The translations under genes and the position numbers were made by a program. The notes below the pieces were generated by a model. The model was not told the origin of the DNA. It was given only the letters and a program-made list of their open reading frames with translations, and made no database searches. DNA of 64,000 nt from Amycolatopsis tolypomycina. GTDB taxonomy: Bacteria > Actinomycetota > Actinomycetes > Mycobacteriales > Pseudonocardiaceae. The stretch is taken from positions 4,030,001-4,094,000 of the forward strand of contig NZ_FNSO01000004.1 of NCBI RefSeq assembly GCF_900105945.1. Reading direction: 5' to 3'. The stretch's first letter is position 1. Each line of letters starts with the position of its first letter. Below are positions 1 to 64,000 of this stretch, in pieces.

Positions 1-245
1 TGGTTGCCGGTGGCGTCTCCTGGGTGAAGATCCAGCGGATCACGCGGTATGCGCTGCTGTTCTTCACCCTCGGCGAAGAGGTCGCCGACCACGCGATGAA
101 CTCCGGTGCCCTCTCGGGGGAAGCCCCGGCCCCGAGTCCGAACGGACGCCGCACCCGCGCGTCACGGGCCGGGGCGACTACGACGCGGCAAGCGGCCTCC
201 ACCGCTGGTACGACGTCCCCCAAGAAGCGCTCAACGAAGCCGTAG
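1..245 (+). CDS. Tail assembly chaperone, short (gpG-like) form, 5' end missing
   Basis: This is the downstream end of a small protein read in the frame that begins at base 3, stopping at 243-245. It lies just upstream of the tape measure gene, the usual place of the siphophage tail assembly chaperone, which coats the tape measure protein during tail assembly. The visible part (VKIQRITRYALL, then LGEEVADHAM) shows no domain I can name. The call rests on position and on the overlapping frameshift product. After about base 122 the zero-frame sequence turns into a Ser/Pro/Arg/Thr-rich stretch with no obvious fold, as expected when the useful sequence continues in another frame. Confidence 0.7.
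   Translation, partial: VAGGVSWVKIQRITRYALLFFTLGEEVADHAMNSGALSGEAPAPSPNGRRTRASRAGATTTRQAASTAGTTSPKKRSTKP
116..122 (+). promoter_or_regulatory. Programmed -1 ribosomal frameshift site GGGGGAA
   Basis: The heptamer has the X XXY YYZ layout in the zero frame (tcG GGG GAA). Slipping back one base re-pairs GGG with GGG and GAA with GGA. It lies between the two overlapping chaperone frames and moves ribosomes from the frame ending at 245 into the frame ending at 457. Placement just upstream of a tape measure gene is the classic siphophage arrangement. Confidence 0.75.
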
Positions 246-457
246 GCCCGAGCTGGCCAGAGCTACTGGACCAATGGCTCTTGATCGAGGCCGATCTGCA
301 CCAGACCTACGGCCTCGACGTCGGCGACCGGGCGCTCATGCACACCCGTTCCTGGCGATGGCTCAGCACGCGGATCGCCGGCCTGTTCGGGGCCGAGACC
401 CGCGTACACCGCCACTTCTTCCCGCCGCCCCCACCGCCCGACCCGAACCGGAGGTAG
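119..457 (+). CDS. Tail assembly chaperone, -1 frameshift extension (gpGT-like)
   Basis: An open frame one base behind the short chaperone runs from the slippery site to a stop at 455-457, six bases before the tape measure start. Its product reads like real protein (DYDAASGLHRWYDV, then WPELLDQWLLIEADLHQTYG), with Trp and acidic residues spread through it. It has no start codon of its own in a sensible place. In lambda and most siphophages this arrangement makes a rare long GT protein whose T part binds the tape measure. I infer the same here; the N-terminal part of the fusion lies outside the window. Confidence 0.7.
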   Translation, partial: GSPGPESERTPHPRVTGRGDYDAASGLHRWYDVPQEALNEAVGPSWPELLDQWLLIEADLHQTYGLDVGDRALMHTRSWRWLSTRIAGLFGAETRVHRHFFPPPPPPDPNRR

Positions 458-463
458 CCACGC

Positions 464-2944
464 GTGGCGCTGAACATCGGCGAGCTCGTCGCCTACCTCA
501 AGATGAACAAGGCCGACTGGGACCGGGGCAAGGCTGCCGCGAAGCGGGACCTCGAGGACATCGGCGACGAGGCCGAGAAGTCAGGCAAGAAGGTCGACCG
601 GTCCACAAAGGACGCGGCGACCAAGGCCGAGAAGAACTTCAGCGGGATGAAGTTCGCCGGCCTCACCGTGGGGCTCCCGGCCGCGGCCGCCATCGGCTCG
701 GCCGCCGTCGCCGGGAGCCTCGTGCTGATGACGGCGGGGTTCGCGGCGTTCGGGGTGGCCGCCGTCGCCAAGTCGGACGCGGTGCAGGCCCGGCTCAGCG
801 TGCTGTCGTCGCAGTTCAAGAGCGACGCCGAGACGATGTCCGAGCCGCTGCAGGACGACGTCGTGGGCGCCATCGACGACGTAGGGTCCGCCTGGGTCCG
901 GCTCCGCCCTCTGGTCACCTCCGCAGTGCAGGCGTCCGCGCCGCAGATCCGCCAGCTGACGGGCGCGGCAACCGACCTCGGTGAGAACGCCATGCCGGGC
1001 GTGGTCACCGCCGTCCGTGCCGCTGGGCCCGTATTCCAGGGCCTGCGGTCGTTCGCGGCCCAGGCCGGCCAGGGCGTCAGCGAGTTCGCCTCGAACGCCT
1101 CACGGGGCGCCCAGGGCGCGGGCGACGGGCTGAGCACCCTCGGCGGCATCGTCCGCACGGTCGAGGCGCGCCTGGGCTCGCTGTTCGCCAACGTGGCCAC
1201 CGGCTCGGCGGGCCCGCTGCGGTCGCTGTTCGTGATCGTCGACGAGGTGACCGGCGGCCTGGTCGATCTCACGTCGCAGGGCTCCGGCGCCCTCGGTGTG
1301 CTGCAGGGGTTCTCGTCGGCGGGCTCCGGCCTGGCGACCGTGCTGCACGGCGTGCTCACCGCGGTGTCCGCACTCCCGCCCCAGGTGACGCAGTTCGTCG
1401 GCGGGATCGGCGCGGCCGGCATGATCCTGAGCAAGTTCGGGGTGGACGCCGGTGCGGGGTTCGAGGGGCTCGGCGGGAAGATCAAGGCAGCTGACGGCAT
1501 CGGCGCCAAGTTCAAGACGACCATGTCCGGTCTCGTGGCCGGCGCGCTTAGCCCTGCCGCGCTCGCGACGGCCGGCCTCGGCGTGGCCCTGCTCATCATG
1601 GGCCAGGACGCCGAGCGTGCCGCCAAGGCCGCGGCCACGCTCGACGCCTCCCAGCGGAGCTACACCGAGGCCCTGCGGGCGTCGAAGGGCGCGATCGACG
1701 ACAGCGTCCGCGCGTCCGTCGCGCAGGACCTGGCCCAGAAGAACATCAACGGCAACAGCAAGTCGCTGCTGGACTTCGCGCGTCAGTACGGCGTCGCGCT
1801 CCCGCAGGTCACCTCGGCCGTCATGGGCGAGCAGGGCGCGCTCGAAGCCGTCAACCGGCAGCTCGACGCCTACGCCAAGGCGAACCCGGATGCGGCCTCG
1901 ACCGTCAACTACCTCAAGGTCGCGATCCAGTCGAAAGGCGTGGCGTTCCGCGAGAGCACCGACGCGACCGCGGCCGAGGCGGCGGCAACCGACCAGTCGA
2001 CGGAGGCGCAGAACCGGTCCCGGGACGCGGTGAACGCGCTCACTCAGGCGATCTACGCGCAGCAGAACGCCCAGCTCGGCTACCGCGGCGCGGTGCTGAA
2101 CTCGAAGCAGGCGCTCGCCGACTACGCCAAGGTGTCCAAGGACGGCAAGGCCACCGAGGACGACAAGGCCCGCTCGCTGCTTGGCGTCGAGCAGGCGTTC
2201 GCGGCCCAGGAACAGGCCGCGTACCAGGCCGCGTACGCGAACTCGGCGGCCCGCGACGAGTCGGGCAAGGTGTCCGACGCGCTGAAGGCGCAGAACCGCG
2301 AGACGATCAACCTCGCGAACTCGTGGTCCGGGCCGCTGCCGGCCAGCCTGCAGCAGAGCATCGCGAAGATGTCCGTCGCGGACCTCACGGCCGTCGGGCT
2401 CAAGGTCAACGTGAACAACCTCGGCCAGGCCGTCGTCCAGCTGCCGGGCGGCAAGAACATCGTGCTCACCTCGAACGCCGCGGCCGAACAGGCCAAGGTC
2501 GCGGAGTTCCAGCGTACGATTGACCTGCTGCACGGCAAGACGGTCACGGTCACCACGTCCTTTGTGGACGTTACGAGCCCGACCAACCTCACCGGTCGGC
2601 GGCAGATGTTCGCGCAGGGCGCCATCGCGTTCAACGCGGTCGGTCGCACGCTGTCGCCGATGTCCGGCTCGACAGCCACCGTCGTGCCGCCGAACACCTG
2701 GCGGGTGATCGGCGACAACATGCGCGTGCCGGAGGCGTTCATCCCGCTGGATCCGTCGTCGGGCCGGTCGCAGGCGATCCTCGACCAGGCGAACGCCGCG
2801 ATGGGCCGGGGCGGCGGCGGTGTCGCTGTGTCCGACGAGCGGGGCCGCGCGCTGGTCCAGATCGACCACTTCCACCCGCCGGCCAACGCGTCCCCGATGG
2901 ACATCGCCGAGGACCTGGACTGGCTCTCTCGGAACGGCGGCTGA
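464..2944 (+). CDS. Phage tail tape measure protein
   Basis: GTG start, 826 residues, which is short for the family (often 1,000-1,800). The N-terminal 60 residues are charged and helical. Hydrophobic Ala/Gly-rich stretches follow at about residues 65-102 and 352-379, as usual in tape measure proteins that later enter the cell membrane. The middle is Ala/Gln-rich and probably coiled. The C-terminal segment around residue 746 (WRVIGDNMRVPEAFIPLD) is a common ending of actinophage tape measure proteins. Length sets tail length, so a tail of this origin would be short. It follows the chaperone by six bases, and a terminator comes right after the stop. Confidence 0.9.
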   Translation: MALNIGELVAYLKMNKADWDRGKAAAKRDLEDIGDEAEKSGKKVDRSTKDAATKAEKNFSGMKFAGLTVGLPAAAAIGSAAVAGSLVLMTAGFAAFGVAAVAKSDAVQARLSVLSSQFKSDAETMSEPLQDDVVGAIDDVGSAWVRLRPLVTSAVQASAPQIRQLTGAATDLGENAMPGVVTAVRAAGPVFQGLRSFAAQAGQGVSEFASNASRGAQGAGDGLSTLGGIVRTVEARLGSLFANVATGSAGPLRSLFVIVDEVTGGLVDLTSQGSGALGVLQGFSSAGSGLATVLHGVLTAVSALPPQVTQFVGGIGAAGMILSKFGVDAGAGFEGLGGKIKAADGIGAKFKTTMSGLVAGALSPAALATAGLGVALLIMGQDAERAAKAAATLDASQRSYTEALRASKGAIDDSVRASVAQDLAQKNINGNSKSLLDFARQYGVALPQVTSAVMGEQGALEAVNRQLDAYAKANPDAASTVNYLKVAIQSKGVAFRESTDATAAEAAATDQSTEAQNRSRDAVNALTQAIYAQQNAQLGYRGAVLNSKQALADYAKVSKDGKATEDDKARSLLGVEQAFAAQEQAAYQAAYANSAARDESGKVSDALKAQNRETINLANSWSGPLPASLQQSIAKMSVADLTAVGLKVNVNNLGQAVVQLPGGKNIVLTSNAAAEQAKVAEFQRTIDLLHGKTVTVTTSFVDVTSPTNLTGRRQMFAQGAIAFNAVGRTLSPMSGSTATVVPPNTWRVIGDNMRVPEAFIPLDPSSGRSQAILDQANAAMGRGGGGVAVSDERGRALVQIDHFHPPANASPMDIAEDLDWLSRNGG

Positions 2945-2954
2945 CGGGCGCCGA

Positions 2955-2993
2955 GCTGGCGACGGCTGAGCGGCTCGCTGAGCCGTCGCCAGC
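2955..2993 (+). terminator. Hairpin terminator after the tape measure gene
   Basis: Perfect 13-bp arms (GCTGGCGACGGCT and its complement) enclose a 13-base loop that can pair further by three bases. It starts 11 bases after the tape measure stop. There is no T-run, which is common in high-GC actinobacteria. Phage tail operons normally read on into minor tail genes, so a terminator here is unusual. Confidence 0.6.
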
Positions 2994-3162
2994 ACCCGCC
3001 GGGGTGTTCCCCCGGGGGAAGCCGTTCCGGCTGCGCGTGCGGCCAGCGGGCGGGGGCGCAGACACGAAGCCGCCCGCCGCGCACGGAGGGAGGACGGCGC
3101 GACGGGCGGCGTGGGTTGCCCGGCCGCCGCAGGCTCGGGGGACACTGCGGCGGCCGAGCGGA
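2994..3162. other. Convergent gap with a short palindrome
   Basis: No gene is supported here. A perfect 14-base palindrome TTCCCCCGGGGGAA lies at 3007-3020, between the plus-strand tail module and the minus-strand small-gene cluster. It could add to termination from the minus-strand side. Nothing else is recognisable. Confidence 0.4.
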
Positions 3163-3339
3163 TCAGGGGTCCCGAGGTGCTGGCGGCTGCTCGGGTTCTT
3201 CGCCGGGACTGCTCGACTCGGTGCTGGTGCTGGTGCTGCTGGGGCAGGGGCGCTGGTTCCGGACCTGGGCCGTCATCTCCTGGGCCATCGCGCGGGCGGC
3301 CGTCTCGATGCCCTCGAAGCCCTTCCCGCTGAACGCCAT
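3163..3339 (-). CDS. Small hypothetical protein (58 aa), last gene of a coupled cluster
   Basis: Begins MAFSGKGFEGIETAARAMAQ, a short amphipathic helix, then turns into a Ser/Thr/Glu/Pro-rich tail. The ATG shares one base with the TGA of the gene before it (TGATG), which supports both the start and translational coupling. A longer reading of this frame upstream is Arg/Pro-rich and not credible. No family recognised. It is the last of four small minus-strand genes beside the phage tail module. Confidence 0.5.
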   Translation of the reverse strand: MAFSGKGFEGIETAARAMAQEMTAQVRNQRPCPSSTSTSTESSSPGEEPEQPPAPRDP

Positions 3340-3581
3340 CAGCCGGCCACCCAGCACGCGCGGCAGCACAGCCTGTGGTGCCCGCTCCCGGGCGCCGGAC
3401 GGTCCGAGATCTCGACCCGGGCGTGCCGCTCCGGGTACAGCGGATCGGCGCTGTGGGCGGGCACCAGCCAGTCGACGCCCGGGTCCGCGAGATCGGCCTT
3501 CAGGTAGCGGTGGATCTGCCTGTCCTCGCGGTGGTACCGGGCCGCCCACTCGCTCGCGGCCGGCGCCGTCACGGCGGTCAC
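3339..3581 (-). CDS. Small hypothetical protein (80 aa)
   Basis: Contains a plausible folded core, WAARYHREDRQIHRYLKADL then DWLVPAHSADPLYPERH, and ends in a Cys-containing tail (HRLCCRACW). I chose the GTG at 3581 because it overlaps the previous stop as GTGA and has GAGGG six bases upstream; a GTG at 3602 is possible but lacks a ribosome site. The stop overlaps the next ATG. No family recognised. The tight spacing suggests one polycistronic message with its neighbours. Confidence 0.55.
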   Translation of the reverse strand: MTAVTAPAASEWAARYHREDRQIHRYLKADLADPGVDWLVPAHSADPLYPERHARVEISDRPAPGSGHHRLCCRACWVAG

Positions 3582-3814
3582 CGTCCGCCCTCTCGCTGCC
3601 ACCAGGTGAGCAGCACCCGGCGGATCACCTCGGGCAGCTCGGCGCCGATCTCCTCCAGGGGCATCAGGGCGGTCTTGCCGTCGACCCGGATTGCCGGCTG
3701 AGTGCCGTTCTTCGCCGTGTCGACGAGGCCGAACTGCAGGTCCGTCGGCCGTCCCTCAGCGTCGGTCGTCCGGAACGACCGGAACAGCTGCCAGCCCTGC
3801 TCTCCCGGGCTCAT
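3578..3814 (-). CDS. Small hypothetical protein (78 aa)
   Basis: A compact protein with alternating hydrophobic and charged residues (GWQLFRSFRTTDAEGRPTDL, IRVDGKTALMPLEEIGAELP) and no membrane segment or signal peptide. The ATG overlaps the stop of the gene before it as ATGA. Its own stop overlaps the GTG of the gene after it. No family recognised. Codon use and base composition match the rest of the element, so it looks like an intact resident gene and not chance reading. Confidence 0.6.
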   Translation of the reverse strand: MSPGEQGWQLFRSFRTTDAEGRPTDLQFGLVDTAKNGTQPAIRVDGKTALMPLEEIGAELPEVIRRVLLTWWQREGGR

Positions 3815-4080
3815 CGCTGGTTCCGCCGCTTCTTGATCTCGACGCGCGCCCGCAGCTCCTCGACGTCGAGGAGCGTCATCATCGCGTTGAGACTGATCTG
3901 GCCGTGCACGCTGCCGTCGTCCGGCGGTTCAAGCACGGCGGTCGGGCCGTCGCCGATCGCCATCGCACCGACCAGCCGGCCTCTGTGGTCGGTCGTGACG
4001 CCGGTGATGACCGGCAGTTCCGTACCGGTGCTGTCCACCGTCATGACCAGGCGCTCACGCTGCCATCCCCGAGACTTCAT
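3811..4080 (-). CDS. Small hypothetical protein (89 aa), first gene of the coupled cluster
   Basis: Predicted beta-rich protein (LVMTVDSTGTELPVITGVTT, GRLVGAMAIGDGPTAVL) with a C-terminal helix that ends in basic residues (EIKKRRNQR). It starts 62 bases downstream of the XRE regulator stop, on the same strand, and could share its message. Stop and next start overlap as ATGA. No family recognised. Position beside the regulator and opposite a phage tail module suggests an accessory or control gene of the element. Confidence 0.6.
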   Translation of the reverse strand: MKSRGWQRERLVMTVDSTGTELPVITGVTTDHRGRLVGAMAIGDGPTAVLEPPDDGSVHGQISLNAMMTLLDVEELRARVEIKKRRNQR

Positions 4081-4142
4081 GATCGCCAGCGTGCGCGCTG
4101 GAAGCCGTCGGAGTTTGCCACCCAGGCAAACACTCGGATGGG

Positions 4143-5321
4143 CTACACGGGCAGGCCGGCCCGGTAGGCCATGCCGCGAAGCTCGCGGCCGATCTGGTCA
4201 CGCTTTGCCTTCGCGACCAGCTCCGAGAGGATCGAGCGCATAAACGGGTGCCGGTGGATCCGCGCGGGCGAGATCAACTCGGCCTGGCGCAGCATCAGCA
4301 CGGCGTCGTTCCGACGCTTCGGCAGCCGGGCGAGGGCCCGCCCGTACTCGCGGTAGTAGGCGGACTTCCTGGTCGGCGAGGGCAGCGCTTCCGGGTTCAC
4401 GGTCTCAGCGATCTTCGCGGCCTCGCTGTGCTCGCCGGCCTCCAGCGCGACCGACATGCGCCACACGCCGACGTTCGACGGGCCGAACCCGAACCACAGC
4501 GCGTTGCTCTCGCCGGTGTGGTCCGCGAGATCGGCGGCATGATCGAGCGCAGCGAGCCGCTCGGCGTTGTTGCGCTGCGCGGCCGAGACGAGGGACGACG
4601 TCAGCGTGAGCATGCCCGCCAGCTGCGCCTGTTCCGGCGTCCCGGTGCCTGGCAAGGACGTCCGCAGCGTCTCCTCGGCCATGTCGAACCCGCCGGCCGC
4701 CAGCAGCCCGAAGGCCGTGCCGAACCCGCTCACGGCCGTGAACAGCGGCTCGTCGAGCCGCTGCGCCGCGTCCTGGGCGAGCATGGCCGCCTGCCACGCC
4801 AGGTCCAGGCTCGCGCCGATGTCGCCGAGCCACGCTTGTGTGCCCTGCACGTGGGTGAGCACGAGCAGGCGCAGCACGGCGCGTTCGTCGCGGTGCGCCT
4901 GCAGGGTGCTGTGCAGGTCCCGGATCAGGCCCGGCAGCTTCTCGCCGACGAGGCCGTAGTCGCAGTCCCGCTGCGCGGTGAGGATCGCCGTAACCCGCGG
5001 TTCCAGGACCTCGGCGGGGAGGACCCGGCCGCGCGGTTGACCCATGCTCACGGCGAGCAGGGCGAGGCGCACCTCGTTCAGCGATCGGTCCTCTTCCAGC
5101 TCCCCGGGCGTGGTGAGCGCGCTCCCGGTGATCTCGCTCGGCGCGACCTCCAGCGCGTCGGCGAGGCTCACGATCAACGACCGACGATCGAGGGCGCGGT
5201 CGCCGGACTCCAGGCGGGACAGGTAGGACGCTGAGATGCCCGCGCGGCCGGCCACGACGGCGAGCGACTTGCCGCGGGCGTGGCGGATCTGGCGCAGGTT
5301 GTCGCCGATCGCCGAGGGCAT
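4143..5321 (-). CDS. XRE-family regulator with TPR-like C-terminal region
   Basis: 392 residues. An XRE helix-turn-helix fills about residues 5-60 (IGDNLRQIRHARGKSLAVVA, then GISASYLSRLESGDRAL). The rest is an Ala/Leu-rich helical array of about 300 residues resembling the TPR-like sensor half of actinobacterial XRE regulators found on phages, integrative elements and near secondary-metabolism genes. Such proteins bind DNA as dimers, with the helical half binding a peptide or small ligand; that is family knowledge, not shown here. The ribosome site AGAGGAG lies inside the arm of a long inverted repeat just upstream, so output may be structure-controlled or self-regulated. Confidence 0.85.
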   Translation of the reverse strand: MPSAIGDNLRQIRHARGKSLAVVAGRAGISASYLSRLESGDRALDRRSLIVSLADALEVAPSEITGSALTTPGELEEDRSLNEVRLALLAVSMGQPRGRVLPAEVLEPRVTAILTAQRDCDYGLVGEKLPGLIRDLHSTLQAHRDERAVLRLLVLTHVQGTQAWLGDIGASLDLAWQAAMLAQDAAQRLDEPLFTAVSGFGTAFGLLAAGGFDMAEETLRTSLPGTGTPEQAQLAGMLTLTSSLVSAAQRNNAERLAALDHAADLADHTGESNALWFGFGPSNVGVWRMSVALEAGEHSEAAKIAETVNPEALPSPTRKSAYYREYGRALARLPKRRNDAVLMLRQAELISPARIHRHPFMRSILSELVAKAKRDQIGRELRGMAYRAGLPV

Positions 5322-5326
5322 GGCGG

Positions 5327-5398
5327 GTACTCCTCTTCGCGGGGCCTCTCCGCGTGGCCCCGGGAGCTACCCGGGGCCGGTCCTCCGCGAAGAGGTAC
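5327..5398 (-). promoter_or_regulatory. Nested inverted repeats covering the leader of the XRE gene
   Basis: An outer repeat pairs CCTCTTCGCGG-type arms near 5332-5342 with CCGCGAAGAGG at 5385-5395, both flanked by GTAC. An inner perfect repeat has GGCCCCGGG at 5356-5364 and its complement at 5370-5378. On the minus-strand message the outer arm carries the Shine-Dalgarno AGAGGAG of the regulator. It may be an operator, a translation-blocking hairpin, or a terminator for the small gene upstream. Confidence 0.5.
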
Positions 5399-5405
5399 GA
5401 CCAGG

Positions 5406-5624
5406 CTACCGGTCGTCGGCGGCGGCCTCGCGGAGACGGACGATCTCGACGAGCGTTCCCACCACGCCGGCCAGACCAGCGAGCGCGACGACGCCAAACA
5501 CGGCGCGCGCCGCGGGCTCGCCGAGGACGTCCGGCACGAGCGCGCCGACGGCGCCGAGCACGGTCACGCCGGCGAGCAGCAGCAGCGCGACGCCGGTGAT
5601 CCAGGCGAGCCGATTGGACCTCAT
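5406..5624 (-). CDS. Small two-helix membrane protein (72 aa)
   Basis: Starts MRSNRLAWITGVALLLLAGV and shows two hydrophobic helices of about 20 residues, separated by a short loop containing PDVLGEPAAR, with a charged C-terminal end (EIVRLREAAADDR). A GTG 24 bases further upstream is an alternative start. It follows the next gene upstream closely on the same strand. No family recognised; function unknown. Confidence 0.55.
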   Translation of the reverse strand: MRSNRLAWITGVALLLLAGVTVLGAVGALVPDVLGEPAARAVFGVVALAGLAGVVGTLVEIVRLREAAADDR

Positions 5625-5656
5625 GTCCGCCCACGTCGCGTGGATCACGTGGGCCG

Positions 5657-6091
5657 TTACACCGCGGCCGCGGACCGGTGCGGCACCACCGGTCCGCCCG
5701 CAGGCCCCGGACGCTGGGCTGTGGCCCACCGCGCCCGGGAGCACTGCTCGTCTTCCTGGATCAGGCGCCGGTACGCCTCGATGGCCTCGTCGTACCTCGC
5801 TGGCTCTGGCAGGTCGACCTCTCCGAACGTCTTGTACAGCGCCGCCTCGTACTCGGCTGCGTCGCGCACGGCGTGGAGACCGCGCAGCTGGGCCTCCAGG
5901 AAGACACACAGCGCGCGGGCGACGAGCTGCTCGAGCAGAGGTGCTTCCGTGGCGGGCTCCAGCTCGGCGAGGACCGCGTCGTCGGCGCGGGCTCGGACGT
6001 CGTGGGCGACCAAGTCGTCCAGCTCGCGGGCGAGTCGGTTGTCGTCGGCCAGCTGCGCGACGAACGCGGCGACGTCGATGGGCTCGTTCAT
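5657..6091 (-). CDS. Hypothetical protein (144 aa)
   Basis: Acidic, helical, soluble protein (FVAQLADDNRLARELDDLVA, then LLEQLVARALCVFLEAQLRG) with a Pro/Gly-rich end. Its ATG overlaps the stop of the DUF6907 gene as ATGA, so the two are translated together. No motif or family recognised. It belongs to the minus-strand gene string of the mobile element. Confidence 0.6.
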   Translation of the reverse strand: MNEPIDVAAFVAQLADDNRLARELDDLVAHDVRARADDAVLAELEPATEAPLLEQLVARALCVFLEAQLRGLHAVRDAAEYEAALYKTFGEVDLPEPARYDEAIEAYRRLIQEDEQCSRARWATAQRPGPAGGPVVPHRSAAAV

Positions 6092-6477
6092 CGCTGCGCC
6101 CCCTCGGCCTTCCGGGCCTGCTTGGCCAGCTTGAGCAGCATCCGGCCGACCTGCTCGGCCTCGGCCACCGTGAACACAACGCCCCGGCCGTGCGCCGTCG
6201 ACTCCGGTGTGATGCTGATCTGCGGGCCGACCTCGCGGTAGCCCTGGTCCATCCCGACGGTCAAGCGGACCGGCACGAGCTGACGGCCGCCGTAGACCGG
6301 GGTCAGGTCCTCCAGCGACGGTTCGGCGAGCACCGGCTCAAACTCCATCCCGGCCTTGGAGAAATGCCGCCGGTCGTCGGGGTGCTGGGCCTCGCGGTGC
6401 CCGCCGACGCACCAGGACGGGCACGGAATCACGTCGGCGGTACGCAACCAAGTGGGGGTCTCAGTAGTCTTCTTCAC
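6088..6477 (-). CDS. DUF6907 domain protein
   Basis: 129 residues from the GTG at 6477, chosen because GAGGTC lies upstream at the right distance and the longer reading is not protein-like. The N-terminal CPSWCVGGHREAQHPDD (two Cys and His/Asp) is typical of DUF6907 proteins, common in actinobacterial phages and integrative elements; a metal-binding role has not been shown to my knowledge. The C-terminal half (GRGVVFTVAEAEQVGRMLLK) forms the rest of the domain. It is the gene nearest the right junction of the element. Confidence 0.75.
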   Translation of the reverse strand: MKKTTETPTWLRTADVIPCPSWCVGGHREAQHPDDRRHFSKAGMEFEPVLAEPSLEDLTPVYGGRQLVPVRLTVGMDQGYREVGPQISITPESTAHGRGVVFTVAEAEQVGRMLLKLAKQARKAEGAQR

Positions 6478-6574
6478 GGGTCGGACCTCAGTTCCGATCA
6501 AGGCCCTCGGCTGGTGTTCGCAGCACCGCCGGGGGCCGACTGCCTTGATTACTTGTTGGCAGCCTCTATCGGAG

Positions 6575-6754
6575 GACAAGGCGGTCAAGAACCGGCTGCA
6601 CCTGGACCTCGCCCCGGTGGAGCAGGACCAGCGGGCGGAGGTCGAGCGCCTGGTGATGCTCGGCGCGAAGGTCCTCGACGACCCGGCCGACGATCCGTGG
6701 ATCGTGCTGGCGGACCCGGAGGGGAACGAGTTCTGCGTGCTGCCGCCCCGTTGA
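6575..6754 (+). pseudogene. 3' fragment of a VOC/glyoxalase-like protein gene
   Basis: About 59 residues ending at a TGA match the C-terminal end of VOC-superfamily proteins of actinobacteria: VKNRLHLDLAP, then LGAKVLDD and WIVLADPEGNEFCVLPP. The first half of the gene is absent. Sequence upstream in the same frame (Cys/Ser/Pro-rich) does not resemble the family. No start codon or ribosome site sits at the junction. The simplest reading is that insertion of the mobile element, or a deletion with it, cut the gene at about 6,570. Confidence 0.75.
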
Positions 6755-6755
6755 G

Positions 6756-7178
6756 TCAGGCTTGCCCGACCGGGTCCCCGGCGTAGGCGGCGAGCCGCTC
6801 GTCGAACCCGTCCGCGGTGCCGGGTCTCCGGAAGTCCGGTGCGTCCGGCTGCCCTGGGTACTGTTCGCCGTACAGGCCGGTCACGAACGCGACGACGGCT
6901 TCCGGCGGTGGCAGGACGTCCTCGCCGAGGTAGGCGAGCACGATGACTTCGTCGCCGGTCGCCGACTCCACGGCCGCGGACCAGCCGTCACGTTCGTCCC
7001 ACAGCAGGGCCGTTTCGTGGTCGGGGAAGCGCGCGAGCCGCCGTTCGAGCGCGAGGTACGCGCCCGCCGGGACGTCGACCTCGCAGAACCAGGCCGGCGC
7101 GTCCAGCTTGGCCGCGACGACCAGCAGGTACTGCCGCAGCCCGCGCGCCGCCGCGCCGAGCCCGTCCCGTTCACTCAT
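6756..7178 (-). CDS. DUF6292 family protein
   Basis: 140 residues. LRQYLLVVAAKLDAPAWFCE, then VPAGAYLALERRLARFPDHE and ALLWDERDGWSAAVE, and VLAYLGEDVLPPPEAVVAFV are the blocks that define DUF6292, a soluble actinobacterial family of unknown function with several copies per genome. A second copy with the same blocks lies at 52,299-52,718 in this window. I took the ATG at 7178; the longer reading upstream is not protein-like. It is probably transcribed alone. Confidence 0.75.
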   Translation of the reverse strand: MSERDGLGAAARGLRQYLLVVAAKLDAPAWFCEVDVPAGAYLALERRLARFPDHETALLWDERDGWSAAVESATGDEVIVLAYLGEDVLPPPEAVVAFVTGLYGEQYPGQPDAPDFRRPGTADGFDERLAAYAGDPVGQA

Positions 7179-7208
7179 CCCGCTCCCGCCCCTCCGGTCG
7201 GTGGCCCC

Positions 7209-7246
7209 ATCGGGTGATACCCCATCACCCATCGGGTCAACCCGAC
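7209..7246. promoter_or_regulatory. Short repeats upstream of the DUF6292 gene
   Basis: CCATCGGGT occurs twice (7209-7217 and 7230-7238). GGGTGAT at 7213-7219 pairs with ATCACCC at 7225-7231, and TCGGGT at 7233-7238 with ACCCGA at 7241-7246. The block lies between the stop of the phosphoribosyltransferase gene and the start of the DUF6292 gene. It could be an operator or a small terminator; I cannot tell which. Confidence 0.35.
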
Positions 7247-7261
7247 ACACCCCGGGTGGAG

Positions 7262-7912
7262 TCAGCGGGTGAGCAGGCCCAGGACGTCGTCGTCACCCAG
7301 CTGGCGGAAATCGGCGTACCACTGGCCGACCGCGCGAAATCCCCGCGGCTCGGCGACGCAGACGACGTCGTCGGCTTCGAGCCGCACCCGCGCCGCCGCG
7401 CCCGGCGCGGCGACCGGGGCCGCGAACACGAGCGTCCGGGGCCGGGCAGCGCGGACCTCCCGCAGGGCCGCCGTCGCGGTGACGCCGGTCGCGAGGCCGT
7501 CGTCGACGAGGAGGACGTCACGGCCGCTGACGCCGGGCGGCTCCCGGCCGGCGCGGTAGCGCTCGCGCCGCCGCCGGGCCTCGGCCTGCTCCCGGCCTTC
7601 GGCCCGCGCCATCCGTGCCGCGGTCAGGTTCAGGGCCCGCAGGGCGGCTTCGTCGTAGATCGCCGGGCCGTCCGGGGTGATCGCGCCGACGCCGTATTCA
7701 CGGCGGCCCGGCGCACCGATCTTGCGCGCCACCACCACGTCCAGTTCGGCGCCGAGCCGCCGCGCGACGACGGCGGCCACCGGCACCCCGCCGCGGGCGA
7801 GGCCGAGCACCAGCGGCTCGGCCCACCGGCGGCCCCGCAGGGCATCCGCGAGCCGTCGGCCGCCGTCCTCGCGGTCGGCGAAGACGCGCGGCCGGGCTTC
7901 CCACGCGGGCAT
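7262..7912 (-). CDS. Phosphoribosyltransferase-domain protein
   Basis: 216 residues with a type I phosphoribosyltransferase fold. The PRPP-binding loop is at residues 133-145 (VLLVDDGLATGVT). Upstream are the strand/loop VLGLARGGVPVAAVVA (35-50) and VVARKIGAPGRREYGVGA (60-77), typical of the stand-alone PRTase family that in actinobacteria often sits near hydrolase or stress genes. Its substrate is not known. Transcribed with the DUF6221 gene, whose stop is five bases upstream. Confidence 0.85.
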   Translation of the reverse strand: MPAWEARPRVFADREDGGRRLADALRGRRWAEPLVLGLARGGVPVAAVVARRLGAELDVVVARKIGAPGRREYGVGAITPDGPAIYDEAALRALNLTAARMARAEGREQAEARRRRERYRAGREPPGVSGRDVLLVDDGLATGVTATAALREVRAARPRTLVFAAPVAAPGAAARVRLEADDVVCVAEPRGFRAVGQWYADFRQLGDDDVLGLLTR

Positions 7913-7916
7913 CAGG

Positions 7917-8255
7917 TCACGGGCGCCACTCGTCGCGCCAGTCGGGGTGGGCTTCGTACACGGAGGCGATGAGCTTGACGGACGCGTCGTCGTGGGCGTC
8001 GCGGATCTCGCGGCGCAGGAACTCGGCCTTCTCCGCGAACGGCACCGGGTGCCGGTCCTCCATCGCCTCGACCGGCCCGCCGGCGAGCAGCAGGCCGTCG
8101 CCGTCGTCGGCGTACATGATCCGCAGCCGCCCGCGCCGTTCGGCTTCGTCGATCAGCGGCAGTTCGCCCGCCCGGACGCGCTCTTCGTCCTCCGCGAGCC
8201 GGGCGAGCACGAATTCGTCGAGCTTCGCGGTCGTGGTGTCGTCGAGGTTCGTCAT
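7917..8255 (-). CDS. DUF6221 family protein
   Basis: 112 residues: LDEFVLARLAEDEERVRAGE near the N-terminus and IASVYEAHPDWRDEWRP at the C-terminus are hallmarks of DUF6221, a small acidic actinobacterial family of unknown function often encoded on phages and near mobile DNA. I chose the ATG at 8255 because the longer reading upstream is Arg-rich and lies over the CopC gene. It probably forms a two-gene unit with the phosphoribosyltransferase. Confidence 0.8.
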   Translation of the reverse strand: MTNLDDTTTAKLDEFVLARLAEDEERVRAGELPLIDEAERRGRLRIMYADDGDGLLLAGGPVEAMEDRHPVPFAEKAEFLRREIRDAHDDASVKLIASVYEAHPDWRDEWRP

Positions 8256-8284
8256 GGGCCCGGGATACCCGCCAGGGCCCGGCC

Positions 8285-8812
8285 TCAAGCGTCCGCGCGG
8301 CTCAGGCGCCGGGCCACCGCGAACCCGGTGCCGAGCAGGACGGCACCTCCGGTGAGCCACGGCCACAGCGGTACCGAGCCGTCGCCGTCCTGGGGCGCGA
8401 CCGCCGGCTCCGCCACTCCCGGACCCGCCACGGTGAGCCGGAACGGGACGGTGCCGGAGACCGGGTGGCCGTCGGCGGAAGTCACGCGGTACCGGATGGT
8501 GTAGGCACCGGCCGGGCCGAGGGGACGCAGCGGCGCGGAAACCCGGTCGTCCACAACGGACGCCGGACCGGCCTCCCAGTGCGAGGTCCCGTCGGGCCCG
8601 AGGACCGCGAGCTCGGTGAACCGGTTCTCCACCTGCTCGTTGAACTCGAGCACGGCCTCGGCCGGGCCCGCGGCGAGCGACGCGCCCGCGGCCGGCGAAC
8701 TGGACACCAGGACGCTGTGCGCGTCCGCGGCGGGCGCGCACCACAGGGCCGCGCCGCCGGCCGCCGCCAGCGCGGCGGCGAGGCGGACCGGGAATGACCA
8801 GCGGGAAGTCAT
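8285..8812 (-). CDS. copC: CopC-family copper-binding protein
   Basis: 175 residues. A signal peptide (residues 1-31) ends before His32, so the mature protein starts HSVLVSSSPAAGA, the CopC N-terminus whose His binds Cu(II). A second conserved block is SADGHPVSG with His116. The beta-sandwich is followed by a helix at about 145-167 and a short basic tail, so the protein stays tethered outside the membrane. It is divergent from the CopD and cupredoxin genes and most likely hands copper to, or buffers it with, CopD. Confidence 0.9.
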   Translation of the reverse strand: MTSRWSFPVRLAAALAAAGGAALWCAPAADAHSVLVSSSPAAGASLAAGPAEAVLEFNEQVENRFTELAVLGPDGTSHWEAGPASVVDDRVSAPLRPLGPAGAYTIRYRVTSADGHPVSGTVPFRLTVAGPGVAEPAVAPQDGDGSVPLWPWLTGGAVLLGTGFAVARRLSRADA

Positions 8813-9203
8813 GGTTCCTCGCCTTCGGAGGGAATTCGAACGACGAGCGGAACCGTAGCGAGCGGATCGGGCACCACGGCGGAAAGCCGTGAAACGCCTG
8901 TGTTAAGCAATTCTCACCGCCGCGGCGGAACCCGGCCCGGCAATCGGGCAAATCGGGCCGCTACTCCGGTAGTCCGCATCATCGGTCACCCGAACAGCTC
9001 AGTGAACGCGGCTTTCGGCGCAGCTTCTCACCGTTGCGCGCCGCGCGCGGGCCGCTCGACTTTACCTGTCCTTCACGTGAAGATCACCCCGCGAAACGTG
9101 CCGGCTGGTTTATTGCTCCCACATCCCGTTCTTTCCCCGCCGCTCCGGAATTGCCCGAGAACCTTTCCGGGAAACGCATTCCCGCTCTTTGGAGGACGAA
9201 CCC
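8813..9203. other. 391-base divergent intergenic region of the copper locus
   Basis: No gene is supported here. It must hold promoters for copC (minus) and for the plus-strand copper genes. The only clear symmetric site is the 12-base palindrome CTTCACGTGAAG at 9071-9082, about 120 bases before the first plus-strand start. I see no match to the GC-rich CsoR-type operator that I would expect for copper control. Confidence 0.4.
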
Positions 9204-9791
9204 GTGCGAGGACCCGCCCTGCGCCGTGACCACGTCATCGCCGCGAGCCTGGCCGGCGCGGTCGTCATCGTCGTCGGCTACGCGTCCGGCATCGGCCTGC
9301 GTCCGGGCACCGCGGCGGCCACCCCGCCCGTGGTCGCGGACGGCGGGCATCCCCCGGCCGCCCCGCAAACGCCTGCGCCGCAACCACTTCCGGTCGGCCA
9401 GCTGCCGACGGGCGGCCCGCCGTCCCCGCTGCCCGCGGTGCCGGTCGGCGATGTGCCGGCGGCTCCGATGCCATCGATGCCCGGCGCCGTCCCGATCCCG
9501 GATCCGGGCTCCCCCGATCCCGGTTCCCCGCCTTCTTCCCCGCCGCCGTCCACCTCACCGGCGCCCCCGCCGGGAACCGACGTGCCGACGTGCCAACCCG
9601 GTGTGCCGCAACAGGTCCTGGACACCGTCGGCGGGCTGCCGCTGCTCGGCGCGGTCACCTCCGGGCTCGGGGTGACCGGGCCGGACGGCGTCGGCGCGCT
9701 CGTCCTCGGCTACTGCCGCAACCCCGACGGCGGCCTGGAGCCCGCGATGGTCCCCGCGACCGCCGTCACGACTGTCCCCAGTGGACGGTGA
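9204..9791 (+). CDS. Secreted or anchored Pro-rich protein of the copper locus
   Basis: 195 residues from the GTG at 9204, eight bases after GGAGG. An N-terminal hydrophobic helix (VIAASLAGAVVIVVGYASGI) acts as signal or anchor. Then comes about 100 residues of Pro/Ser/Gly-rich linker. A small C-terminal domain carries two Cys (CQPGVPQQVLDTVGG and ALVLGYC) and may close with a disulfide. No family recognised. It ends three bases before copD and is cotranscribed with it. Confidence 0.75.
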   Translation: MRGPALRRDHVIAASLAGAVVIVVGYASGIGLRPGTAAATPPVVADGGHPPAAPQTPAPQPLPVGQLPTGGPPSPLPAVPVGDVPAAPMPSMPGAVPIPDPGSPDPGSPPSSPPPSTSPAPPPGTDVPTCQPGVPQQVLDTVGGLPLLGAVTSGLGVTGPDGVGALVLGYCRNPDGGLEPAMVPATAVTTVPSGR

Positions 9792-9794
9792 GCC

Positions 9795-10703
9795 GTGGAA
9801 CCCGTCAAGGCGTGGTACGTCCTCGCCCGAACCGTCGACTACGCCGGTCTCACGCTGTTCGCCGGCGGCCTGCTGTTCCTGGCCGTGCTCTGGCCCGCCG
9901 GTGCCGGCCACCGCGGCGCCCGCGCGGTGCTGGTCACCGGCTGGGTCCTCGGCCTGCTCGGCACGCTCGCCGGCCTCGGCCTGCAGGCGGCGTGGGCCGC
10001 GCAGCGCCCGCCCGGCGACTTCCTCGCCTGGGACCTGCTCGGCCAGGCGCTCGACAGCCAGTTCGGGCGGATCTGGTTCGCCAGGGCGCTGCTGTGGCTG
10101 CTCGGCGGGGTCGTGCTGGCCTGGCTGCTGCAACGCGGCCGCGACGCCGCCACGGCGTTGCCCTGGCGGGTCGGGGCCGGCGCGATCCTGGTCGGCCTGC
10201 TCCGCACGACCGGGCTCACCGGCCACGCGGTGGAGAGCACCCGGCCGTGGCTGACGCAGCTGGCGGACTTCGCGCACCTGGCGGGCGCTTCGGCGTGGAT
10301 CGGCGGCCTGGCCGTGCTGCTCTTCGGCGTCCTGGCCCGCCGTGACCCCGAAGAACTCGCCTCGGTGATCCCGCGCTACTCGAAACTGGCGATGACGTCG
10401 GTCGCCGTCGTGGTCGCCGCGGGCGTGGTGCTCGCGTGGCAGACCGTCGGCAGCGTCGGCCGGGTGTTCGGCACGTCCTACGGGCAGACGCTGCTGGTCA
10501 AGCTGGGTGTGCTCGCCGTCGTGCTGCTGGCCGCCCAGTTCAGCCGCCGCTGGGTGGGCCGCCGCCTCGACTTCGCCGTCGTCCTGCGCGGGGACGCCGG
10601 CACCGTCCGTCCCTTCGTCCATTCCGTCGCCGCCGAGACCACGCTCGTGCTCGTGGTCCTCCTCGCAGCGAGCTTCCTCGTCACGGCCAGCCCCGGCCGC
10701 TGA
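9795..10703 (+). CDS. copD: CopD-family copper resistance membrane protein
   Basis: 302 residues with eight likely membrane helices. The C-terminal part (FAHLAGASAWIGGLAVLLFG, then GTSYGQTLLVKLGVLAVVLL) is the CopD/YcnJ-type domain that accompanies CopC in copper uptake or tolerance. His residues sit at helix ends (LTGHAVEST, FAHLAG, VHSVAAE), fitting copper handling. GTG start. It lies between two genes for secreted proteins in an operon with two cupredoxins, so a role in copper supply outside the cell is likely. Confidence 0.9.
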   Translation: MEPVKAWYVLARTVDYAGLTLFAGGLLFLAVLWPAGAGHRGARAVLVTGWVLGLLGTLAGLGLQAAWAAQRPPGDFLAWDLLGQALDSQFGRIWFARALLWLLGGVVLAWLLQRGRDAATALPWRVGAGAILVGLLRTTGLTGHAVESTRPWLTQLADFAHLAGASAWIGGLAVLLFGVLARRDPEELASVIPRYSKLAMTSVAVVVAAGVVLAWQTVGSVGRVFGTSYGQTLLVKLGVLAVVLLAAQFSRRWVGRRLDFAVVLRGDAGTVRPFVHSVAAETTLVLVVLLAASFLVTASPGR

Positions 10704-10727
10704 TCGCCCTGCGAAAGGAGTCCCTCG

Positions 10728-11702
10728 ATGGACAACCCCACCCCCACCGCCCCCGAGCAGCCGGAGGTGGTGCGGCGACGGCGGAACTGGCCGATCGCCG
10801 TGGCGATCGTCGCGCTGGCGACGGCGTTGTTCAGCCTCGCCACGCTGCGCGGCGGGCAGACCGAGCAGGCCGCGCCGACCCAGGCCGCGAACGTCGACCT
10901 CGCCGCGCTGGCCCAGCAGGGTCCCCTGGCCGTCCCGCTCTACCAGGGACTGGTCCAGGAACAGGCCGGCGGGGCCGCCGCCCCGGCCGCGGCGCCGTCC
11001 GGCAAGTCGGTCGAAGCCATGGGCTACAAGTTCTCGCCGGCCGACCTGACGATCGCCGTCGGCGACACGGTGACGTGGACCAACCACGACACCGCGCCGC
11101 ACAACATCGTCGTCACCGACGGGCCGGAGAAGTTCACCTCACCGACGCTGCAGACCGGCCAGACGTTCAGCCACACCTTCACCAAGGCGGGCAAGTACTC
11201 GTACTACTGCTCGATCCACCCGGACATGAAGGCGACCGTCACGGTGACCGGCGCGGCCCCGACCGGCGCCCCGCCGACCTCGACCCCGACGTCCACCCCG
11301 ACGTCGGCGCCGAGCCACCCGATGCCGGCCCCGTCCACCCCGGCGGGCGGCGGTTCCTGCGTGCCGAAGGCGGTCCTGCAGCCGATCCTCGACCACATCA
11401 AGAGCGCGCACCTGGAGACCTCACCCGGTCAGCAGGTGCAGGACATCCTCAACCTGGACCAGTACATCAAGACCCACACGGTGTGGCTGGAAACGGTGCT
11501 CGCCCCGGCGTTCGACGGTTCGGGCGGTCAGGTCCTCACGGACACGCTCGCGCCGATCGTCGCGCACATCAAGAGCGCGCACCTGGAGGAGTCGCTCGGC
11601 CAGCAGGTGACCGACCTGCTGAACCTCGACCAGTACATCAAGACGCACACGGTGTGGCTCGAGAACGTGCTCACGCCGTTGCTCAACCAGGCGAGCTGCT
11701 GA
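10728..11702 (+). CDS. Membrane-anchored cupredoxin with duplicated His-rich C-terminal module
   Basis: 324 residues. One N-terminal helix (residues 21-40) anchors the protein outside. A plastocyanin-like domain follows at about 93-175 with type 1 copper ligands His125, Cys161, His164 and Met167 (NHDTAPHNIV, YYCSIHPDM). After a Thr/Pro linker come two copies of a 42-residue module at 219-260 and 276-317, bracketed by Cys211 and Cys324. The modules keep HIKSAHLE, GQQV and LDQYIKTHTVWLE. The cupredoxin call is firm; I do not recognise the repeat module. Ribosome site AAAGGAG. Confidence 0.88.
   Translation: MDNPTPTAPEQPEVVRRRRNWPIAVAIVALATALFSLATLRGGQTEQAAPTQAANVDLAALAQQGPLAVPLYQGLVQEQAGGAAAPAAAPSGKSVEAMGYKFSPADLTIAVGDTVTWTNHDTAPHNIVVTDGPEKFTSPTLQTGQTFSHTFTKAGKYSYYCSIHPDMKATVTVTGAAPTGAPPTSTPTSTPTSAPSHPMPAPSTPAGGGSCVPKAVLQPILDHIKSAHLETSPGQQVQDILNLDQYIKTHTVWLETVLAPAFDGSGGQVLTDTLAPIVAHIKSAHLEESLGQQVTDLLNLDQYIKTHTVWLENVLTPLLNQASC
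11382..11678 (+). repeat. Tandem 42-codon module inside the cupredoxin gene
   Basis: Codons 219-260 and 276-317 repeat with an offset of 57 codons. At DNA level blocks such as CACATCAAGAGCGCGCACCT are identical in both copies, while the joining stretch differs, so this is an internal duplication kept under protein-level selection. Confidence 0.85.
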
Positions 11703-11707
11703 TCCGG

Positions 11708-11741
11708 AGCGGGTGGCCCGGTCTCCCCCGGGCCACCCGCT
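11708..11741 (+). terminator. Terminator or attenuator hairpin after the first cupredoxin gene
   Basis: Perfect 14-bp arms (AGCGGGTGGCCCGG and complement) with a six-base loop, followed by a pyrimidine run (cttcccttt). It starts six bases after the stop. Because the next gene follows within 30 bases on the same strand, it may reduce rather than abolish read-through. Confidence 0.75.
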
Positions 11742-11768
11742 CTTCCCTTTCCCCGGAGGCCATCCTTC

Positions 11769-12245
11769 ATGTCCGACACCGCAGTCCTGCCCGCCGCGAC
11801 CGGCTACGCCCTGCGCCGCGACCGGTGCGTCATCGAGGTTTCCCCACGGCCACCGCTGGTCCGCAGCCGCCTGAGGGCGACCGGCGGGCACTGGACACCC
11901 GGCGCCGCGCTCACGGTCACCCTCGACCCCGGCTCGCTGCGGACGCCGGTCCCGTTCCTCGGCCGGGCGTTCCGCGGCGAGGAGCTGACGTTCACCGCGG
12001 CCGAAGTCGCCGAAGACCCGTTCGTCGTCGAAGGCAGCGTGGCCGGGCGCACGGTCCGGCTGAAGGGCGACGTCCGGCACCGGGACGCCCGCGGTGTCGT
12101 GGTCTGGGCCGCCGGGGTGGTGCTCCCGGCCCGCCGGAAACCCCGGCACGCGGGCCGGCTCGCCCGGCTGCTCGCCGGGCGGCGGCTGCGCGTCGAGATC
12201 GCGATCGAGTTCGTCACCGAGTCCGTCACCGGATTCGTCCGATGA
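11769..12245 (+). CDS. YceI-like domain protein (tentative)
   Basis: 158 residues, no signal peptide, beta-rich. The pattern LTVTLDPGSLRT, then FRGEELTF and RTVRLKGDVRHRDARGVVVW, resembles the strands of YceI-like lipid-binding barrels, but the match is weak and the C-terminal part is very basic. GGAGG precedes the ATG. Its stop overlaps the next ATG as ATGA, tying it to the second cupredoxin. If it is YceI-like, it may carry an isoprenoid or lipid cofactor in an electron-transfer chain; otherwise function is unknown. Confidence 0.5.
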   Translation: MSDTAVLPAATGYALRRDRCVIEVSPRPPLVRSRLRATGGHWTPGAALTVTLDPGSLRTPVPFLGRAFRGEELTFTAAEVAEDPFVVEGSVAGRTVRLKGDVRHRDARGVVVWAAGVVLPARRKPRHAGRLARLLAGRRLRVEIAIEFVTESVTGFVR

Positions 12246-12871
12246 GGCGCGCCGCCCTGGCCGTCGCCGGCCTGCTCGTGTTCCTGAACGTGCCGTTCGC
12301 GGGACCGGCCACCGCCGCGACGCAGCAGGTGATGATGCAGGACTACGCCTACTCCCCCGCCGCGCTGACCGTCCGCGTCGGCGACACGGTCACCTGGATG
12401 CAGCACGACCAGGCCCCCCACGACGTCGTCACGACGAGCGCGCCGGTCGCCTTCCGCAGCCCCCAGCTGTCGGCCGGGCAGAGCTGGAGCTACACGTTTC
12501 GCCAGCCGGGTACCTACCAGTACTACTGCTCGGTGCACCCGGACATGCGGGCCTCGGTGACGGTGCTGCCCGCCCCCACGCCCGCACCGCCGAAGCCCGC
12601 GACCACCGCACCCCGCACCACGCCGCGGCAGACCACGGCGGCCGGCACCCCGGCCGCCGCCGCACCGCCGACGACTCCCCCGGCCACCACTCCGCCGCCG
12701 ACCGCCACCGACCCGGCCGCGCCTGCCGCGCCCGCCGCCGAGCCGCAGCCCGCGGTCCAGCAGGCAACCGCGGCGACGCCGGCCACCCTCGACCCGATGC
12801 TGCTGGTCGCGGGCCTCGTCACCGGAATCGCGGTGCTGTGCCTGCTCCTGCTGAGCTCCCGTCGGGCGTGA
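12242..12871 (+). CDS. Secreted cupredoxin with C-terminal membrane anchor
   Basis: 209 residues. Signal peptide at residues 1-26, then a plastocyanin-like domain to about 110 with ligands His60, Cys96, His99 and Met102 (QHDQAPHDVV, YYCSVHPDM). A Thr/Pro/Ala-rich stalk of about 70 residues follows, then a helix at 183-204 and a basic end, so the copper domain is displayed on the outer face on a flexible stalk. ATGA coupling to the gene before. Its domain resembles that of the first cupredoxin, but it lacks the His-rich repeats. Confidence 0.9.
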   Translation: MRRAALAVAGLLVFLNVPFAGPATAATQQVMMQDYAYSPAALTVRVGDTVTWMQHDQAPHDVVTTSAPVAFRSPQLSAGQSWSYTFRQPGTYQYYCSVHPDMRASVTVLPAPTPAPPKPATTAPRTTPRQTTAAGTPAAAAPPTTPPATTPPPTATDPAAPAAPAAEPQPAVQQATAATPATLDPMLLVAGLVTGIAVLCLLLLSSRRA

Positions 12872-12873
12872 AC

Positions 12874-12978
12874 CCGGATCTCGCGTGATCAGAACCGGAT
12901 CTCGCGTGATTGGAGCCGGAACCGGCGAGTTCCGGCTTCAATCACGCGAGTTACGGGCCCGATCACGCGAGTTACGGG
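12874..12978. repeat. Repeat-built bidirectional terminator between cupredoxin and htpG genes
   Basis: The word CTCGCGTGAT occurs four times: twice forward (from 12879 and 12900, each preceded by CCGGAT) and twice inverted (from 12941 and 12962, each followed by TTACGGG). The inner pair extends into 22-bp arms at 12901-12922 and 12929-12950 with one mismatch and a six-base loop, a very stable hairpin between convergent genes. The right copy ends exactly at the htpG stop. Confidence 0.8.
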
Positions 12979-14868
<1,890 letters not shown>

Positions 14869-15059
14869 TTCCATTCCTTTCCGCATGTCCTGGGATGCAC
14901 TCGGGATGCACTCGGGGACGTCCTCGGGCCGACGTTGGGTCGATCCTACCGAGCGGGTCCGACAGTTTCCGAGACCGCGCACTTTATGAACGCAATGGAG
15001 CGCCCGGCGGCTCCCGGTGTGATGCTGGCCACGCCCCGCTGCCGATCAAGGAGGATCGA

Positions 15060-15986
15060 GTGCCCGGACGCTTCCCCCGGTGGACGGCCGTGTTCGCCGC
15101 GGCCTGTGCCCTGACCACCGCCTTCGCCGCGCCCGCCGCCGCGGCCGGCGTCGCCGACCACCCCGTCCCGACCACCGGCTGCGGCCGTCCCGCGGGCTTC
15201 CCGGCCGGGGTGACGACCACCCGGCACGTCACCTCGGGCGGCCTCGACCGCGAGTACACCGTCCACCTGCCCGCCCACTACCGTCCGTGGCGGCCGTACC
15301 CGCTCGTCCTCTCCTTCCACGGGCACAAGCGGACGTCGCAGTACCAGGAAGAGCTGTCGGGCTTCTCGGCGCTGGACGCGATCGCCGTCTACCCGCAGGG
15401 CCTGATCGGCACCGACGGCGAGTCCGCGTGGACAGGGGCGCCCTACTCGGCCGCCGCGGACGACGTCCGGTTCACCGGCGACCTGCTGAACCAGCTGCAG
15501 CGCACGCTCTGCGTCGACCCCGGCCGGATCTTCGCGGCCGGCAAGTCCAACGGCGGCGGCTTCGTCGGCGTGCTGGCCTGCCGCCTGGCGAGCCGGATCG
15601 CCGCGTTCGCCCCGGTGTCCGGCGCGTTCTACCCGCAGGGCGGCGCGTGCCACCCGAGCCGGCCGGCGCCGATCCTCGACTTCCACGGAACGGCCGACAC
15701 GACGATCCCCTACACCGGCAACCCGGCGAAGGGCCTGCCCGCGATCCCGGACTGGCTGGCGGCATGGTCCACAAGGGACGGTTGCCGGCCCGGCCCGGTG
15801 TCGTGGTCACCGGTCGAGGGCGTCGTCGCCCAGAAGTGGCGGGGCTGCGCGCTCGAGCACTACCGCGTGGAAGGCGCCGGCCACGTCTGGCCCAGCACCC
15901 GGCCCAACAACGATTCCGCGACACCCACGGTGATCGACGCGACGCCGGTCATCTGGCGCTTCTTCCGCGCGCATCCCCTGCGCTGA
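15060..15986 (+). CDS. Secreted esterase, PHB depolymerase/feruloyl esterase type (CE1-like)
   Basis: 308 residues from GTG after AAGGAGGA. Signal peptide to about residue 29. An alpha/beta hydrolase fold follows: PLVLSFHGHKRTSQYQEELS with the HGxxG-type turn, nucleophile elbow GKSNGGGFVG, the Asp region DFHGTADTTIPYTG and His in VEGAGHVWPST. Members of this LpqC/FaeC-like group release feruloyl or acetyl groups from plant polysaccharides or cut polyesters; the substrate here is unknown. No operon partner. Confidence 0.85.
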   Translation: MPGRFPRWTAVFAAACALTTAFAAPAAAAGVADHPVPTTGCGRPAGFPAGVTTTRHVTSGGLDREYTVHLPAHYRPWRPYPLVLSFHGHKRTSQYQEELSGFSALDAIAVYPQGLIGTDGESAWTGAPYSAAADDVRFTGDLLNQLQRTLCVDPGRIFAAGKSNGGGFVGVLACRLASRIAAFAPVSGAFYPQGGACHPSRPAPILDFHGTADTTIPYTGNPAKGLPAIPDWLAAWSTRDGCRPGPVSWSPVEGVVAQKWRGCALEHYRVEGAGHVWPSTRPNNDSATPTVIDATPVIWRFFRAHPLR

Positions 15987-16077
15987 AACACGATTGACGC
16001 AGGTCAAGCCGCTCGGCGACGATGATTTCCCACAGGCGGGAGCCATCCCGCGTCCCCATCGTCGAAAGGAGTGCGCT

Positions 16078-16539
16078 GTGAAGGTGCTCGTCCTGAACGC
16101 GGGTTACGAACCGCTGCAGACCGTTTCGGTCCCGCACGCGATCCGCATGCTCGTGCGGCACGTCGCCGAGATCCACGAGGCCGAAGAGGGCCTCGCCTAC
16201 GGTCTGTTCCCGCGCCCGAAGATCGTGCGGTTACTGCGCTACGTCGTCATGAAGTGGCGATATACGCAGCCGCCGCGCTGGTCCCGGCGCGGCGTGCTGG
16301 TCCGTGACGGCCACCGCTGCGCCTACTGCGGGCAGCGCGCCACCACGATCGACCACGTGACGCCGCTGAGCCGCGGCGGCGCCCGGACCGACTGGCTCAA
16401 CACGGTCGCCGCGTGCGGCGGCACGGCCCGCAGCTGCAACGCCCGCAAGGCGGACAAGCTGCCGGGCGAAGCCGGGATGAAGCTGCGGTTCACGCCGTAC
16501 GTCCCGGCGTGGGACCAGCTGCACCGGCCCGGCGCCTGA
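16078..16539 (+). CDS. HNH endonuclease family protein
   Basis: 153 residues from GTG with AAGGAG six bases upstream. The N-terminal MKVLVLNAGYEPLQTVS is typical of the actinobacterial housekeeping HNH protein. The HNH core has Cys81-x2-Cys84, Asp92-His93, and a second pair Cys113 and Cys120-Asn121, giving a zinc-stabilised beta-beta-alpha metal fold. Such genes are widespread and not tied to restriction systems; the biological target is unknown. Confidence 0.88.
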   Translation: MKVLVLNAGYEPLQTVSVPHAIRMLVRHVAEIHEAEEGLAYGLFPRPKIVRLLRYVVMKWRYTQPPRWSRRGVLVRDGHRCAYCGQRATTIDHVTPLSRGGARTDWLNTVAACGGTARSCNARKADKLPGEAGMKLRFTPYVPAWDQLHRPGA

Positions 16540-16646
16540 GCGCGGCCTGTCCGTCGGCACCCCGGCGGGCAGGCCGCTAGGCTCGAACCGATCGCCACCC
16601 CCATCCGTGTGCTCTGTGTGCTCTGGGGAAGGCCGGGGAGGTCGCC

Positions 16647-17999
16647 GTGACCGACGCAGGAGAGCTGATCGCCGGGCGCTACCGGCTGGCGACGAAGATC
16701 GGCCAAGGATCCATGGGTGTCGTCTGGCGCGCCCGCGACGAGCGCCTCGACCGGGTCGTCGCGGTCAAGCAGCTCGACTACGACGCCGCCATCGGGCAGG
16801 CCGCCGGGGAGCAGGCGAGCGTGCGCGCGCTGCGCGAAGCGCGGCTGACGGCCCGGTTGCGGCACCCGCACGCGATCACGGTGCACGACGTCGTCGAGGC
16901 CGACGGCGGGCCGTACCTGGTGATGGAGTACCTGCCGTCGCGCAGCCTGGCGGAGATCCTGCTCGACCGGGAGACCCTGCCCGCCGACGAGGTGGCGCGC
17001 ATCGGCGCGCCGATCGCCTCGGCGCTCGCCGCCGCGCACGCCGAGGGGGTCGTGCACCGCGACGTCACCCCCGCCAACGTCCTGCTCGGCGAGTCCGGCG
17101 TCGTCAAGATCGCCGACTTCGGCATTTCCCGTGCCACCGGCGAAGGCACCGTGACCGGCGGCGGGTTCATCGCCGGCACGCCCGCCTACCTGGCGCCCGA
17201 GGTCGCCGGCGGCCACGAAGCCGGTTTCCCCGCCGACGTCTTCTCCCTCGGCGCGACGCTCTACCGCGCACTGGAAGGCGCTCCCCCGTTCGGCCAGGAC
17301 GACAACGCGATCACGCTGCTGCTGCGGGTGGCGAAGGAGGAGGTCATCCCGCCGCGGCACACCGGGCCGCTCGCCGAGGTGCTGACCCGGATGCTGCAGC
17401 GAGACCCCGAAGCGCGCCCGTCGATGGCGGAGGTCCAGGAGCTGTTCGAGGCCGTCACCGGCGGCCGTCCGCTGCCACCGCCCCGGCCGCGGCCCCGGGC
17501 CGGCACCCGGCTGCTGCGCGTTCGCCGCCCGCGGCGCCGGCTCGTCCTGGCGGGCGCCGCGGGCGCTGTCCTGCTGGCTCTCGGCGTCGTGATCGGCACG
17601 GTGATCGTCCCGGACGGCACGCCGGTGGCCGCCCCGGTCTCGTCCGCCCCCGCGGCGCCGACGAGCCCGGCGCCCACGACACCGGCCGAGCTGGGTTGCG
17701 CCGCCCGCTACGAGGTGACGAACTCCTGGCCCGGCGGCTACCAGGTGCAGGTGACGGTGCGCAACGACCGGGCCGCGGGCCTGTCCGGCTGGAGCGTCCG
17801 CTGGACGCTGCCCGCCGGCCACCGCATCAGCGGCCTGTGGAACGGCACGTTCACGGTCGACGGTTCCACGGTGACGGTCGAAAACGCGGCCTGGAACGCG
17901 AAGCTCGACGCGGCCGCGTCGACGACCTTCGGCCTGATCGCCCTGACCGGCACCGGGAGCGACGCCGCCCGCCCGGCGCTCACCTGCCGGACGCTCTGA
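16647..17999 (+). CDS. Ser/Thr protein kinase with extracellular cellulose-binding (CBM2) domain
   Basis: 450 residues. A cytosolic eukaryotic-type kinase spans about 11-270: GQGSMGVVW loop, Lys41, HRD at 137-139, DFG at 157-159 and GTPAYLAPE. A basic Pro-rich juxtamembrane part leads to one helix (about 299-321), a Thr/Pro/Ala linker, and a C-terminal domain (350-447) with the features of CBM family 2: Cys351 and Cys447 at its ends, and the three surface tryptophans Trp361, Trp398 and Trp416. All kinase residues look intact, so this is a plausible polysaccharide sensor. GTG start after GGGGAGG. Confidence 0.92.
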   Translation: MTDAGELIAGRYRLATKIGQGSMGVVWRARDERLDRVVAVKQLDYDAAIGQAAGEQASVRALREARLTARLRHPHAITVHDVVEADGGPYLVMEYLPSRSLAEILLDRETLPADEVARIGAPIASALAAAHAEGVVHRDVTPANVLLGESGVVKIADFGISRATGEGTVTGGGFIAGTPAYLAPEVAGGHEAGFPADVFSLGATLYRALEGAPPFGQDDNAITLLLRVAKEEVIPPRHTGPLAEVLTRMLQRDPEARPSMAEVQELFEAVTGGRPLPPPRPRPRAGTRLLRVRRPRRRLVLAGAAGAVLLALGVVIGTVIVPDGTPVAAPVSSAPAAPTSPAPTTPAELGCAARYEVTNSWPGGYQVQVTVRNDRAAGLSGWSVRWTLPAGHRISGLWNGTFTVDGSTVTVENAAWNAKLDAAASTTFGLIALTGTGSDAARPALTCRTL

Positions 18000-18108
18000 G
18001 CGCCGCTGGTCCGATCAGGGCAATTCGGGAAAGATCGCCCACCGGGCTCAACGGTCCGGGCGACTGGCTCGTCGGTAGTGGTGAATCGACCACCACACGG
18101 AGGTGCCA

Positions 18109-20244
18109 GTGCGAAGATGTCTTTCGGCGTTCGCGGTCCTGCTCGCCGGTTCGGCGGGGCTGACCGGGCTCGCCCCACCGGCCTCGGCCGCCGCCGCGGT
18201 CCCGTCGTCGACCGTCACGCTCGTCACCGGCGACCAGGTGACCGTCCGGACCGCCCCGGACGGCCGGGACTCGTGGGAGATCCGCCCCGCCGCGGCCAAG
18301 GGCATGGCACGGGCGCTGGTGCACCTGCGCCTCGGCGACCGGGACTACGAGGTCCCCGGCACCGCGCTGCCCTACCTCGGGCGCGGGCTCGACCTGAGCC
18401 TGTTCGACGTCAAGGCGCTGCTGGCCGGGGCCAAGGCGCCGGTGGACCCCGCGACGTTCGGCGCAGCGCTGGCCAAGCAGTTCACCCAGGACAGTGCCCG
18501 CGGCCGGTTCGGCGGCCAGGGGCTGTTCGCGAACGGCGTCCGGTACGCCCTCGCGGGCGCGCCGCAGCGGCAGGCGGCCCGGCCGCGGTCGGTGATGCGG
18601 ACGGTCTCCGTCGACGCCACCGACATCGCGGGCAAGCCCGCCGACACCGGCGTCGCGTTCCTTTACAACACCGACGACGGCAACGCACTCGGCGCGGACG
18701 AGAACTTCAACTACTTCTTCGGCGGCACGGCCAAGTTCAGCGTGCCGGAGGGCAACTACAGCGCACTCGGCCTGTTCTGGACGCTCGACGCCGACGGCAA
18801 CCCGACCGAGGTGCGGTTCAGCGCGCAGCCGGAGTTCGCGGTGAAGGCCGACGCGACCGTCCGCGTCGACGCGAAACGGGCGTCCAGCAAGGTGACCTGG
18901 GTGACGCCGCGCCCGGCGCTGCTCGACGACACCGGGTTCCTGTTCCGCCGGGCCGCCGTGACCGGGCCGGCGCTGCTCGTCGACTTCGACGCCGGGCCCG
19001 GCGTGCCGATCTCGGTGTCGCCGACGGCCGTCCCGGTGCGCACCGGCGCCCTGCAGACGTACCCGTACAGCAGGCTCGTGTCGCCGCCCGGGCCGGGCAC
19101 GCCGTACGAATACGTGCTGCAGAAGGCGAGCGTCGGCGTGATTCCGCAGCAGCGGTACGTGATCACGGCGAAGGACGTCGCCGCGGTCGACGCCACCTAC
19201 TACAGCGAGTACTCCTCGCTCGGCCTGCGGCAGCGCAGCGGGATGTTCTCGTTCGAGGACATCAGCGGCCGGGTGTCGCACCCGATCCAGCTGCCGCGGA
19301 AGCAGACCGAGTACGTCTCGGCGGCACCGGACCTGGGGTGGTTCGGCGGGTTCTCGAAGTACGTGCTGCCGGGGCCGTTCCCCGGCTGGGCCGGCGGCCA
19401 GCGCGAGCAGTTCCACAGCTACCGGGGCGGCTCGGCGGTGACCGAGGAGTGGAACCGCTTCCCGCTGCACCCGGCGGGCGCGGTGGCGCTGCTGCCGCTG
19501 TCCGACGGCCGGTCGTACACGCTGCCGGGCGCGACCCGGGCGGGCGACCTGCTGCGGTTCTCGATCACGCCGTTCAGCGACAACCAGCCGGGCCACACCG
19601 GCTTCGGCTTCTACGGCGAGTCGCGGGACACGATCACCGGGCACTACCGGTTCACCCAGGACGGCACGACCCTGGCCGAAGGCGAGCCGATGGGGGCCAC
19701 CGAGGTCGGTTTCGCGCAGGAGGTCGCGCCCGGTCCGTCGACGCTGGGGCTCACGATCGACGCGGGGCGCACCGGGCCGATGTACCGGCAGAGCACCGCG
19801 ACCCACACCGAGTGGACGTGGCGGTCGCAGCACGTCGCGGGGGCGACGCTGCCGCCGAGCCTGTACTGCGCCCGCGGGGACGGCGGCCCGGACCGGGAGT
19901 GCGCGGTCGAACCGCTGCTGACGCTGGGATACGCGGTCGGCGGGCTGCGGCCGGACGGGTCGACGGTGTCCGGCCCGCAGAGCCTGGACCTCACGGTCGG
20001 GCACCTGCAGCAGAGCACCGCCTCGCCGGTGACGGCGGCGACCGTGCAGTACTCGACCGACGGCACGACCTGGCAGGACGCGCCCGTCACCGCCCGCGGC
20101 GACGGGGTGTTCCACGCGGACTTCGGCGTGGTCACGCAGTCGTTCCGCGGCGCGGACGTCTCCCTGCGCGTCACCGCTTCGGACGCCGCCGGGGCGACGA
20201 TCAGCGAGACGATCACCGCCGCCTACCACGTCTACACGTCATGA
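18109..20244 (+). CDS. Large secreted protein resembling the non-catalytic parts of actinobacterial S8 proteases
   Basis: 711 residues from GTG, five bases after GGAGG. Signal peptide to about residue 30, then SSTVTLVTGDQVTVRTAPDG, the opening motif seen in prodomains of many secreted actinobacterial subtilisins. The Asp/His/Ser catalytic blocks of S8 proteases are absent. The middle and end are beta-rich, with a C-terminal Ig- or Fn3-like part (TVQYSTDGTTWQDAPV). Its stop overlaps the start of the sedolisin gene, so the two are made together and may work together outside the cell. Confidence 0.8.
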   Translation: MRRCLSAFAVLLAGSAGLTGLAPPASAAAAVPSSTVTLVTGDQVTVRTAPDGRDSWEIRPAAAKGMARALVHLRLGDRDYEVPGTALPYLGRGLDLSLFDVKALLAGAKAPVDPATFGAALAKQFTQDSARGRFGGQGLFANGVRYALAGAPQRQAARPRSVMRTVSVDATDIAGKPADTGVAFLYNTDDGNALGADENFNYFFGGTAKFSVPEGNYSALGLFWTLDADGNPTEVRFSAQPEFAVKADATVRVDAKRASSKVTWVTPRPALLDDTGFLFRRAAVTGPALLVDFDAGPGVPISVSPTAVPVRTGALQTYPYSRLVSPPGPGTPYEYVLQKASVGVIPQQRYVITAKDVAAVDATYYSEYSSLGLRQRSGMFSFEDISGRVSHPIQLPRKQTEYVSAAPDLGWFGGFSKYVLPGPFPGWAGGQREQFHSYRGGSAVTEEWNRFPLHPAGAVALLPLSDGRSYTLPGATRAGDLLRFSITPFSDNQPGHTGFGFYGESRDTITGHYRFTQDGTTLAEGEPMGATEVGFAQEVAPGPSTLGLTIDAGRTGPMYRQSTATHTEWTWRSQHVAGATLPPSLYCARGDGGPDRECAVEPLLTLGYAVGGLRPDGSTVSGPQSLDLTVGHLQQSTASPVTAATVQYSTDGTTWQDAPVTARGDGVFHADFGVVTQSFRGADVSLRVTASDAAGATISETITAAYHVYTS

Positions 20245-21401
20245 GGGGACTGTCCACTGTGAACAGAAGATGGCTGGGGGTGCTGGCCGCCGCGGTGGCG
20301 GCCGCCGGCGTGGTGACGCCGTCGGCGAGTGCGGCACCGGGTCCGCGGGCGGCGTGCCCCGAGCGACCGGGCGTGCTGCGGTGCCTCACCACGTACACGC
20401 CGGGTGCGGCCCGGGCCTTCGGCCCGGCCGGCTGGGGTGCCGACGACCTGGCGTCGGCCTATGCGCTGCCCGCCACGGCGGGGCCGGACACGGTCATCGG
20501 GATCTCGATCGCCTACGACGCCCCGAACCTGGAGGCCGACCTGGCCACCTACCGGGCGCAGTACGGCCTGCCACCGTGCACGACGGCGAACGGCTGCTTC
20601 CGCAAGGTCAACCAGCAGGGCGTGGCGGCACCCCTGCCGCCGTCCGACTTCGGCTGGGCGGTCGAGTCCACATTGGACGTCTCGATGGTGTCGGCGGCGT
20701 GCCCGTCGTGCCGGATCCTGGTCGTGGAGGGCAACACGCCCGGTTTCGCCGACCTGGCGGAGACGGAGGACACGGCGGTGCGGCTGGGCGCGAAGGTGGT
20801 GTCGAACAGCTACGGCGCGAGGGAAGGCGGCGCGGCGCTGGCGTACGCGAGCCACTACCGGCACCCGGGCGTGACGGTGGTGGCATCCTCCGGCGACAGC
20901 GGCTTCACGGCGGCGAGCTACCCGGCGGTCCTGGCCACGACGGTGGCGGTCGGCGGCACCTCGCTGGCCCGCGACCCGGATTCACCGCGCGGCTGGGCGG
21001 AGTGGGCCTGGCCGTACGGCGGCAGCGGCTGCTCGGCGTACATCGCGAAGCCGAAGTGGCAGAAGGACACCCACTGCAGCAAGCGGACGGTCGCGGACGT
21101 GTCGGCGGTGGCCGAGGACGTCGCGATCCACGTCGCGGACGCGGGCGGCTGGCTCCCGGCGAGCGGGACGAGCGCTTCGGCACCGTTCGTGGCGGGGCTG
21201 ATCGGCCGCGCGGGTCACGCAGGAGTGACGCAACCAGCGGACATCTACGCTCGAGCGGCCGCGTTCACGGACGTGACAACGGGCCACAACGACCCGTCGG
21301 GCGCGGGCAAGAAGTGCGGCTGGGACTACCTGTGCGTAGCGGGCCCGGGCTACGACGCGCCGACGGGTGTCGGGGTGCCGAACGGCCTGGCGGGCCTCTG
21401 A
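20241..21401 (+). CDS. Secreted S53 (sedolisin) family peptidase
   Basis: 386 residues with a signal peptide to about residue 31. The sedolisin catalytic set is visible: Glu142 and Asp146 in WAVESTLDVSM, oxyanion Asp219 in SSGDSG, and Ser311 in SGTSASAPF. The Ca-binding C-terminus reads GYDAPTGVGVPNG. After the signal only about 40 residues precede the catalytic domain, so the large prodomain typical of sedolisins is missing. Serine-carboxyl peptidases act in acid. ATGA overlap with the gene before; a GTG at 20260 is an alternative start. Confidence 0.9.
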   Translation: MRGLSTVNRRWLGVLAAAVAAAGVVTPSASAAPGPRAACPERPGVLRCLTTYTPGAARAFGPAGWGADDLASAYALPATAGPDTVIGISIAYDAPNLEADLATYRAQYGLPPCTTANGCFRKVNQQGVAAPLPPSDFGWAVESTLDVSMVSAACPSCRILVVEGNTPGFADLAETEDTAVRLGAKVVSNSYGAREGGAALAYASHYRHPGVTVVASSGDSGFTAASYPAVLATTVAVGGTSLARDPDSPRGWAEWAWPYGGSGCSAYIAKPKWQKDTHCSKRTVADVSAVAEDVAIHVADAGGWLPASGTSASAPFVAGLIGRAGHAGVTQPADIYARAAAFTDVTTGHNDPSGAGKKCGWDYLCVAGPGYDAPTGVGVPNGLAGL

Positions 21402-21406
21402 TCGCA

Positions 21407-21461
21407 TGACATGAACGACCCTTTCCTGACGTCGGACGTCAGGAAAGAGTCGTTCATGTCA
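21407..21461. repeat. 55-base palindromic intergenic repeat, copy 1
   Basis: Two 27-bp arms (21407-21433 and 21435-21461) flank a single central base, with one mismatch. The arm contains CATGAACGACYCTTTCCTGA and ends in GACGTC at the centre. It fills the gap between convergent genes, six bases after the peptidase stop, and supplies the stop codon of the response regulator. It should act as a bidirectional terminator. A relative lies at 56905-56955. Confidence 0.85.
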
Positions 21462-22115
21462 GTTCGGGCCGGGCACGCCCGGGCGGCACAGCCCGCGCTC
21501 GTACGCGAGCAGCCCGGCCCCGGTCCGGTGCGCGCACCCCAGCTTCCGCACCACCCTCGTCACGCAGTCCCGCACCACCGGTTCCGGCAGGCCCAGCCGC
21601 CCGGCGATCTCCGCGTTCGTGAGCGCCGCGCCCACGCCCACGAGCACCTGGGTCTCGCGGGCCGACAACCCGTCCACCCGCGCCAGCCGCTCGTCGCGCG
21701 GGCCGGACAGTCGCGTCGCCGCCGACACCAGGCGGCGGGTGGCGTCCGGGGACAGCACCAGGTGGCCGTCGGCCGCCAGCCGGACCACCTTGACCAGGTC
21801 CCGCCCGCGGGCCGACCGCAGCACGAACCCGGCCGCGCCGTCACGCAGCGCGCGCAGGATGCCCGCGTCCGAGTCGAACGTCGCCAGCGCCACCACCGCC
21901 GGGCGCCGGGGGAACTCTTCCGGCGGGCTCAGCCGCAGGTCGAGCAGCAGCACGTCCGGCAGCCGGCGGCGCAGGGTGACCCGGGCCGCCGCCGCGTCCG
22001 GAACCGCGCCGACCAGCTCGACGCCGTCCGCTTCGTCGAGGATCGTGCTCAGGCGCGCTCGCACCGCCGCATCGCGTTCGGCCACCAGGACCCGGACCGG
22101 CGGCGGCGCGAGCAC
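21459..22115 (-). CDS. Orphan NarL/FixJ-type response regulator
   Basis: 218 residues from GTG. Receiver domain at about 6-120 with phosphoacceptor Asp in VLLLDLRLSP, then a LuxR-type helix-turn-helix at about 145-205 (LSARETQVLVGVGAALTNAE). The acidic pocket reads AERDA instead of a double acidic pair and the conserved Lys near the domain end is Arg (FVLRSA), so phosphorylation may be weak or unused. No histidine kinase gene is nearby. It follows a small gene by four bases, likely in the P450 operon. Confidence 0.85.
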   Translation of the reverse strand: MLAPPPVRVLVAERDAAVRARLSTILDEADGVELVGAVPDAAAARVTLRRRLPDVLLLDLRLSPPEEFPRRPAVVALATFDSDAGILRALRDGAAGFVLRSARGRDLVKVVRLAADGHLVLSPDATRRLVSAATRLSGPRDERLARVDGLSARETQVLVGVGAALTNAEIAGRLGLPEPVVRDCVTRVVRKLGCAHRTGAGLLAYERGLCRPGVPGPN

Positions 22116-22119
22116 CGCG

Positions 22120-22509
22120 TCAGTCCTTCGGCCGCAGGCGGATCAGCGGCAGGTCGGTCTTCGACGCGCCGACGAGGTCACGGCCGCCCGGACCGCGCAA
22201 CCGCACCTCCCGGAACCGCACCGACGACAGCTGCGCGGCTTCGATCGGGTAGACGTCGCCGTAGCGCCTGATCTTGTCCACCAGCTCCTTGCCGAGCAGT
22301 TCGACGAGCCCGGCGTGCCGCGTCGCGCCGCCGCCCAGCGGGACGTCCAGTTGCTTGCGGACCTCGGGAAACCGCTGGTCGAGCTCGACGGCCAGCTGGT
22401 GGATCGTGACGTACGCCCGGCCGAACTCCGCGGCGTCCGGACCCGGCGGGATCTCCTGCAGCACCTTGACGAGCTTGTCGTCCATCCCGAGCTTGTCCCA
22501 CAACGTCAC
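22120..22509 (-). CDS. Hypothetical protein (129 aa) between P450 and regulator genes
   Basis: Soluble protein beginning MTLWDKLGMDDKLVKVLQEI, with a helical middle (AYVTIHQLAVELDQRFPEVR) and a C-terminal strand-rich part (LRGPGGRDLVGASKTDLPLI). No motif or family recognised. It lies 30 bases after the P450 stop and four bases before the regulator start on the same strand, so a three-gene operon is likely. Confidence 0.65.
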   Translation of the reverse strand: MTLWDKLGMDDKLVKVLQEIPPGPDAAEFGRAYVTIHQLAVELDQRFPEVRKQLDVPLGGGATRHAGLVELLGKELVDKIRRYGDVYPIEAAQLSSVRFREVRLRGPGGRDLVGASKTDLPLIRLRPKD

Positions 22510-22539
22510 GTCTTTCCTCCGCTCACGACCGCCGTTGGT

Positions 22540-23742
22540 CTACCAGAGGACCGGCACGCGGTCCACTCCCCCGGTGACACGGTTGGTCCGGATCGTGAGT
22601 TCATCCACGCCGGCAGCCAGGCGCAACCCCGGAAACCGCCGGAACAGCGACCCGAAAACGACACGCAGTTCGGTGCGGGCCAGGCTGGCGCCGATGCAGA
22701 ACCAGCCACCGTAGGCGAAGGCGACGTGCGAGTTCGGCTTGCGATCCGGGTCGAACTTCTCCGGCTCCGGGAACACGGAGCCGTCCCGGTTCGCGGCCGC
22801 GATCGACAGCACGACGGCGTCGCCGCGCGCGATCGTGACGCCGCCGAGCTCGACGTCGTCGTGCGCATAACGCAGGACGCCGAGCCCGCTCGGGGCGGAC
22901 AGCCGCAGGATTTCCTCGACGACGCCGTGCACCCGGCCCGCGGGATCGACGGCCAGCGCGTCGCGCCGGGCGAGATCGGTGAGCAGGTAGAGCACGCCGA
23001 GGTCGATCCGGTTGGACGTCGTCTCGTGCCCGGCGAACAGCAGGCCGGCGGCGAGCCGCGCGAGGTCGTCGTCGGTGAAGGACGGGTCGTCGGCCTGCGC
23101 CCGGACCATGTCCGACACGACGTCCTGGCCGGGCTCCCGCCGTTTGGCGGCGGCGAGCCGGCTCATGTAGGCGGTGAACTCGTCGAGCGCCGCGTCCGCG
23201 CCGTCGCCGATGTCCATCCGCCCCATCCGGTCGGACAGCACGCGGAAGGTGTCGCGGTCCTCGTACGGGACGCCGAGCAGCTCGCAGATGACCAGCACGG
23301 GCAACGGGAAGGAGAGGTGTTCGTGCAGGTCGACCGGGCCGTCGCCGGCTTGTTCCACGGCGTCGAAGCAGCCGTCGGCAAGCTCCTGCACGTGCCCGGC
23401 GAGCCGCCGGATCCGGTTGGCGGAGAAGGCGGGCACGAGCATCCGCCGCATCCGCGCGTGCTCGGTGTGCTCGGTTTCGTGGTCGCCCTGCGGCCGGCTG
23501 AGGATGGCGGCGTTCGACAACGCGGCGGCTTCCTCCGGCGCCGGGTGCGAGCGCCCGAACCGCGCATCGGTGAACACGGCACGGACCTGCTCGAACCCGG
23601 TGACGAGCCAGGCCGGGTCCCCGGCCGGCGTGGTCACCGGGACAACGGGCCCCTGCCGCCGCAGCACCGCGAAGAGCGGCGCGATCTCCAGGACGTTCGG
23701 CCGTGCGAAAGGCAGGCGCGGGCTGTCCGTGGTGGCGGTCAT
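22540..23742 (-). CDS. Cytochrome P450
   Basis: 400 residues, a soluble class I bacterial P450. I-helix AGHETT at 237-242, ExxR within EEILR at 276-280, and heme loop [10 protein letters not shown] with Cys349 as iron ligand. The loop keeps F-x2-G-x3-C-x-G although the usual His/Arg before the Cys is Phe, a variation seen in biosynthetic P450s. It needs a ferredoxin and reductase, not encoded nearby. Substrate unknown. First gene of the likely operon with the hypothetical protein and the regulator. Confidence 0.93.
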
Positions 23743-23847
23743 CGGGTCTCCTCCCCCGCAGAACGCGGCCGATCGGCGCGAACACGGGCGGGCCGGTCAC
23801 GGCCGCATTCCGGTCCCCCCGCAAACCACGGTACTCAGGAAAGGGGT

Positions 23848-23881
23848 GATCGGGCGGGGAAAGCGAGTTCCCCGCCCGATC
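23848..23881 (-). terminator. Terminator after the aminotransferase gene
   Basis: Perfect 14-bp arms (GATCGGGCGGGGAA and complement) around a six-base loop, about 70 bases downstream of the aminotransferase stop on the minus strand and upstream of the P450 start. On the minus strand it is followed by ACCCCTTTCC. It separates the two same-strand transcription units. Confidence 0.75.
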
Positions 23882-23949
23882 GGGTCAGCGCGGCCCGAAA
23901 CTGTCGGTGCCTCCCGGTATCGTGGATGCCGGGGGCCGGAGGCCACCCC

Positions 23950-25311
23950 CTACAACATCTTCCAAGCCCGCGTCAGCGTGTCCCGCAGAATCTGCTCCAT
24001 CTCGTCGAACTCCGCCTGATCACAGACCAACGGCGGCGACAGCTGCACCACGGGCTCGGCCCGATCATCGGCCCGGCAGTACAACCCGGCCTCGAACAGC
24101 GCCTCCGAAAGGAACCCGCGCAGCACCCGCTCGGACTGCTCGGCCGAGAACGTCTCCTTGGTCGCCTTGTCCTTCACCAGCTCGATCCCGTAGAAGAACC
24201 CGGCCCCCCGCACATCCCCGACGATGGGCAGGTCCAGCAACCGGTCCAAAGTGGACCGGAACGCGTCCTCCCGCCGCAGCACGTGCCCGTACAGGTCCTC
24301 CCGCTCCATCAGGTCGAGGTTCGCCAGCGCCACCGCGCACGACACGGGGTGCCCGCCGTACGTCGACCCGTGCATGAACGTCGTCGCGCCGCGGGTGAAC
24401 GGCTCCATCAGCCGCTCCGAAGCCAGCACCGCGCCCAGTGGCGCGTAGCCCGACGTCAGCCCCTTCGCCGTCGTGATGATGTCCGGCTGGTAGCCGTACC
24501 GCTTGGCCGCGAAGTCGTGGCCGACCCTGCCGAACGCGCAGATCACCTCGTCGGACACCAGCAGCACGTCGTGCCGGTCGCAGATCTCGCGCACCCGCGC
24601 GAAGTAGCCGGGCGGCGGCACGAAACACCCTCCGGTGTTCTGCACCGGCTCCAGGAACACCGCGGCCACCGTGTCCGCGCCCTCGAACTCGATCGCCTGC
24701 TCGATCTGGTCGGCGGCCCAGCGGCCGTACGCCGCGTAGTCGTCGGCGTGCTCGGGCGCGCGGTAGAAGTTCGTGTTCGGCACGCGCAGGGTGCTCGGCA
24801 CCAGCGGCTCGAAGTCCGCCTTCGCGCCCGGGATGCCGGTGATCGACAGCGCACCCTGCGACGTCCCGTGGTAGGCCAGCGCGCGGCTGATCACCTTGTG
24901 CTTGCCCGGCTTCCCGACGAGCTTGAAGTACTGCTTCGCGAGCTTCCACGCCGTCTCGACGGACTCGCCGCCGCTCACGGTGAAGAACACCCGATCGAGG
25001 TCACCCGGCGCCGCGGCGGCGAGCCGCGAGGCCAGCTCGATCGCCGTCGGGTGCGCGTGCCCCCACAGCGGGAAGTACGCGAGCTGCTTCGTCTGCCGCG
25101 CGGCGGCTTCGGCGAGCTCCTCGCGGCCGTGGCCGACCTGCACGGCGAACAGCCCGGCGAGCCCGTCCAGGTACCGCTTCCCGCGGGCGTCCCAGATGTA
25201 GGCGCCTTCGCCGCGGACGATCACGGGGACGTCGGTCTCGGCGTAGGCCGAGTGGCGCGTGAAGTGCAGCCAGAGGTGGTCGCGGGCAGCCTGGGCGAGG
25301 TCGGCAGTCAT
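23950..25311 (-). CDS. Class III (omega) aminotransferase
   Basis: 453 residues, PLP fold type I. SGGES at 113-117, YHGTSQGALS at 148-157, Asp254 in SDEVICAFGR, and Lys283 in TTAKGLTSGY as the PLP lysine. The subgroup is the one using pyruvate as acceptor for polyamines, beta-alanine or similar amines. Start ATG at 25311 after GAGGT. The neighbours (Lrp regulator and APC permease) and the shared upstream motif suggest uptake and breakdown of one amino acid or amine, regulated by that Lrp protein. Confidence 0.92.
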   Translation of the reverse strand: MTADLAQAARDHLWLHFTRHSAYAETDVPVIVRGEGAYIWDARGKRYLDGLAGLFAVQVGHGREELAEAAARQTKQLAYFPLWGHAHPTAIELASRLAAAAPGDLDRVFFTVSGGESVETAWKLAKQYFKLVGKPGKHKVISRALAYHGTSQGALSITGIPGAKADFEPLVPSTLRVPNTNFYRAPEHADDYAAYGRWAADQIEQAIEFEGADTVAAVFLEPVQNTGGCFVPPPGYFARVREICDRHDVLLVSDEVICAFGRVGHDFAAKRYGYQPDIITTAKGLTSGYAPLGAVLASERLMEPFTRGATTFMHGSTYGGHPVSCAVALANLDLMEREDLYGHVLRREDAFRSTLDRLLDLPIVGDVRGAGFFYGIELVKDKATKETFSAEQSERVLRGFLSEALFEAGLYCRADDRAEPVVQLSPPLVCDQAEFDEMEQILRDTLTRAWKML

Positions 25312-25348
25312 ACCTCGGTTATCGCACGCAGTCACCGCGGAATGCAAG

Positions 25349-25426
25349 TGATTCAGTCGTCCAGTCGAACTTGAACGACTAATTCATGATCGTCCAAGGA
25401 GTACAGCCTTCGGATTTAGTCGTCAC
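25349..25426. promoter_or_regulatory. Lrp-type operator cluster upstream of the aminotransferase
   Basis: Three related words lie between the Lrp stop and the aminotransferase start: TGATTCAGTCGTCC (25349-25362), an inverted GAACGACTAATTC (25373-25385) and CGGATTTAGTCGTC (25411-25424). The same word recurs on the other side of the Lrp gene, in front of the permease, so they are likely binding sites of that regulator. Confidence 0.6.
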
Positions 25427-25428
25427 GG

Positions 25429-25923
25429 TCAGCGAGTGCCCCACTGGTAGGTCTGCTTCCGCAGCTTCAGGTAGACCATCGCCTCCGCGTGCCGCACGCC
25501 GGGCAACGCGCGGATCCGCGTCGAGATCAGCTGGAGCAGCGCTTCGTCGTCCGCGCAGACCGCCTCGCAGAGCAGGTCGTAGCGCCCGGCGCAGAGGATC
25601 ACGTACGCGATCTCGTCCATTTCGGCCAGTGCGTCGCCGACCGGTTCGAGCGGGCCGTCGACGGTGATCGCGATCATCGCCTGCCGGAACAGCCCGACCT
25701 GCAAGGGATCCGAGACGGCGACGATCTGGATGACGCCGGAGTCGGACAGCCGCTGCACCCGCTGCCGCACCGCGGCCTCGGACAGGCCGACGGCCTTGCC
25801 GATGGTCGCGTACGCACGCCGCCCGTCCTCCTGCAGTTGCGCGATGATCTGCCGCGAGATCTCGTCGAGCACCGGCGGGGCGGGCCGGCCGGTCGTGTCC
25901 TGGCTGCTCACGCCCCGGATCAT
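25429..25923 (-). CDS. Lrp/AsnC family transcriptional regulator
   Basis: 164 residues from the ATG at 25923; a GTG at 25911 and an ATG at 25941 are also possible and none has a clear ribosome site. N-terminal helix-turn-helix DEISRQIIAQLQEDGRRAYA then VGLSEAAVRQRVQRL; C-terminal RAM ligand domain ending VRHAEAMVYLKLRKQ. Such proteins form octamers that bind spaced sites and respond to amino acids. Operator-like words CGGATTYAGTCGTC flank the gene on both sides, supporting control of the aminotransferase, the permease and itself. Confidence 0.9.
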   Translation of the reverse strand: MIRGVSSQDTTGRPAPPVLDEISRQIIAQLQEDGRRAYATIGKAVGLSEAAVRQRVQRLSDSGVIQIVAVSDPLQVGLFRQAMIAITVDGPLEPVGDALAEMDEIAYVILCAGRYDLLCEAVCADDEALLQLISTRIRALPGVRHAEAMVYLKLRKQTYQWGTR

Positions 25924-25970
25924 CCCCGACGCGGGCGGCACCGGGCAATTCCGCCACGCCGTGACGATGA

Positions 25971-26050
25971 GTGACTAAATCCGAATGACCTAGCCCGATC
26001 AGACAACGGATTCAGTCGTCTTGGTGCCGTTGACAACACCGAATCAGTGC
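25971..26050. promoter_or_regulatory. Lrp-type operator cluster upstream of the APC permease
   Basis: An inverted copy GTGACTAAATCCG (25971-25983), a direct copy CGGATTCAGTCGTC (26007-26020) and a weaker CGAATCAGTGC (from 26040) lie in the divergent gap between the Lrp and permease genes. They match the words upstream of the aminotransferase. Confidence 0.6.
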
Positions 26051-26093
26051 TGTTCCATCCGTCGCACCCTGCTCCCGGCCGGAGGGAACGCCC

Positions 26094-27461
26094 ATGCCCC
26101 GCACTCCCGCCCCGCCCGACGTCACCGTGGCCGCACCGAAGACCCGCACCCTCACCCGGTCCATCGGCGTCGGCGGCGGCACGCTCCTGACGCTCAGCTG
26201 CGTGACGCCCGCGTCGTCGCTGTTCGTCCTCGTGCCCCCGCTGTTCGCCGACCTCGGCACCGGCACCGCGCTCGCCATCGCCCTCGCCGTGCTGCTCTGC
26301 GTCGGCATCGCCTGCTGCTACTCCGAACTCGGCACGCTGGTGCCGAGCGCCGGCGGCGAATACGCGATGGTGACCACGGTGGCGAACCGGTTCGCCGGCT
26401 GGCTGACCTTCATGCTGTCGTTCGTCGTCATCCTCGTCGTGCCCCCGATCATCGCGATCGGGGTGGCCGACTACCTCGCCGCCGTCATCGATGTCAGCCC
26501 GTCGGTCGCGGGCGCGCTCGTCATGGTCGCGGGCACCGTGATGGGGTTGCTGAACCTGCGTTCCAACGCCTGGATCACCGGGATCTTCCTGGTCATCGAG
26601 GTCGTCGCGATCTTCGTCGTGTCCCTGCTCGGCTTCGCGCACGCCACGCAGAGCCCCGCCGTGCTGCTCAAGCCCGCCCTCGGCACCAGCGGGATCGGGC
26701 TGATCGCCGTCGTCGCCGGGCTCGCCGTCGCGCTGTTCGTCGTGCAGGGCTTCAGCACCGCCGTCTACCTCGCCGAGGAGATGCGGGAACCGCGCCGGAC
26801 CGTGGCCAGGACGGTGTTCTGGACGCTGGGGATCAGCGCCGTCGTCATCCTCGTGCCGGTCGTGGCGATCACCCTGGCCGTGCCGGACACCGCCGCGCTC
26901 GCCGGGGTCGACCTGACCGCGCTGGTCACCGGCTGGAGCGGCAGCGGCGTCGGGGTGGCGATCAGCCTCTGCATCGCGGCGGCGATCGTGAACGCGGTGA
27001 TCGTCATGGTCATCCAGAACTCGCGGGTGCTCTACGCCTCCGCGCGTGACCAGGCGTGGCCGGCGCCGGTCAACCGCGCGATGAGCGTGGTGAGCGGGCG
27101 GTTCGGCGCGCCGTGGGTCGCCACGCTGGTCACCGGGCTGTCCGAAGCCGTGCTCTGCTTCGTGCCGGTGGACACCCTCAGCGGCGTCACCGGGGTCGCC
27201 GTCGTCGCGCTCTACCTGAGCGTCGCGGCCGCCGCGCTCGGCGCGCGCCGGGCGGCGCACCGGAAGCCGCACGTGTGGCGGATGCCGGCGTGGCCGCTCG
27301 TGCCGGGACTGGCCGTCGCGGCGCTGGCCTACGTCCTGGTCGAGCAGAGCGCGCTCGACCTCGGCATCACGGCCGGGGTCCTCGTGGTGTCGGCGCTGTA
27401 CTGGTGGGGGTACCTGCGCCGCCGCCCCGGGCGCTGGGTCGTGACGGTGCCGCAGGAATAG
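26094..27461 (+). CDS. APC superfamily amino acid/amine permease
   Basis: 455 residues with about 12 membrane helices. The N-terminal helix 1 region (GVGGGTLLTLSCVTPASSLF) with its Gly-rich unwound turn and the YSELGTLVPSAGGEYAMV block are typical of the APC fold. GGAGGG precedes the ATG. Divergent from the Lrp gene with operator words between them. The likely job is to import the compound that the aminotransferase degrades; substrate unknown. Confidence 0.9.
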   Translation: MPRTPAPPDVTVAAPKTRTLTRSIGVGGGTLLTLSCVTPASSLFVLVPPLFADLGTGTALAIALAVLLCVGIACCYSELGTLVPSAGGEYAMVTTVANRFAGWLTFMLSFVVILVVPPIIAIGVADYLAAVIDVSPSVAGALVMVAGTVMGLLNLRSNAWITGIFLVIEVVAIFVVSLLGFAHATQSPAVLLKPALGTSGIGLIAVVAGLAVALFVVQGFSTAVYLAEEMREPRRTVARTVFWTLGISAVVILVPVVAITLAVPDTAALAGVDLTALVTGWSGSGVGVAISLCIAAAIVNAVIVMVIQNSRVLYASARDQAWPAPVNRAMSVVSGRFGAPWVATLVTGLSEAVLCFVPVDTLSGVTGVAVVALYLSVAAAALGARRAAHRKPHVWRMPAWPLVPGLAVAALAYVLVEQSALDLGITAGVLVVSALYWWGYLRRRPGRWVVTVPQE

Positions 27462-27545
27462 CCGTCGCTCTTCCGGGGTAACTCAACCTTCGGGGCCGTT
27501 CACCCGTACTGATCCCCGGCAGGACCTTCGGCGAGGGGACGACGG

Positions 27546-28043
27546 ATGCGCGGGACCGCGGTGGCCCTGCTGGGCGCGGCGCTGGTGACGGCGGGCTGCT
27601 CGGCGCCCCGGACGACGACACCGAGCCCGATCGCCGAGCCGTTGACCACGACGTCTTCGGCGCCGCCGACCACGACCACGACCCCTCCGCCGCCCGCGCC
27701 GCCGTGCGCCGTCACGTCCGGCGCCTGCGTGAGCCTCGCGCAGAAGCTGGCCTGGCTGCTGCGGGACGGCCGGGTGGTCCGCGGCCCGGTCCCGGCCGGG
27801 TTCGGCCCACCCGATCAGGCGACGCCCGCCGGGTCGTTCCGCGTCGCGTGGAAGGACCGCGAGCACCGCAGCAGCCAGTACGGCACCGACATGCCCAACT
27901 CGGTGTTCTTCGCCCCCGGCGGCATCGCCTTCCACGCCGGGCCGCTCGACGCGCCGTCGCACGGTTGCGTCCACCTGACCGAGGCGGATTCGGCGGCCTT
28001 CTTCGACGGGCTGAACGTCGGCGACGCGGTGCAGGTCTTGTAG
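27546..28043 (+). CDS. Lipoprotein L,D-transpeptidase (YkuD domain)
   Basis: 165 residues. Lipobox VTAGC with Cys18 marks a lipoprotein, followed by a Thr/Pro linker. The catalytic domain carries His130 (GIAFHAG) and the active-site block SHGCVHL with His139 and Cys141. L,D-transpeptidases make 3-3 crosslinks in peptidoglycan or attach proteins. The domain is short (about 110 residues) and has no Ig-like partner domain, so it belongs to the small stand-alone group. Stop is 12 bases from the next gene. Confidence 0.9.
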   Translation: MRGTAVALLGAALVTAGCSAPRTTTPSPIAEPLTTTSSAPPTTTTTPPPPAPPCAVTSGACVSLAQKLAWLLRDGRVVRGPVPAGFGPPDQATPAGSFRVAWKDREHRSSQYGTDMPNSVFFAPGGIAFHAGPLDAPSHGCVHLTEADSAAFFDGLNVGDAVQVL

Positions 28044-28055
28044 GCTCCTTCCCCG

Positions 28056-28820
28056 TTGGACACTCCCACCGTCGTCTCCCGGCTGCGCGCCGCGGGCTGC
28101 GTGTTCGCCGAGGACGAGGCCGACCTCCTCGTCGCCGCGGCCACGACCCCCGCGGAACTCGACGCGCTCGTCGAACGCCGCGTCGCCGGGCTGCCGCTGG
28201 AACACCTGCTGGGCTGGGCGGAGTTCCACGGCCTGCGCGTCACCGTGCGGCCCGGGGTGTTCGTGCCGCGGCACCGCACCGGGTTCCTGGTCGACGTGGC
28301 CGTCTCGCTGGCGCCACCGGACCCGGTGGTGCTCGACCTGTGCTGCGGCTCGGGGGCGCTGGGTGCCGCGTTCGCCGCGACGCTCCCGCCGCGTGAGCTG
28401 CACGCCGCCGACGTCGAGCCCGCCGCGGTCGAGTGCGCGCGGCTGAACCTCCCTTCCGCCGCGGTCCACCAGGGCGATCTTTACGACGCGCTGCCTTCGT
28501 CCCTGCGCGGCCGGGTCGACGTCCTGCTGGCGAACGTGCCGTACGTGCCCTCGGACGCCGTCGCGACGATGCCGCCCGAAGCTCGGCTGCACGAGCCGCT
28601 GGTGGCGCTCGACGGGGGCGCGGACGGGCTGGACCTCGCCCGGCGCCTCGCCGCGGGGGCGCCGGAGTGGCTCGCCCGCGGTGGGACGCTGCTGATCGAA
28701 TCGAGTGAACGGCAGGCGCCGGTGCTCGCGGAAACCCTTGCGGCAGCAGGATTGTCGCCGCGCGTGCACTCCTGCGACGAGCGGGGCGCGACCGTCGTCA
28801 CCGGCACCGCGAAATCGTGA
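28056..28820 (+). CDS. PrmC/HemK-like protein N5-glutamine methyltransferase
   Basis: 254 residues from TTG, without a clear ribosome site. The helical N-terminal substrate domain is followed by a class I methyltransferase: RPGVFVPRHRTGFL, VLDLCCGSGALG (SAM loop) and the NPPY-type motif as NVPYVPS. The change from Pro to Val in NPPY occurs in the actinobacterial putative-methyltransferase subgroup, so whether it methylates release factors like PrmC is unsure. Transcribed with the L,D-transpeptidase or on its own. Confidence 0.82.
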   Translation: MDTPTVVSRLRAAGCVFAEDEADLLVAAATTPAELDALVERRVAGLPLEHLLGWAEFHGLRVTVRPGVFVPRHRTGFLVDVAVSLAPPDPVVLDLCCGSGALGAAFAATLPPRELHAADVEPAAVECARLNLPSAAVHQGDLYDALPSSLRGRVDVLLANVPYVPSDAVATMPPEARLHEPLVALDGGADGLDLARRLAAGAPEWLARGGTLLIESSERQAPVLAETLAAAGLSPRVHSCDERGATVVTGTAKS

Positions 28821-28855
28821 TCTCACGTTCCGGCGGTCCCGGACGTCTACCTCAT

Positions 28856-29332
28856 GTGATCGTGAAACCGTTCGAGCAAGTCGTCGCCGAGCACGGGCCG
28901 ATGGTCCTCCGGGTCTGCCGGGCCGTGCTCGGGCAGGCCGACGCCGAAGACGCCTGGTCGGAAACCTTCCTGGCGGCGTTGAAGGCGTACCCGGAGCTGC
29001 CCGCCGACGCCAACGTCCAGGCGTGGCTGGTCACGATCGCCCACCGCAAGGCCGTCGACGTCACCCGTGCGCGGGCCCGCCACCCGGTCCCGGTCGGCGA
29101 GGTGCCGGACAGGCCCGGCCGCGCGGAGGCGTGGAACGGCGACTTGTGGGACGCGCTGGCGCGATTGCCGGACAAGCAGCGCCTCGCCGTCGCCTACCAC
29201 TACCTGGCCGGGCTGCCGTACCGCGAGATCGCGGAGATCACCGGCGGCACCGTCGACGCCGCACGCCGCGCGGCCGCCGACGGCCTCAAAGCACTGCGGG
29301 CCAGCTACCCCCTGGAAGGAGCGCACTCATGA
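28856..29332 (+). CDS. Sigma-70 family (ECF-like) RNA polymerase sigma factor
   Basis: 158 residues from GTG at 28856 (GTG at 28862 also possible). Region 2 is recognisable (VLRVCRAVLGQADAEDAWSE, then VQAWLVTIAHRKAVDVTRAR), as is region 4 (LARLPDKQRLAVAYHYLAGL and YREIAEITGGTVDAARR). No anti-sigma gene is adjacent. Its stop overlaps the start of the DNA methyltransferase gene. With Ogt and the dioxygenase it looks like an alkylation-response unit in which the sigma factor may drive its own operon; that is inference. Confidence 0.85.
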   Translation: MIVKPFEQVVAEHGPMVLRVCRAVLGQADAEDAWSETFLAALKAYPELPADANVQAWLVTIAHRKAVDVTRARARHPVPVGEVPDRPGRAEAWNGDLWDALARLPDKQRLAVAYHYLAGLPYREIAEITGGTVDAARRAAADGLKALRASYPLEGAHS

Positions 29333-29925
29333 CGGACTTCTTCTTCATGCACTTGCGGGACGAGATCCTGCTCGACCCGAACCCGATGCACGAGCGGCTC
29401 GTCGCCGACGCGGCCCGCGAGGGACTGCTGGACGTCGCCTACCACACGGTCGACTCGCCGGTCGGGTCCCTGCTGCTGGCGGCGACCGAGGAGGGCCTGG
29501 TGAAGGTGGCCTTCGACCGCCAGGACCACGACGCCGTGCTGAGCGAGCTGGCGGCGAGCATCAGCCCGCGCATCCTCCGGGCGCCATCCCGGTTCGAGGA
29601 GGTGGTCCGCCAGCTCGCCGAGTACTTCGACGGCGAGCGGCAGACCTTCGACGTCCCCCTGGACTTCCGGCTGGCACGGGGGTTCCGCCGCGCGGTGCTC
29701 GACCACCTACCCGAGATCGCCTACGGCCACACGGAAAGCTACGCCCAGGTAGCGGCGGCGGCGGGCAGCCCGAAGGCAGTCCGCGCGGTCGGCACGGCAT
29801 GCGCGCTGAACCCCCTGCCGGTGGTGGTGCCATGCCACCGTGTCGTCCGTTCCGACGGCTCGTACGGCCAGTACGCCGGCGGCGAGGAAGCCAAGCGCGT
29901 CCTGCTGACGATGGAGGCCGCATGA
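29329..29925 (+). CDS. ogt: Methylated-DNA-protein cysteine methyltransferase
   Basis: 198 residues. Active site PCHR at 168-171 with acceptor Cys169; helix-turn-helix region YGHTESYAQVAAAAGSPKAV and NPLPVVVPCH are canonical. It removes alkyl groups from O6 of guanine by irreversible transfer to its cysteine. The N-terminal 35 residues before AYHTVDSPVGSLLL are an addition to the standard domain. GGAAGGAG ribosome site; ATGA overlap with the sigma factor before and with the short ORF after, marking one operon. Confidence 0.93.
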   Translation: MTDFFFMHLRDEILLDPNPMHERLVADAAREGLLDVAYHTVDSPVGSLLLAATEEGLVKVAFDRQDHDAVLSELAASISPRILRAPSRFEEVVRQLAEYFDGERQTFDVPLDFRLARGFRRAVLDHLPEIAYGHTESYAQVAAAAGSPKAVRAVGTACALNPLPVVVPCHRVVRSDGSYGQYAGGEEAKRVLLTMEAA

Positions 29926-30056
29926 AGACGTTCGAAGAGCGCGCCGCCACGGCCGCTTGGGCGGCGGTGGCCCATCAGCCGCTTCGCACCTTCGCGGCTT
30001 CTCAGCCCGGCAACGCGACAGCCAAGCGCACCAGACTGACCACGGAGGCAGCATGA
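29922..30056 (+). pseudogene. Truncated tandem copy of the oxygenase gene 5' end
   Basis: Starts MKTFEERAATAAWAAVA and stops after 44 codons. The next gene starts MTTLEERVAAADWVAVA, and the DNA around both ATGs matches over about 66 bases with roughly four of five positions identical, including the preceding GGAGGC. The remaining codons (HQPLRTFAASQPGNATA) are unlike the family. It looks like the head of an ancestral duplicate whose body was deleted. Its ATG still overlaps the Ogt stop, so it may be translated as a short peptide. Confidence 0.7.
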
Positions 30057-30765
30057 CAACGCTCGAAGAGCGCGTCGCCGCAGCCGACTGGGTCGCGGTG
30101 GCCGCCGAGGTCGACGACTACGGCTGCGCGCTCCTGCCGCGGCTGCTCACCCCAGCCGAGTGCGCGGAGCTGGTCGCACTGTGGGATGAGCCGTCGCACT
30201 TCCGGGCGACGGTGAACCTGCGCCGTCACCGCTTCGGGGACAACGGCGACTACCACTACTTCGCGGCACCGTTCCCGGATCCGGTGCAACGCCTGCGGCA
30301 GGCGCTCTACCCGCGGCTGCTGCCGATCGCCCAGGACTGGTCCGCACGCCTCGGCCGCCCGGCCGAATGGCCATCCACTTTGGACGAATGGCTGGCGATC
30401 TGCCACGCGGCAGGCCAGCGGCGGCCAACACCGATCCTGCTGCGCTACGAGCCGGGCGGCTGGAACGCGCTGCACCGCGACCTCTACGGCGATAGAGTGT
30501 TCCCGCTGCAGGTGGTGATCAACCTCAACGAGCCGGGCACCGACCACACCGGCGGCGAGTTCCTCCTGGTGGAGCAGCGACCCCGGGCCCAGTCCCGCGG
30601 CACGGCGACACTCATTCCCCAGGGCCACGGCCTGGTGTTTACCACCCGCGACAGACCGGTCCGCTCGGCCCGCGGCTGTCGGCGGCACCGGTCCGCCACG
30701 GCGTCTCGGTGGTCCGATCCGGCCACCGGCACACGCTCGGCCTCCTGTTCCACGACGCGGCATGA
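30053..30765 (+). pseudogene. 2OG-Fe(II) oxygenase, frameshifted near its 3' end
   Basis: The frame from ATG gives a coherent oxygenase: LLTPAECAELVALWDEPSHF, LRYEPGGWNALHRDLYGD with the His-x-Asp iron ligands, VVINLNEPG and TGGEFLLVEQRPRAQSRGTA. After FTTRDRPVRSARG it loses sense. Adding one base near 30678 restores SAAPVRHGVSVVRSGHRHTL and a stop at 30763-30765, with the second iron-ligand His and the 2OG-binding Arg region. Either a real one-base loss or a sequencing error. Such oxygenases sit beside Ogt in other actinobacteria, so DNA-damage repair is a fair guess. Confidence 0.8.
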
Positions 30766-31265
30766 CTGCCCGCGAACTCGAGGCACTGCTGCGGTTGCTC
30801 GGCCGGGCCCGCCACATCGTGATCGGCACGGATCATGTGTCCCGGGCCGACGGCGAGCGGATCGCCGCGTCCTGGGGCCTCGGGTGGCTCGGCGCCGCCG
30901 CGATCCCAGGGCCCGGGCCTCGCCACCGCGACCCAGCTCCATCGCAGCCGACACCACCACGGAAGCGCGGCCGCCCAGCATCACCGCAGCCCGACACCAC
31001 CACCGTGGCTCGGCACCTCGACGACCCGACACCACCGCAGCCGACACCACCACCCCAGCCTCGAACGGCCGACGGCCGGCCGCACAAAGCCGGGGCGGCA
31101 GCCGGGCTCCCCCTGAGCGACCGAATGGCGTTCACACCCGGCCGAGCAGCATCGTCGCGCCCAGGGCCGTCATCGTTGCCGCTATCACCCCGTCCAGCAC
31201 CCGCCATGCCGCCGGCTTCGCGAACACCCCGGCCAGCCGCCGGGCGCCGAAGCCCAGTGCACTGA
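30762..31265 (+). CDS. Doubtful ORF: short ordered head followed by repeats
   Basis: The ATG overlaps the restored oxygenase stop as ATGA. The first 50 residues (MTARELEALLRLLGRARHIV, then GTDHVSRADGERIAASWG) look like protein. From about residue 55 it is Pro/Arg/Thr-rich because it runs through the CCGACACCACC repeats, and its end lies antisense over the LysE-type gene. I suspect a gene whose 3' part was lost and replaced by repeat DNA. No family recognised. Confidence 0.3.
   Translation: MTARELEALLRLLGRARHIVIGTDHVSRADGERIAASWGLGWLGAAAIPGPGPRHRDPAPSQPTPPRKRGRPASPQPDTTTVARHLDDPTPPQPTPPPQPRTADGRPHKAGAAAGLPLSDRMAFTPGRAASSRPGPSSLPLSPRPAPAMPPASRTPRPAAGRRSPVH
30938..31060. repeat. Imperfect CCGACACCACC tandem repeats
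   Basis: CCGACACCACC occurs four times within about 120 bases (from roughly 30948, 30992, 31026 and 31041), often preceded by CGCAG, with unequal spacing. Simple-sequence DNA of this kind is uncommon elsewhere in the window. It lies in the gap between the oxygenase and the LysE-type exporter. Confidence 0.6.
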
Positions 31266-31734
31266 ACCAGACCGCGCTGGCGATGCCGGCGCCGATACCG
31301 AACAGCCAGCGGCCGGTGCCGTGGGCGACCGCCAGCGAGCCGAGCAGGAGGACCGTGTCGAGGTACACGTGCGGGTTGAGCCACGTGAACGCCACACAGG
31401 TGAGCACCGCCTTGCGCAGCGGCGTCCGCTCCTCGCCGACCGACATGACCGACGGCCGGAACGCCCGTCGCCCCGCGAGGGCGCCGTAGGCGAGCAGGAA
31501 CAGCCCGCCGCCGACGGCGATCGCGCCGATGGCCGTCGGCCACTGCTCCAGCACGGCGCCGATCCCGCTGACGCCGAGTCCGATCAGCACGAGATCGGAC
31601 ACGGCGCAGATGACCACCAGCGGCGCCACCGCGCCACCGCGCAAGCCCTGTTGCAGCAGGAACGCGTTCTGGGAACCGATCGCGACGATCAGGGACAGGC
31701 CGGTCCCGAATCCGGCCAGCAGGAGAGGCAGCAC
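31132..31734 (-). CDS. LysE/ArgO family amino acid exporter
   Basis: 200 residues, six membrane helices. The N-terminal block FGTGLSLIVAIGSQNAFLLQ and the central WLNPHVYLDTVLLLGSL are diagnostic for LysE/ArgO, which exports lysine or arginine when they build up. It is divergent from an ArgP/LysG-type regulator, the standard pairing, and is presumably switched on by that protein with a basic amino acid as co-inducer. Confidence 0.93.
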   Translation of the reverse strand: MLPLLLAGFGTGLSLIVAIGSQNAFLLQQGLRGGAVAPLVVICAVSDLVLIGLGVSGIGAVLEQWPTAIGAIAVGGGLFLLAYGALAGRRAFRPSVMSVGEERTPLRKAVLTCVAFTWLNPHVYLDTVLLLGSLAVAHGTGRWLFGIGAGIASAVWFSALGFGARRLAGVFAKPAAWRVLDGVIAATMTALGATMLLGRV

Positions 31735-31800
31735 CCCGTCACGCTATGACCCCGCCGCCGCATTACTCCAGCTAAAGATTCTTACGTAACATTAGCGCTC
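31735..31800. promoter_or_regulatory. Divergent exporter/regulator control region
   Basis: The 66-base gap is AT-richer than its surroundings and includes CTAAAGATTCTTACGTAACATTAG, of which TTACGTAA is a perfect palindrome. LysR-type regulators bind such T-N11-A sites between divergent genes, so this should hold the operator and both promoters. Confidence 0.5.
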
Positions 31801-32688
31801 GTGATGTCGGATCTCCCGCTCGACCAGGTCAAAACGCTGCTCGCCGTAGTGGACGAGCAAAGTTTCGACGCCGCGGCGGCGGTGCTGCACGTGACGCCGT
31901 CCGCGGTCAGCCAGCGGGTGAAGGCCCTGGAGCAGCGGACCGGCCGGGTCCTGCTGCTCCGCACCAAGCCGATCCAGCTGACCGCATCCGGTCAGGTCCT
32001 GGTGCGCTTCGCCCGATCACTGGCCCAGCTCGAGCAGGACGCCCTGGCCGAACTGGGCCTCGGCGCGGCGGGCACGCGCACCCTGTCGATCGCGGTCAAC
32101 GCGGACTCCCTGGCCACCTGGTTCCTGCCGGCACTGACCGGCATCGCCGAAGACCAGGACGTCTGCTTCGACCTCCAGCGCGAAGACGAGGATCACACGG
32201 CGACCCTGCTGCGCGAGGGCCTGGTCATGGCGGCGGTGACGGCGTCACCCCAGCCCGTCCAGGGCTGTACGTCTCACCGCCTCGGCCGCATGCGCTACCG
32301 CGCCATGGCATCCCCCGGGTTCATCGCCCGCCACCTCGCCGACGCGCCCCTGACGGCCACCCTCCCGGCAGCCCCGGTGATCGTCTTCGATCGCAAGGAC
32401 GACCTCCAGGACCGCTTCCTCCGCGCCCTCACCCGCCGCCGCACCTTCACGATGGTCCGCCACCACATCCCGGCCTCGGAGTCGTTCGCGGACGCCGTGG
32501 CGGCCGGCCTCGGCTGGGGCATGGTCCCGGAGCTCCAGGCGGGCCCGCGCGGAGACGCACTGGTGGACCTGGCCCCGGACCGCCCCGTCGACGTCCCGCT
32601 GCACTGGCAGCAGTGGAAGCTGGACTCCCCCGCCCTGGCCGCGGTGGCCGAGGCGGTGGCCCGGGCCGCGAAGGAATCGCTGCGCTGA
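31801..32688 (+). CDS. LysR family regulator of the ArgP/LysG type
   Basis: 295 residues from GTG (the adjacent ATG at 31804 is equally possible). The LysR helix-turn-helix covers DQVKTLLAVVDEQSFDAAAA and VTPSAVSQRVKALEQRTGR, the pattern shared with ArgP/IciA. An effector-binding domain follows with SIAVNADSLATWFLPAL. Regulators of this type sense lysine, arginine or histidine and activate the exporter. It is divergent from that exporter and convergent with the TetR gene, 11 bases apart. Confidence 0.92.
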   Translation: MMSDLPLDQVKTLLAVVDEQSFDAAAAVLHVTPSAVSQRVKALEQRTGRVLLLRTKPIQLTASGQVLVRFARSLAQLEQDALAELGLGAAGTRTLSIAVNADSLATWFLPALTGIAEDQDVCFDLQREDEDHTATLLREGLVMAAVTASPQPVQGCTSHRLGRMRYRAMASPGFIARHLADAPLTATLPAAPVIVFDRKDDLQDRFLRALTRRRTFTMVRHHIPASESFADAVAAGLGWGMVPELQAGPRGDALVDLAPDRPVDVPLHWQQWKLDSPALAAVAEAVARAAKESLR

Positions 32689-32699
32689 GGCTCGCGCCG

Positions 32700-33332
32700 T
32701 CAGTCCCCCGCGGCGGGAAAGCCGCGCACCCCGTGTTCCACCAGGTCGAACGCCTCGTCGATCACCGCGGCCTGCTCGCGTCGGACCACGTCCGCCTCTT
32801 CGCCTGCCACGATGCGGCCGATCGCGTGGGCGAACACCGTTGTGATCGCCGTCGTCAGCAGGCCCGCCGCCATGCGCGACCGGAACGGTGAACCCGTCTC
32901 CGCCGTCAGCACCTCGGTGAACGCCTCCGCGATCTCGCGTTCCTGCTCGTACCAGCGGGCCGTCAGGGCCGGGCTCGAGGTCAGCACCCACCAGAATCCG
33001 GGGCCGCCGGGGATGGCTCCGGACAGGGGGTGGCCCGATTCCAGCAAGGCGTGCTGGTGGCGGCGTAGCGCCTCACACGGCGAGACGCCGGCCGGGCGGT
33101 TGCGGACCACCGATGTCAGCTCGGCCAGGCGCTCCGCGTGGCGGTCCAGGAACAGGTCCTCCTTGCGGGGGAAGTAGTTGAACACCGTCATCTTCGACAC
33201 GCCCGCCGCCTCGGCGATCTCCGCCACCGTCACCTCCTCGAAGCCTCGCTCGACGAAGAGGCCGGTGGCCACGTTGGAGATCAGCAGGCGGGTGGCCTGC
33301 TTCTTCCGCTCGCGCAGTCCGGGATCCGCCAT
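32700..33332 (-). CDS. TetR family transcriptional regulator
   Basis: 210 residues from ATG at 33332. The N-terminal helix-turn-helix (EVTVAEIAEAAGVSKMTVFN then YFPRKEDLF) is standard TetR; the C-terminal ligand domain has Trp/Phe-rich helices (GPGFWWVLTSSPALTARWYE). It is divergent from an FAD monooxygenase gene with an operator-like inverted repeat between them, so it most likely represses that enzyme until an aromatic ligand binds. Confidence 0.92.
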   Translation of the reverse strand: MADPGLRERKKQATRLLISNVATGLFVERGFEEVTVAEIAEAAGVSKMTVFNYFPRKEDLFLDRHAERLAELTSVVRNRPAGVSPCEALRRHQHALLESGHPLSGAIPGGPGFWWVLTSSPALTARWYEQEREIAEAFTEVLTAETGSPFRSRMAAGLLTTAITTVFAHAIGRIVAGEEADVVRREQAAVIDEAFDLVEHGVRGFPAAGD

Positions 33333-33350
33333 GCGCCGAGTATAGACCGA

Positions 33351-33381
33351 CCCCAAAGTTTGACTCGGTAAAACTTTCTGG
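33351..33381. promoter_or_regulatory. TetR operator between regulator and monooxygenase
   Basis: CCCCAAAGTTTGAC (33351-33364) and GTAAAACTTTCTGG (33368-33381) form a 14-bp inverted repeat around TCG with 11 of 14 pairs matching, including a perfect AAAGTTT/AAACTTT core. It sits between the two divergent start codons, 14 bases from the monooxygenase ATG. Confidence 0.65.
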
Positions 33382-33395
33382 GCATCATCGAAGCC

Positions 33396-34907
33396 ATGAA
33401 CAGAGATGTGGTGATCTCCGGGGGCGGACCGGTCGGCTTGATGCTGGCCTGCGAACTGCGACTGGCGGGCGTGGACGTGCTCGTCGTCGAACGGCTGCCC
33501 GAGCCGGACCAGACGATCAAGGCCGGGTCGGTCAACCTGACCACGGCCGAAGCCTTCTACCGCCGGGGCCTGCTGCCCGCGATGGACGCCGTCGTGCAGC
33601 AGAACTTCGCGCAGATCCAGAAGTTCCTCGAATCACGCGGGGGTGGCCCGAAGGCCGTGCCGGTGGGGCACTTCGCCGGGATCATGGTCACCTCGGACGG
33701 CGTCGACTTCGCCGACCCGGCCTTCCGGGACGTCGGGCCCGCCGCCCGGGTGGTCGTCATCCAGCAGCAGGCCGTCGAGGCGATCCTCGCCGGGCGGGCC
33801 GCCGAACTGGGCGTCGAGATCCGGCGCGGGGTCGAGTTCACCGGGTTCGACGCCGACGACGACGGCGTGACCGTGCACCTCGGCGACCGGGAAACCGTGC
33901 GCGCCGGCTGGCTCGTGGGGGCCGACGGGGGACGCAGCTTCGTCCGCAAGCAGGCCGGCTTCGCGTTCCCCGGCACCGATCCCGCCATCACCGGACGGCA
34001 GGCGCTCACCGAGCTCACCGGCGCCGACGCGCTGCCCGCCGGGTGGCAGCACGGCCCCGGCGGTCTCTACGTCCACGGCCCGACGCCCGGGCGGGTGCTC
34101 ACCGTCGAGTTCGACGGGCCGCCCGAGGACCGGGACGCGCCGGTCACCGCGCAGGAGATCGAAGACAGCTTCCGGCGCGTGTCCGGCGCGGACGTCCGGG
34201 TGACCAAGCTCCACAGCGCGACGCGCTTCACCGACAACGCCCGGCAGGCGAGCACGTACCGCCGGGGCCGCGTGCTGCTGGCCGGGGACGCGGCGCACGT
34301 CCACTCCCCCTTCGGCGGGCAGGGCCTCAACCTCGGCATCGGCGACGCCGTCAACCTGGGCTGGAAGCTCGCCGCGACCGTCCACGGCTGGGCGCCCGAC
34401 GGCCTGCTCGACACCTACACGACCGAACGGCACCCGATCGGCGAGTGGGTCCTCGAGTGGACCCGGGCGCAGGTCGCGCTGATGCGCGCCGACGTGCGGA
34501 CCCAGGCGCTGCGCCGGGTCGTCGGCGACCTGCTGCACACCGGCGACGGCGCGACGTACCTCGCGAAGAAGCTCTCCGGCGTCCTGCACCGCTACCCGAT
34601 CGAGGGCGAGCACGACCTCACCGGCCGCGCCGCGCCCGACTTCGCCTTCGCCGACGGCAGCAGGCTCGGCGAACACCTCCACGACGGCAAGGCGCTCCTG
34701 CTCGACCTCGCCGACGACGCGGGTTTGCGCGAGACGGCGAGCGGCTGGGCGGGGCGCGTGAACGTGCTGACGGCGAAGTGCGACAGCGAGCCGGCCCTGA
34801 CGGGCGTGCTCGTCCGGCCGGACGGCCACATCGGCTGGGCACGCGAAGACGGTTCGACGGCCGACCTCGAAGCGGCCATGCACAGGTGGTTCGGCACACC
34901 CGCCTGA
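33396..34907 (+). CDS. FAD-dependent aromatic monooxygenase
   Basis: 503 residues, class A flavoprotein hydroxylase. GxGxxG FAD motif as GGGPVG near the N-terminus, DG-type motif GWLVGADGGRSFVRKQAGF, and GD motif RVLLAGDAAHVHSPFGGQGL. A C-terminal thioredoxin-like domain (about 400-503) as in PgaE- or rifampicin-monooxygenase-type enzymes. It uses NADPH and O2 to hydroxylate phenols. Control by the divergent TetR suggests detoxification of an aromatic or antibiotic compound; the substrate is not readable from sequence. Confidence 0.9.
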   Translation: MNRDVVISGGGPVGLMLACELRLAGVDVLVVERLPEPDQTIKAGSVNLTTAEAFYRRGLLPAMDAVVQQNFAQIQKFLESRGGGPKAVPVGHFAGIMVTSDGVDFADPAFRDVGPAARVVVIQQQAVEAILAGRAAELGVEIRRGVEFTGFDADDDGVTVHLGDRETVRAGWLVGADGGRSFVRKQAGFAFPGTDPAITGRQALTELTGADALPAGWQHGPGGLYVHGPTPGRVLTVEFDGPPEDRDAPVTAQEIEDSFRRVSGADVRVTKLHSATRFTDNARQASTYRRGRVLLAGDAAHVHSPFGGQGLNLGIGDAVNLGWKLAATVHGWAPDGLLDTYTTERHPIGEWVLEWTRAQVALMRADVRTQALRRVVGDLLHTGDGATYLAKKLSGVLHRYPIEGEHDLTGRAAPDFAFADGSRLGEHLHDGKALLLDLADDAGLRETASGWAGRVNVLTAKCDSEPALTGVLVRPDGHIGWAREDGSTADLEAAMHRWFGTPA

Positions 34908-34919
34908 CAGGATGGGCGG

Positions 34920-35858
34920 GTGATCGACCTCCACCCGCCGATCGAGCCCTACGACCACGGCATGCTGGACGTCGGCGACGGCCACCAGGTGTACTGGGAG
35001 ACCTGCGGCAACCCGGACGGCAAGCCGGCGGTGGTGCTGCACGGCGGGCCCGGCCAGGGCTGCGCACCGGGCATCCGGCGGGCGTTCGACCCGGCCCGCT
35101 ACCACGTCGTCCTGCTGGACCAGCGCGGCTGCGGCCGGAGCCGTCCGCACGCCGCCGACCCCGCGACGTCGTTGCGGCACAACACCACGGACCACCTCGT
35201 CGCCGACCTCGAACGGCTGCGGGAGCACCTCGGCATCGAACGCTGGCTGGTGCGGGGTGGCTCGTGGGGCGCGACGCTGGCGCTGGTGTACGCCGAGCGC
35301 TTCCCGCACCGCGTGACGGAGATCGTGGTCAGCTCGATCAGCACGACCCGCCGGTCGGAGCTCGACTGGCTGTACCGCGGGGCCGGCCGCTTCTTCCCGG
35401 AAGCGTGGCAGCGCTTCCGGGACGTCGCCGGGGACGACGACGTCGTGTCCGCCTACGCCCGGCTGATGGCCGACCCGGACCAGCGCGACCGCGCGGCCCT
35501 CGCGTGGGATGCCTGGGAGAGAACGGTTCTCTCGCTGGAACCGAGCGCCACCACCGAAGTCCACAGTGGACCGCCGGACGACGCGCTGCTGGCGTTCGTC
35601 CGGCTCACCACGCACTACTACGCGCACGCCGGCTGGCTCGAGGAGGGGGCGGTGATCCGCGACGCCGGGCGGCTGGCGGGCATCCCCGGCGTGCTCATCC
35701 ACGGCCGGCTCGACCTCAGCTGCCCGGTGACGACGGCGTGGGAGCTGGCCGAGGCCTGGCCGGGCGCCGAACTCCTCGTCGACGACCGGTCCGGGCACGG
35801 CGCCAGTGACGTCAAGCGGGCCTGGCTGCTCGCCGCGCTGGACCGGTTCGCCGGCTAA
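34920..35858 (+). CDS. pip: Prolyl aminopeptidase (alpha/beta hydrolase, S33)
   Basis: 312 residues from GTG. Family signature HGGPGQG at 41-47, DQRGCGRS at 67-74 and nucleophile Ser115 in GGSWGATL; the acid in HGRLDLSCP and His in DDRSGHGASD complete the triad. Removes N-terminal proline from peptides in the cytosol. It follows the monooxygenase by 12 bases and may be cotranscribed with it. Its 3' end overlaps the convergent RDD gene by four bases. Confidence 0.92.
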   Translation: MIDLHPPIEPYDHGMLDVGDGHQVYWETCGNPDGKPAVVLHGGPGQGCAPGIRRAFDPARYHVVLLDQRGCGRSRPHAADPATSLRHNTTDHLVADLERLREHLGIERWLVRGGSWGATLALVYAERFPHRVTEIVVSSISTTRRSELDWLYRGAGRFFPEAWQRFRDVAGDDDVVSAYARLMADPDQRDRAALAWDAWERTVLSLEPSATTEVHSGPPDDALLAFVRLTTHYYAHAGWLEEGAVIRDAGRLAGIPGVLIHGRLDLSCPVTTAWELAEAWPGAELLVDDRSGHGASDVKRAWLLAALDRFAG

Positions 35859-36253
35859 GGGAGCGCCTCGGCCACCGTCGCCAACAGGCCGTACAGCCAG
35901 CCGAAAGCCAGCCGTCGCAGGGTCGGCGCCCGGCCCGTTCTCGGGTCCGCGCAGCGCAGGCCGACGAGCAGCCTGCCGATCGTGGCGCCCCACCACCGCT
36001 GCAGGAACACGCGGTGCACGAAGGAGGTCGCGATGTAGACCACGAACAACGTGATCGTGTAGGCGACCCCCGAACCCGGGTCGACCACCGCGGCGGCCAC
36101 GGCCGCGACCAGGAAGTGCAGCACGACGTCCACGAACACCGCCGGAACGCGCTGCAACCACCACGCCCGCCGGATCGGGCCCGTGCGCAGCAGGCGGCGG
36201 CGCACCGGCCAGGGGATGTCGTGCGCGTCGTCCAGGGTGGGATCGGTCTCCAT
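35855..36253 (-). CDS. RDD family membrane protein
   Basis: 132 residues with a basic N-terminal segment (RRRLLRTGPIRRAWWLQRVP), two or three hydrophobic helices and the closing WGATIGRLLVGLRCADPRTG block typical of RDD proteins. The Arg-Asp-Asp of the name is partly kept as PAVFVDVVLH. Function is uncertain in the family; some members act in ion exchange. Transcribed with, or just after, the aldolase gene 34 bases upstream. Confidence 0.82.
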   Translation of the reverse strand: METDPTLDDAHDIPWPVRRRLLRTGPIRRAWWLQRVPAVFVDVVLHFLVAAVAAAVVDPGSGVAYTITLFVVYIATSFVHRVFLQRWWGATIGRLLVGLRCADPRTGRAPTLRRLAFGWLYGLLATVAEALP

Positions 36254-36287
36254 GCCCTTCCCACGCCCGAACCCGGGGTTCGGTTGC

Positions 36288-37313
36288 TCACTTCTCCGCG
36301 GCCAGTTGCACCGCCACGTCGATGATCATGTCCTCCTGGCCGCCCACCAGCGCCAGCTCGCCGCATCGGCGCAGGATCGCCTGCGCCGGAACGCCGTAGC
36401 GCTCCGCCGCGCGCTCGGCGTGCAGCAGGAAGCTCGAATACACCCCCGCCCAGCCCTGGACGATCGCGTTCCGGTCCATCTTCGGCCAGCGGTGCAGGTA
36501 CGGGCGGACGACCTCCTCGGCCGCGTCCAGCAGGCCCCCGACGTCCAGGCCCGTGTCGACGTCCAGTCGGTCGAACACCGCCGCCAGTACCTCCGTCGGC
36601 GAGTTGCCGGCGCCCGCGCCGAGCGCGCACAGCGAGCCGTCGATGTACCGGACGCCCGCTTCGTAGGCCAGGACCGAGTTGGCGACGCCGAGCGAGAGGT
36701 TCTGGTGCCCGTGGTAGCCGACCCACGCCGTGTCGCCGACCTCGGCGACCAGCGCTTCGAAGCGGGCGCGGGCCTCGTGCATCAGCAGCGCGCCCGCCGA
36801 GTCGGTCACGTACGCCGCCTGGCAGCCCGCGTCGACCATGATCCGGGCCTGCTTCGCCAGGTCCTCCGGCGGCGTCCGGTGCGCCATCATGAGGAACCCG
36901 GCGGTCTCCATGCCGAGCTCCCGCGCCAGCCCGAAGTGCTGCGGCGAGACGTCGGCTTCGGTGCAGTGCGTCGCCACCCGGACCATCTCCGCACCCGCGT
37001 CGAAGGCCCGCTGCAGGTCCTCGGCGGTGCCGATGCCGGGCACCAGCAGTACCGCGATCTTCGCCTGCTTCGCCTCTTCGCGCGCCGCGGCGATGAGCTT
37101 CAGCTCGTCGACGGCGGAGAAGCCGTAGGTGAACGACGAGCCGCCGAGGCCGTCGCCGTGGGTCACCTCGATGACCTCGACGCCCGCCCGGTCGAGCGCG
37201 CGCACGGTGTCCCGCACCTGCTGCTCGGTGAAGCGGTGGGCCATCGCGTGGCTGCCGTCGCGCAGGGTCGTGTCAACGATCCGGACGTCGTGGCGCAGCT
37301 CCGGTCGGGTCAT
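36288..37313 (-). CDS. dmpG: 4-hydroxy-2-oxovalerate aldolase
   Basis: 341 residues. HMGL-like barrel with [12 protein letters not shown] at the start, [23 protein letters not shown] and the metal-binding [15 protein letters not shown]. It splits 4-hydroxy-2-oxovalerate into pyruvate and acetaldehyde, the last ring-degradation step. The C-terminal [20 protein letters not shown] contacts the dehydrogenase partner. Its ATG overlaps the stop of that partner gene, matching the channelled two-enzyme complex known for DmpG/DmpF. Confidence 0.95.
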
Positions 37314-38209
37314 GCCGACACCTCCTGCTTCGCGCCCGCCATGAGCTCGCCGACCCGGGCGGCCGCGGCGGTCATGATGTCGAGGTTCCCGGCGTACTCG
37401 GGCAGGTAGTCGCCGTTGCCGCGGACCTCCAGGAAGATCCCGACCCGCGCGTTGCCGTCCCAGTCCTCCCGCGCGTCGTCGAACTGCGGATCCGCCCGGA
37501 GCGTGTACCCCGGCACGTACTCGCGGACGTCGGCGGCCATTGCGTGGATCGAGGCGGTGATCGCGTCGCGGTCGGCGTCGGCCGGGATCGCGCAGAACAC
37601 CGTGTCCCGCATGATCATCGGCGGCTCGACCGGGTTGAGGATGATGATCGCCTTGCCGCGCCCGGCCCCGCCGATCTCGGCGACCGCCTGCGACGTCGTG
37701 CGCGTGAACTCGTCGATGTTCGCCCGCGTCCCCAGCCCGGCGCTGCGGGAAGCCACCGAAGCGACGATCTCCGCGTACGGCACCGGGACCACCCGGGAAA
37801 CGGCGTGCACCATCGGGATCGTCGCCTGGCCGCCGCAGGTGATCATCGAGACGTTGGGGGCGTCGAGGTGCATGCCGAGGTTCACCGGCGGGCACACCAT
37901 CGGGCCCAGGTGCGCCGGGGTCAGGTCGATCGCCTGGATGCCGGCCGCCTCGTACCGCGGGGCGTTCGCGGCGTGCGCCTTCGCCGACGTCGCCTCGAAC
38001 ACCAGTTCCGGCAGGGGGTCCTGGCGCAGCAGCCAGTCGACGCCCTCCGCGGAGGCCGCGATCCCCTGCGCGCGGGCACGCTCGAGGCCGTCCGACTCGA
38101 CCACGCCGACCACGTAGCCGACTTCGATCACTTCACTGCGTCGCAGCTTCGCCAGCAAATCGGTGCCGATGTTGCCGGGGCCGACGATCGCCGCCATCAC
38201 GGGAGCCAT
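37310..38209 (-). CDS. dmpF: Acetaldehyde dehydrogenase (acylating)
   Basis: 299 residues. NAD-binding GPGNIG at 10-15, catalytic Cys125 in ITCGGQAT, and the C-terminal [20 protein letters not shown]. It turns acetaldehyde and CoA into acetyl-CoA using the acetaldehyde passed on by the aldolase. Coupled to the aldolase gene by a four-base overlap. The hydratase and ring-cleavage genes of a full meta pathway are not in the window, so upstream steps must be encoded elsewhere. Confidence 0.95.
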
Positions 38210-38259
38210 GGTCCGACCGTCGCACCGCGGCGCGGGCGGGCGACAGCCGGACGTTCCGT

Positions 38260-39402
38260 TCACCGGAACGCCCGCTCGGGCGAACGGCGGCCGGCGCCGA
38301 GGATGCCGAGCGCGGCGACGGCGGCGGCCACTCCCCCGCAGGTCATCACGGCCGGCACCGACACGGCGTCCACCACGAGGCCGCCGGCCAGCGCCCCAGC
38401 CGAGATCGTGGCCTGGAAGGACGCCGTGAACAGCACGGTGGCCGCTTCGGGCGCGTCCGGTGCTTCGCGGGCGAACCAGGCCTGGGAGTACACCGGCACC
38501 GCGCCGTAGGCCACGCCCCACGCCACGAGGGTCACGAGCGCACCGATCGGCCCGGTGTGCGGCAGGACGCTCGCGGCGGCCGCGATCACCGCCGCCGCGA
38601 GCGCGAAGCCGGCCCGGTACCGCCCGGCCAGGAAGGTGCCCACGATCCCGGCCGCGCCGTAGGCCAGCAGGTAGCCGCTGAGCACCTCGGGCCGGACGAC
38701 GTCCCGCAGCAGCGGCGTGACGTAGGTGTAGGTGCCGAAGTGGGCCAGGACGACCAGAAAGGTCACCAGAAGTCCACTTCGGACACCGCGGCGCCGCAGC
38801 AGTCCACTCAGGACGTTCAGCCGCGTGGCTGCTTCGGGCGGCAACGGCGGGGCGAGGGCAACGAGGGCGGCCGCCGTCCCGAGGCTCAGCACGCCGAGCA
38901 CGCCGAACGCCGTCCGCCAGCCCGCGAGCTGCCCGACGAGGGTGCCGAGCGGGACGCCCAGCACCGAACCCAGCGGCACGGCGGCGAAGATCACCGAGGT
39001 CGCGCGGGCGGCGGCCGCCGTCCCGACGAGCCGGGGCGCCAGGCCGGCGCCGATCGACCAGAAGCCGCCGATGACGACGCCGACGAGGAACCGGGCGGCC
39101 AGCAGCACCCAGAACGCGGGCGCGGCGGCGGCGAGGAACCCCGCGAGCGCGAGCAGGACCAGCAGCCCGCCGAGCACCAGCCGCCGGTCGAGCCGGCCGG
39201 CGGCGACCGTGACGACCGGCGCGGCGACGGCGGCGACGAAGCCGGGCACGGTCATGGTCCAGACGGCGGTCCCGGCCGAGACGCCGAAGCCGGCCGCGAT
39301 CGGCGTCAGCAGCCCGATCGGCAGGATTTCGGTGGTGACGATGGCGAAGATCCCGACGGTGACGGCGAAGACGGCGGGCCAGCGGGGTGCGGGGGCGTTC
39401 AT
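38260..39402 (-). CDS. MFS transporter (DHA1-like efflux family)
   Basis: 380 residues with about 12 helices. The N-terminal [20 protein letters not shown] and the helix 4 region [20 protein letters not shown] match the small-drug/sugar-efflux MFS group. The cytosolic loop 2-3 contains GRLDRR. Starts with ATG; 50 bases upstream of the dehydrogenase start and on the same strand, so an operon is possible. Substrate unknown. Confidence 0.9.
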
Positions 39403-39547
39403 GAGGCCCAGTGAACCGGCGGCGGATCGTCGTGGCCGGCAGGTTTGCGACGGCTTGATCGCGATCCCGGGTCATGGCGGATTCCCGCCGGTTTGATCGA
39501 CTCGGGATCGGGGCAGTTCGGAGAAGCACCCGATCGAGGAGGTTGCG

Positions 39548-39763
39548 ATGGCCGACCGGCGTTGGCACTTCATCCCCGCCACGGTTTCGCTGTGCTGGCT
39601 CTACCTGGGCGTGGGGGCGATCCTGCTCGTCTCGAGCATCCTCACCCTGACCGGCACCGAGGGCCGGGCGCCCGTCCTGACGGTGATCGCGGCGGTGGCC
39701 GCCGTGGCGCTGATCGCCGTTTCCGTGGTGGGCCTGGCCCGGCCGAAACTGCGCGGCCGCTGA
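39548..39763 (+). CDS. Small two-helix membrane protein (71 aa)
   Basis: [20 protein letters not shown] opens the first helix; a second ([20 protein letters not shown]) follows a short Thr/Glu loop, and the end is basic (LARPKLRGR), so both termini should face the cytosol. A strong GAGGAGG site precedes the ATG. No family recognised. The hairpin right after its stop separates it from the convergent GH28 gene. Confidence 0.75.
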
Positions 39764-39799
39764 CCGCCCGGGTCCCGCGGCGGCGCGGGACCCGGGCGG
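39764..39799. terminator. Bidirectional terminator between membrane-peptide and GH28 genes
   Basis: Perfect 15-bp arms (CCGCCCGGGTCCCGC at 39764-39778 and its complement at 39785-39799) around a six-base loop. It begins right after the stop of the upstream gene and ends seven bases before the stop of the convergent one. Confidence 0.85.
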
Positions 39800-39805
39800 A
39801 ATCCC

Positions 39806-41356
39806 TTACAGCTCCTGGTGATCCGCGTGGTCGACCCGCGCCTCGGGCACCGGACGGCCGTCGCTCACCCGGAAGTCGGTCACGTCGTCGAGCACGAACG
39901 TCGGCGTGCCCGCCACCTTGTCCGCGCGGCAGTGGTGCACGTCGGCGTCGGTCACGTCCCGCAGGACGTACGCCGGGCGCGTGTCCGGCTTGCCGAAGCG
40001 GACGTCCACGTTGTCCCAGCTGATCCCGCGGGCGTGGCGGACGAAGAAGCCGTACGCCGGGAGGGTGCCGAACATCGACGGCTCGGGGTAGGCCGTTTCC
40101 AGCTCCGGCGGGTTCGGCACCGCGTCGCCCGGGGTCAGGCCGCCCGCCAGGTGGTGGCGGATGCCGCTCAGCTTGACGTCTTCGATCGGGTGGCCCGGGA
40201 TCCCCGCGAAACACGACGGGTAGCGCGGGTCCGCGTCGATCGTCGTGACGTCGCTGATGCTCACCCGGCGCAGGAACCCGGCCGGGCGGCCCGCCGGCCC
40301 GCGCAGCCGCGCGCCCAGCCGGAGGAACAGCGGCATCTGGACGTTGCGCATGGTCAGGTTGCTGATGGTGACGTCCTCGAGCCACCCGCCGTCGACGGTT
40401 TCCAGTGCCAGGCCGCGGCAGTGCTCGAAGACCACGTTGGAGATCGCGATGTTGCGGAAGCCGCCGTTGGATTCGGTGCCGAACTTGACGCGGCCGGTGC
40501 GGCCGTAGCCTGCCGTCTTGAACGTCCCGCCGACGAGCGTGCCGAGGTCGTACCCGCTGACGAAGCAGTTGTCGATGGTGACGTTTTCGGTGTCGCGCAC
40601 CTGGTTGAGCGCGTAGGAGCTCTTGAGCACGATGGCGTCGTCGTTCGGGGAGTTCACGGTCGTGTTGGCGATCCGGACGTTCTTGCAGCAGTCGATGTTG
40701 ATGCCGTCGCGGTTGGTGTCGATCACCACGCCGTCGATGCGGAAGTTGTCGACGCCGGTGGGGAGGATGCCGAAGTGGCCGCCGTTGACGATCGTGATGT
40801 CGCGGATCGCGACGTTGCGGCACCACTTGAGCGCGATCGCCTTGTTCCCGGCCAGCGGTGCCGATTCCGCGCTGCCGCCGGCGACCAGGCCCTGGCCGTC
40901 GATCGTGCCGGGTCCCTCGATGGTGACGTTCTCGAGGTTTTCGCCCCAGATCAGGCTGTTGTGCCAGTGGCTGTGCCCGAAGTCCTGGTACGGGTTGCCC
41001 GCGCCCGGTTCGGCGGCGTCGTACCCCCGGCCGCCGGCCGGGGCTGCGCCGAGGATCGTCGCGTTGGCCGCCAGGTACAGCGCGATGTTGCTCTTGAGGT
41101 GGATCGAGTAGCTCGCGTACCGCCCGGCCGGGAAGTACACGGTGCCGCCGCGGGCCGCGGCGGCGTCGATCGCGCGGTTGATCGCGGCCGTGTCGAGGGT
41201 GCGGCCGTCGCCTTTCGCTCCGAACTTCGTGACGTCGAAGAAGCGGCTTCCGAGCTCATCGGCGACCGCCGGAGATCCGACCAATGGCAGCGCCGCGCCG
41301 GCAGCGCCTGCGGCTCCCCAGACGACGGCACGGCGGCGGCTCAACGCTCTTCCCAT
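39806..41356 (-). CDS. Tat-exported GH28 glycoside hydrolase (polygalacturonase-like)
   Basis: 516 residues from ATG after AAGGGAG. Twin-arginine signal (LSRRRAVVWGAAGAAGAALP). Pectate-lyase-type N-terminal block FDVTKFGAKGDGRTLDTAAI, then a right-handed beta helix with GH28 catalytic motifs NRDGINIDCC, NDDAIVLKSS and RVKFGTESNGG. Family 28 hydrolyses galacturonan or rhamnogalacturonan; this looks closer to the rhamnogalacturonidase group, but substrate cannot be read off. Export in folded form through Tat fits an extracellular pectin-degrading role. Confidence 0.9.
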   Translation of the reverse strand: MGRALSRRRAVVWGAAGAAGAALPLVGSPAVADELGSRFFDVTKFGAKGDGRTLDTAAINRAIDAAAARGGTVYFPAGRYASYSIHLKSNIALYLAANATILGAAPAGGRGYDAAEPGAGNPYQDFGHSHWHNSLIWGENLENVTIEGPGTIDGQGLVAGGSAESAPLAGNKAIALKWCRNVAIRDITIVNGGHFGILPTGVDNFRIDGVVIDTNRDGINIDCCKNVRIANTTVNSPNDDAIVLKSSYALNQVRDTENVTIDNCFVSGYDLGTLVGGTFKTAGYGRTGRVKFGTESNGGFRNIAISNVVFEHCRGLALETVDGGWLEDVTISNLTMRNVQMPLFLRLGARLRGPAGRPAGFLRRVSISDVTTIDADPRYPSCFAGIPGHPIEDVKLSGIRHHLAGGLTPGDAVPNPPELETAYPEPSMFGTLPAYGFFVRHARGISWDNVDVRFGKPDTRPAYVLRDVTDADVHHCRADKVAGTPTFVLDDVTDFRVSDGRPVPEARVDHADHQEL

Positions 41357-41451
41357 GGGAACTCCCTTATCTCGCCATGGCGGAAGCCTGCGCTTCCGAC
41401 GGCGGATCGGGAATGCGTCTTCAGCTAAGAGCAAATGGTCGGATGAGTCAA

Positions 41452-41481
41452 GCTCGTCCCCGCCCGCAGGCGGGGACGAGC
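41452..41481 (-). terminator. Terminator after the EF-Tu gene
   Basis: Perfect 13-bp arms (GCTCGTCCCCGCC and complement) with a CGCA loop, eight bases beyond the EF-Tu stop on the minus strand. Confidence 0.8.
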
Positions 41482-41488
41482 CCGATCT

Positions 41489-42673
<1,185 letters not shown>

Positions 42674-42926
42674 GGGTTTTCCCTGCGCTGGAAAGGAGAA
42701 TGCGCGAAACCGGGCGGAGCGCGTCGACCCTCCCCCGGCGGTTTCGCGCCCAGGGCGGGGGAAATCGGGGAAGGGTCAGCTTCGAGCGCCGCTGTGTTCG
42801 ACCGGAAGCGGCCGTGCCGGCAGGGCGCTCGGCAGGGACAAGCCTGCGAGCGTCGCGCTGTCGGACACGGGGAACATGACCGGAAGGGTGACACGGCCCG
42901 CTCGGCCGTGTCACGCCATTTTCCTG
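42674..42926 (-). other. EF-Tu leader region
   Basis: About 250 bases upstream of the EF-Tu start hold no gene. AAAGGAG lies just before the ATG on the minus strand. An imperfect inverted repeat pairs GACCCTCCCCC (near 42727) with GGGGAAGGGTC (near 42768), which could fold in the leader. Promoter elements cannot be assigned with confidence. Confidence 0.4.
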
Positions 42927-43121
42927 GTAGCCGGCGGTGAACCGGCGCTGGACGAACCGCGGCGGCTCGGCTTCGTCGATCAGCGCCACGGCCGCGTCTT
43001 CGACGGAGATGCGGCTGCGGCCGTCGGCGTCGAGCACCGGCTGGTCGCCGCCGAGCCGGAACCGGCCGGTGCGCTCGCCGGGGGCGATCTCCTCGCTCGG
43101 CCTCACCCCGCCGAGCGGGAG
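42927..43121 (-). pseudogene. 3' fragment of an NAD(P)-dependent oxidoreductase (NmrA/YwnB-like)
   Basis: In one minus-strand frame about 60 residues read [18 protein letters not shown], then [19 protein letters not shown] and [13 protein letters not shown]. These are the C-terminal blocks of the NAD(P)H-binding oxidoreductase family. The N-terminal nucleotide-binding part is absent, its place being taken by the XRE-cupin gene, which overlaps it by about 20 bases. The usual stop after the final GY is also missing. A remnant of a gene broken when the present neighbours came together. Confidence 0.75.
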
Positions 43122-43672
43122 CGCATGATCAACGCCGCGACGAAGTACACGCAAGGCTTTCCGGTGCGGTTGGCGTAGGAATGCCCGACGTCGGCGGGAA
43201 AGTACACCGAATCCCCCGCCGCCAGGATGTACTCGGCGTCGCCGACACCGAGACACAACTCTCCCGACTCGACCGCGACGAACTCGTGGGATCCCGGTGC
43301 GTACGCCGGGAACGCGCCCGCGTCGCAGCCGGGTGGGAGGGTCGTGCGGATCCACTCGAAGTTGACGCCGGGGACGACCGGGGTCAACACCGTGCGGTGC
43401 CAGCCGCCGGGTTCGGCGATGTGGTCCTGCTCCGCCGCGCGGCGGACGATCACGCGGCCGGTCTCCAGGTCCGCCAGCAGCCGGGACACCGGCAGCCCGA
43501 GGCCGTCGGCGATCCGGGACAGCACCACGATCGTCGGCGTCTTCTCGCCGCGCTCGATGGCCGACAGCATGCTGACGCTGACCCCCGCTGCCTCCGCCAG
43601 TGCGCTCAACGCCAGCCCGCGGCCCGCGCGCAGGTCGTGGAGGTGGCGGCCGAGCGATGCCGGATCGATCAT
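43103..43672 (-). CDS. XRE-family regulator with cupin sensor domain (1)
   Basis: 189 residues. Helix-turn-helix at about 8-60 ([34 protein letters not shown]), then a cupin at about 110-185 with [20 protein letters not shown] and [11 protein letters not shown] holding the metal-binding His residues. Such proteins sense small ligands and often control the divergent gene. Here that is an acetyltransferase only 18 bases away, with an inverted repeat across both promoters, so repression of both genes by this protein is likely. Confidence 0.9.
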
Positions 43673-43673
43673 T

Positions 43674-43706
43674 CCTCTATAATAGCGTCCATGTCCACTA
43701 TAGAGG
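43674..43706. promoter_or_regulatory. Palindromic operator with back-to-back -10 boxes
   Basis: CCTCTATAAT (43674-43683) and ACTATAGAGG (43697-43706) form a 10-bp inverted repeat with one mismatch. The left half contains TATAAT (43678-43683), a perfect -10 box seven bases before the acetyltransferase ATG; the same bases read on the minus strand give TATTAT near 43684-43679, six bases before the regulator ATG. Both messages would be leaderless or nearly so. Confidence 0.7.
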
Positions 43707-44179
43707 AAGCCATGGAGGCGGACGCCGAGGGCATCGCCGCGGTCTTCGCGCCGTACGTCACCGACTCGGTGTTCACCTTCGAGACCACTCCGCCGACCGC
43801 GGCCGAGTGGCGCGCGAAGATCCGCGAGAACGCCTGGCCCTTCCTCGTGCTCGCCGAGGAGGGCGAGATCCGCGGCTACGCGCTGGCGACGCCGTGGCGG
43901 CCGAAGCCGGCGTACCGGTACTCGGTCGAGACGACGATCTACCTCGCGCCCGAGGCCGCGGGCCGGGGCCACGGGCGCCGGCTGCTCGACGAGCTGCTGA
44001 AGCGGTGCGCGGAAGCCGGGGCGCGGCAGGCGATCGCGGTCATCGTCGACTCCGGCAACCCGGCTTCGCGCAACCTCCACCGCGCGGCCGGCTTCACCGA
44101 CGCGGGCGTGCTGCGCCGCGTCGGGTTCAAGCAGGACCGCTGGCTCGACACCGTGCTGATGCAGCGGGACCTGGGCTAA
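43691..44179 (+). CDS. GNAT N-acetyltransferase, phosphinothricin acetyltransferase-like
   Basis: 162 residues from ATG at 43691. Blocks EADAEGIAAVFAPYVTDSVF, then TFETTPP, YLAPEAAGRGHGRRLLDELL (acetyl-CoA loop) and NPASRNLHRAAGFTDAGVLR match the PAT/Bar-like group that acetylates phosphinothricin, methionine sulfoximine or similar amino acids. The start has no ribosome site; the -10 box lies so close that the message probably begins at the ATG. Regulated together with the divergent XRE-cupin gene. Confidence 0.9.
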   Translation: MSTIEEAMEADAEGIAAVFAPYVTDSVFTFETTPPTAAEWRAKIRENAWPFLVLAEEGEIRGYALATPWRPKPAYRYSVETTIYLAPEAAGRGHGRRLLDELLKRCAEAGARQAIAVIVDSGNPASRNLHRAAGFTDAGVLRRVGFKQDRWLDTVLMQRDLG

Positions 44180-44763
44180 CGCGACTTCGCCCGCAGGTGC
44201 AGCCGCTCGCCCTGCTTGCCGAACAGGCTGAGGATCTCCGCCGGACGGCCGTCGACCGCGCCGAACCAGTGCGGGAGGCGCGTGTCGAACTCCGCCGCCT
44301 CGCCCGGCCCGAGCGTCATGTCCCGGTCGGCCAGGATCAGGCGCAGCCGGCCCGACAGGACGTACAGCCACTCGTACCCCTCGTGGACCTGGGGATCGGG
44401 TTCGCCCGTCTCGGGCTCGAGGATCATCTTGAACGCCTGCGGCGCGCCCGGCTGGCGGGTCAGCGGCAGCACGGTCATCGCCGCGCCGTTGTGCCGCGGG
44501 ATGCGGCGCGCGGTCATGCGGACCCGCGGGTCGCCGACCTCGGGCGCGCCCACCAGTTCGTCCAGCGGCACCTGGTGGGCTTTGGCGATCGGCAGCAGCA
44601 GCTCGAGGCTGGGTTTCCGCTGGCCGGACTCCAGCCGGGACAGCGTGCTCTTCGAGATGCCGGTCGCCGCCGACAGGTCGGCGAGGGTGACCCGGCGCTG
44701 CGTGCGGACCCGTTTGAGCCGGGGGCCGACCTCGGCCAGGGCCTGGGTGATCGCGTCCGTCAT
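44176..44763 (-). CDS. XRE-family regulator with cupin sensor domain (2)
   Basis: 195 residues. Helix-turn-helix at about 12-66 (RRVTLADLSAATGISKSTLS, RLESGQRKPSLELL), then a cupin at about 100-190 (EGYEWLYVLSGRLRLILADR, FDTRLPHWFGAVDG). The same architecture as the regulator at 43,103 but clearly different in sequence. Divergent from a thioredoxin-reductase-like gene, a very common pairing in actinobacteria, so it probably represses that flavoprotein. Overlaps the acetyltransferase stop by four bases, tail to tail. Confidence 0.9.
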   Translation of the reverse strand: MTDAITQALAEVGPRLKRVRTQRRVTLADLSAATGISKSTLSRLESGQRKPSLELLLPIAKAHQVPLDELVGAPEVGDPRVRMTARRIPRHNGAAMTVLPLTRQPGAPQAFKMILEPETGEPDPQVHEGYEWLYVLSGRLRLILADRDMTLGPGEAAEFDTRLPHWFGAVDGRPAEILSLFGKQGERLHLRAKSR

Positions 44764-44790
44764 GCCTCCAGGAAACCCGCTTGTCCCGGA

Positions 44791-44812
44791 ATCGGCAACA
44801 TAAGTTGTCGGA
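44791..44812. promoter_or_regulatory. Probable operator between XRE-cupin and flavoprotein genes
   Basis: ATCGGCAACATAAGTTGTCGGA is a near-palindrome with a CAAC-ATAA-GTTG core, in the 77-base gap between the divergent starts. The regulator of the flanking pair is its likely binder. Confidence 0.5.
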
Positions 44813-44840
44813 TCCGCGAAGCCGGGTTCAAGGTGGCGGC

Positions 44841-45782
44841 ATGAACGAAAACAACAGCTTCGACGTCCTGGTGGTGGGTGGCGGCGCCGCGGGACTCAGC
44901 GCCGCCCTGATGCTCGGCCGGGCGCGGCGGCGCGTCGCGGTCGTCGACGGGGGCGCGCCACGCAACGCGCCGGCGTCCCACATGCACGGCTTCCTCTCCC
45001 GCGACGGCCTGCCGCCGTCGGAGCTCCTGCGGATCGGCCGCGAGGAACTCCGCGGCTACGGCGTGGAACTCCTCGAAGACCACGTGCTGAGCCTCGAACA
45101 CGGCTTCACCGCCCGGCTGGCGGGCGGCCGGGCGCTGACCGCCCGGCGCGTCCTCGTCGCCACCGGCGTCCACGACGACCTGCCGGACATCCCCGGCCTG
45201 CGCGAAAGCTGGGGCACCGACGCGGTGACCTGCCCCTACTGCCACGGCTACGAAGTGCGCGACCAGCCGCTCGGGGTGCTCGGCACCGAACCCGCGAGCG
45301 TCGAGCACGCGCTGCTGGTCCGCCAGTGGTCGCCGGACGTCGTCTACTTCGCGCACACCACGCCGCTGTCCGAAGAGGACCGCGACCGGCTCGACGCGCG
45401 CGGGATCCGGGTCGTGCCGGGCGTCGTGACCGCGGTCCGGCGCGAGGACGGCCGTCTCACCGGCGTCGAGGTCGGGCCGCGGTTCGTGCCGCGGGCGGCG
45501 CTGTTCCTACGCAGCCGGACGGTTCCGCACGACGAGCTGCTGCGCGGACTCGGGTACGTCGAAGGCGACGTCGACCCGTCCGGGAAGACCGGCGTGCCCG
45601 GCGTGTGGGCGGCGGGGAACGTCGTCGACGCGCGGGCGACCGTGATCATCGCCGCGGCCCAGGGCGCGGCCGCCGCCGGGGCGCTGAACCACGACCTCGT
45701 CACCGAGGACGTCCGGCGGGCGGTCGACGCGCTCGGCGGCTTCTCCCCCGCCGCCGAGCGCGCGGCGGCCGGGGCGCGCTAG
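44841..45782 (+). CDS. Thioredoxin reductase-like NAD(P)/FAD oxidoreductase
   Basis: 313 residues. FAD motif GGGAAG at 13-18, redox-active pair Cys131-Pro-Tyr-Cys134 in VTCPYCHGYE, and the FAD-binding end GVWAAGNVVD. The NADPH GxGxxA loop is degraded (GVLGTEPASV), and the spacing is that of the short TrxR-like group that often lacks a dedicated thioredoxin. It probably reduces a small disulfide or oxidises a dithiol. Under control of the divergent XRE-cupin regulator. Globin gene 32 bases downstream. Confidence 0.88.
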   Translation: MNENNSFDVLVVGGGAAGLSAALMLGRARRRVAVVDGGAPRNAPASHMHGFLSRDGLPPSELLRIGREELRGYGVELLEDHVLSLEHGFTARLAGGRALTARRVLVATGVHDDLPDIPGLRESWGTDAVTCPYCHGYEVRDQPLGVLGTEPASVEHALLVRQWSPDVVYFAHTTPLSEEDRDRLDARGIRVVPGVVTAVRREDGRLTGVEVGPRFVPRAALFLRSRTVPHDELLRGLGYVEGDVDPSGKTGVPGVWAAGNVVDARATVIIAAAQGAAAAGALNHDLVTEDVRRAVDALGGFSPAAERAAAGAR

Positions 45783-45814
45783 CTTCCGCTGCCTCGGCGT
45801 GCCAGGCTCGGCGG

Positions 45815-46270
45815 GTGCGTCCGACGCTGTACGAATTCGCCGGCGGCGACCCCGCGTTCCACGCGCTGGCCGCCGCCCACCACGAGCGCTGCCTGGCCGA
45901 TCCGGAGCTGAACCACCCGTTCTCCAAGCAGGATCAGCACCCGCGGCACGTCGAGCGGCTCGCCTGGTACTGGGCCGAGGTGATGGGCGGCCCGCCGCGG
46001 TTCAGCCGCGAGTGCAGCGACCATTCGGCGATGCTGCGGATGCACGCCGGCAACGGCGACATGAGCGACCTCGGCCGCCGGTTCGTGGCCTGCTTCGTGC
46101 GGGCCGCGGACGACGCCGGCCTGCCCGCCGACCCGGAGTTCCGCGCCGCGCTGCGGTCCTACATGGAGTGGGCGGTGGCCGAGGTGCTCACCTATCCCGG
46201 GCCGCCCGGCGAGGTGCCGTCCGGGCTGGCCGTGCCGCGCTGGTCCTGGAACGGGTTGCAGCCGGTGTAA
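45815..46270 (+). CDS. Group II truncated hemoglobin-like globin
   Basis: 151 residues from GTG. Opens TLYEFAGGDPAFHALAAAHH, then PELNHPFSKQDQHPRHVERL, WYWAEVMGGP and MLRMHAGNGDM, in which His77 is the likely proximal heme ligand. The C-terminal PRWSWNGLQP is typical of the actinobacterial globin group. Such proteins bind O2 or NO or detoxify peroxides. It follows the flavoprotein closely, so that protein may be its reductase partner; that is inference. Confidence 0.87.
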   Translation: MRPTLYEFAGGDPAFHALAAAHHERCLADPELNHPFSKQDQHPRHVERLAWYWAEVMGGPPRFSRECSDHSAMLRMHAGNGDMSDLGRRFVACFVRAADDAGLPADPEFRAALRSYMEWAVAEVLTYPGPPGEVPSGLAVPRWSWNGLQPV

Positions 46271-46328
46271 CGCCCGGGGCGCTCCCCGCGTCTTGCAGGC
46301 GACGACCGGCTGTGGAGGTCCGTCGCCA

Positions 46329-46371
46329 GAGCCGGTCCGGCCAGGTTCCCCCCACTTGCCCGGACCGGCTC
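46329..46371. terminator. Bidirectional terminator between globin and sirtuin genes
   Basis: GAGCCGGTCCGG at 46329-46340 pairs perfectly with 46360-46371 (12 bp) across a 19-base loop, in the gap between convergent genes and three bases before the sirtuin stop. Confidence 0.65.
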
Positions 46372-46373
46372 GT

Positions 46374-47294
46374 TCACGTCGGTGACGCGGTCCCGAGCCG
46401 GCCGACCAGCTCGGTGAGCGCCGGCCCCAGCGGCCGGTCGACCCGCACCGCGGCGTAGCGGTCGCCGCGGGTCTCGCCGCGGTTGACGATCACCACCGGC
46501 TTGCCCGCGTTCGCCGCGTGGCGGACGAACCGCAGCCCGGACATCACGGTCAGGGAGGAGCCGAGCACGAGCAGCGCCGCCGCTTCGTCGACCAGCCGGT
46601 AGCACTGCTCGACCCGCGGCCGTGGCACGTTCTCGCCGAAGAACACGACGTCCGGCTTGAGGACGCCCGCGCAGGCCTCGCACGCGACCGGCCGGAACCG
46701 GCGCACGACGTCGGCGGGCAGCTCGACGTCGCCGTCCGGGTTGATCCGGGTGGCGGCGCCGGTGAAGCCGGGGTTGGCCGCCCGCAACCGGCGGTCGAGC
46801 TCGGCGCGCGGGCTGGTGCGGCGGCAGTCCAGGCAGACGACCCGGTCCAGGCTGCCGTGCAGCTCGACGGCGTCCGCGGTGCCCGCCGCCTGGTGCAGGC
46901 CGTCGACGTTCTGTGTGATGACGCCGTCGACGTACCCGCCTTCGCGCAGGGCCGTCACGGCGCGGTGGCCGTCGTTGGGGTCGGCGCGGGCGATGGTGCG
47001 CCACCCGAGGTGGCTGCGGGCCCAGTACCGCTGCCGCCCTTCGGCGCTGGTGACGAACTCGTCGTAGGTCATCGGCGTGTGCCGGCGCAGGCTGCCGCTT
47101 TCACCGCGGTAGTCGGGGATCCCGGATTCGGTGGACAGCCCGGCCCCGCTGAGCACGGCAACGCCCCCACGCGCGACGACGCGGGTCAGCTCGTCGAGAT
47201 CGGCGGTCCGCGGCAGCGGTGCCTCCGTCGACGTCCAGGAGAGAGTGGGCCGGGTCCGCACCCACGCCAGGGTACGCGGGGCGGACGGCGTCAT
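46374..47294 (-). CDS. Sirtuin (SIR2 family NAD-dependent deacylase)
   Basis: 306 residues. GAGLS at 50-54 with ESGIPDYRG, TQNVDGLH at 127-134, catalytic His146 in ELHGSLD, and a complete zinc site Cys154, Cys157, Cys205 and Cys208. Those are the features of an active class II sirtuin that removes acyl groups from lysine using NAD. About 30 extra residues precede the core, and a later start is possible. ATGA overlap with the DUF3800-like gene before it means the two proteins are made together. Confidence 0.92.
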   Translation of the reverse strand: MTPSAPRTLAWVRTRPTLSWTSTEAPLPRTADLDELTRVVARGGVAVLSGAGLSTESGIPDYRGESGSLRRHTPMTYDEFVTSAEGRQRYWARSHLGWRTIARADPNDGHRAVTALREGGYVDGVITQNVDGLHQAAGTADAVELHGSLDRVVCLDCRRTSPRAELDRRLRAANPGFTGAATRINPDGDVELPADVVRRFRPVACEACAGVLKPDVVFFGENVPRPRVEQCYRLVDEAAALLVLGSSLTVMSGLRFVRHAANAGKPVVIVNRGETRGDRYAAVRVDRPLGPALTELVGRLGTASPT

Positions 47295-48217
47295 CGAGCG
47301 CCGCGCTCCGGCCCGTCCCAGACGGAGTCCGCGTCCACAAAAGACCTGAGCAGGGTCGTCAGCACGGGATCACCGCGGCCGTTGCGCTCGTCGGAGGCGA
47401 TCCGGCGTGCCACGCCGGCCAGGAAGTCGGCGATCTGGACCCGGGCGTCGTCGCGGGAGTCGACGAAACGCACGCCCGCCAGGCGCGGGCCGAGCGTCGC
47501 TTTGAGCTGGAGCACGCGCTCGGCCGTGAGGGCCAGCTGCTCGTCGTGGACCAGCTCGACCGGGGTGCCGCTCGCGCTCCAGTGGCGGACGGTGTGGATC
47601 ACCGCCGGCACCAGGGGGTCCAGCACCGGCACCAGGCCCGGGTCGGTCGCCAGGCGGGCGCGGTACGCGGCCACGCGCTCGGCGCCGCCGCGGAAGCGGG
47701 CGACCAGCTCGCCCGCTTCACCCGGGACGCGCGCCAGCTCGGCCACCAGGGCGAAGAAGTCCTCCGGTGACGTCGGCACGCCGCGGCGCGGCCGGAGCCG
47801 CAGCACGCTCACGAACGCCGTCAGGAACGACTCCCAGCGGGCCGCGCCGAACGCCGCCGGGCCCGTGCGGTGCAGGGTCCGGGCCATCGCCTCCGTGCCC
47901 GGCTCGGCCAGCAGCGTCACCGCCGCGCGCACGGCGAAGAACGTCTTGTCGGTCAGGTGCACGTGCCCGCGGCCGGCCAGCGGGCCGTCCGGGGCGAGCA
48001 GCCATTCGAGGACCGGCCGGTGCTTGGCGCGGAGCAGGTGGTTGGCCTTGTACTCCTCCGCGGGCGAGCCGATGCGGGCCCGGATCTCGCGCACGCACGC
48101 GGCCGCGTCGGGCCCGGGCATCCGGATGCCGGCGTGGGCGAAGACGTCCGTCTCGCCGCCGAGCAGGTTCTCGCCCTCCGAGCCCGATTCGTCGCAGGCG
48201 ATCTCGACCGGGCGCAC
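47291..48217 (-). CDS. DUF3800-like protein, coupled to the sirtuin
   Basis: 308 residues. The N-terminus MRPVEIACDESGSEGENLLG places Asp9-Glu10-Ser11 on the first strand, and the C-terminal VRFVDSRDDARVQIADFLAG gives the second acidic block. This is the RNase H-like arrangement of DUF3800 proteins, presumed metal-dependent nucleases. The middle is helical with Arg clusters. Family assignment is from these two blocks only. First gene of the two-gene unit; no other defence genes flank it. Confidence 0.65.
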   Translation of the reverse strand: MRPVEIACDESGSEGENLLGGETDVFAHAGIRMPGPDAAACVREIRARIGSPAEEYKANHLLRAKHRPVLEWLLAPDGPLAGRGHVHLTDKTFFAVRAAVTLLAEPGTEAMARTLHRTGPAAFGAARWESFLTAFVSVLRLRPRRGVPTSPEDFFALVAELARVPGEAGELVARFRGGAERVAAYRARLATDPGLVPVLDPLVPAVIHTVRHWSASGTPVELVHDEQLALTAERVLQLKATLGPRLAGVRFVDSRDDARVQIADFLAGVARRIASDERNGRGDPVLTTLLRSFVDADSVWDGPERGAR

Positions 48218-48263
48218 CCGCCCGATCGTGCCAGAGGAGCCCGGCGCGGGGCGACCGGATTAC

Positions 48264-48561
48264 CTACGCCAGTGCGATCTTGCCGCCGGTGACCGTGATC
48301 GGCTTCCTGTCCAGGGGCTTCGACGCCGGTCCGCCGGCTGCGTCACCACCACCTGCTTGTCCGCGAACACCTTCCCGCCGCCGACCGGGATGTCCCCGGC
48401 CACGCCGAGCTCGGTGCCGCCGGAGCCGGGGCCGGCGCCGAGGCCGGCGCCGTCCCGCCCGGGCCGCTGCCGTAGGTGCTGCAGCCGGCCGCCAGCCCGG
48501 CGCCGAGGACCGCGAGTGCCGTGCGGCGCGCCAGCACCGGGTCGGCGTCGTCGTTGCGCAC
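48264..48561 (-). pseudogene. Decayed Rieske-type (2Fe-2S) lipoprotein gene
   Basis: From GTG (GGAGGA seven bases upstream) the frame gives VRNDDADPVLARRTALAVLG then GAGLAAGCSTYG, a Tat-like lipoprotein signal. Within a Pro/Ala linker the frame slips: the next frame reads TELGVAGDIPVGGGKVFADK and QVVVTQPAD, the first strands of the small actinobacterial Rieske protein. Then all of the cluster-binding part (CTH and CPCH boxes) is missing and a third frame resumes with KPLDRKPITVTGGKIALA and a stop. One frameshift and one deletion, so no Fe-S protein can be made. Confidence 0.85.
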
Positions 48562-48578
48562 TTTTCGTCCTCCGCCTG

Positions 48579-49130
48579 CTAGAAGATCAAGCCGAACCGG
48601 GTGAAGAACCACAGCGACGCGCTCAGCCAGAGCCCGACCAGCGCCGTGAAGACCAGGCCGCCCACCACCGGGAGCGCCCACCCGGGCGCGCCGTCCTTGC
48701 GCAGCACCAGCATCTTCGCGACGAACACCCCGTAGCAGAAGCAGCCGAGCAGTGAGTGCAGGAGCACGCGCGCGTCGAACGACTGGAACCCGAGCGCGTA
48801 CAGGCAGTGCATCGCCACCGGGATCGACACGAGGAAGGCCAGCCGGCCCGACCACCGGTGCACCGGGGCGACCCACGCGGGCGCGGCGCCGCCGAGCCTG
48901 CCGTACAGCGCCAGCGCCGTGAGCAGCTGGGCGAGGGCGAGCAGGACGACGATCGTGGCGAGCCAGGCCTTCACCGACTGGGCGCCGGAAAAGCCCGCGA
49001 CGTTCACCGCGACCCCGGTCGGCGGGTGCAGGCCGCCGTAGACGCCGAGGGCCACCGAGACCGCGGCGCCGGCCGCCAGGGGCACCGCGAGCACGGCGGC
49101 CGCGCGGTGGCCCGCCGCCGGGGCGGCCAT
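48579..49130 (-). CDS. Cytochrome b561-like membrane protein (DUF6529-like)
   Basis: 183 residues with five hydrophobic helices. Helices three and four carry His residues (IPVAMHCLYALGF, VLLHSLLGCFCYGVF) at positions suited to bind heme. This fits the DUF6529 family, which in actinobacteria accompanies small Rieske proteins and likely moves electrons across the membrane. Its TGATG overlap with the gene before and 17 bases to the decayed Rieske gene make one operon. With its Rieske partner dead, it may be without function. Confidence 0.75.
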   Translation of the reverse strand: MAAPAAGHRAAAVLAVPLAAGAAVSVALGVYGGLHPPTGVAVNVAGFSGAQSVKAWLATIVVLLALAQLLTALALYGRLGGAAPAWVAPVHRWSGRLAFLVSIPVAMHCLYALGFQSFDARVLLHSLLGCFCYGVFVAKMLVLRKDGAPGWALPVVGGLVFTALVGLWLSASLWFFTRFGLIF

Positions 49131-49792
49131 CAGAAGTCACCGGTCCCGGCCAGGCCGCTGATCGCCTCGGCGGTCACCGGGGTGCCGTCGACGGTCGCGG
49201 TACCGGCGGCCGGGTCGAGCACGGGGGCGGGCGCCGAGTCCCCGTCGGCGGTGAGGATGCCGACCTGGCTGCCGTCGGACTGCACGATCCAGCCGATCTT
49301 CGCCGCCCTGCCCTGCACCTTCGGCGTCGCCCGGTAGAGACCCGCGGGTTTCTTCGCCACCGGCACGGTGAACCGGTAGGTCCGGCCCGCCGCCATCACC
49401 GTCCCGGTGGCGGCGGTGGCGTCGAAACTGCCGGTCAGGCTCGCGTTCGGCGCGCCCCTGAGGTCCAGCTTCCCGCCGACGGTGACGCCCTGGAGCCAGG
49501 CTTCGACCTTCTTGCCGTCGCAGACGTAAGCGATGGCGTGGCCGTCACGCGCCGACACCGCGATCGACGCGCCGCCGCCGGCCACCCGCCCGGCGTAGTC
49601 CGCCCGCGCGGGCGGAGCGGGCTTCGGCGGCTCCGGCGTTTTCGAGGGTGGCGCGGTGGTCGTGCTGCTCGCGGCGCTCGCGGTCCCGGCGACCGGCGTG
49701 GCGCCGGTCCCCGCCGCCAGGTTGGCGACGCCGATCCCGCCCGCGAGCACCACTCCGGCGAGCAAGGTGAACAACGGCCCTGGATGTCTCAT
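49130..49792 (-). CDS. Membrane-anchored or secreted protein of the decayed Rieske operon
   Basis: 220 residues from ATG at 49792. N-terminal helix (LFTLLAGVVLAGGIGVANLA), then a Ser/Thr/Pro linker and a beta-rich domain beginning DYAGRVAGGGASIAVSARDG with one Cys (YVCDGKKVEAW). Repeated Gly-turn strands such as LTGSFDATAATGTVMAAGRT suggest a sandwich. I do not recognise the family. First gene of the operon; the TGATG overlap with the membrane protein supports co-translation. Confidence 0.75.
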   Translation of the reverse strand: MRHPGPLFTLLAGVVLAGGIGVANLAAGTGATPVAGTASAASSTTTAPPSKTPEPPKPAPPARADYAGRVAGGGASIAVSARDGHAIAYVCDGKKVEAWLQGVTVGGKLDLRGAPNASLTGSFDATAATGTVMAAGRTYRFTVPVAKKPAGLYRATPKVQGRAAKIGWIVQSDGSQVGILTADGDSAPAPVLDPAAGTATVDGTPVTAEAISGLAGTGDF

Positions 49793-49906
49793 GGTCTTCC
49801 CACCACCGCGTGCGAACACGAACTTCGGGCGAAACGGCTCACGTTACGCGCCGCGAACAGGTAATGCTTAGCCCCCGCAACCGGGTGATCGTGATTGACT
49901 GGCGGC

Positions 49907-50929
49907 ATGCTCCCCTGGGATGGCGAACTCGCCGGACGGCTCGACCGGCACACCGTGACTTCCGCGCTGCTGCGGGACAATCCGCTCGGCGACCCGCACG
50001 AGCGGCCGCTGTGGGTCTACGTCCCGCCCGGCTACGACGACGGCGACGAGCGGTACCCGGTGGTGTACGTCATCCAGGGCTACACCGGGCACCTGACGAT
50101 GTGGGCCAACCGCACGCCGTTCCGGCAGCCGTTCGTCGAGACGGCCGATGCGGTCTTCGCCGGCGGCGCACCGGGGTGCGTGGTGGTGTACGTCGACGCG
50201 TGGACCGCGTACGGCGGTTCGCAGTTCGTCGATTCGCCGGGCACCGGCCGGTACCACTCGTACCTGTGCGACGAGATCGTGCCGTGGGTCGACGAGCACT
50301 ACCGGACCATCCCGGACCGCGAATCCCGGGCGATCACGGGCAAGTCGTCGGGCGGGTACGGCGCGATGATCACGCCGATGCTGCGGCCGGACCTGTTCGG
50401 CGCACTGGCGACGCACGCGGGCGACTCGCTGTACGAGCTGTCCTACGTCCCCGAGTTCGGCCAGGCGGTCCGCGCGCTGCGCGGGTACGACCAGGACATC
50501 CAGGCGTGGTGGGCGGACTTCCGGAGCCGCCCGGCGTTCACCAAGCCCGAAGACGACACCCTGCTGACGGTGCTCGGCGTCTCGGCGTGCTTCTCGGCGG
50601 CCGAGGACGGGACGCCGGAGCTGCCGTTCGACCCGCTGACCGGGGCACTGCGGCCGGCGCAGTGGCAGCGCTGGCTGGACTGGGACCCGGTCCGGATGGT
50701 GGCGCGCCACGCGGAGGCGGTCCGTTCGCTGCGCGCGGTGTGGATCGACGCGGGCACGAGCGACGAGTACTTCCTGGACGTCGGCGCGGAGGCGTTCCGG
50801 GCGGAGCTGGCGGCGGCGGACCTGCCGGCCGAACGGGTGCACTTCGAGCTGTTCGACGCCGGCCACGGCGGGATCGACTACCGGTACCCGCCGGCGCTGG
50901 CCTGGCTGGCCGAACGGCTGGCCCGCTGA
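49907..50929 (+). CDS. Esterase D/Fes-like alpha/beta hydrolase
   Basis: 340 residues, no signal peptide. WVYVPPGYDDGDERYPVVYV and the nucleophile elbow GKSSGGYGAM are typical of the putative esterase family that includes enterochelin esterase and antigen 85-like folds. Asp in WIDAGTSDEYFLD and His in FDAGHGGIDYRYP complete the triad. The ATG lacks a clear ribosome site. Substrate unknown. No operon partner; divergent from the decayed Rieske operon. Confidence 0.85.
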   Translation: MLPWDGELAGRLDRHTVTSALLRDNPLGDPHERPLWVYVPPGYDDGDERYPVVYVIQGYTGHLTMWANRTPFRQPFVETADAVFAGGAPGCVVVYVDAWTAYGGSQFVDSPGTGRYHSYLCDEIVPWVDEHYRTIPDRESRAITGKSSGGYGAMITPMLRPDLFGALATHAGDSLYELSYVPEFGQAVRALRGYDQDIQAWWADFRSRPAFTKPEDDTLLTVLGVSACFSAAEDGTPELPFDPLTGALRPAQWQRWLDWDPVRMVARHAEAVRSLRAVWIDAGTSDEYFLDVGAEAFRAELAAADLPAERVHFELFDAGHGGIDYRYPPALAWLAERLAR

Positions 50930-51017
50930 GCGCGGGTCGCGCCGGCCGGGTGCCGCGGGTGCACGATCACCTCGGCCGGCGCCCGGCTTTCGTCACCGCC
51001 CTCGCTAGGCTCGGCTG

Positions 51018-51884
51018 ATGGTGACCGAGACCGACCTGGTCCTGCCCGGTGGGCGCTCCCTGCACGTCTACGACACCGGCGGCCCCGGACGGCCCGCCGT
51101 CTTCTGGCACCACGGGACACCGAACACCGGTGCGCCGCCCGAACCCCTGCTGCCGCTCGCCGCCGAGCTCGGGGTGCGGTTCGTTTCCTTCGACCGGCCG
51201 GGTTACCGCACCTCCACCGCCGTGCCGGGGCGGACCGTCGGGGACGTCGCCGGGTGCGTCGCCTCGGTCGCCGACGCGCTCGGGATCCCGGCGTTCGCCC
51301 TGCTGGGGCACTCCGGGGGCGGGTCGCACGCCCTGGCCACCGCCGCTCTGCTGCCGGACCGGGTGCTCGCCGTCGCGAGCCTGGCCGCGGTGGCGCCGGT
51401 CGACGCCGACGGCCTCGGCTGGTTCGACGGCATGGCCGCCGCCAGTGCCGCTTCGCTGCGGGCCGCCACCGAAGGCCGGGCCGTCAAGGAGAAGTACGAG
51501 GCCACCGCCGAGTTCGATCCGGACGTCTTCACCGCCGCCGACACGGCCGCGCTCGGCGGGTCGTGGTCGTGGCTGAACGACGTCGTCCGCGCGGCGCTGG
51601 CGGACGGGCCCGGCGGGCTGATCGACGACGACCTCGCCTACGTCACGCCGTGGGGCGTCGATCCCGCGCGGATCACCGCGCCGGCCCTCCTCGTGCACGG
51701 CGAGCAGGACCGGATGGTGCCCGCCGCGCACAGCGCGTGGCTCGCCGGGCGGTGCCCGCACGCCGAGTACCGGCCTTCGCCCGGCGACGGGCACCTGTCC
51801 GTGCTGCGCCACGCCGCCGACGCCCTCACCTGGCTCGCCGATCAGGGCAGCAGGACCAGCGAAGCGACCACCGGCGCCAGGTAG
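51018..51884 (+). CDS. Alpha/beta hydrolase
   Basis: 288 residues. HHGTPNTGAPPEPLLPLAAE holds the oxyanion-side HG turn, DRPGYRTS follows, the nucleophile elbow is LLGHSGGGSHAL, the acid lies in LLVHGEQDRMVP, and the His in SPGDGHLSVL. A general cytosolic hydrolase; substrate not predictable. Its last 43 bases overlap the convergent DoxX gene, so one of the two stops may not be the ancestral one. Confidence 0.88.
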   Translation: MVTETDLVLPGGRSLHVYDTGGPGRPAVFWHHGTPNTGAPPEPLLPLAAELGVRFVSFDRPGYRTSTAVPGRTVGDVAGCVASVADALGIPAFALLGHSGGGSHALATAALLPDRVLAVASLAAVAPVDADGLGWFDGMAAASAASLRAATEGRAVKEKYEATAEFDPDVFTAADTAALGGSWSWLNDVVRAALADGPGGLIDDDLAYVTPWGVDPARITAPALLVHGEQDRMVPAAHSAWLAGRCPHAEYRPSPGDGHLSVLRHAADALTWLADQGSRTSEATTGAR

Positions 51885-52183
51885 AGCATCGGGAAGGCCA
51901 GGTGCGCGTACGACCGCGCCCGGGCCACGGTGACGAGCGCGCCGCCGAAGTACAGGATCAGCCCGACGGCCGCCGCGATGCCGAGCGGCGGCCAGAAGAG
52001 GCCGGCGAGCAGTCCCGCCGCGCCGGCCGCCTTGGCCGTGCCGAGCCAGTTCCACCACGCCCGCGGCACGCCGTACTCGGTGATCGGCTCGACGACCCAC
52101 TTCGCGCGGGCGAACATCGAGACGGCCGAAAAGCCGACCCAGGCCGCGGCGGCGATGGTGACGATCAGGTGAGCGGTGGACAT
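51842..52183 (-). CDS. DoxX family membrane protein
   Basis: 113 residues with four hydrophobic helices. The block WWNWLGTAKAAGAAGLLAGL and the short connecting loops are typical of DoxX-like proteins, some of which act in redox defence at the membrane. ATG start. Overlaps the hydrolase gene tail to tail by 43 bases. Confidence 0.82.
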   Translation of the reverse strand: MSTAHLIVTIAAAAWVGFSAVSMFARAKWVVEPITEYGVPRAWWNWLGTAKAAGAAGLLAGLFWPPLGIAAAVGLILYFGGALVTVARARSYAHLAFPMLYLAPVVASLVLLP

Positions 52184-52298
52184 CGGGACTCCTCGGGCTC
52201 CGCGGCCCCGGGTTCGGGGTCCGTCACCCGCTCGACTCCGCGGCCCTGGCCGATGTGACAGCCGCGCGCGTGACGCCGGTCACGGTCCGCCACGGGAG

Positions 52299-52718
52299 TC
52301 AGCGCGCCGGCAACAGCGCCAGGAGTTCCTGATGACGGCCCGCGCGACGCAGCACCGGCGAACCCGGCCCGGCCGACACCTGCACCCCGGCCCGCAGTGC
52401 CGTCAGGAAGCGCACGACCTCGCGCGGCGGCGGCAGGACGTCGTCGCCGCCGAGGTAGGACAGCACGATCATGTCCTCCCCGCACGCCGCCTCGACCGCG
52501 ACCGCCCAGCCGTGCACCTCGTCCCAGAGCAGCGCCACGTCGCGCTCGGGGAACCGGCGCAGCCGCCAGTCCACCGCCACGTACGCCGACACCGGGACGT
52601 CGACGTCCACGGTGCAGGATTCCAGGCCGAAGCCGAGCGCACGCGCCACCTCGCCCAGATACGCGCGCAGCCCGCGCTGGAACCAGAATTCGAGATCGGT
52701 GTCGATCAGGCCGGACAC
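52299..52718 (-). CDS. DUF6292 family protein (second copy)
   Basis: 139 residues from GTG at 52718, with AAAGGA five bases upstream; the longer reading is Ala-rich and not convincing. FWFQRGLRAYLGEVARALGF, VPVSAYVAVDWRLRRFPERD, ALLWDEVHGWAVAVE and VLSYLGGDDVLPPPREVVRF line up block by block with the protein at 6,756-7,178. Unknown function. The 276 bases upstream, before the LigD-type gene, hold no further gene that I can support. Confidence 0.75.
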   Translation of the reverse strand: MSGLIDTDLEFWFQRGLRAYLGEVARALGFGLESCTVDVDVPVSAYVAVDWRLRRFPERDVALLWDEVHGWAVAVEAACGEDMIVLSYLGGDDVLPPPREVVRFLTALRAGVQVSAGPGSPVLRRAGRHQELLALLPAR

Positions 52719-52994
52719 CCGTTTCCTTTCGCCGGGTTCAACAACAACGGCGACGGCCGCCACGTCGTTGTCGTTCGCCACGGCGGCGGCTGCCGCACTT
52801 CGTGCGTAGACCGTACCGAGTTCGCCGACTTCGGCCCACCACCGGATTTTCCGTTCCGGCGCGCCGTGCAGCGACACGCCCGTCTGCACGTGCAGCGCTC
52901 CACTGTGGACGATCAAATCCCCAGGTGACGCAGTTTTCGGCAATTTCCGGAAAACCGACACGAGGACCGGTGCGGGAATTTCCGCGACCGAAGT

Positions 52995-53915
52995 TCAGCC
53001 AAAGGTAGGAATCGGCGCGCGGGTGCGTTCCAGATCGGCGAAAAGGTCGCCGTGGTCGCCGACGCGCGCCAGGACGTCGTCCGCGGTGAACCTCAGGTGC
53101 GTGACGTGCCGGCAGGCGCGGACCTCGTCCCACGTGACCGGCGCCGACACCGTCGGCTCGTCGCGCCCGCGCAGCGAGTACGGCGCCACGGTGGTCTTGA
53201 ACGGGTTGTTCTGGCTCCAGTCGATGAAGACCTTGCCCGGCCGCAGGTCCTTCGTCATCCGCGCCACGACGAGGTCGGGCGTCTCCGCGGCCAGCCGCTC
53301 GGCCAGCGCCTTCGCGTACCGCGACGGCTCGGCGCCGTCCGTGGTCACGACCCCGGCGTAGAGCTGCATGCCCTTCGAACCGCTGGTCTTCGCCACCGGG
53401 GTGAGCCCGTCCGCCACCAGGACGTCGTACAGCCGTTCGGCGACCCGGCAGCAGTCGACCACCGTCGTGCCGGGACCGGGGTCGAGGTCGAACACCAGCC
53501 TGTCCGGGGTGCTGCGCTCGTCGCCGGGCCCGACGGTCCACTGGTGGACGTGCAGTTCGAGGGCGGCGAGGTTGGCCGCCCACACGAGCTCGGGCAGGTC
53601 GTTGATCAGCGGGTACGCGACGATCTCCGGGTCCTTGCCGCGGCCGCCGACGGTCAGGCGGGCGGTGCGGACCCAGTCCGGGGCGTGCCGGGAGACGTCC
53701 TTCTCGAAGAACGAGCCGCCGGTGACGCCGTCGGGGAAGCGCACGAACGTCATGGCCCGGTCGCGGACGTGCGGCAGCAGCACCGGCGCGATCCGCGTGT
53801 AGTAGTCGAGCACCTCGCCCTTGGTGAAGCCGTGCCGCGGGTAGAGCACCTTCTCGAGGTTCGAGAGCGTCAGCTGCCGCTCGCCCACCCGTACCGTGAT
53901 CCGGCTCCCCGCCAC
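52995..53915 (-). CDS. LigD-type NHEJ DNA polymerase (stand-alone Pol domain)
   Basis: 306 residues, one archaeo-eukaryotic primase-like polymerase domain. LTLSNLEKVLYPRHGFTKGE opens it; metal ligands Asp143 and Asp145 in VFDLDPG; SGSKGMQLYAG and FIDWSQNNPFKTTVAPYSLR complete the active site. It fills gaps and adds nucleotides at broken DNA ends in the Ku/LigD end-joining pathway. No ligase, nuclease or Ku gene is adjacent. It lies nine bases after a GAF-ANTAR gene in one unit. Confidence 0.92.
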   Translation of the reverse strand: MAGSRITVRVGERQLTLSNLEKVLYPRHGFTKGEVLDYYTRIAPVLLPHVRDRAMTFVRFPDGVTGGSFFEKDVSRHAPDWVRTARLTVGGRGKDPEIVAYPLINDLPELVWAANLAALELHVHQWTVGPGDERSTPDRLVFDLDPGPGTTVVDCCRVAERLYDVLVADGLTPVAKTSGSKGMQLYAGVVTTDGAEPSRYAKALAERLAAETPDLVVARMTKDLRPGKVFIDWSQNNPFKTTVAPYSLRGRDEPTVSAPVTWDEVRACRHVTHLRFTADDVLARVGDHGDLFADLERTRAPIPTFG

Positions 53916-53924
53916 GGCTCCACG

Positions 53925-54671
53925 TTACCGCGGCAGGACGTGCCCGGAGATGACCCGCGCGACGAACCGCTCCGCGACTTCGCGCAGCTTGACGTTCTCC
54001 CGCTGCGACTGCTCCACCAGCAGGGCGAAGGCGTCGTCGGCGTCGACCTGGCGGATCGCCATCAGCATGCCCTTGGCCTGGTCGATGACGGCCCGCGAGG
54101 TCAGCGCGGTCCGCAGGTGCTCGGACGTCTCCCTGGCCCGCAGGTACCGGTGGTACACGCGGAGGATCGCCTCCACGGCGGCCGTGTAGAGCTCCAGCAG
54201 TTGCGCTTCGACCTCCTCGAAGCCGTCGTCCTGCCGTCCGTAGCAGTTGACCGCGCCGGAGAACTGCTCGTCGGCGACCAGCGGAGCGGCGAGGAAGCTC
54301 CCGAAGCCCGCCTCCCGCGCCGCGCCGGCGAAGCCCGGCCACCGCTCGAGCGCGTCGGCCACCGAGGTGCGGACGATCTTGCCGCCGCGCATCGCTTCGA
54401 GGCACGGGCCGTCGCCGATGCGGTACTGCTCCCCGTCGAGCTCCCCCACCACGGCGCTGGTCGCGGTGGCGGTGTGCGGCACCTCCCCGGTCACCAGCGT
54501 GACCGACGCCTCGTCGACCCCCGGGACGGCGTGCCGCACCTGCAGGCACACGTGCTGCAGGAGGATCCGGAAGTCGTCTTCCTCCCGCAGGACCGCCGCG
54601 AGGGCCTCCAGCGCCCCGGTGACCTCGTCGAACAGCGGTGCCGCCGGGGCGCTGGGGTCCGGCCGTTCCAT
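53925..54671 (-). CDS. GAF-ANTAR domain regulator (1)
   Basis: 248 residues from ATG at 54671. GAF at about 35-165 (ILLQHVCLQVRHAVPGVDEA, RIGDGPCLEAMRGG, FLAAPLVADEQFSGAVNCYG); ANTAR at about 180-240 (LRTALTSRAVIDQAKGMLMA, VDADDAFALLVEQSQRENVK). ANTAR proteins bind two-hairpin RNA leaders and prevent termination. It precedes the LigD-type polymerase by nine bases in one unit. A GGGTAC word 36 bases before the start resembles SigB/SigF -10 boxes. Confidence 0.9.
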   Translation of the reverse strand: MERPDPSAPAAPLFDEVTGALEALAAVLREEDDFRILLQHVCLQVRHAVPGVDEASVTLVTGEVPHTATATSAVVGELDGEQYRIGDGPCLEAMRGGKIVRTSVADALERWPGFAGAAREAGFGSFLAAPLVADEQFSGAVNCYGRQDDGFEEVEAQLLELYTAAVEAILRVYHRYLRARETSEHLRTALTSRAVIDQAKGMLMAIRQVDADDAFALLVEQSQRENVKLREVAERFVARVISGHVLPR

Positions 54672-54776
54672 GTCTGCTCCTCCCGCTCGGGCGCGAAGTG
54701 CCCTCGGGTACCCACTCCGCCGCCAATCCATGTCCGCCGACGTTTGCCGGTGGCGGCGAGTTGGTAATCAGCGGCC

Positions 54777-55502
54777 ATGTCGTCGGAACAGGCCCTGCCG
54801 CTGGACGGTGAGCTGGCCGCGGTCGCCGCCCGGATGTCCGGGCTGCTGCTGTCGCGGGAATCCGTGGATTCGGTGCTGGAACTGATCGTTTCCCTGGCGA
54901 GCACGACGATCACCGCCGCGGCGGGAGTGGGGGTGACGCTCGTCGACGCCGAGGGCGGGCTGGTCACCACCACCGCGTCGGCGCCGCTGGTGCGCGAAGC
55001 GGACGCCCTCCAGTACGAGCTGGCCGAGGGCCCCTGCCTGGCCGCGCTGGAGGGGTGCTCGCCGCAGCGGATCGACGACGTCGCCACCGAACGGCGGTGG
55101 ACCCGGTGGTGCGCCGCGGTCGCCGGGTCGGGGCTGCGGTCGGTCGTCACCGCGCCGATGGTGACCGAAGAGGGCTGTCACGGCGCCATCAAGATCTACG
55201 CGACCGCGCCCGGCGCCTTCGGGCCGTCCGACGAGCGGAAGCTGGCGACGTTCGCCGAGCGTGCCGCCGTGCTCGTCGCCAACGCCCGCGCCTACGAACG
55301 GGCCAGCCGGTTCAGCGATCAGTTCAAGCTCACCCTGCGCGACCGGGACCTGATCGCCATGGCGAAGGGCTACCTGATGGGCCGGGACGGCCTCGGCGAG
55401 GAGGCCGCCTTCGACCGCCTGCTCTCGCTGGCCCGCGTCGAGGGCACCAGCCCGGCCGGAACCGCCGCCCGGCTCGTCGGCTCCGAGCCGCGGGAAGGGT
55501 GA
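54777..55502 (+). CDS. GAF-ANTAR domain regulator (2)
   Basis: 241 residues. GAF at about 25-165 (VLELIVSLASTTITAAAGVG, ELAEGPCLAALEG, TAPMVTEEGCHGAIKIYATA) and an ANTAR-like end (LRDRDLIAMAKGYLMGRDGL, GEEAAFDRLLSLAR). The ANTAR part is shorter than usual. It is divergent from the first GAF-ANTAR gene, with 105 bases between the starts, and its stop is four bases before the SpoIIE-like gene, so the two are likely cotranscribed. Confidence 0.87.
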   Translation: MSSEQALPLDGELAAVAARMSGLLLSRESVDSVLELIVSLASTTITAAAGVGVTLVDAEGGLVTTTASAPLVREADALQYELAEGPCLAALEGCSPQRIDDVATERRWTRWCAAVAGSGLRSVVTAPMVTEEGCHGAIKIYATAPGAFGPSDERKLATFAERAAVLVANARAYERASRFSDQFKLTLRDRDLIAMAKGYLMGRDGLGEEAAFDRLLSLARVEGTSPAGTAARLVGSEPREG

Positions 55503-55506
55503 GCGC

Positions 55507-56910
55507 ATGCGTTTCCTGCCCGAGGAGGAACAGCGCCGGCTGATCGCCGCCTGCTTCACCCGGAGCGAGCTGACGCTGGAAGAGCTGTGGATGCGGTACT
55601 TCGCGCTCGGCGGCAGCCTCAGCCTGCTGGAGCTGGACGCCTACCTGAACGGGCTGGTCACGCTGCCCCGCGTCGACCGCGACATGCTCGCCCACGCCGT
55701 CAACGAGCGGCTCGACGAGGTCACCGGCCCGGCCCGGGCGCCCTACAGCCACTCCGTCCCGGACGCGAAGCCGTTGCACGGTCCCCTGAAGGCGCTCGTC
55801 GACCTGCTCGAAGGGGCCCACCGTGCGCCGCCGGAACGGCTGCCGGCCATCGTCGCCGAAGCGGGCCGGGCGCTCGACCTGAAGATCGGCGTCTACCTGG
55901 CCGACTACGACCAGCGCACGCTCGTGCCGCTGCGGCCGGGCGCCGCCGCCCTCGACATCGAGACCACCGTCGCCGGCGACGTGTTCCGCCACGCCGGGAC
56001 CACCGTCACCCCGGACGGGACATTGTGGACGGTGCTGCTCGACGGTGTCGAACGCCTGGGGGTGCTGGAAATCGTCCCGGACGACGGGGCCGACCCGGCG
56101 CTGCGGGAGCAGTGCCGCTGGCTGGCCACGCTGCTCGGCCACCTCGTCACCATCACGACCAAGTACGGCGACGGACTGGACCGCCGTCGCCGTCACCGCC
56201 GCCGGGACTCCGCCGCCGAGCTGCTGTGGCAGAGCCTGCCGCCGCTCACGGGTGCCACCGAACGCGTCGTCGTGGGCGTGAGCGTCCAGCCGGCGTACGA
56301 CCTCAGCGGCACCGTGTTCGACTACGCGCTCTCGGAAGAGCGGGCCCAGCTGGCGATGTTCGACACCGGCGCCCGCACCCGCAGCGCGAACACGGCCGTC
56401 GTGACCGCGCTGACCGCCTACCGCGCGGCCCGCCACGCCGGCGCGTCCCTCGACGAGCAGTTCGCGGCGGTGGGCGCCGAGCTCGCGGGCCTCCCGGACG
56501 CCCCGGCGGTCGGGGGCGTGCTCGCCGAGCTGGACCTCGGCACGGGCGTCCTGCGCCTGCTCGGCGCCGGGCACACCGCACCCCTGATCGTCCGGGACGG
56601 CACCGCGACCCCCATGGCCGAACCGGCCGCCCCGCGGTTCGGCGCGCCGCATCCGGCAACGCGGCTCCGGCTCGAACCCGGCGACCTGCTCACGTTCTGC
56701 TCCCGGGGCGTGGCCGAAACGCCCGACGGCGCCGGCGAGCCGTTCGGCCGCGCCCGGATCACCGAGCAGCTCGGCCGGGACGCGGGCGAGCTGCCCCCGG
56801 AAATCGCCCGCCGGCTCACCCGGGCCGTCCTCGCCCATGGTGGCGGCGGGTCCCGGCAGGACGCCGGTGTGCTGGTCGCCCGCTTAGAGGGTCGGCAGCC
56901 GGTGTCATGA
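55507..56910 (+). CDS. SpoIIE/PP2C-fold protein lacking key catalytic residues
   Basis: 467 residues. The N-terminal 100 residues are helical, then a GAF-like part (100-230), then a PP2C/SpoIIE fold from about 255. The fold is evident (VQPAYDLSGTVFDYALSEER, LDLGTGVLRLLGAGHTAPLI, PGDLLTFCSRGVAETPDG, GEPFGRARI). The metal-binding words are altered: GGD becomes SGT, TDG becomes SRG, DDAT becomes QDAG and the DxxGHG loop becomes DTGARTR. I infer a pseudophosphatase that may bind, but not dephosphorylate, STAS partners. It ends inside a palindromic repeat. Confidence 0.85.
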   Translation: MRFLPEEEQRRLIAACFTRSELTLEELWMRYFALGGSLSLLELDAYLNGLVTLPRVDRDMLAHAVNERLDEVTGPARAPYSHSVPDAKPLHGPLKALVDLLEGAHRAPPERLPAIVAEAGRALDLKIGVYLADYDQRTLVPLRPGAAALDIETTVAGDVFRHAGTTVTPDGTLWTVLLDGVERLGVLEIVPDDGADPALREQCRWLATLLGHLVTITTKYGDGLDRRRRHRRRDSAAELLWQSLPPLTGATERVVVGVSVQPAYDLSGTVFDYALSEERAQLAMFDTGARTRSANTAVVTALTAYRAARHAGASLDEQFAAVGAELAGLPDAPAVGGVLAELDLGTGVLRLLGAGHTAPLIVRDGTATPMAEPAAPRFGAPHPATRLRLEPGDLLTFCSRGVAETPDGAGEPFGRARITEQLGRDAGELPPEIARRLTRAVLAHGGGGSRQDAGVLVARLEGRQPVS

Positions 56911-56955
56911 AAGAGTCGTTCATGACGTCTGACGTCATGAACGACTCTTTCATGA
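56905..56955. repeat. 51-base perfect palindromic intergenic repeat, copy 2
   Basis: Perfect 25-bp arms (56905-56929 and 56931-56955) around one central base. The right arm contains CATGAACGACTCTTTCATGA, starting with GACGT at the centre. It overlaps the SpoIIE-like stop codon and lies in a convergent gap, as does its relative at 21407-21461, where the same word is arranged in the opposite direction around a GACGTC centre. Confidence 0.85.
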
Positions 56956-56986
56956 CGTCCGGATCCGTGCACCCGCCAAGGAACGT

Positions 56987-57382
56987 TCAGCAGGCGGTGT
57001 CGTGCACGTCGGGCGCCAGCAACTCCCGCAAGGCGTCCGACAACGACGCGAACATCGGCACCACGGCCGCCAGCCCGGTGATCCGGAACAGCCGCGCCAG
57101 GGTCCGGCCGCTCGCCACCACCCCGAAGCGCCGCCCCTCCGCAGCCGCCCGCTCGGCCGCCACCGCCAGCGCGCGGGCACCGGCCAGGCCGACGAACGCC
57201 ACCTGCGTGAGGTCGACCACCGTCGAACCCGGTGGAGCCGAGCCCAGTTCGCGCTCGAGGATCGGCAGGGTCAGCGCGTCGATTTCGCCGGCGAACATCA
57301 GCACGAGGAAACCGGGGCGGTACTCCGTCCGGCGCGCCACCAGGGGCGCGGACCGGGTGGGGACCGGAATGACAGGGGACAC
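56987..57382 (-). CDS. STAS-domain (anti-sigma antagonist-like) protein without phosphosite
   Basis: 131 residues. STAS fold: FLVLMFAGEIDALTLPILER, STVVDLTQVAFVGLAGARAL and RRFGVVASGRTLARLFRITG. In true antagonists the second block reads FLDSSG with a phosphorylated serine; here it is FVGLAG, with no Ser or Thr. So it cannot be switched by an anti-sigma kinase in the usual way. The extra basic first 25 residues are unusual. It is transcribed after, and perhaps with, the third ANTAR gene. Confidence 0.85.
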   Translation of the reverse strand: MSPVIPVPTRSAPLVARRTEYRPGFLVLMFAGEIDALTLPILERELGSAPPGSTVVDLTQVAFVGLAGARALAVAAERAAAEGRRFGVVASGRTLARLFRITGLAAVVPMFASLSDALRELLAPDVHDTAC

Positions 57383-57484
57383 GGGATTCGGTTGGCCTTC
57401 CGCGCCGGCCGGGGCCGGCGACGCAGTGACGTGATCAAGGACGGGTCTTTGATACCCAAACGCCCGATCCGGAAACGCTCTCCT

Positions 57485-58261
57485 TCAGGGCGAGACGGTC
57501 GTGAAGGCCGCCCACAGCCGTTCGGCGGCGTGGCGGGCGGGGGCGCCGGGCAGGATCTCCCGGGTGCCCTCCGGCGGGACCGCGAGGTGGCCGCCCACGT
57601 GCTCGACGAGGGCCACGGCGAGCTCGCGGACCTTGACGTTGAACTCCTGGCTGGCGCGGCGCAGCGTCTGCCAGGCCTCCTCCGGCGGGCACCGCCGGAC
57701 CGCCATGATCGCGCCCTTCGCCTGCTCGATCGCGGCGCGGGAGGCCAGCAGGTCGAGCATCTGGTCGGGGTCGCCCGCGGTGGCGGTCTCGGCGACCACG
57801 AGCGTCATCTCGGTGAGTTTCGCGTAGCGCTGCAGGACGGCCAGGGTGGCTTCGCCGGGCGACCGGTCGAGCGTGACCGAGAGCACGAACGCGCCGTCTT
57901 CGTCCCAGAACCCGGGGAGCGCGGCCGCGCCGCGGATCGCCGCGGCCGCCGGACCGCCGTCGAACACGGTCTCCCGGGTCAGGTCCGGCCAGCGCTCGTC
58001 GCCGAAGAGGCGGTCGGTGGTGACCGGCTCGCCGGTGGCGTCGGCGACGGGGACCGGCCCGCCGTGCGCCAGCTGGGCCGGGATGAGCTGCTCGGCGACG
58101 CCCGCGGTGGCCAGCACCCGCAGCGGGCGGTCGCCGCGGCTGACGGTCAGGCCCGCGCCGAGCCAGCCGGGCAGCTCGCCCGAGATCCGCTCGAGCAGCG
58201 CCTGCAGCAATTCGGCCAGCGGTCTCCAGCGATCCGCCGCGTTCATGAGTGTCTCGGTCAC
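57485..58261 (-). CDS. GAF-ANTAR domain regulator (3)
   Basis: 258 residues. A degenerate GAF-like sensor at about 20-155 (LLERISGELPGWLGAGLTVS, then FDGGPAAAAIRGAAALPGFW) and a clear ANTAR domain at about 165-225 (LLASRAAIEQAKGAIMAVRR, EEAWQTLRRASQEFNVKVRE). An additional 30 residues follow the ANTAR. ATG start; an internal ATG at codon 6 is possible. Divergent from the leader/PfkB gene. Third ANTAR protein in five kilobases, which hints at shared RNA targets. Confidence 0.85.
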   Translation of the reverse strand: MTETLMNAADRWRPLAELLQALLERISGELPGWLGAGLTVSRGDRPLRVLATAGVAEQLIPAQLAHGGPVPVADATGEPVTTDRLFGDERWPDLTRETVFDGGPAAAAIRGAAALPGFWDEDGAFVLSVTLDRSPGEATLAVLQRYAKLTEMTLVVAETATAGDPDQMLDLLASRAAIEQAKGAIMAVRRCPPEEAWQTLRRASQEFNVKVRELAVALVEHVGGHLAVPPEGTREILPGAPARHAAERLWAAFTTVSP

Positions 58262-58418
58262 CGAACCTCCACCGGTCTTGGTTCCCTTGATTTACCGCAC
58301 CGCGCGGTGCTCCGCTCGCGGCGGCGCGGGGGTTTGTGGGACCGGCCACGCGGACGGGCGAAGCGCCGCGGCCGTCCGGCGCAACGGGATCACCCGGTGG
58401 CAGGCACCCCGAACGGGC

Positions 58419-58446
58419 GGTTTACCCCGCGGCGCGCGCGGGGTAG
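58419..58446 (+). promoter_or_regulatory. SigB/SigF-like promoter candidate upstream of the PfkB leader
   Basis: GGTTTA at 58419-58424 and GGGTAG at 58441-58446 with a 16-base spacer match the general-stress promoter form GTTT-N(14-17)-GGGTA. It lies about 25 bases before the leader peptide ATG. Confidence 0.55.
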
Positions 58447-58471
58447 CTGGTCGGTGATCCGAGGAGGCGCC

Positions 58472-58495
58472 ATGACCGACCGGTGGCACCGGTGA
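58472..58495 (+). CDS. Seven-codon leader peptide MTDRWHR
   Basis: ATG preceded at four to five bases by GAGGAGG, the best ribosome site in this area, and ended by TGA that overlaps the ATG of the PfkB gene as TGATG. The PfkB gene itself has no Shine-Dalgarno outside this mini-ORF. The arrangement suggests that ribosomes load at the leader and restart on the kinase. Too short for family assignment. Confidence 0.55.
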   Translation: MTDRWHR

Positions 58496-59433
58496 TGTTC
58501 AGCGAAGTCGTCGTCGCCGGGCAGATCGCCCGCGACCTGGTGATCGAGGTCCCGGACGCGCCCACGGCTGGCTCGTCGGCCCCGGTCCGGCACCGGCAGG
58601 AGCTGCTCGGCGGGAAGGGCGCCAACCAGGCCGTGGCGCTGGGCCAGCTCGGGGTGTCGGTGTCCCTCGTCGGGGTGGTCGGCCGGGACCGCACCGGCGA
58701 CACGCTGCTCGCCCAGGCCCGGGCCGACCGGATCGCGACCTCGCACGTCGTCCGCCGGGCGGGCACCGAGACCGCGCTGCTCGTCGACGTCGTCGACGAC
58801 CACGGCCGGCGCCGCTACCTGGAGCACGTCCCGGAGGGCACGCTGCTCACCGAGAACGACGTCTTCGCCGCGTCCGCGCCGATCTCGGCCGCCGCGTCGC
58901 TCATCGTGCAGCTGCAGCAGCCCGCGCCGGTGGCACTGCTCGCCGCCCGGCTGGCGCACACCGCCGGCACCCGGGTCGTGCTCGACGGCGCACCGCAGGA
59001 CGACGCGCTGACCTCCGAGCTGCTCGCCCCCGCCGACGTCGTGCGCGCCGACGGCCACGAAGCCGAGCTGCTCACCGGAAAGCCGGTCGACGACGTCGCC
59101 GCGGCCGCCCGCGCCGCGTCGGAGCTCCGGCGGCTCGGACCGTCCCTGGTCGTGCTCGAGGTTTCCGGGCAGGGCAACCTGTTCGCCGGGCCGGAGGGCA
59201 CCTGGTTCGTGCCGGACGTCGAGACCCCCGTCGTCGACCCCACCGGCGCCGGCGACGCGCTCGTCGCCACCCTGACCGCGGCATTGACCCGCCGCCGTCC
59301 GCTGGAGACGGCGGCGAGCCTGGCCGTCGCGGCCGCCGCGGCGACGACCGGGCACGCGGGCGGCCGCCCGCACCTGTCCCGCGCGGAACTCGACCGGCTG
59401 CAGCCCCGGGAGCTGGAGACCGTGCGGGCCTGA
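58495..59433 (+). CDS. PfkB family sugar kinase (ribokinase-like)
   Basis: 312 residues from ATG at 58495. Signature 1 LLGGKGANQAVALGQLG and signature 2 VDPTGAGDALVATL with the catalytic Asp in GAGD are both complete. The overall pattern (VVVAGQIARDLVIEVPDAPT) is that of ribokinases. It phosphorylates a sugar or nucleoside with ATP; substrate unproven. In a stress island, a role in nucleoside salvage is possible. Ends four bases before the convergent LigD gene. Confidence 0.9.
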   Translation: MFSEVVVAGQIARDLVIEVPDAPTAGSSAPVRHRQELLGGKGANQAVALGQLGVSVSLVGVVGRDRTGDTLLAQARADRIATSHVVRRAGTETALLVDVVDDHGRRRYLEHVPEGTLLTENDVFAASAPISAAASLIVQLQQPAPVALLAARLAHTAGTRVVLDGAPQDDALTSELLAPADVVRADGHEAELLTGKPVDDVAAAARAASELRRLGPSLVVLEVSGQGNLFAGPEGTWFVPDVETPVVDPTGAGDALVATLTAALTRRRPLETAASLAVAAAAATTGHAGGRPHLSRAELDRLQPRELETVRA

Positions 59434-59437
59434 GCGG

Positions 59438-61015
59438 CTACAGGCCCGGCAGTTTCTGTTCCAGGCCCAGCAGCACGGAGAACGGGTCGCCGCGCTCGGC
59501 CAGGCGATCCGGCACGTCCCGGATCGTCCACCGGTCCGGCGCGAGATCCGGGTCGTCGAGCTCGTCCCACTCCAGCGGCACCGAGACCGGCGCCCCGGGC
59601 CGGGGCCGGACGCTGTAGGGCGCGACGAGGGTCTTGTTCAGCACGTTCTGCGTGTAGTCGAGCCGGGCCCGGCCGCGGCGCTTGTCCTTCGTCCAGGCCC
59701 AGCTGACCAGATCGGGCAGCACCCGGCCGATCGTCTTGGACACCGTCTCCGCCCACGTGCGGGTCTGCTCGAAGGTGCAGTGCGGGGCGATCGGCACCCA
59801 CACCTGGATCCCGCGCTGCCCGGTCACCTTGGGCCGGCCGGTCAGGCCGAGGTGCTCGAGCGCCGTCCGGTGCAGCCGCGCCAGGTCGAGAACCTCCTCG
59901 AAGGTCGTCTCCGGGCCGGGGTCGATGTCGAACAGCACCCACGTCGGCCGGTCGACGTCGGCGGCCCGGGAGGTCCAGGCGTGCAGCTCCAGCGCGCCGT
60001 AGTTCGCCAGCCAGGCCAGCGTGGCGACGCTGTCGGCGACGACGTACCGCCGGCTCTCCCCCGCCTCCGCGCGTTCGTTGCGCCAGGTCGTCAGCCAGTC
60101 CGGCGCGTGCTGCGGGACTTCCTTCTGCCAGAAGCCCGGCTCGGTGACGCCCTGCGGGAACCGGTGGGTGTTGAGCGGGCGGCCGGCCAGGTACGGCAGC
60201 ATGACCGGCCCGACGGTGACGTAGTAGCGGATCAGGTCCCGTTTGGTGACGGGCTTCCCGCCGCTCGCCGCCGGGAAGAGCACCTTGTCCAGGTTGGTCA
60301 GGGCGAGTTCGCGGCCGGCCACCGACCACCGGCCCTTGGCGCCCAGGTCGTCGAGGGCGGCCAGTTCGTCGCCCGTCGGCGCCTGCCAGCCGCCGACGTG
60401 TTCCTCCGCCTCCGCGGCGGGTCGGTCGCCGTGCCACAACGCGTCGGGGGCGGCCGCGACCTCGTCGTTGGTGCGGCCGCTCTTCACCGAGTGCGGGTGG
60501 TCCTCGGCGTCCCAGCCGGCCTGGGCGTGCTCGTCCTGCTTGTGCAGGAGGAACCACTGGTCCTTTTCGCCGCGGCCGCTCCGCACGAGGACGAACCGGC
60601 CGGCCAGCTTCTCGCCTTCGAGGTCGAAGTGCAGTGTCCCGGCCTCGATCGCGCGTGCCGGGTCGGCTTCGACCGGCCGCCACACGCCGCGGTCCCAGAC
60701 GATGACGTCGCCGCCGCCGTATTCGCCGCGCGGGATGACACCTTCGAAGCCGGCGTACTCGATCGGGTGATCTTCGACGTGCACGGCCAGCCGGCGGGCC
60801 TTCGGGTCCAGCGTGGGCCCCTTCGGCACCGCCCAGCTGACCAGCACGCCGTCGAGCTCGAGGCGGAAGTCGTAGTGCAGCCGGCGGGCCCGGTGCCGCT
60901 GCACCACGAACCGGTGGCCGTCCGGCCCGGCCGCGCCGCCGGCCGGCTCCGCGGTGCGGTCGAAGTCGCGCATCTGCTGGTAGCGCCGCAGTTTGCGGGC
61001 CGGATCGGCTGCCAT
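59438..61015 (-). CDS. LigD-type PE-Pol protein (3'-phosphoesterase plus polymerase)
   Basis: 525 residues from ATG at 61015. The phosphoesterase domain is at about 30-160: FVVQRHRARRLHYDFRLEL carries the catalytic His residues, followed by HVEDHPIEYAGFEG and GEYGGGDVIVWDRG. The polymerase domain is at about 230-525: LALTNLDKVLFPAASGGKPV, FDIDPGPETT with the metal Asp pair, and DYTQNVLNKTLVAPYSVRPR. No ligase domain. It trims and fills broken ends in non-homologous end joining. Domain order PE-Pol, unlike the Pol-PE-Lig order of mycobacterial LigD. Last gene of the hemerythrin operon. Confidence 0.92.
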   Translation of the reverse strand: MAADPARKLRRYQQMRDFDRTAEPAGGAAGPDGHRFVVQRHRARRLHYDFRLELDGVLVSWAVPKGPTLDPKARRLAVHVEDHPIEYAGFEGVIPRGEYGGGDVIVWDRGVWRPVEADPARAIEAGTLHFDLEGEKLAGRFVLVRSGRGEKDQWFLLHKQDEHAQAGWDAEDHPHSVKSGRTNDEVAAAPDALWHGDRPAAEAEEHVGGWQAPTGDELAALDDLGAKGRWSVAGRELALTNLDKVLFPAASGGKPVTKRDLIRYYVTVGPVMLPYLAGRPLNTHRFPQGVTEPGFWQKEVPQHAPDWLTTWRNERAEAGESRRYVVADSVATLAWLANYGALELHAWTSRAADVDRPTWVLFDIDPGPETTFEEVLDLARLHRTALEHLGLTGRPKVTGQRGIQVWVPIAPHCTFEQTRTWAETVSKTIGRVLPDLVSWAWTKDKRRGRARLDYTQNVLNKTLVAPYSVRPRPGAPVSVPLEWDELDDPDLAPDRWTIRDVPDRLAERGDPFSVLLGLEQKLPGL

Positions 61016-61032
61016 GCCCCGGGAGTACCCAC

Positions 61033-61164
61033 TCAGTCCGGAGCCGACCACGGCGGGTTCTTCTTCGCCAGCTCCTCGTATTCGGCGACCTCCTGCGGGG
61101 TCGGATCGAGGCCGGCCTCCTCGGCGAACTCCTCCGGATCGACGGCGTCGTCGGGCTCGGTCAT
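61033..61164 (-). CDS. Small acidic protein (43 aa)
   Basis: MTEPDDAVDPEEFAEEAGLD then PTPQEVAEYEELAKKNPPW: strongly acidic, with one likely helix. Five bases after the hemerythrin stop and 17 before the LigD start on the same strand, so part of one message. No family recognised, though short acidic proteins beside stress genes are frequent in actinobacteria. Confidence 0.7.
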   Translation of the reverse strand: MTEPDDAVDPEEFAEEAGLDPTPQEVAEYEELAKKNPPWSAPD

Positions 61165-61169
61165 CCCGC

Positions 61170-61724
61170 TCAGCCTCCCAGCGCGCCGCGGATGAGGTCG
61201 CGGGCCCGGTCCATGATCGCCGCGGGCGGGCCAAGCAGCAGGTTGGCCTTCGCGCTCTCCACGCCGGGGTGCGGGCGGGTCGGCCCGACCGCTTCGGCGA
61301 CCTTGGCGGTCGCGGCCATCGCGCGCAGCCGCTCCGGCGGGCGGTGCGCCCGCAGCAGCGGGAACTCCTCGCGCTCTTCGTGCTCGGCGTGCGCGAGCAC
61401 GTCGTCCCGCAGCTGGACGAGCAGCGTGTCGAAGCCGTCGGCGTCCGGGCCCATCTTCTGCAGGGTGGTCAGCAGTTCCTTGGCCCGGTGCTCCTCGCCC
61501 AGCCGCGCGTCGACGACGGGCTCGGCCGCGGGCTCCAGATCGCGGATCTCCGGGTGCACGACCAGTTCCTCCGCCGTCTCGTGCACGGCCAGCAGCCGCA
61601 CGAGGTCGTGGAACAGCTCCCGCCGCCGGTCGCCGTCGGCGGTCTCCAGCGCGGCGAACAGCTCGCGGATCTCCCGGTGCTGCCGCTGCAGCAACTCGAT
61701 GACGTCTTCGTCGTGGTGCGCCAT
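61170..61724 (-). CDS. Hemerythrin-domain protein
   Basis: 184 residues from ATG at 61724 with GGAGGAGG upstream. The four-helix bundle carries iron ligands in the expected rhythm: VIELLQRQHREIRELFAAL, LLAVHETAEELVVHPEIRDL, RLGEEHRAKELL and VLAHAEHEEREEFPLL. Binds a di-iron centre and probably O2, NO or peroxide. About 40 C-terminal residues are extra. In an operon with small proteins and LigD PE-Pol, which suggests oxidative or desiccation stress. Confidence 0.92.
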   Translation of the reverse strand: MAHHDEDVIELLQRQHREIRELFAALETADGDRRRELFHDLVRLLAVHETAEELVVHPEIRDLEPAAEPVVDARLGEEHRAKELLTTLQKMGPDADGFDTLLVQLRDDVLAHAEHEEREEFPLLRAHRPPERLRAMAATAKVAEAVGPTRPHPGVESAKANLLLGPPAAIMDRARDLIRGALGG

Positions 61725-61783
61725 GAACGCCTCCTCCTGGGTCTCGTACTCCGTCGGACGCGGCGTTCCCCGTCCCCGGCGGG

Positions 61784-61957
61784 TTACTCGTCGCGACGGG
61801 CGACTGTGAGCCACAGCGCGCCCACCGCGGCCACCCCGAGCCCGACGACGGCCCACCACGACCACCAGCCGAAGAACGCGACAACCAGCCCCACGGCGAC
61901 GAGCACACCCCCGCCGACGGTGGCCGTGTCGTCATCGGCCCGCACGGTGAAGGCCAT
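61784..61957 (-). CDS. Small two-helix membrane protein (57 aa)
   Basis: MAFTVRADDDTATVGGGVLV begins it; one helix (VAVGLVVAFFGWWSWWAVV) and a second (GLGVAAVGALWLTVA) are joined by a Trp-rich turn, and the end is charged (RRDE). Its ATG overlaps the stop of the ANTAR-like gene as TGATG. No family recognised. Well conserved spacing within the operon supports a real gene. Confidence 0.75.
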   Translation of the reverse strand: MAFTVRADDDTATVGGGVLVAVGLVVAFFGWWSWWAVVGLGVAAVGALWLTVARRDE

Positions 61958-62145
61958 CAGCCCACCCGCCCGTCAACGGCGGCCACGACCAACGCGGCAC
62001 AGCGCGCGACGGTCAGGCCTCGTTCTCTGGCCATGGAAGACAACGCAGCCTGCGCGGCGGCGCGGTTGAGCCCTTGCGCGGCAAGGACTTCCAGCGCCAG
62101 ACCGACGACATCGGTGGCGGGCGGGGTTGCGGTGCGCACGGGCAT
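61957..62145 (-). CDS. Small ANTAR-like protein (62 aa)
   Basis: From ATG with GGAGGT upstream. LALEVLAAQGLNRAAAQAAL then SMARERGLTVARCAALVVAA resembles the three-helix ANTAR bundle alone, without sensor domain, but lacks the usual AKG-type first block, so the call is tentative. First gene of the operon leading to hemerythrin and LigD PE-Pol; TGATG overlap with the membrane peptide gene. Confidence 0.6.
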   Translation of the reverse strand: MPVRTATPPATDVVGLALEVLAAQGLNRAAAQAALSSMARERGLTVARCAALVVAAVDGRVG

Positions 62146-62189
62146 CGGGAGACCTCCGGCTGATTCGGCGGCGAAACGAACGCGACCGG

Positions 62190-62215
62190 ATACCCCGCCG
62201 CGCCGGGTTTCACAC
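62190..62215 (-). promoter_or_regulatory. SigB/SigF-like promoter candidate of the hemerythrin-LigD operon
   Basis: On the minus strand GTGTGA (62215-62210) and GGGTAT (62195-62190) are 14 bases apart, fitting the general-stress form GNNT-N(14-16)-GGGTAT. The first ATG of the operon is 45 bases further on. The rest of the gap up to 62425 shows nothing recognisable. Confidence 0.55.
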
Positions 62216-62425
62216 CCTTTCACCGAACCCTCCCGGTGCCGCGGGTTCAACTCTTGCCGAGCCCTCATCCGCCGGCCGCGGGCGCTGAGCGCTCTGGTGC
62301 GCTCGGCCGCAGCACCTCGCCGGCACCTCCGCGCGCTTGCCCAGACGAGCCACTCCGCGCCGAGCACACCGGCGCGCACTCGACCCGGTCAGCCACACTG
62401 CACGGCCCGCCCACCCGGCGCGCGC

Positions 62426-63985
62426 TCACCTCCCCGCGAGCCACACCGCGGTGTCCGGCGGCACCCTGCCCCCGTCGAGCAGCCCGCTCGCCAGCAGCAC
62501 CCGCGCGTCCCCCGGCAGCTCGCACGGCTCCTCACCCAGGTTCACCACGCAGCCGAACCCCGGCTCGCGCCGGAACCACAGCACCCCCTCCGGCGCGGGC
62601 GACCACGTCAGCGTCCCGTCCCCCAGTGCCGGGTGCTCCCGGCGGGTCGCGAGCGCCGCGCGGTACAGCCTGAGCATCGAGTCCGGGTCGGCCGCCTGGG
62701 CCTCCGCGGTCCGGGTCCGCCAGCCGGCCGGCTGCGGGAGCCACGGTGGCACGCCGTTGCCGGTGAACCCGAACGGTGGTGCCGTCCCCGACCACGGCAG
62801 CGGTACCCGGCAGCCGTCGCGGCCGCGGCGGGTGTGGCCGGACCGCTCCCACGTCGGGTCGGCGAGCACCGCCTCGGGCAGGTCCTCGACCTCCGCCAGG
62901 CCCAGTTCCTCGCCCTGGTACAGATACGCGCCGCCGGGCAGCGCGAGCATCAGCAGCAGCGCCGCCCTGGCCCGGCGCGTCCCGAGCCGGCCGCCGCCGA
63001 AGCGGGTGACGTGCCGGACCACGTCGTGGTTCGACAGCACCCACGTCGCCGGGGCGCCGACCGCGTGCAGCGCCTCCAGCGTCCCGTCGATCACCTCGCG
63101 CAGCGCGGCGGGATCCCAGGCGCAGCGCAGGAAGTCGAAGTTGAACGCCGTGTGCAGCTCGTCCGGCCGGACGTACCGGGCGAGCCGGTCCGGGCGGTCG
63201 ACCCACGCCTCCGCGACGAACACGCGGTCCGCGCCGAACCCGGCCGCGACCTGGCGCCACGACCGGTAGATCTCGTGCACGCCGTCGCGGTCCCAGTGCG
63301 GGTGGCGGCTGCGGTCGGGCGGCCGCACGATCCCTTCGTCGTCGACGCCGAGGTCGGGGAACTCCGGATCCTTGAGCAGGCCGTGGGCGACGTCGATGCG
63401 GACGCCGTCCACCCCACGCTCGAACCAGAACCGCAGCACGTCCTCGAAGTCGGCGCGGACCTCGGGGTGGTCCCAGTTGAGGTCCGGCTGCTCCGGGGCG
63501 AACAGGTGCAGGTACCACTCGCCGTCCGGCGCGCGCGTCCAGGCGGGGCCGCCGAAGACGCTGCGCCAGTCGTTCGGCGGCCGGTCGCCGCGGCCGGGCC
63601 GGAAGTGGTAGCGCGCGCGTTCGGGAGAGCCGGGACCTGCCGCCAGCGCGGCGCGGAACCACCGGTGCCGGTCGGAGGTGTGGTTGGGGACGACGTCGAT
63701 CACGACCCGCAGCCCGAGCCGGTGCGCCTCGGTGATCAGCGCGACGGCGTCGTCGTCGGTGCCGAACAGCGGGTCGACGGCCCGGTGGTCCTCGACGTCG
63801 TACCCGCCGTCGACCATCGGCGAGCGGTACCACGGCGTGGTCCAGACGGCGTCGACCCCGAGTTCGGCCAGGTAGCCGAGCCGGCCGCGGAGACCGGCGA
63901 GATCGCCGGTGCCGTCGCCGTCCGCGTCGGCGAAGCTGCGGACGTAGACCTCGTAGACCACGGCATCGCGCCACCAGTCGTCCAT
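62426..63985 (-). CDS. GH13 alpha-glucosidase/amylase-family enzyme
   Basis: 519 residues. The (beta/alpha)8 barrel opens WWRDAVVYEVYVRSFADADG. Catalytic residues: nucleophile Asp198 in GVRIDVAHG, acid/base Glu259 in VAEAW and Asp321 in LSNHD. Substrate region VVPNHTSDRHRWF and YLYQGEELGLAE fit the oligo-1,6-/alpha-glucosidase subfamily. A small beta domain closes the protein. Cytosolic (no signal), so it likely works on imported oligosaccharides, sucrose or trehalose-like sugars. Not linked to transporter genes in the window. Confidence 0.92.
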   Translation of the reverse strand: MDDWWRDAVVYEVYVRSFADADGDGTGDLAGLRGRLGYLAELGVDAVWTTPWYRSPMVDGGYDVEDHRAVDPLFGTDDDAVALITEAHRLGLRVVIDVVPNHTSDRHRWFRAALAAGPGSPERARYHFRPGRGDRPPNDWRSVFGGPAWTRAPDGEWYLHLFAPEQPDLNWDHPEVRADFEDVLRFWFERGVDGVRIDVAHGLLKDPEFPDLGVDDEGIVRPPDRSRHPHWDRDGVHEIYRSWRQVAAGFGADRVFVAEAWVDRPDRLARYVRPDELHTAFNFDFLRCAWDPAALREVIDGTLEALHAVGAPATWVLSNHDVVRHVTRFGGGRLGTRRARAALLLMLALPGGAYLYQGEELGLAEVEDLPEAVLADPTWERSGHTRRGRDGCRVPLPWSGTAPPFGFTGNGVPPWLPQPAGWRTRTAEAQAADPDSMLRLYRAALATRREHPALGDGTLTWSPAPEGVLWFRREPGFGCVVNLGEEPCELPGDARVLLASGLLDGGRVPPDTAVWLAGR

Positions 63986-64000
63986 GCACCCGAGTATCTA

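Follow-up and report, generated by a model that had tools for sequence, protein, structure and literature searches.

In a 64,000-nucleotide stretch of DNA from the soil actinomycete Amycolatopsis tolypomycina (the window, meaning the whole stretch that was analyzed), we identify a receptor-like kinase that is real and conserved and whose CBM2 domain is genuine and of the cellulose/chitin type. The first-pass annotation had proposed a transmembrane Ser/Thr kinase displaying a cellulose-binding domain at 16647..17999, and our analysis confirms both the reading frame, which runs for 450 aa from a GTG start at 16647 to a stop at 17999, and the architecture, which is well supported by profile matches, by a structural model, by the conservation of binding-face residues and by distribution. 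The features of this locus, all on the forward strand, are as follows.

15060..15986, forward strand, feruloyl-esterase-like gene, probably secreted, two genes upstream of the kinase (start placed by eye against an orthologue)
16078..16539, forward strand, HNH endonuclease-like gene, immediate upstream neighbour (Pfam HNH_5/HNH; present at all 13 orthologous loci from named Amycolatopsis)
16635..16641, forward strand, Shine-Dalgarno-like stretch GGGGAGG, 5 nt before the GTG at 16647 (read directly in the sequence)
16647..17999, forward strand, kinase-CBM2 gene, 450 aa (Pfam hits)
16680..17438, forward strand, Hanks-type kinase domain, aa 12-264, with Thr141 at HRD+2 (Pfam PF00069; PknA in PDB and Foldseek searches)
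17439..17534, forward strand, Pro/Arg-rich juxtamembrane segment, aa 265-296
17535..17603, forward strand, single transmembrane helix, aa 297-319 (AlphaFold2 helix; hydrophobicity)
17604..17696, forward strand, disordered extracellular linker rich in Ala/Pro/Thr/Ser, aa 320-350 (pLDDT, conservation)
17697..17987, forward strand, CBM2 domain, aa 351-447, with Trp361, Trp398, Trp416 and Gly364 (Pfam PF00553, model, Foldseek/VIA)

Both domains are recognized with wide margins by Pfam, Pkinase (PF00069) at aa 12-264 (8.3e-49, 166.8 bits against a cut-off of 31.7) and CBM_2 (PF00553) at aa 351-446 (1.5e-23, 83.4 bits against a cut-off of 24), and PknA is the best match of the kinase domain both in the PDB (1.3e-40) and by Foldseek (1.7e-23). 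The AlphaFold2 model places a helix at 297-319, where pLDDT is low, and the most hydrophobic 19-residue stretch of the protein lies at 299-317 (mean 2.51). Counted from the end of this stretch at 317, the linker between membrane and CBM2 is ~33 aa long, with pLDDT below 50 at 320-345; across 77 full-length sequences its length varies from 17 to 65 aa (median 30). The CBM2 part of the model has a pLDDT of 95.7 and adopts, as predicted, the beta-sandwich fold of CBM2, with Foldseek/VIA matches that include 1e5b, an R262G mutant structure. Estimates of dN/dS (NG86, five ortholog pairs) were 0.14-0.25 for the kinase and 0.11-0.42 for CBM2, i.e., both domains are under purifying selection in these pairs. 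A chance or frame artefact is ruled out by the Pfam matches, the 77 relatives of the same layout and these dN/dS values, and we take the overlapping 518-aa forward ORF at 16607 and the 499-aa reverse ORF at 16323 for GC-rich shadows of the kinase gene.

Our search for the same fusion in other genomes was positive. The nearest named relatives are Amycolatopsis strains (MtRt-6 is 95% identical in the best segment), and full-length homologues also occur in named Lentzea and Saccharothrix strains. Full-length homologues, defined as matches reaching residue 430 or beyond and picked by eye among the matches listed (down to ~320 bits), are present in at least 46 of 200 genomes of the family, in 11 of 46 genera; one genome whose match ends at residue 394 (G305) is left out of the 46. 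Class-wide, no other full-length fusion was found among the matches listed for 98 genomes (down to ~165 bits), a search that may miss weak or separately formed fusions. In a tree of CBM2 domains, 44 of 46 fusion CBM2 fall on one side of a 98/91 branch, with two fusions and 18 enzyme CBM2 copies of this genome on the other, and all fusion CBM2 are joined in only 11% of bootstrap trees, which are built from few columns. On these phylogenies a single origin of the fusion is possible.

The first-pass annotation held that all kinase motifs are intact, which is true of every motif but one. The Gly loop, the VAVK Lys, the alpha-C Glu, the HRD Asp, the Asn, DFG and APE are all present; in the catalytic loop, HRDVTPAN, the Lys at HRD+2 is replaced by Thr141. 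We aligned 77 unique full-length sequences, the window protein included, drawn from 104 hits in fetched loci, and this alignment demonstrated that K41, E64, H137, D139, N144, D157, F158, G159, P184 and E185 are invariant (77/77) and R138 nearly so (75/77), with HRD+2 occupied by T in 40, K in 24 and S in 13. Of the 31 kinase matches in this genome, 27 are readable at HRD+2; 24 of these have Lys, and the three with Thr/Ser are exactly the genome's three CBM2 kinases. Among kinases whose match stops before CBM2, 16 of 20 sampled were readable, and all 16 have Lys, end in C-terminal segments of other kinds and cluster as one group in the kinase tree (97/93). In the same tree, 23 of the 24 Thr/Ser representatives belong to a single sub-lineage of fusions (94/80). 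Parts of one published account (PMC6570481) report that Lys occupies HRD+2 in 86% of Ser/Thr kinases, that Nek10 and the TESK kinases also have Thr there, that Nek10 is active and needs this Thr for its tyrosine activity, and that Nek1 given the same Thr lost activity 6-8 fold and gained no tyrosine preference. The protein is therefore not favoured as a tyrosine kinase from its HRD+2 Thr alone, since APE-4 is Pro179, of the Ser/Thr type, and the Thr form of Nek1 did not turn to tyrosine in that account; judged by its motifs, it is expected to be a Ser/Thr kinase, perhaps a slow one.

The three tryptophans and the terminal cysteines claimed for the outer domain (Trp361, Trp398, Trp416, Cys351 and Cys447) were found at or adjoining the positions given for them. 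Trp361, Trp398 and Gly364 are invariant in all 77 sequences; the Trp416 site holds Trp in 61, His in eight, Tyr in seven and a gap in one, and Cys351 and Cys447 are kept in 77 and 74, respectively. The mean frequency of the top residue is 0.73 in the kinase, 0.63 in CBM2 and 0.36 in the linker, the least conserved part. Three exposed Trp together with Gly, not Arg, at W+3 make up the CBM2a pattern, which points to cellulose or chitin rather than xylan. Because Gly364 stands at W+3 beside three Trp, cellulose or chitin is favoured over xylan as the putative ligand, and by the same Gly/Arg rule xylan is disfavoured. The earlier proposal of a protein that senses cellulose, xylan or chitin-like polymers directly is no more than plausible; the CBM2a signature speaks for cellulose and chitin and makes xylan the less likely of these ligands.

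Examination of the genomic neighbourhood showed that htpG, on the opposite strand, keeps its place beside the HNH and kinase genes at every one of the 13 orthologous loci from named Amycolatopsis. A feruloyl-esterase-like gene accompanies them at 12 of these 13; the window copy matches the feruloyl esterase PDB 9j07 (E 3.9e-64, query 14988-15986). Downstream of the kinase, a gene for a probably secreted product lies within 6 kb in eight of 13 orthologous loci, one of them partial. In the window itself, 18103-20244 encodes a protein of 713 aa, to all appearances secreted, in which Pfam recognizes no domain; a subtilase-family match comes next (20241-21401), and this pair is present in only part of the orthologous loci. 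No glycan transporter or LacI gene was found among the window neighbours at ~12.2-23.7 kb (Pfam for four, the rest by eye). Among 38 non-orthologous loci, 10 have a LacI-type gene no more than six genes away from the fusion, in few lineages, a count that leaves out four fusion loci (L155, L157, L169 and L170) and in which L055 and L163 are seemingly one record, so that one locus is counted twice. As proof of partnership these neighbours are weak, since they come from few lineages, two LacI proteins compared across groups are 29% identical, and LacI matches number 47 in the genome as a whole. The fusions of a further Amycolatopsis group (L149-L154) have a chondroitinase-B-type lyase and a sugar permease nearby in 6/6 loci and an alpha-L-fucosidase in 5/6, with lyase and fucosidase assigned by Pfam in L151 only and permeases by eye; a LacI-type gene is near the fusion in most of these loci.

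Sugar-responsive LacI-type repressors, e.g., CelR, are the usual explanation for the way in which aerobic actinomycetes detect insoluble polysaccharide. CelR-like sites (TGGGAGCGCTCCCA, at most one mismatch) number 27 in this genome, against three for a reversed control pattern, and 15 of the 25 non-kinase CBM2 matches in the genome lie within 3 kb of one. All 27 sites are more than 114 kb away from each of the three CBM2 kinases (at most one mismatch, whole genome), and at three mismatches TGGGAGCGCTCCCA matches the window three times, against 6.9 by chance. With the nearest site 114 kb away, we reject CelR control of the window kinase and of both paralogues. Four or more CBM2 matches were counted in 34 of 46 genomes with a listed fusion and in 34 of 154 without (the kinase's own CBM2 counted, kinship ignored, at most 23 matches counted for each genome). 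Six genomes (G205, G235, G256, G228, G196 and G176) have a single CBM2 match whose E-value, with bits converted, fits the kinase's own CBM2, and they appear to keep the kinase without any other recognizable CBM2 protein. At the other extreme, 13 genomes with at least 20 CBM2, among them G305, have no full-length fusion among the matches listed.

Our leading reading, which leads without being secure and which we place a little short of an even chance, is that the protein is a membrane receptor kinase that senses beta-1,4-glycan outside the cell. The flat aromatic face of Trp361, Trp398 and Trp416 would bind a cellulose- or chitin-like polymer, most likely plant or fungal debris touched by a hypha, and multivalent contact with it would gather the single-pass kinases. 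Brought together, these could phosphorylate one another in the activation loop, around Thr168/Thr170, and then act on targets in the cytoplasm, among which regulators of polysaccharide use are plausible. We count in favour of sensing outside the cell that the fusion is commoner in CBM2-rich genomes, that a feruloyl-esterase-like gene is nearby, that some relatives adjoin LacI regulators, and that so many other CBM2 matches lie close to CelR-like sites. Against it stand the CBM2-rich genomes without a listed fusion, the want of a CelR site near the kinase or of glycan transporter and LacI neighbours, the six genomes in which the kinase CBM2 is apparently the sole CBM2, and the linker, which seems too short to cross the wall: stretched, ~33 aa reach at most ~12 nm, and the Gram-positive wall is apparently thicker than this.

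Because the linker is short and some genomes seem to have the kinase as their only CBM2 protein, a ligand in the organism's own wall is a serious alternative, if on balance a rather unlikely one. Here CBM2 would grip a glycan of the cell's own wall (the peptidoglycan backbone or another beta-1,4-linked polymer) and report the state of the wall rather than food, and the kinase would be held at sites of growth or remodelling, as PASTA domains do for PknB. The lack of a CelR site near the kinase and its constant place beside HtpG and the HNH gene also fit such a role, but a flat CBM2a face of three Trp suits crystalline cellulose or chitin, and genomes that carry the fusion are richer in CBM2. 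Moreover, a search for PF09118, which we take to be the family that would go with a Streptomyces-like tip glycan (GlxA), gave no match in this genome, with a working control that was positive in 25 of 98 genomes of the class, and a tip glycan of the GlxA type is therefore unlikely as the own-wall ligand. For PknB itself, parts of one report describe an ectodomain that binds muropeptides and is needed for localisation (PMC3145798), in keeping with a wall ligand. We regard it as improbable that CBM2 no longer binds glycan, or binds something else such as a partner protein, and serves as the structural ectodomain of an ordinary PknA-like kinase: CBM2 is less conserved than the kinase and Trp416 is lost in some lineages, but two exposed Trp and Gly364 are kept in every sequence, 45 representatives are 35-83% identical to the window domain, and selection is purifying on both domains. 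Least probable of all, and very much so, is that the HRD+2 Thr makes this a weak kinase, or one that signals as a scaffold, with phosphotransfer not its main output. The loss of activity described for Nek1 and the confinement of non-Lys residues to the three CBM2 kinases among the 27 kinases read in this genome would suit this, but none of the 77 sequences departs from the ATP-site Lys, the alpha-C Glu, the catalytic Asp, the Asn or DFG, Nek10 with Thr is described as active (PMC6570481), and Lys stands at HRD+2 in 24 of these 77 proteins, which share the layout.

By its layout the protein appears to work like RsgI or PASTA sensors while being a member of neither. It shares with PASTA kinases of the PknB-PknA group the kinase fold, close sequence, an N-terminal kinase, one TM helix and a C-terminal outer part towards the wall, but differs in its CBM2 ectodomain and its HRD+2 Thr; it scores 232.7 against a cut-off of 450 with the PASTA kinase profile NF033483 and has no PASTA match in Pfam. 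The RsgI anti-sigma-I factors of Clostridium thermocellum, as described in parts of PMC4711584, likewise have an N-terminal cytoplasmic effector, a TM segment and, outside, a CBM-like domain at the C terminus; depending on the RsgI, the ligand is cellulose, xylan or pectin, and these factors have a wall-spanning segment. In the window protein, by contrast, the RsgI N-terminal sigma-binding domain has no match among the nine families compared and a kinase takes its place, the outer domain is CBM2 rather than CBM3, PA14 or GH10, and the linker of ~33 aa would be too short to serve as a wall-spanning segment. The CBM2a domains of cellulases, chitinases and LPMOs (Cex, ScLPMO10C) have the same fold, three exposed Trp, Gly at W+3 and paired Cys, whereas the domain here is attached to a membrane kinase and most kinase CBM2 stand apart from the enzyme copies in the tree.

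Sensors with a CBM are thus already known in RsgI, and the kinase as effector is the new part; we recognized no description of a CBM2 kinase in the open-licence papers searched. If the leading reading is true, strains of Amycolatopsis, Lentzea and Saccharothrix have a direct contact sensor for insoluble polysaccharide; in the alternative outcome, the CBM2 kinase would bring to light a glycan that is part of their own walls or lies on them. More boldly, and in our estimate doubtful, these proteins may be a family-wide class of bacterial glycan-receptor kinases, in which contact of insoluble beta-1,4-polymer with the CBM2 ectodomain is itself the switch for the cytoplasmic kinase, as a bacterial counterpart of lectin receptor kinases, and in which the HRD+2 change of the Thr/Ser sub-lineage may also broaden the kinase towards tyrosine, as in Nek10.

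The two further fusions of this genome lie in tandem and are followed by a LacI regulator and then a degenerate kinase, with every gene on the same strand and little space between them (L120:7852-13091, G000:C4 about 2063851-2069090), and this operon-like cluster may be a better place for testing the sensing idea. These LacI-adjacent paralogues resemble, by gene context, the actinobacterial Ser/Thr kinases Sros_0943 and Tbis_0860, which parts of PMC3377646 place beside a LacI regulator and link to CelR sites, whereas the window gene has neither a CelR site nor a LacI neighbour. Elsewhere (L234:2881-6536), there is an esterase that has a CBM2 of its own and, at its start, a CelR-like site with one mismatch; after it comes another kinase, in which DLG replaces DFG and a TM segment and an unnamed ectodomain can be seen by eye.
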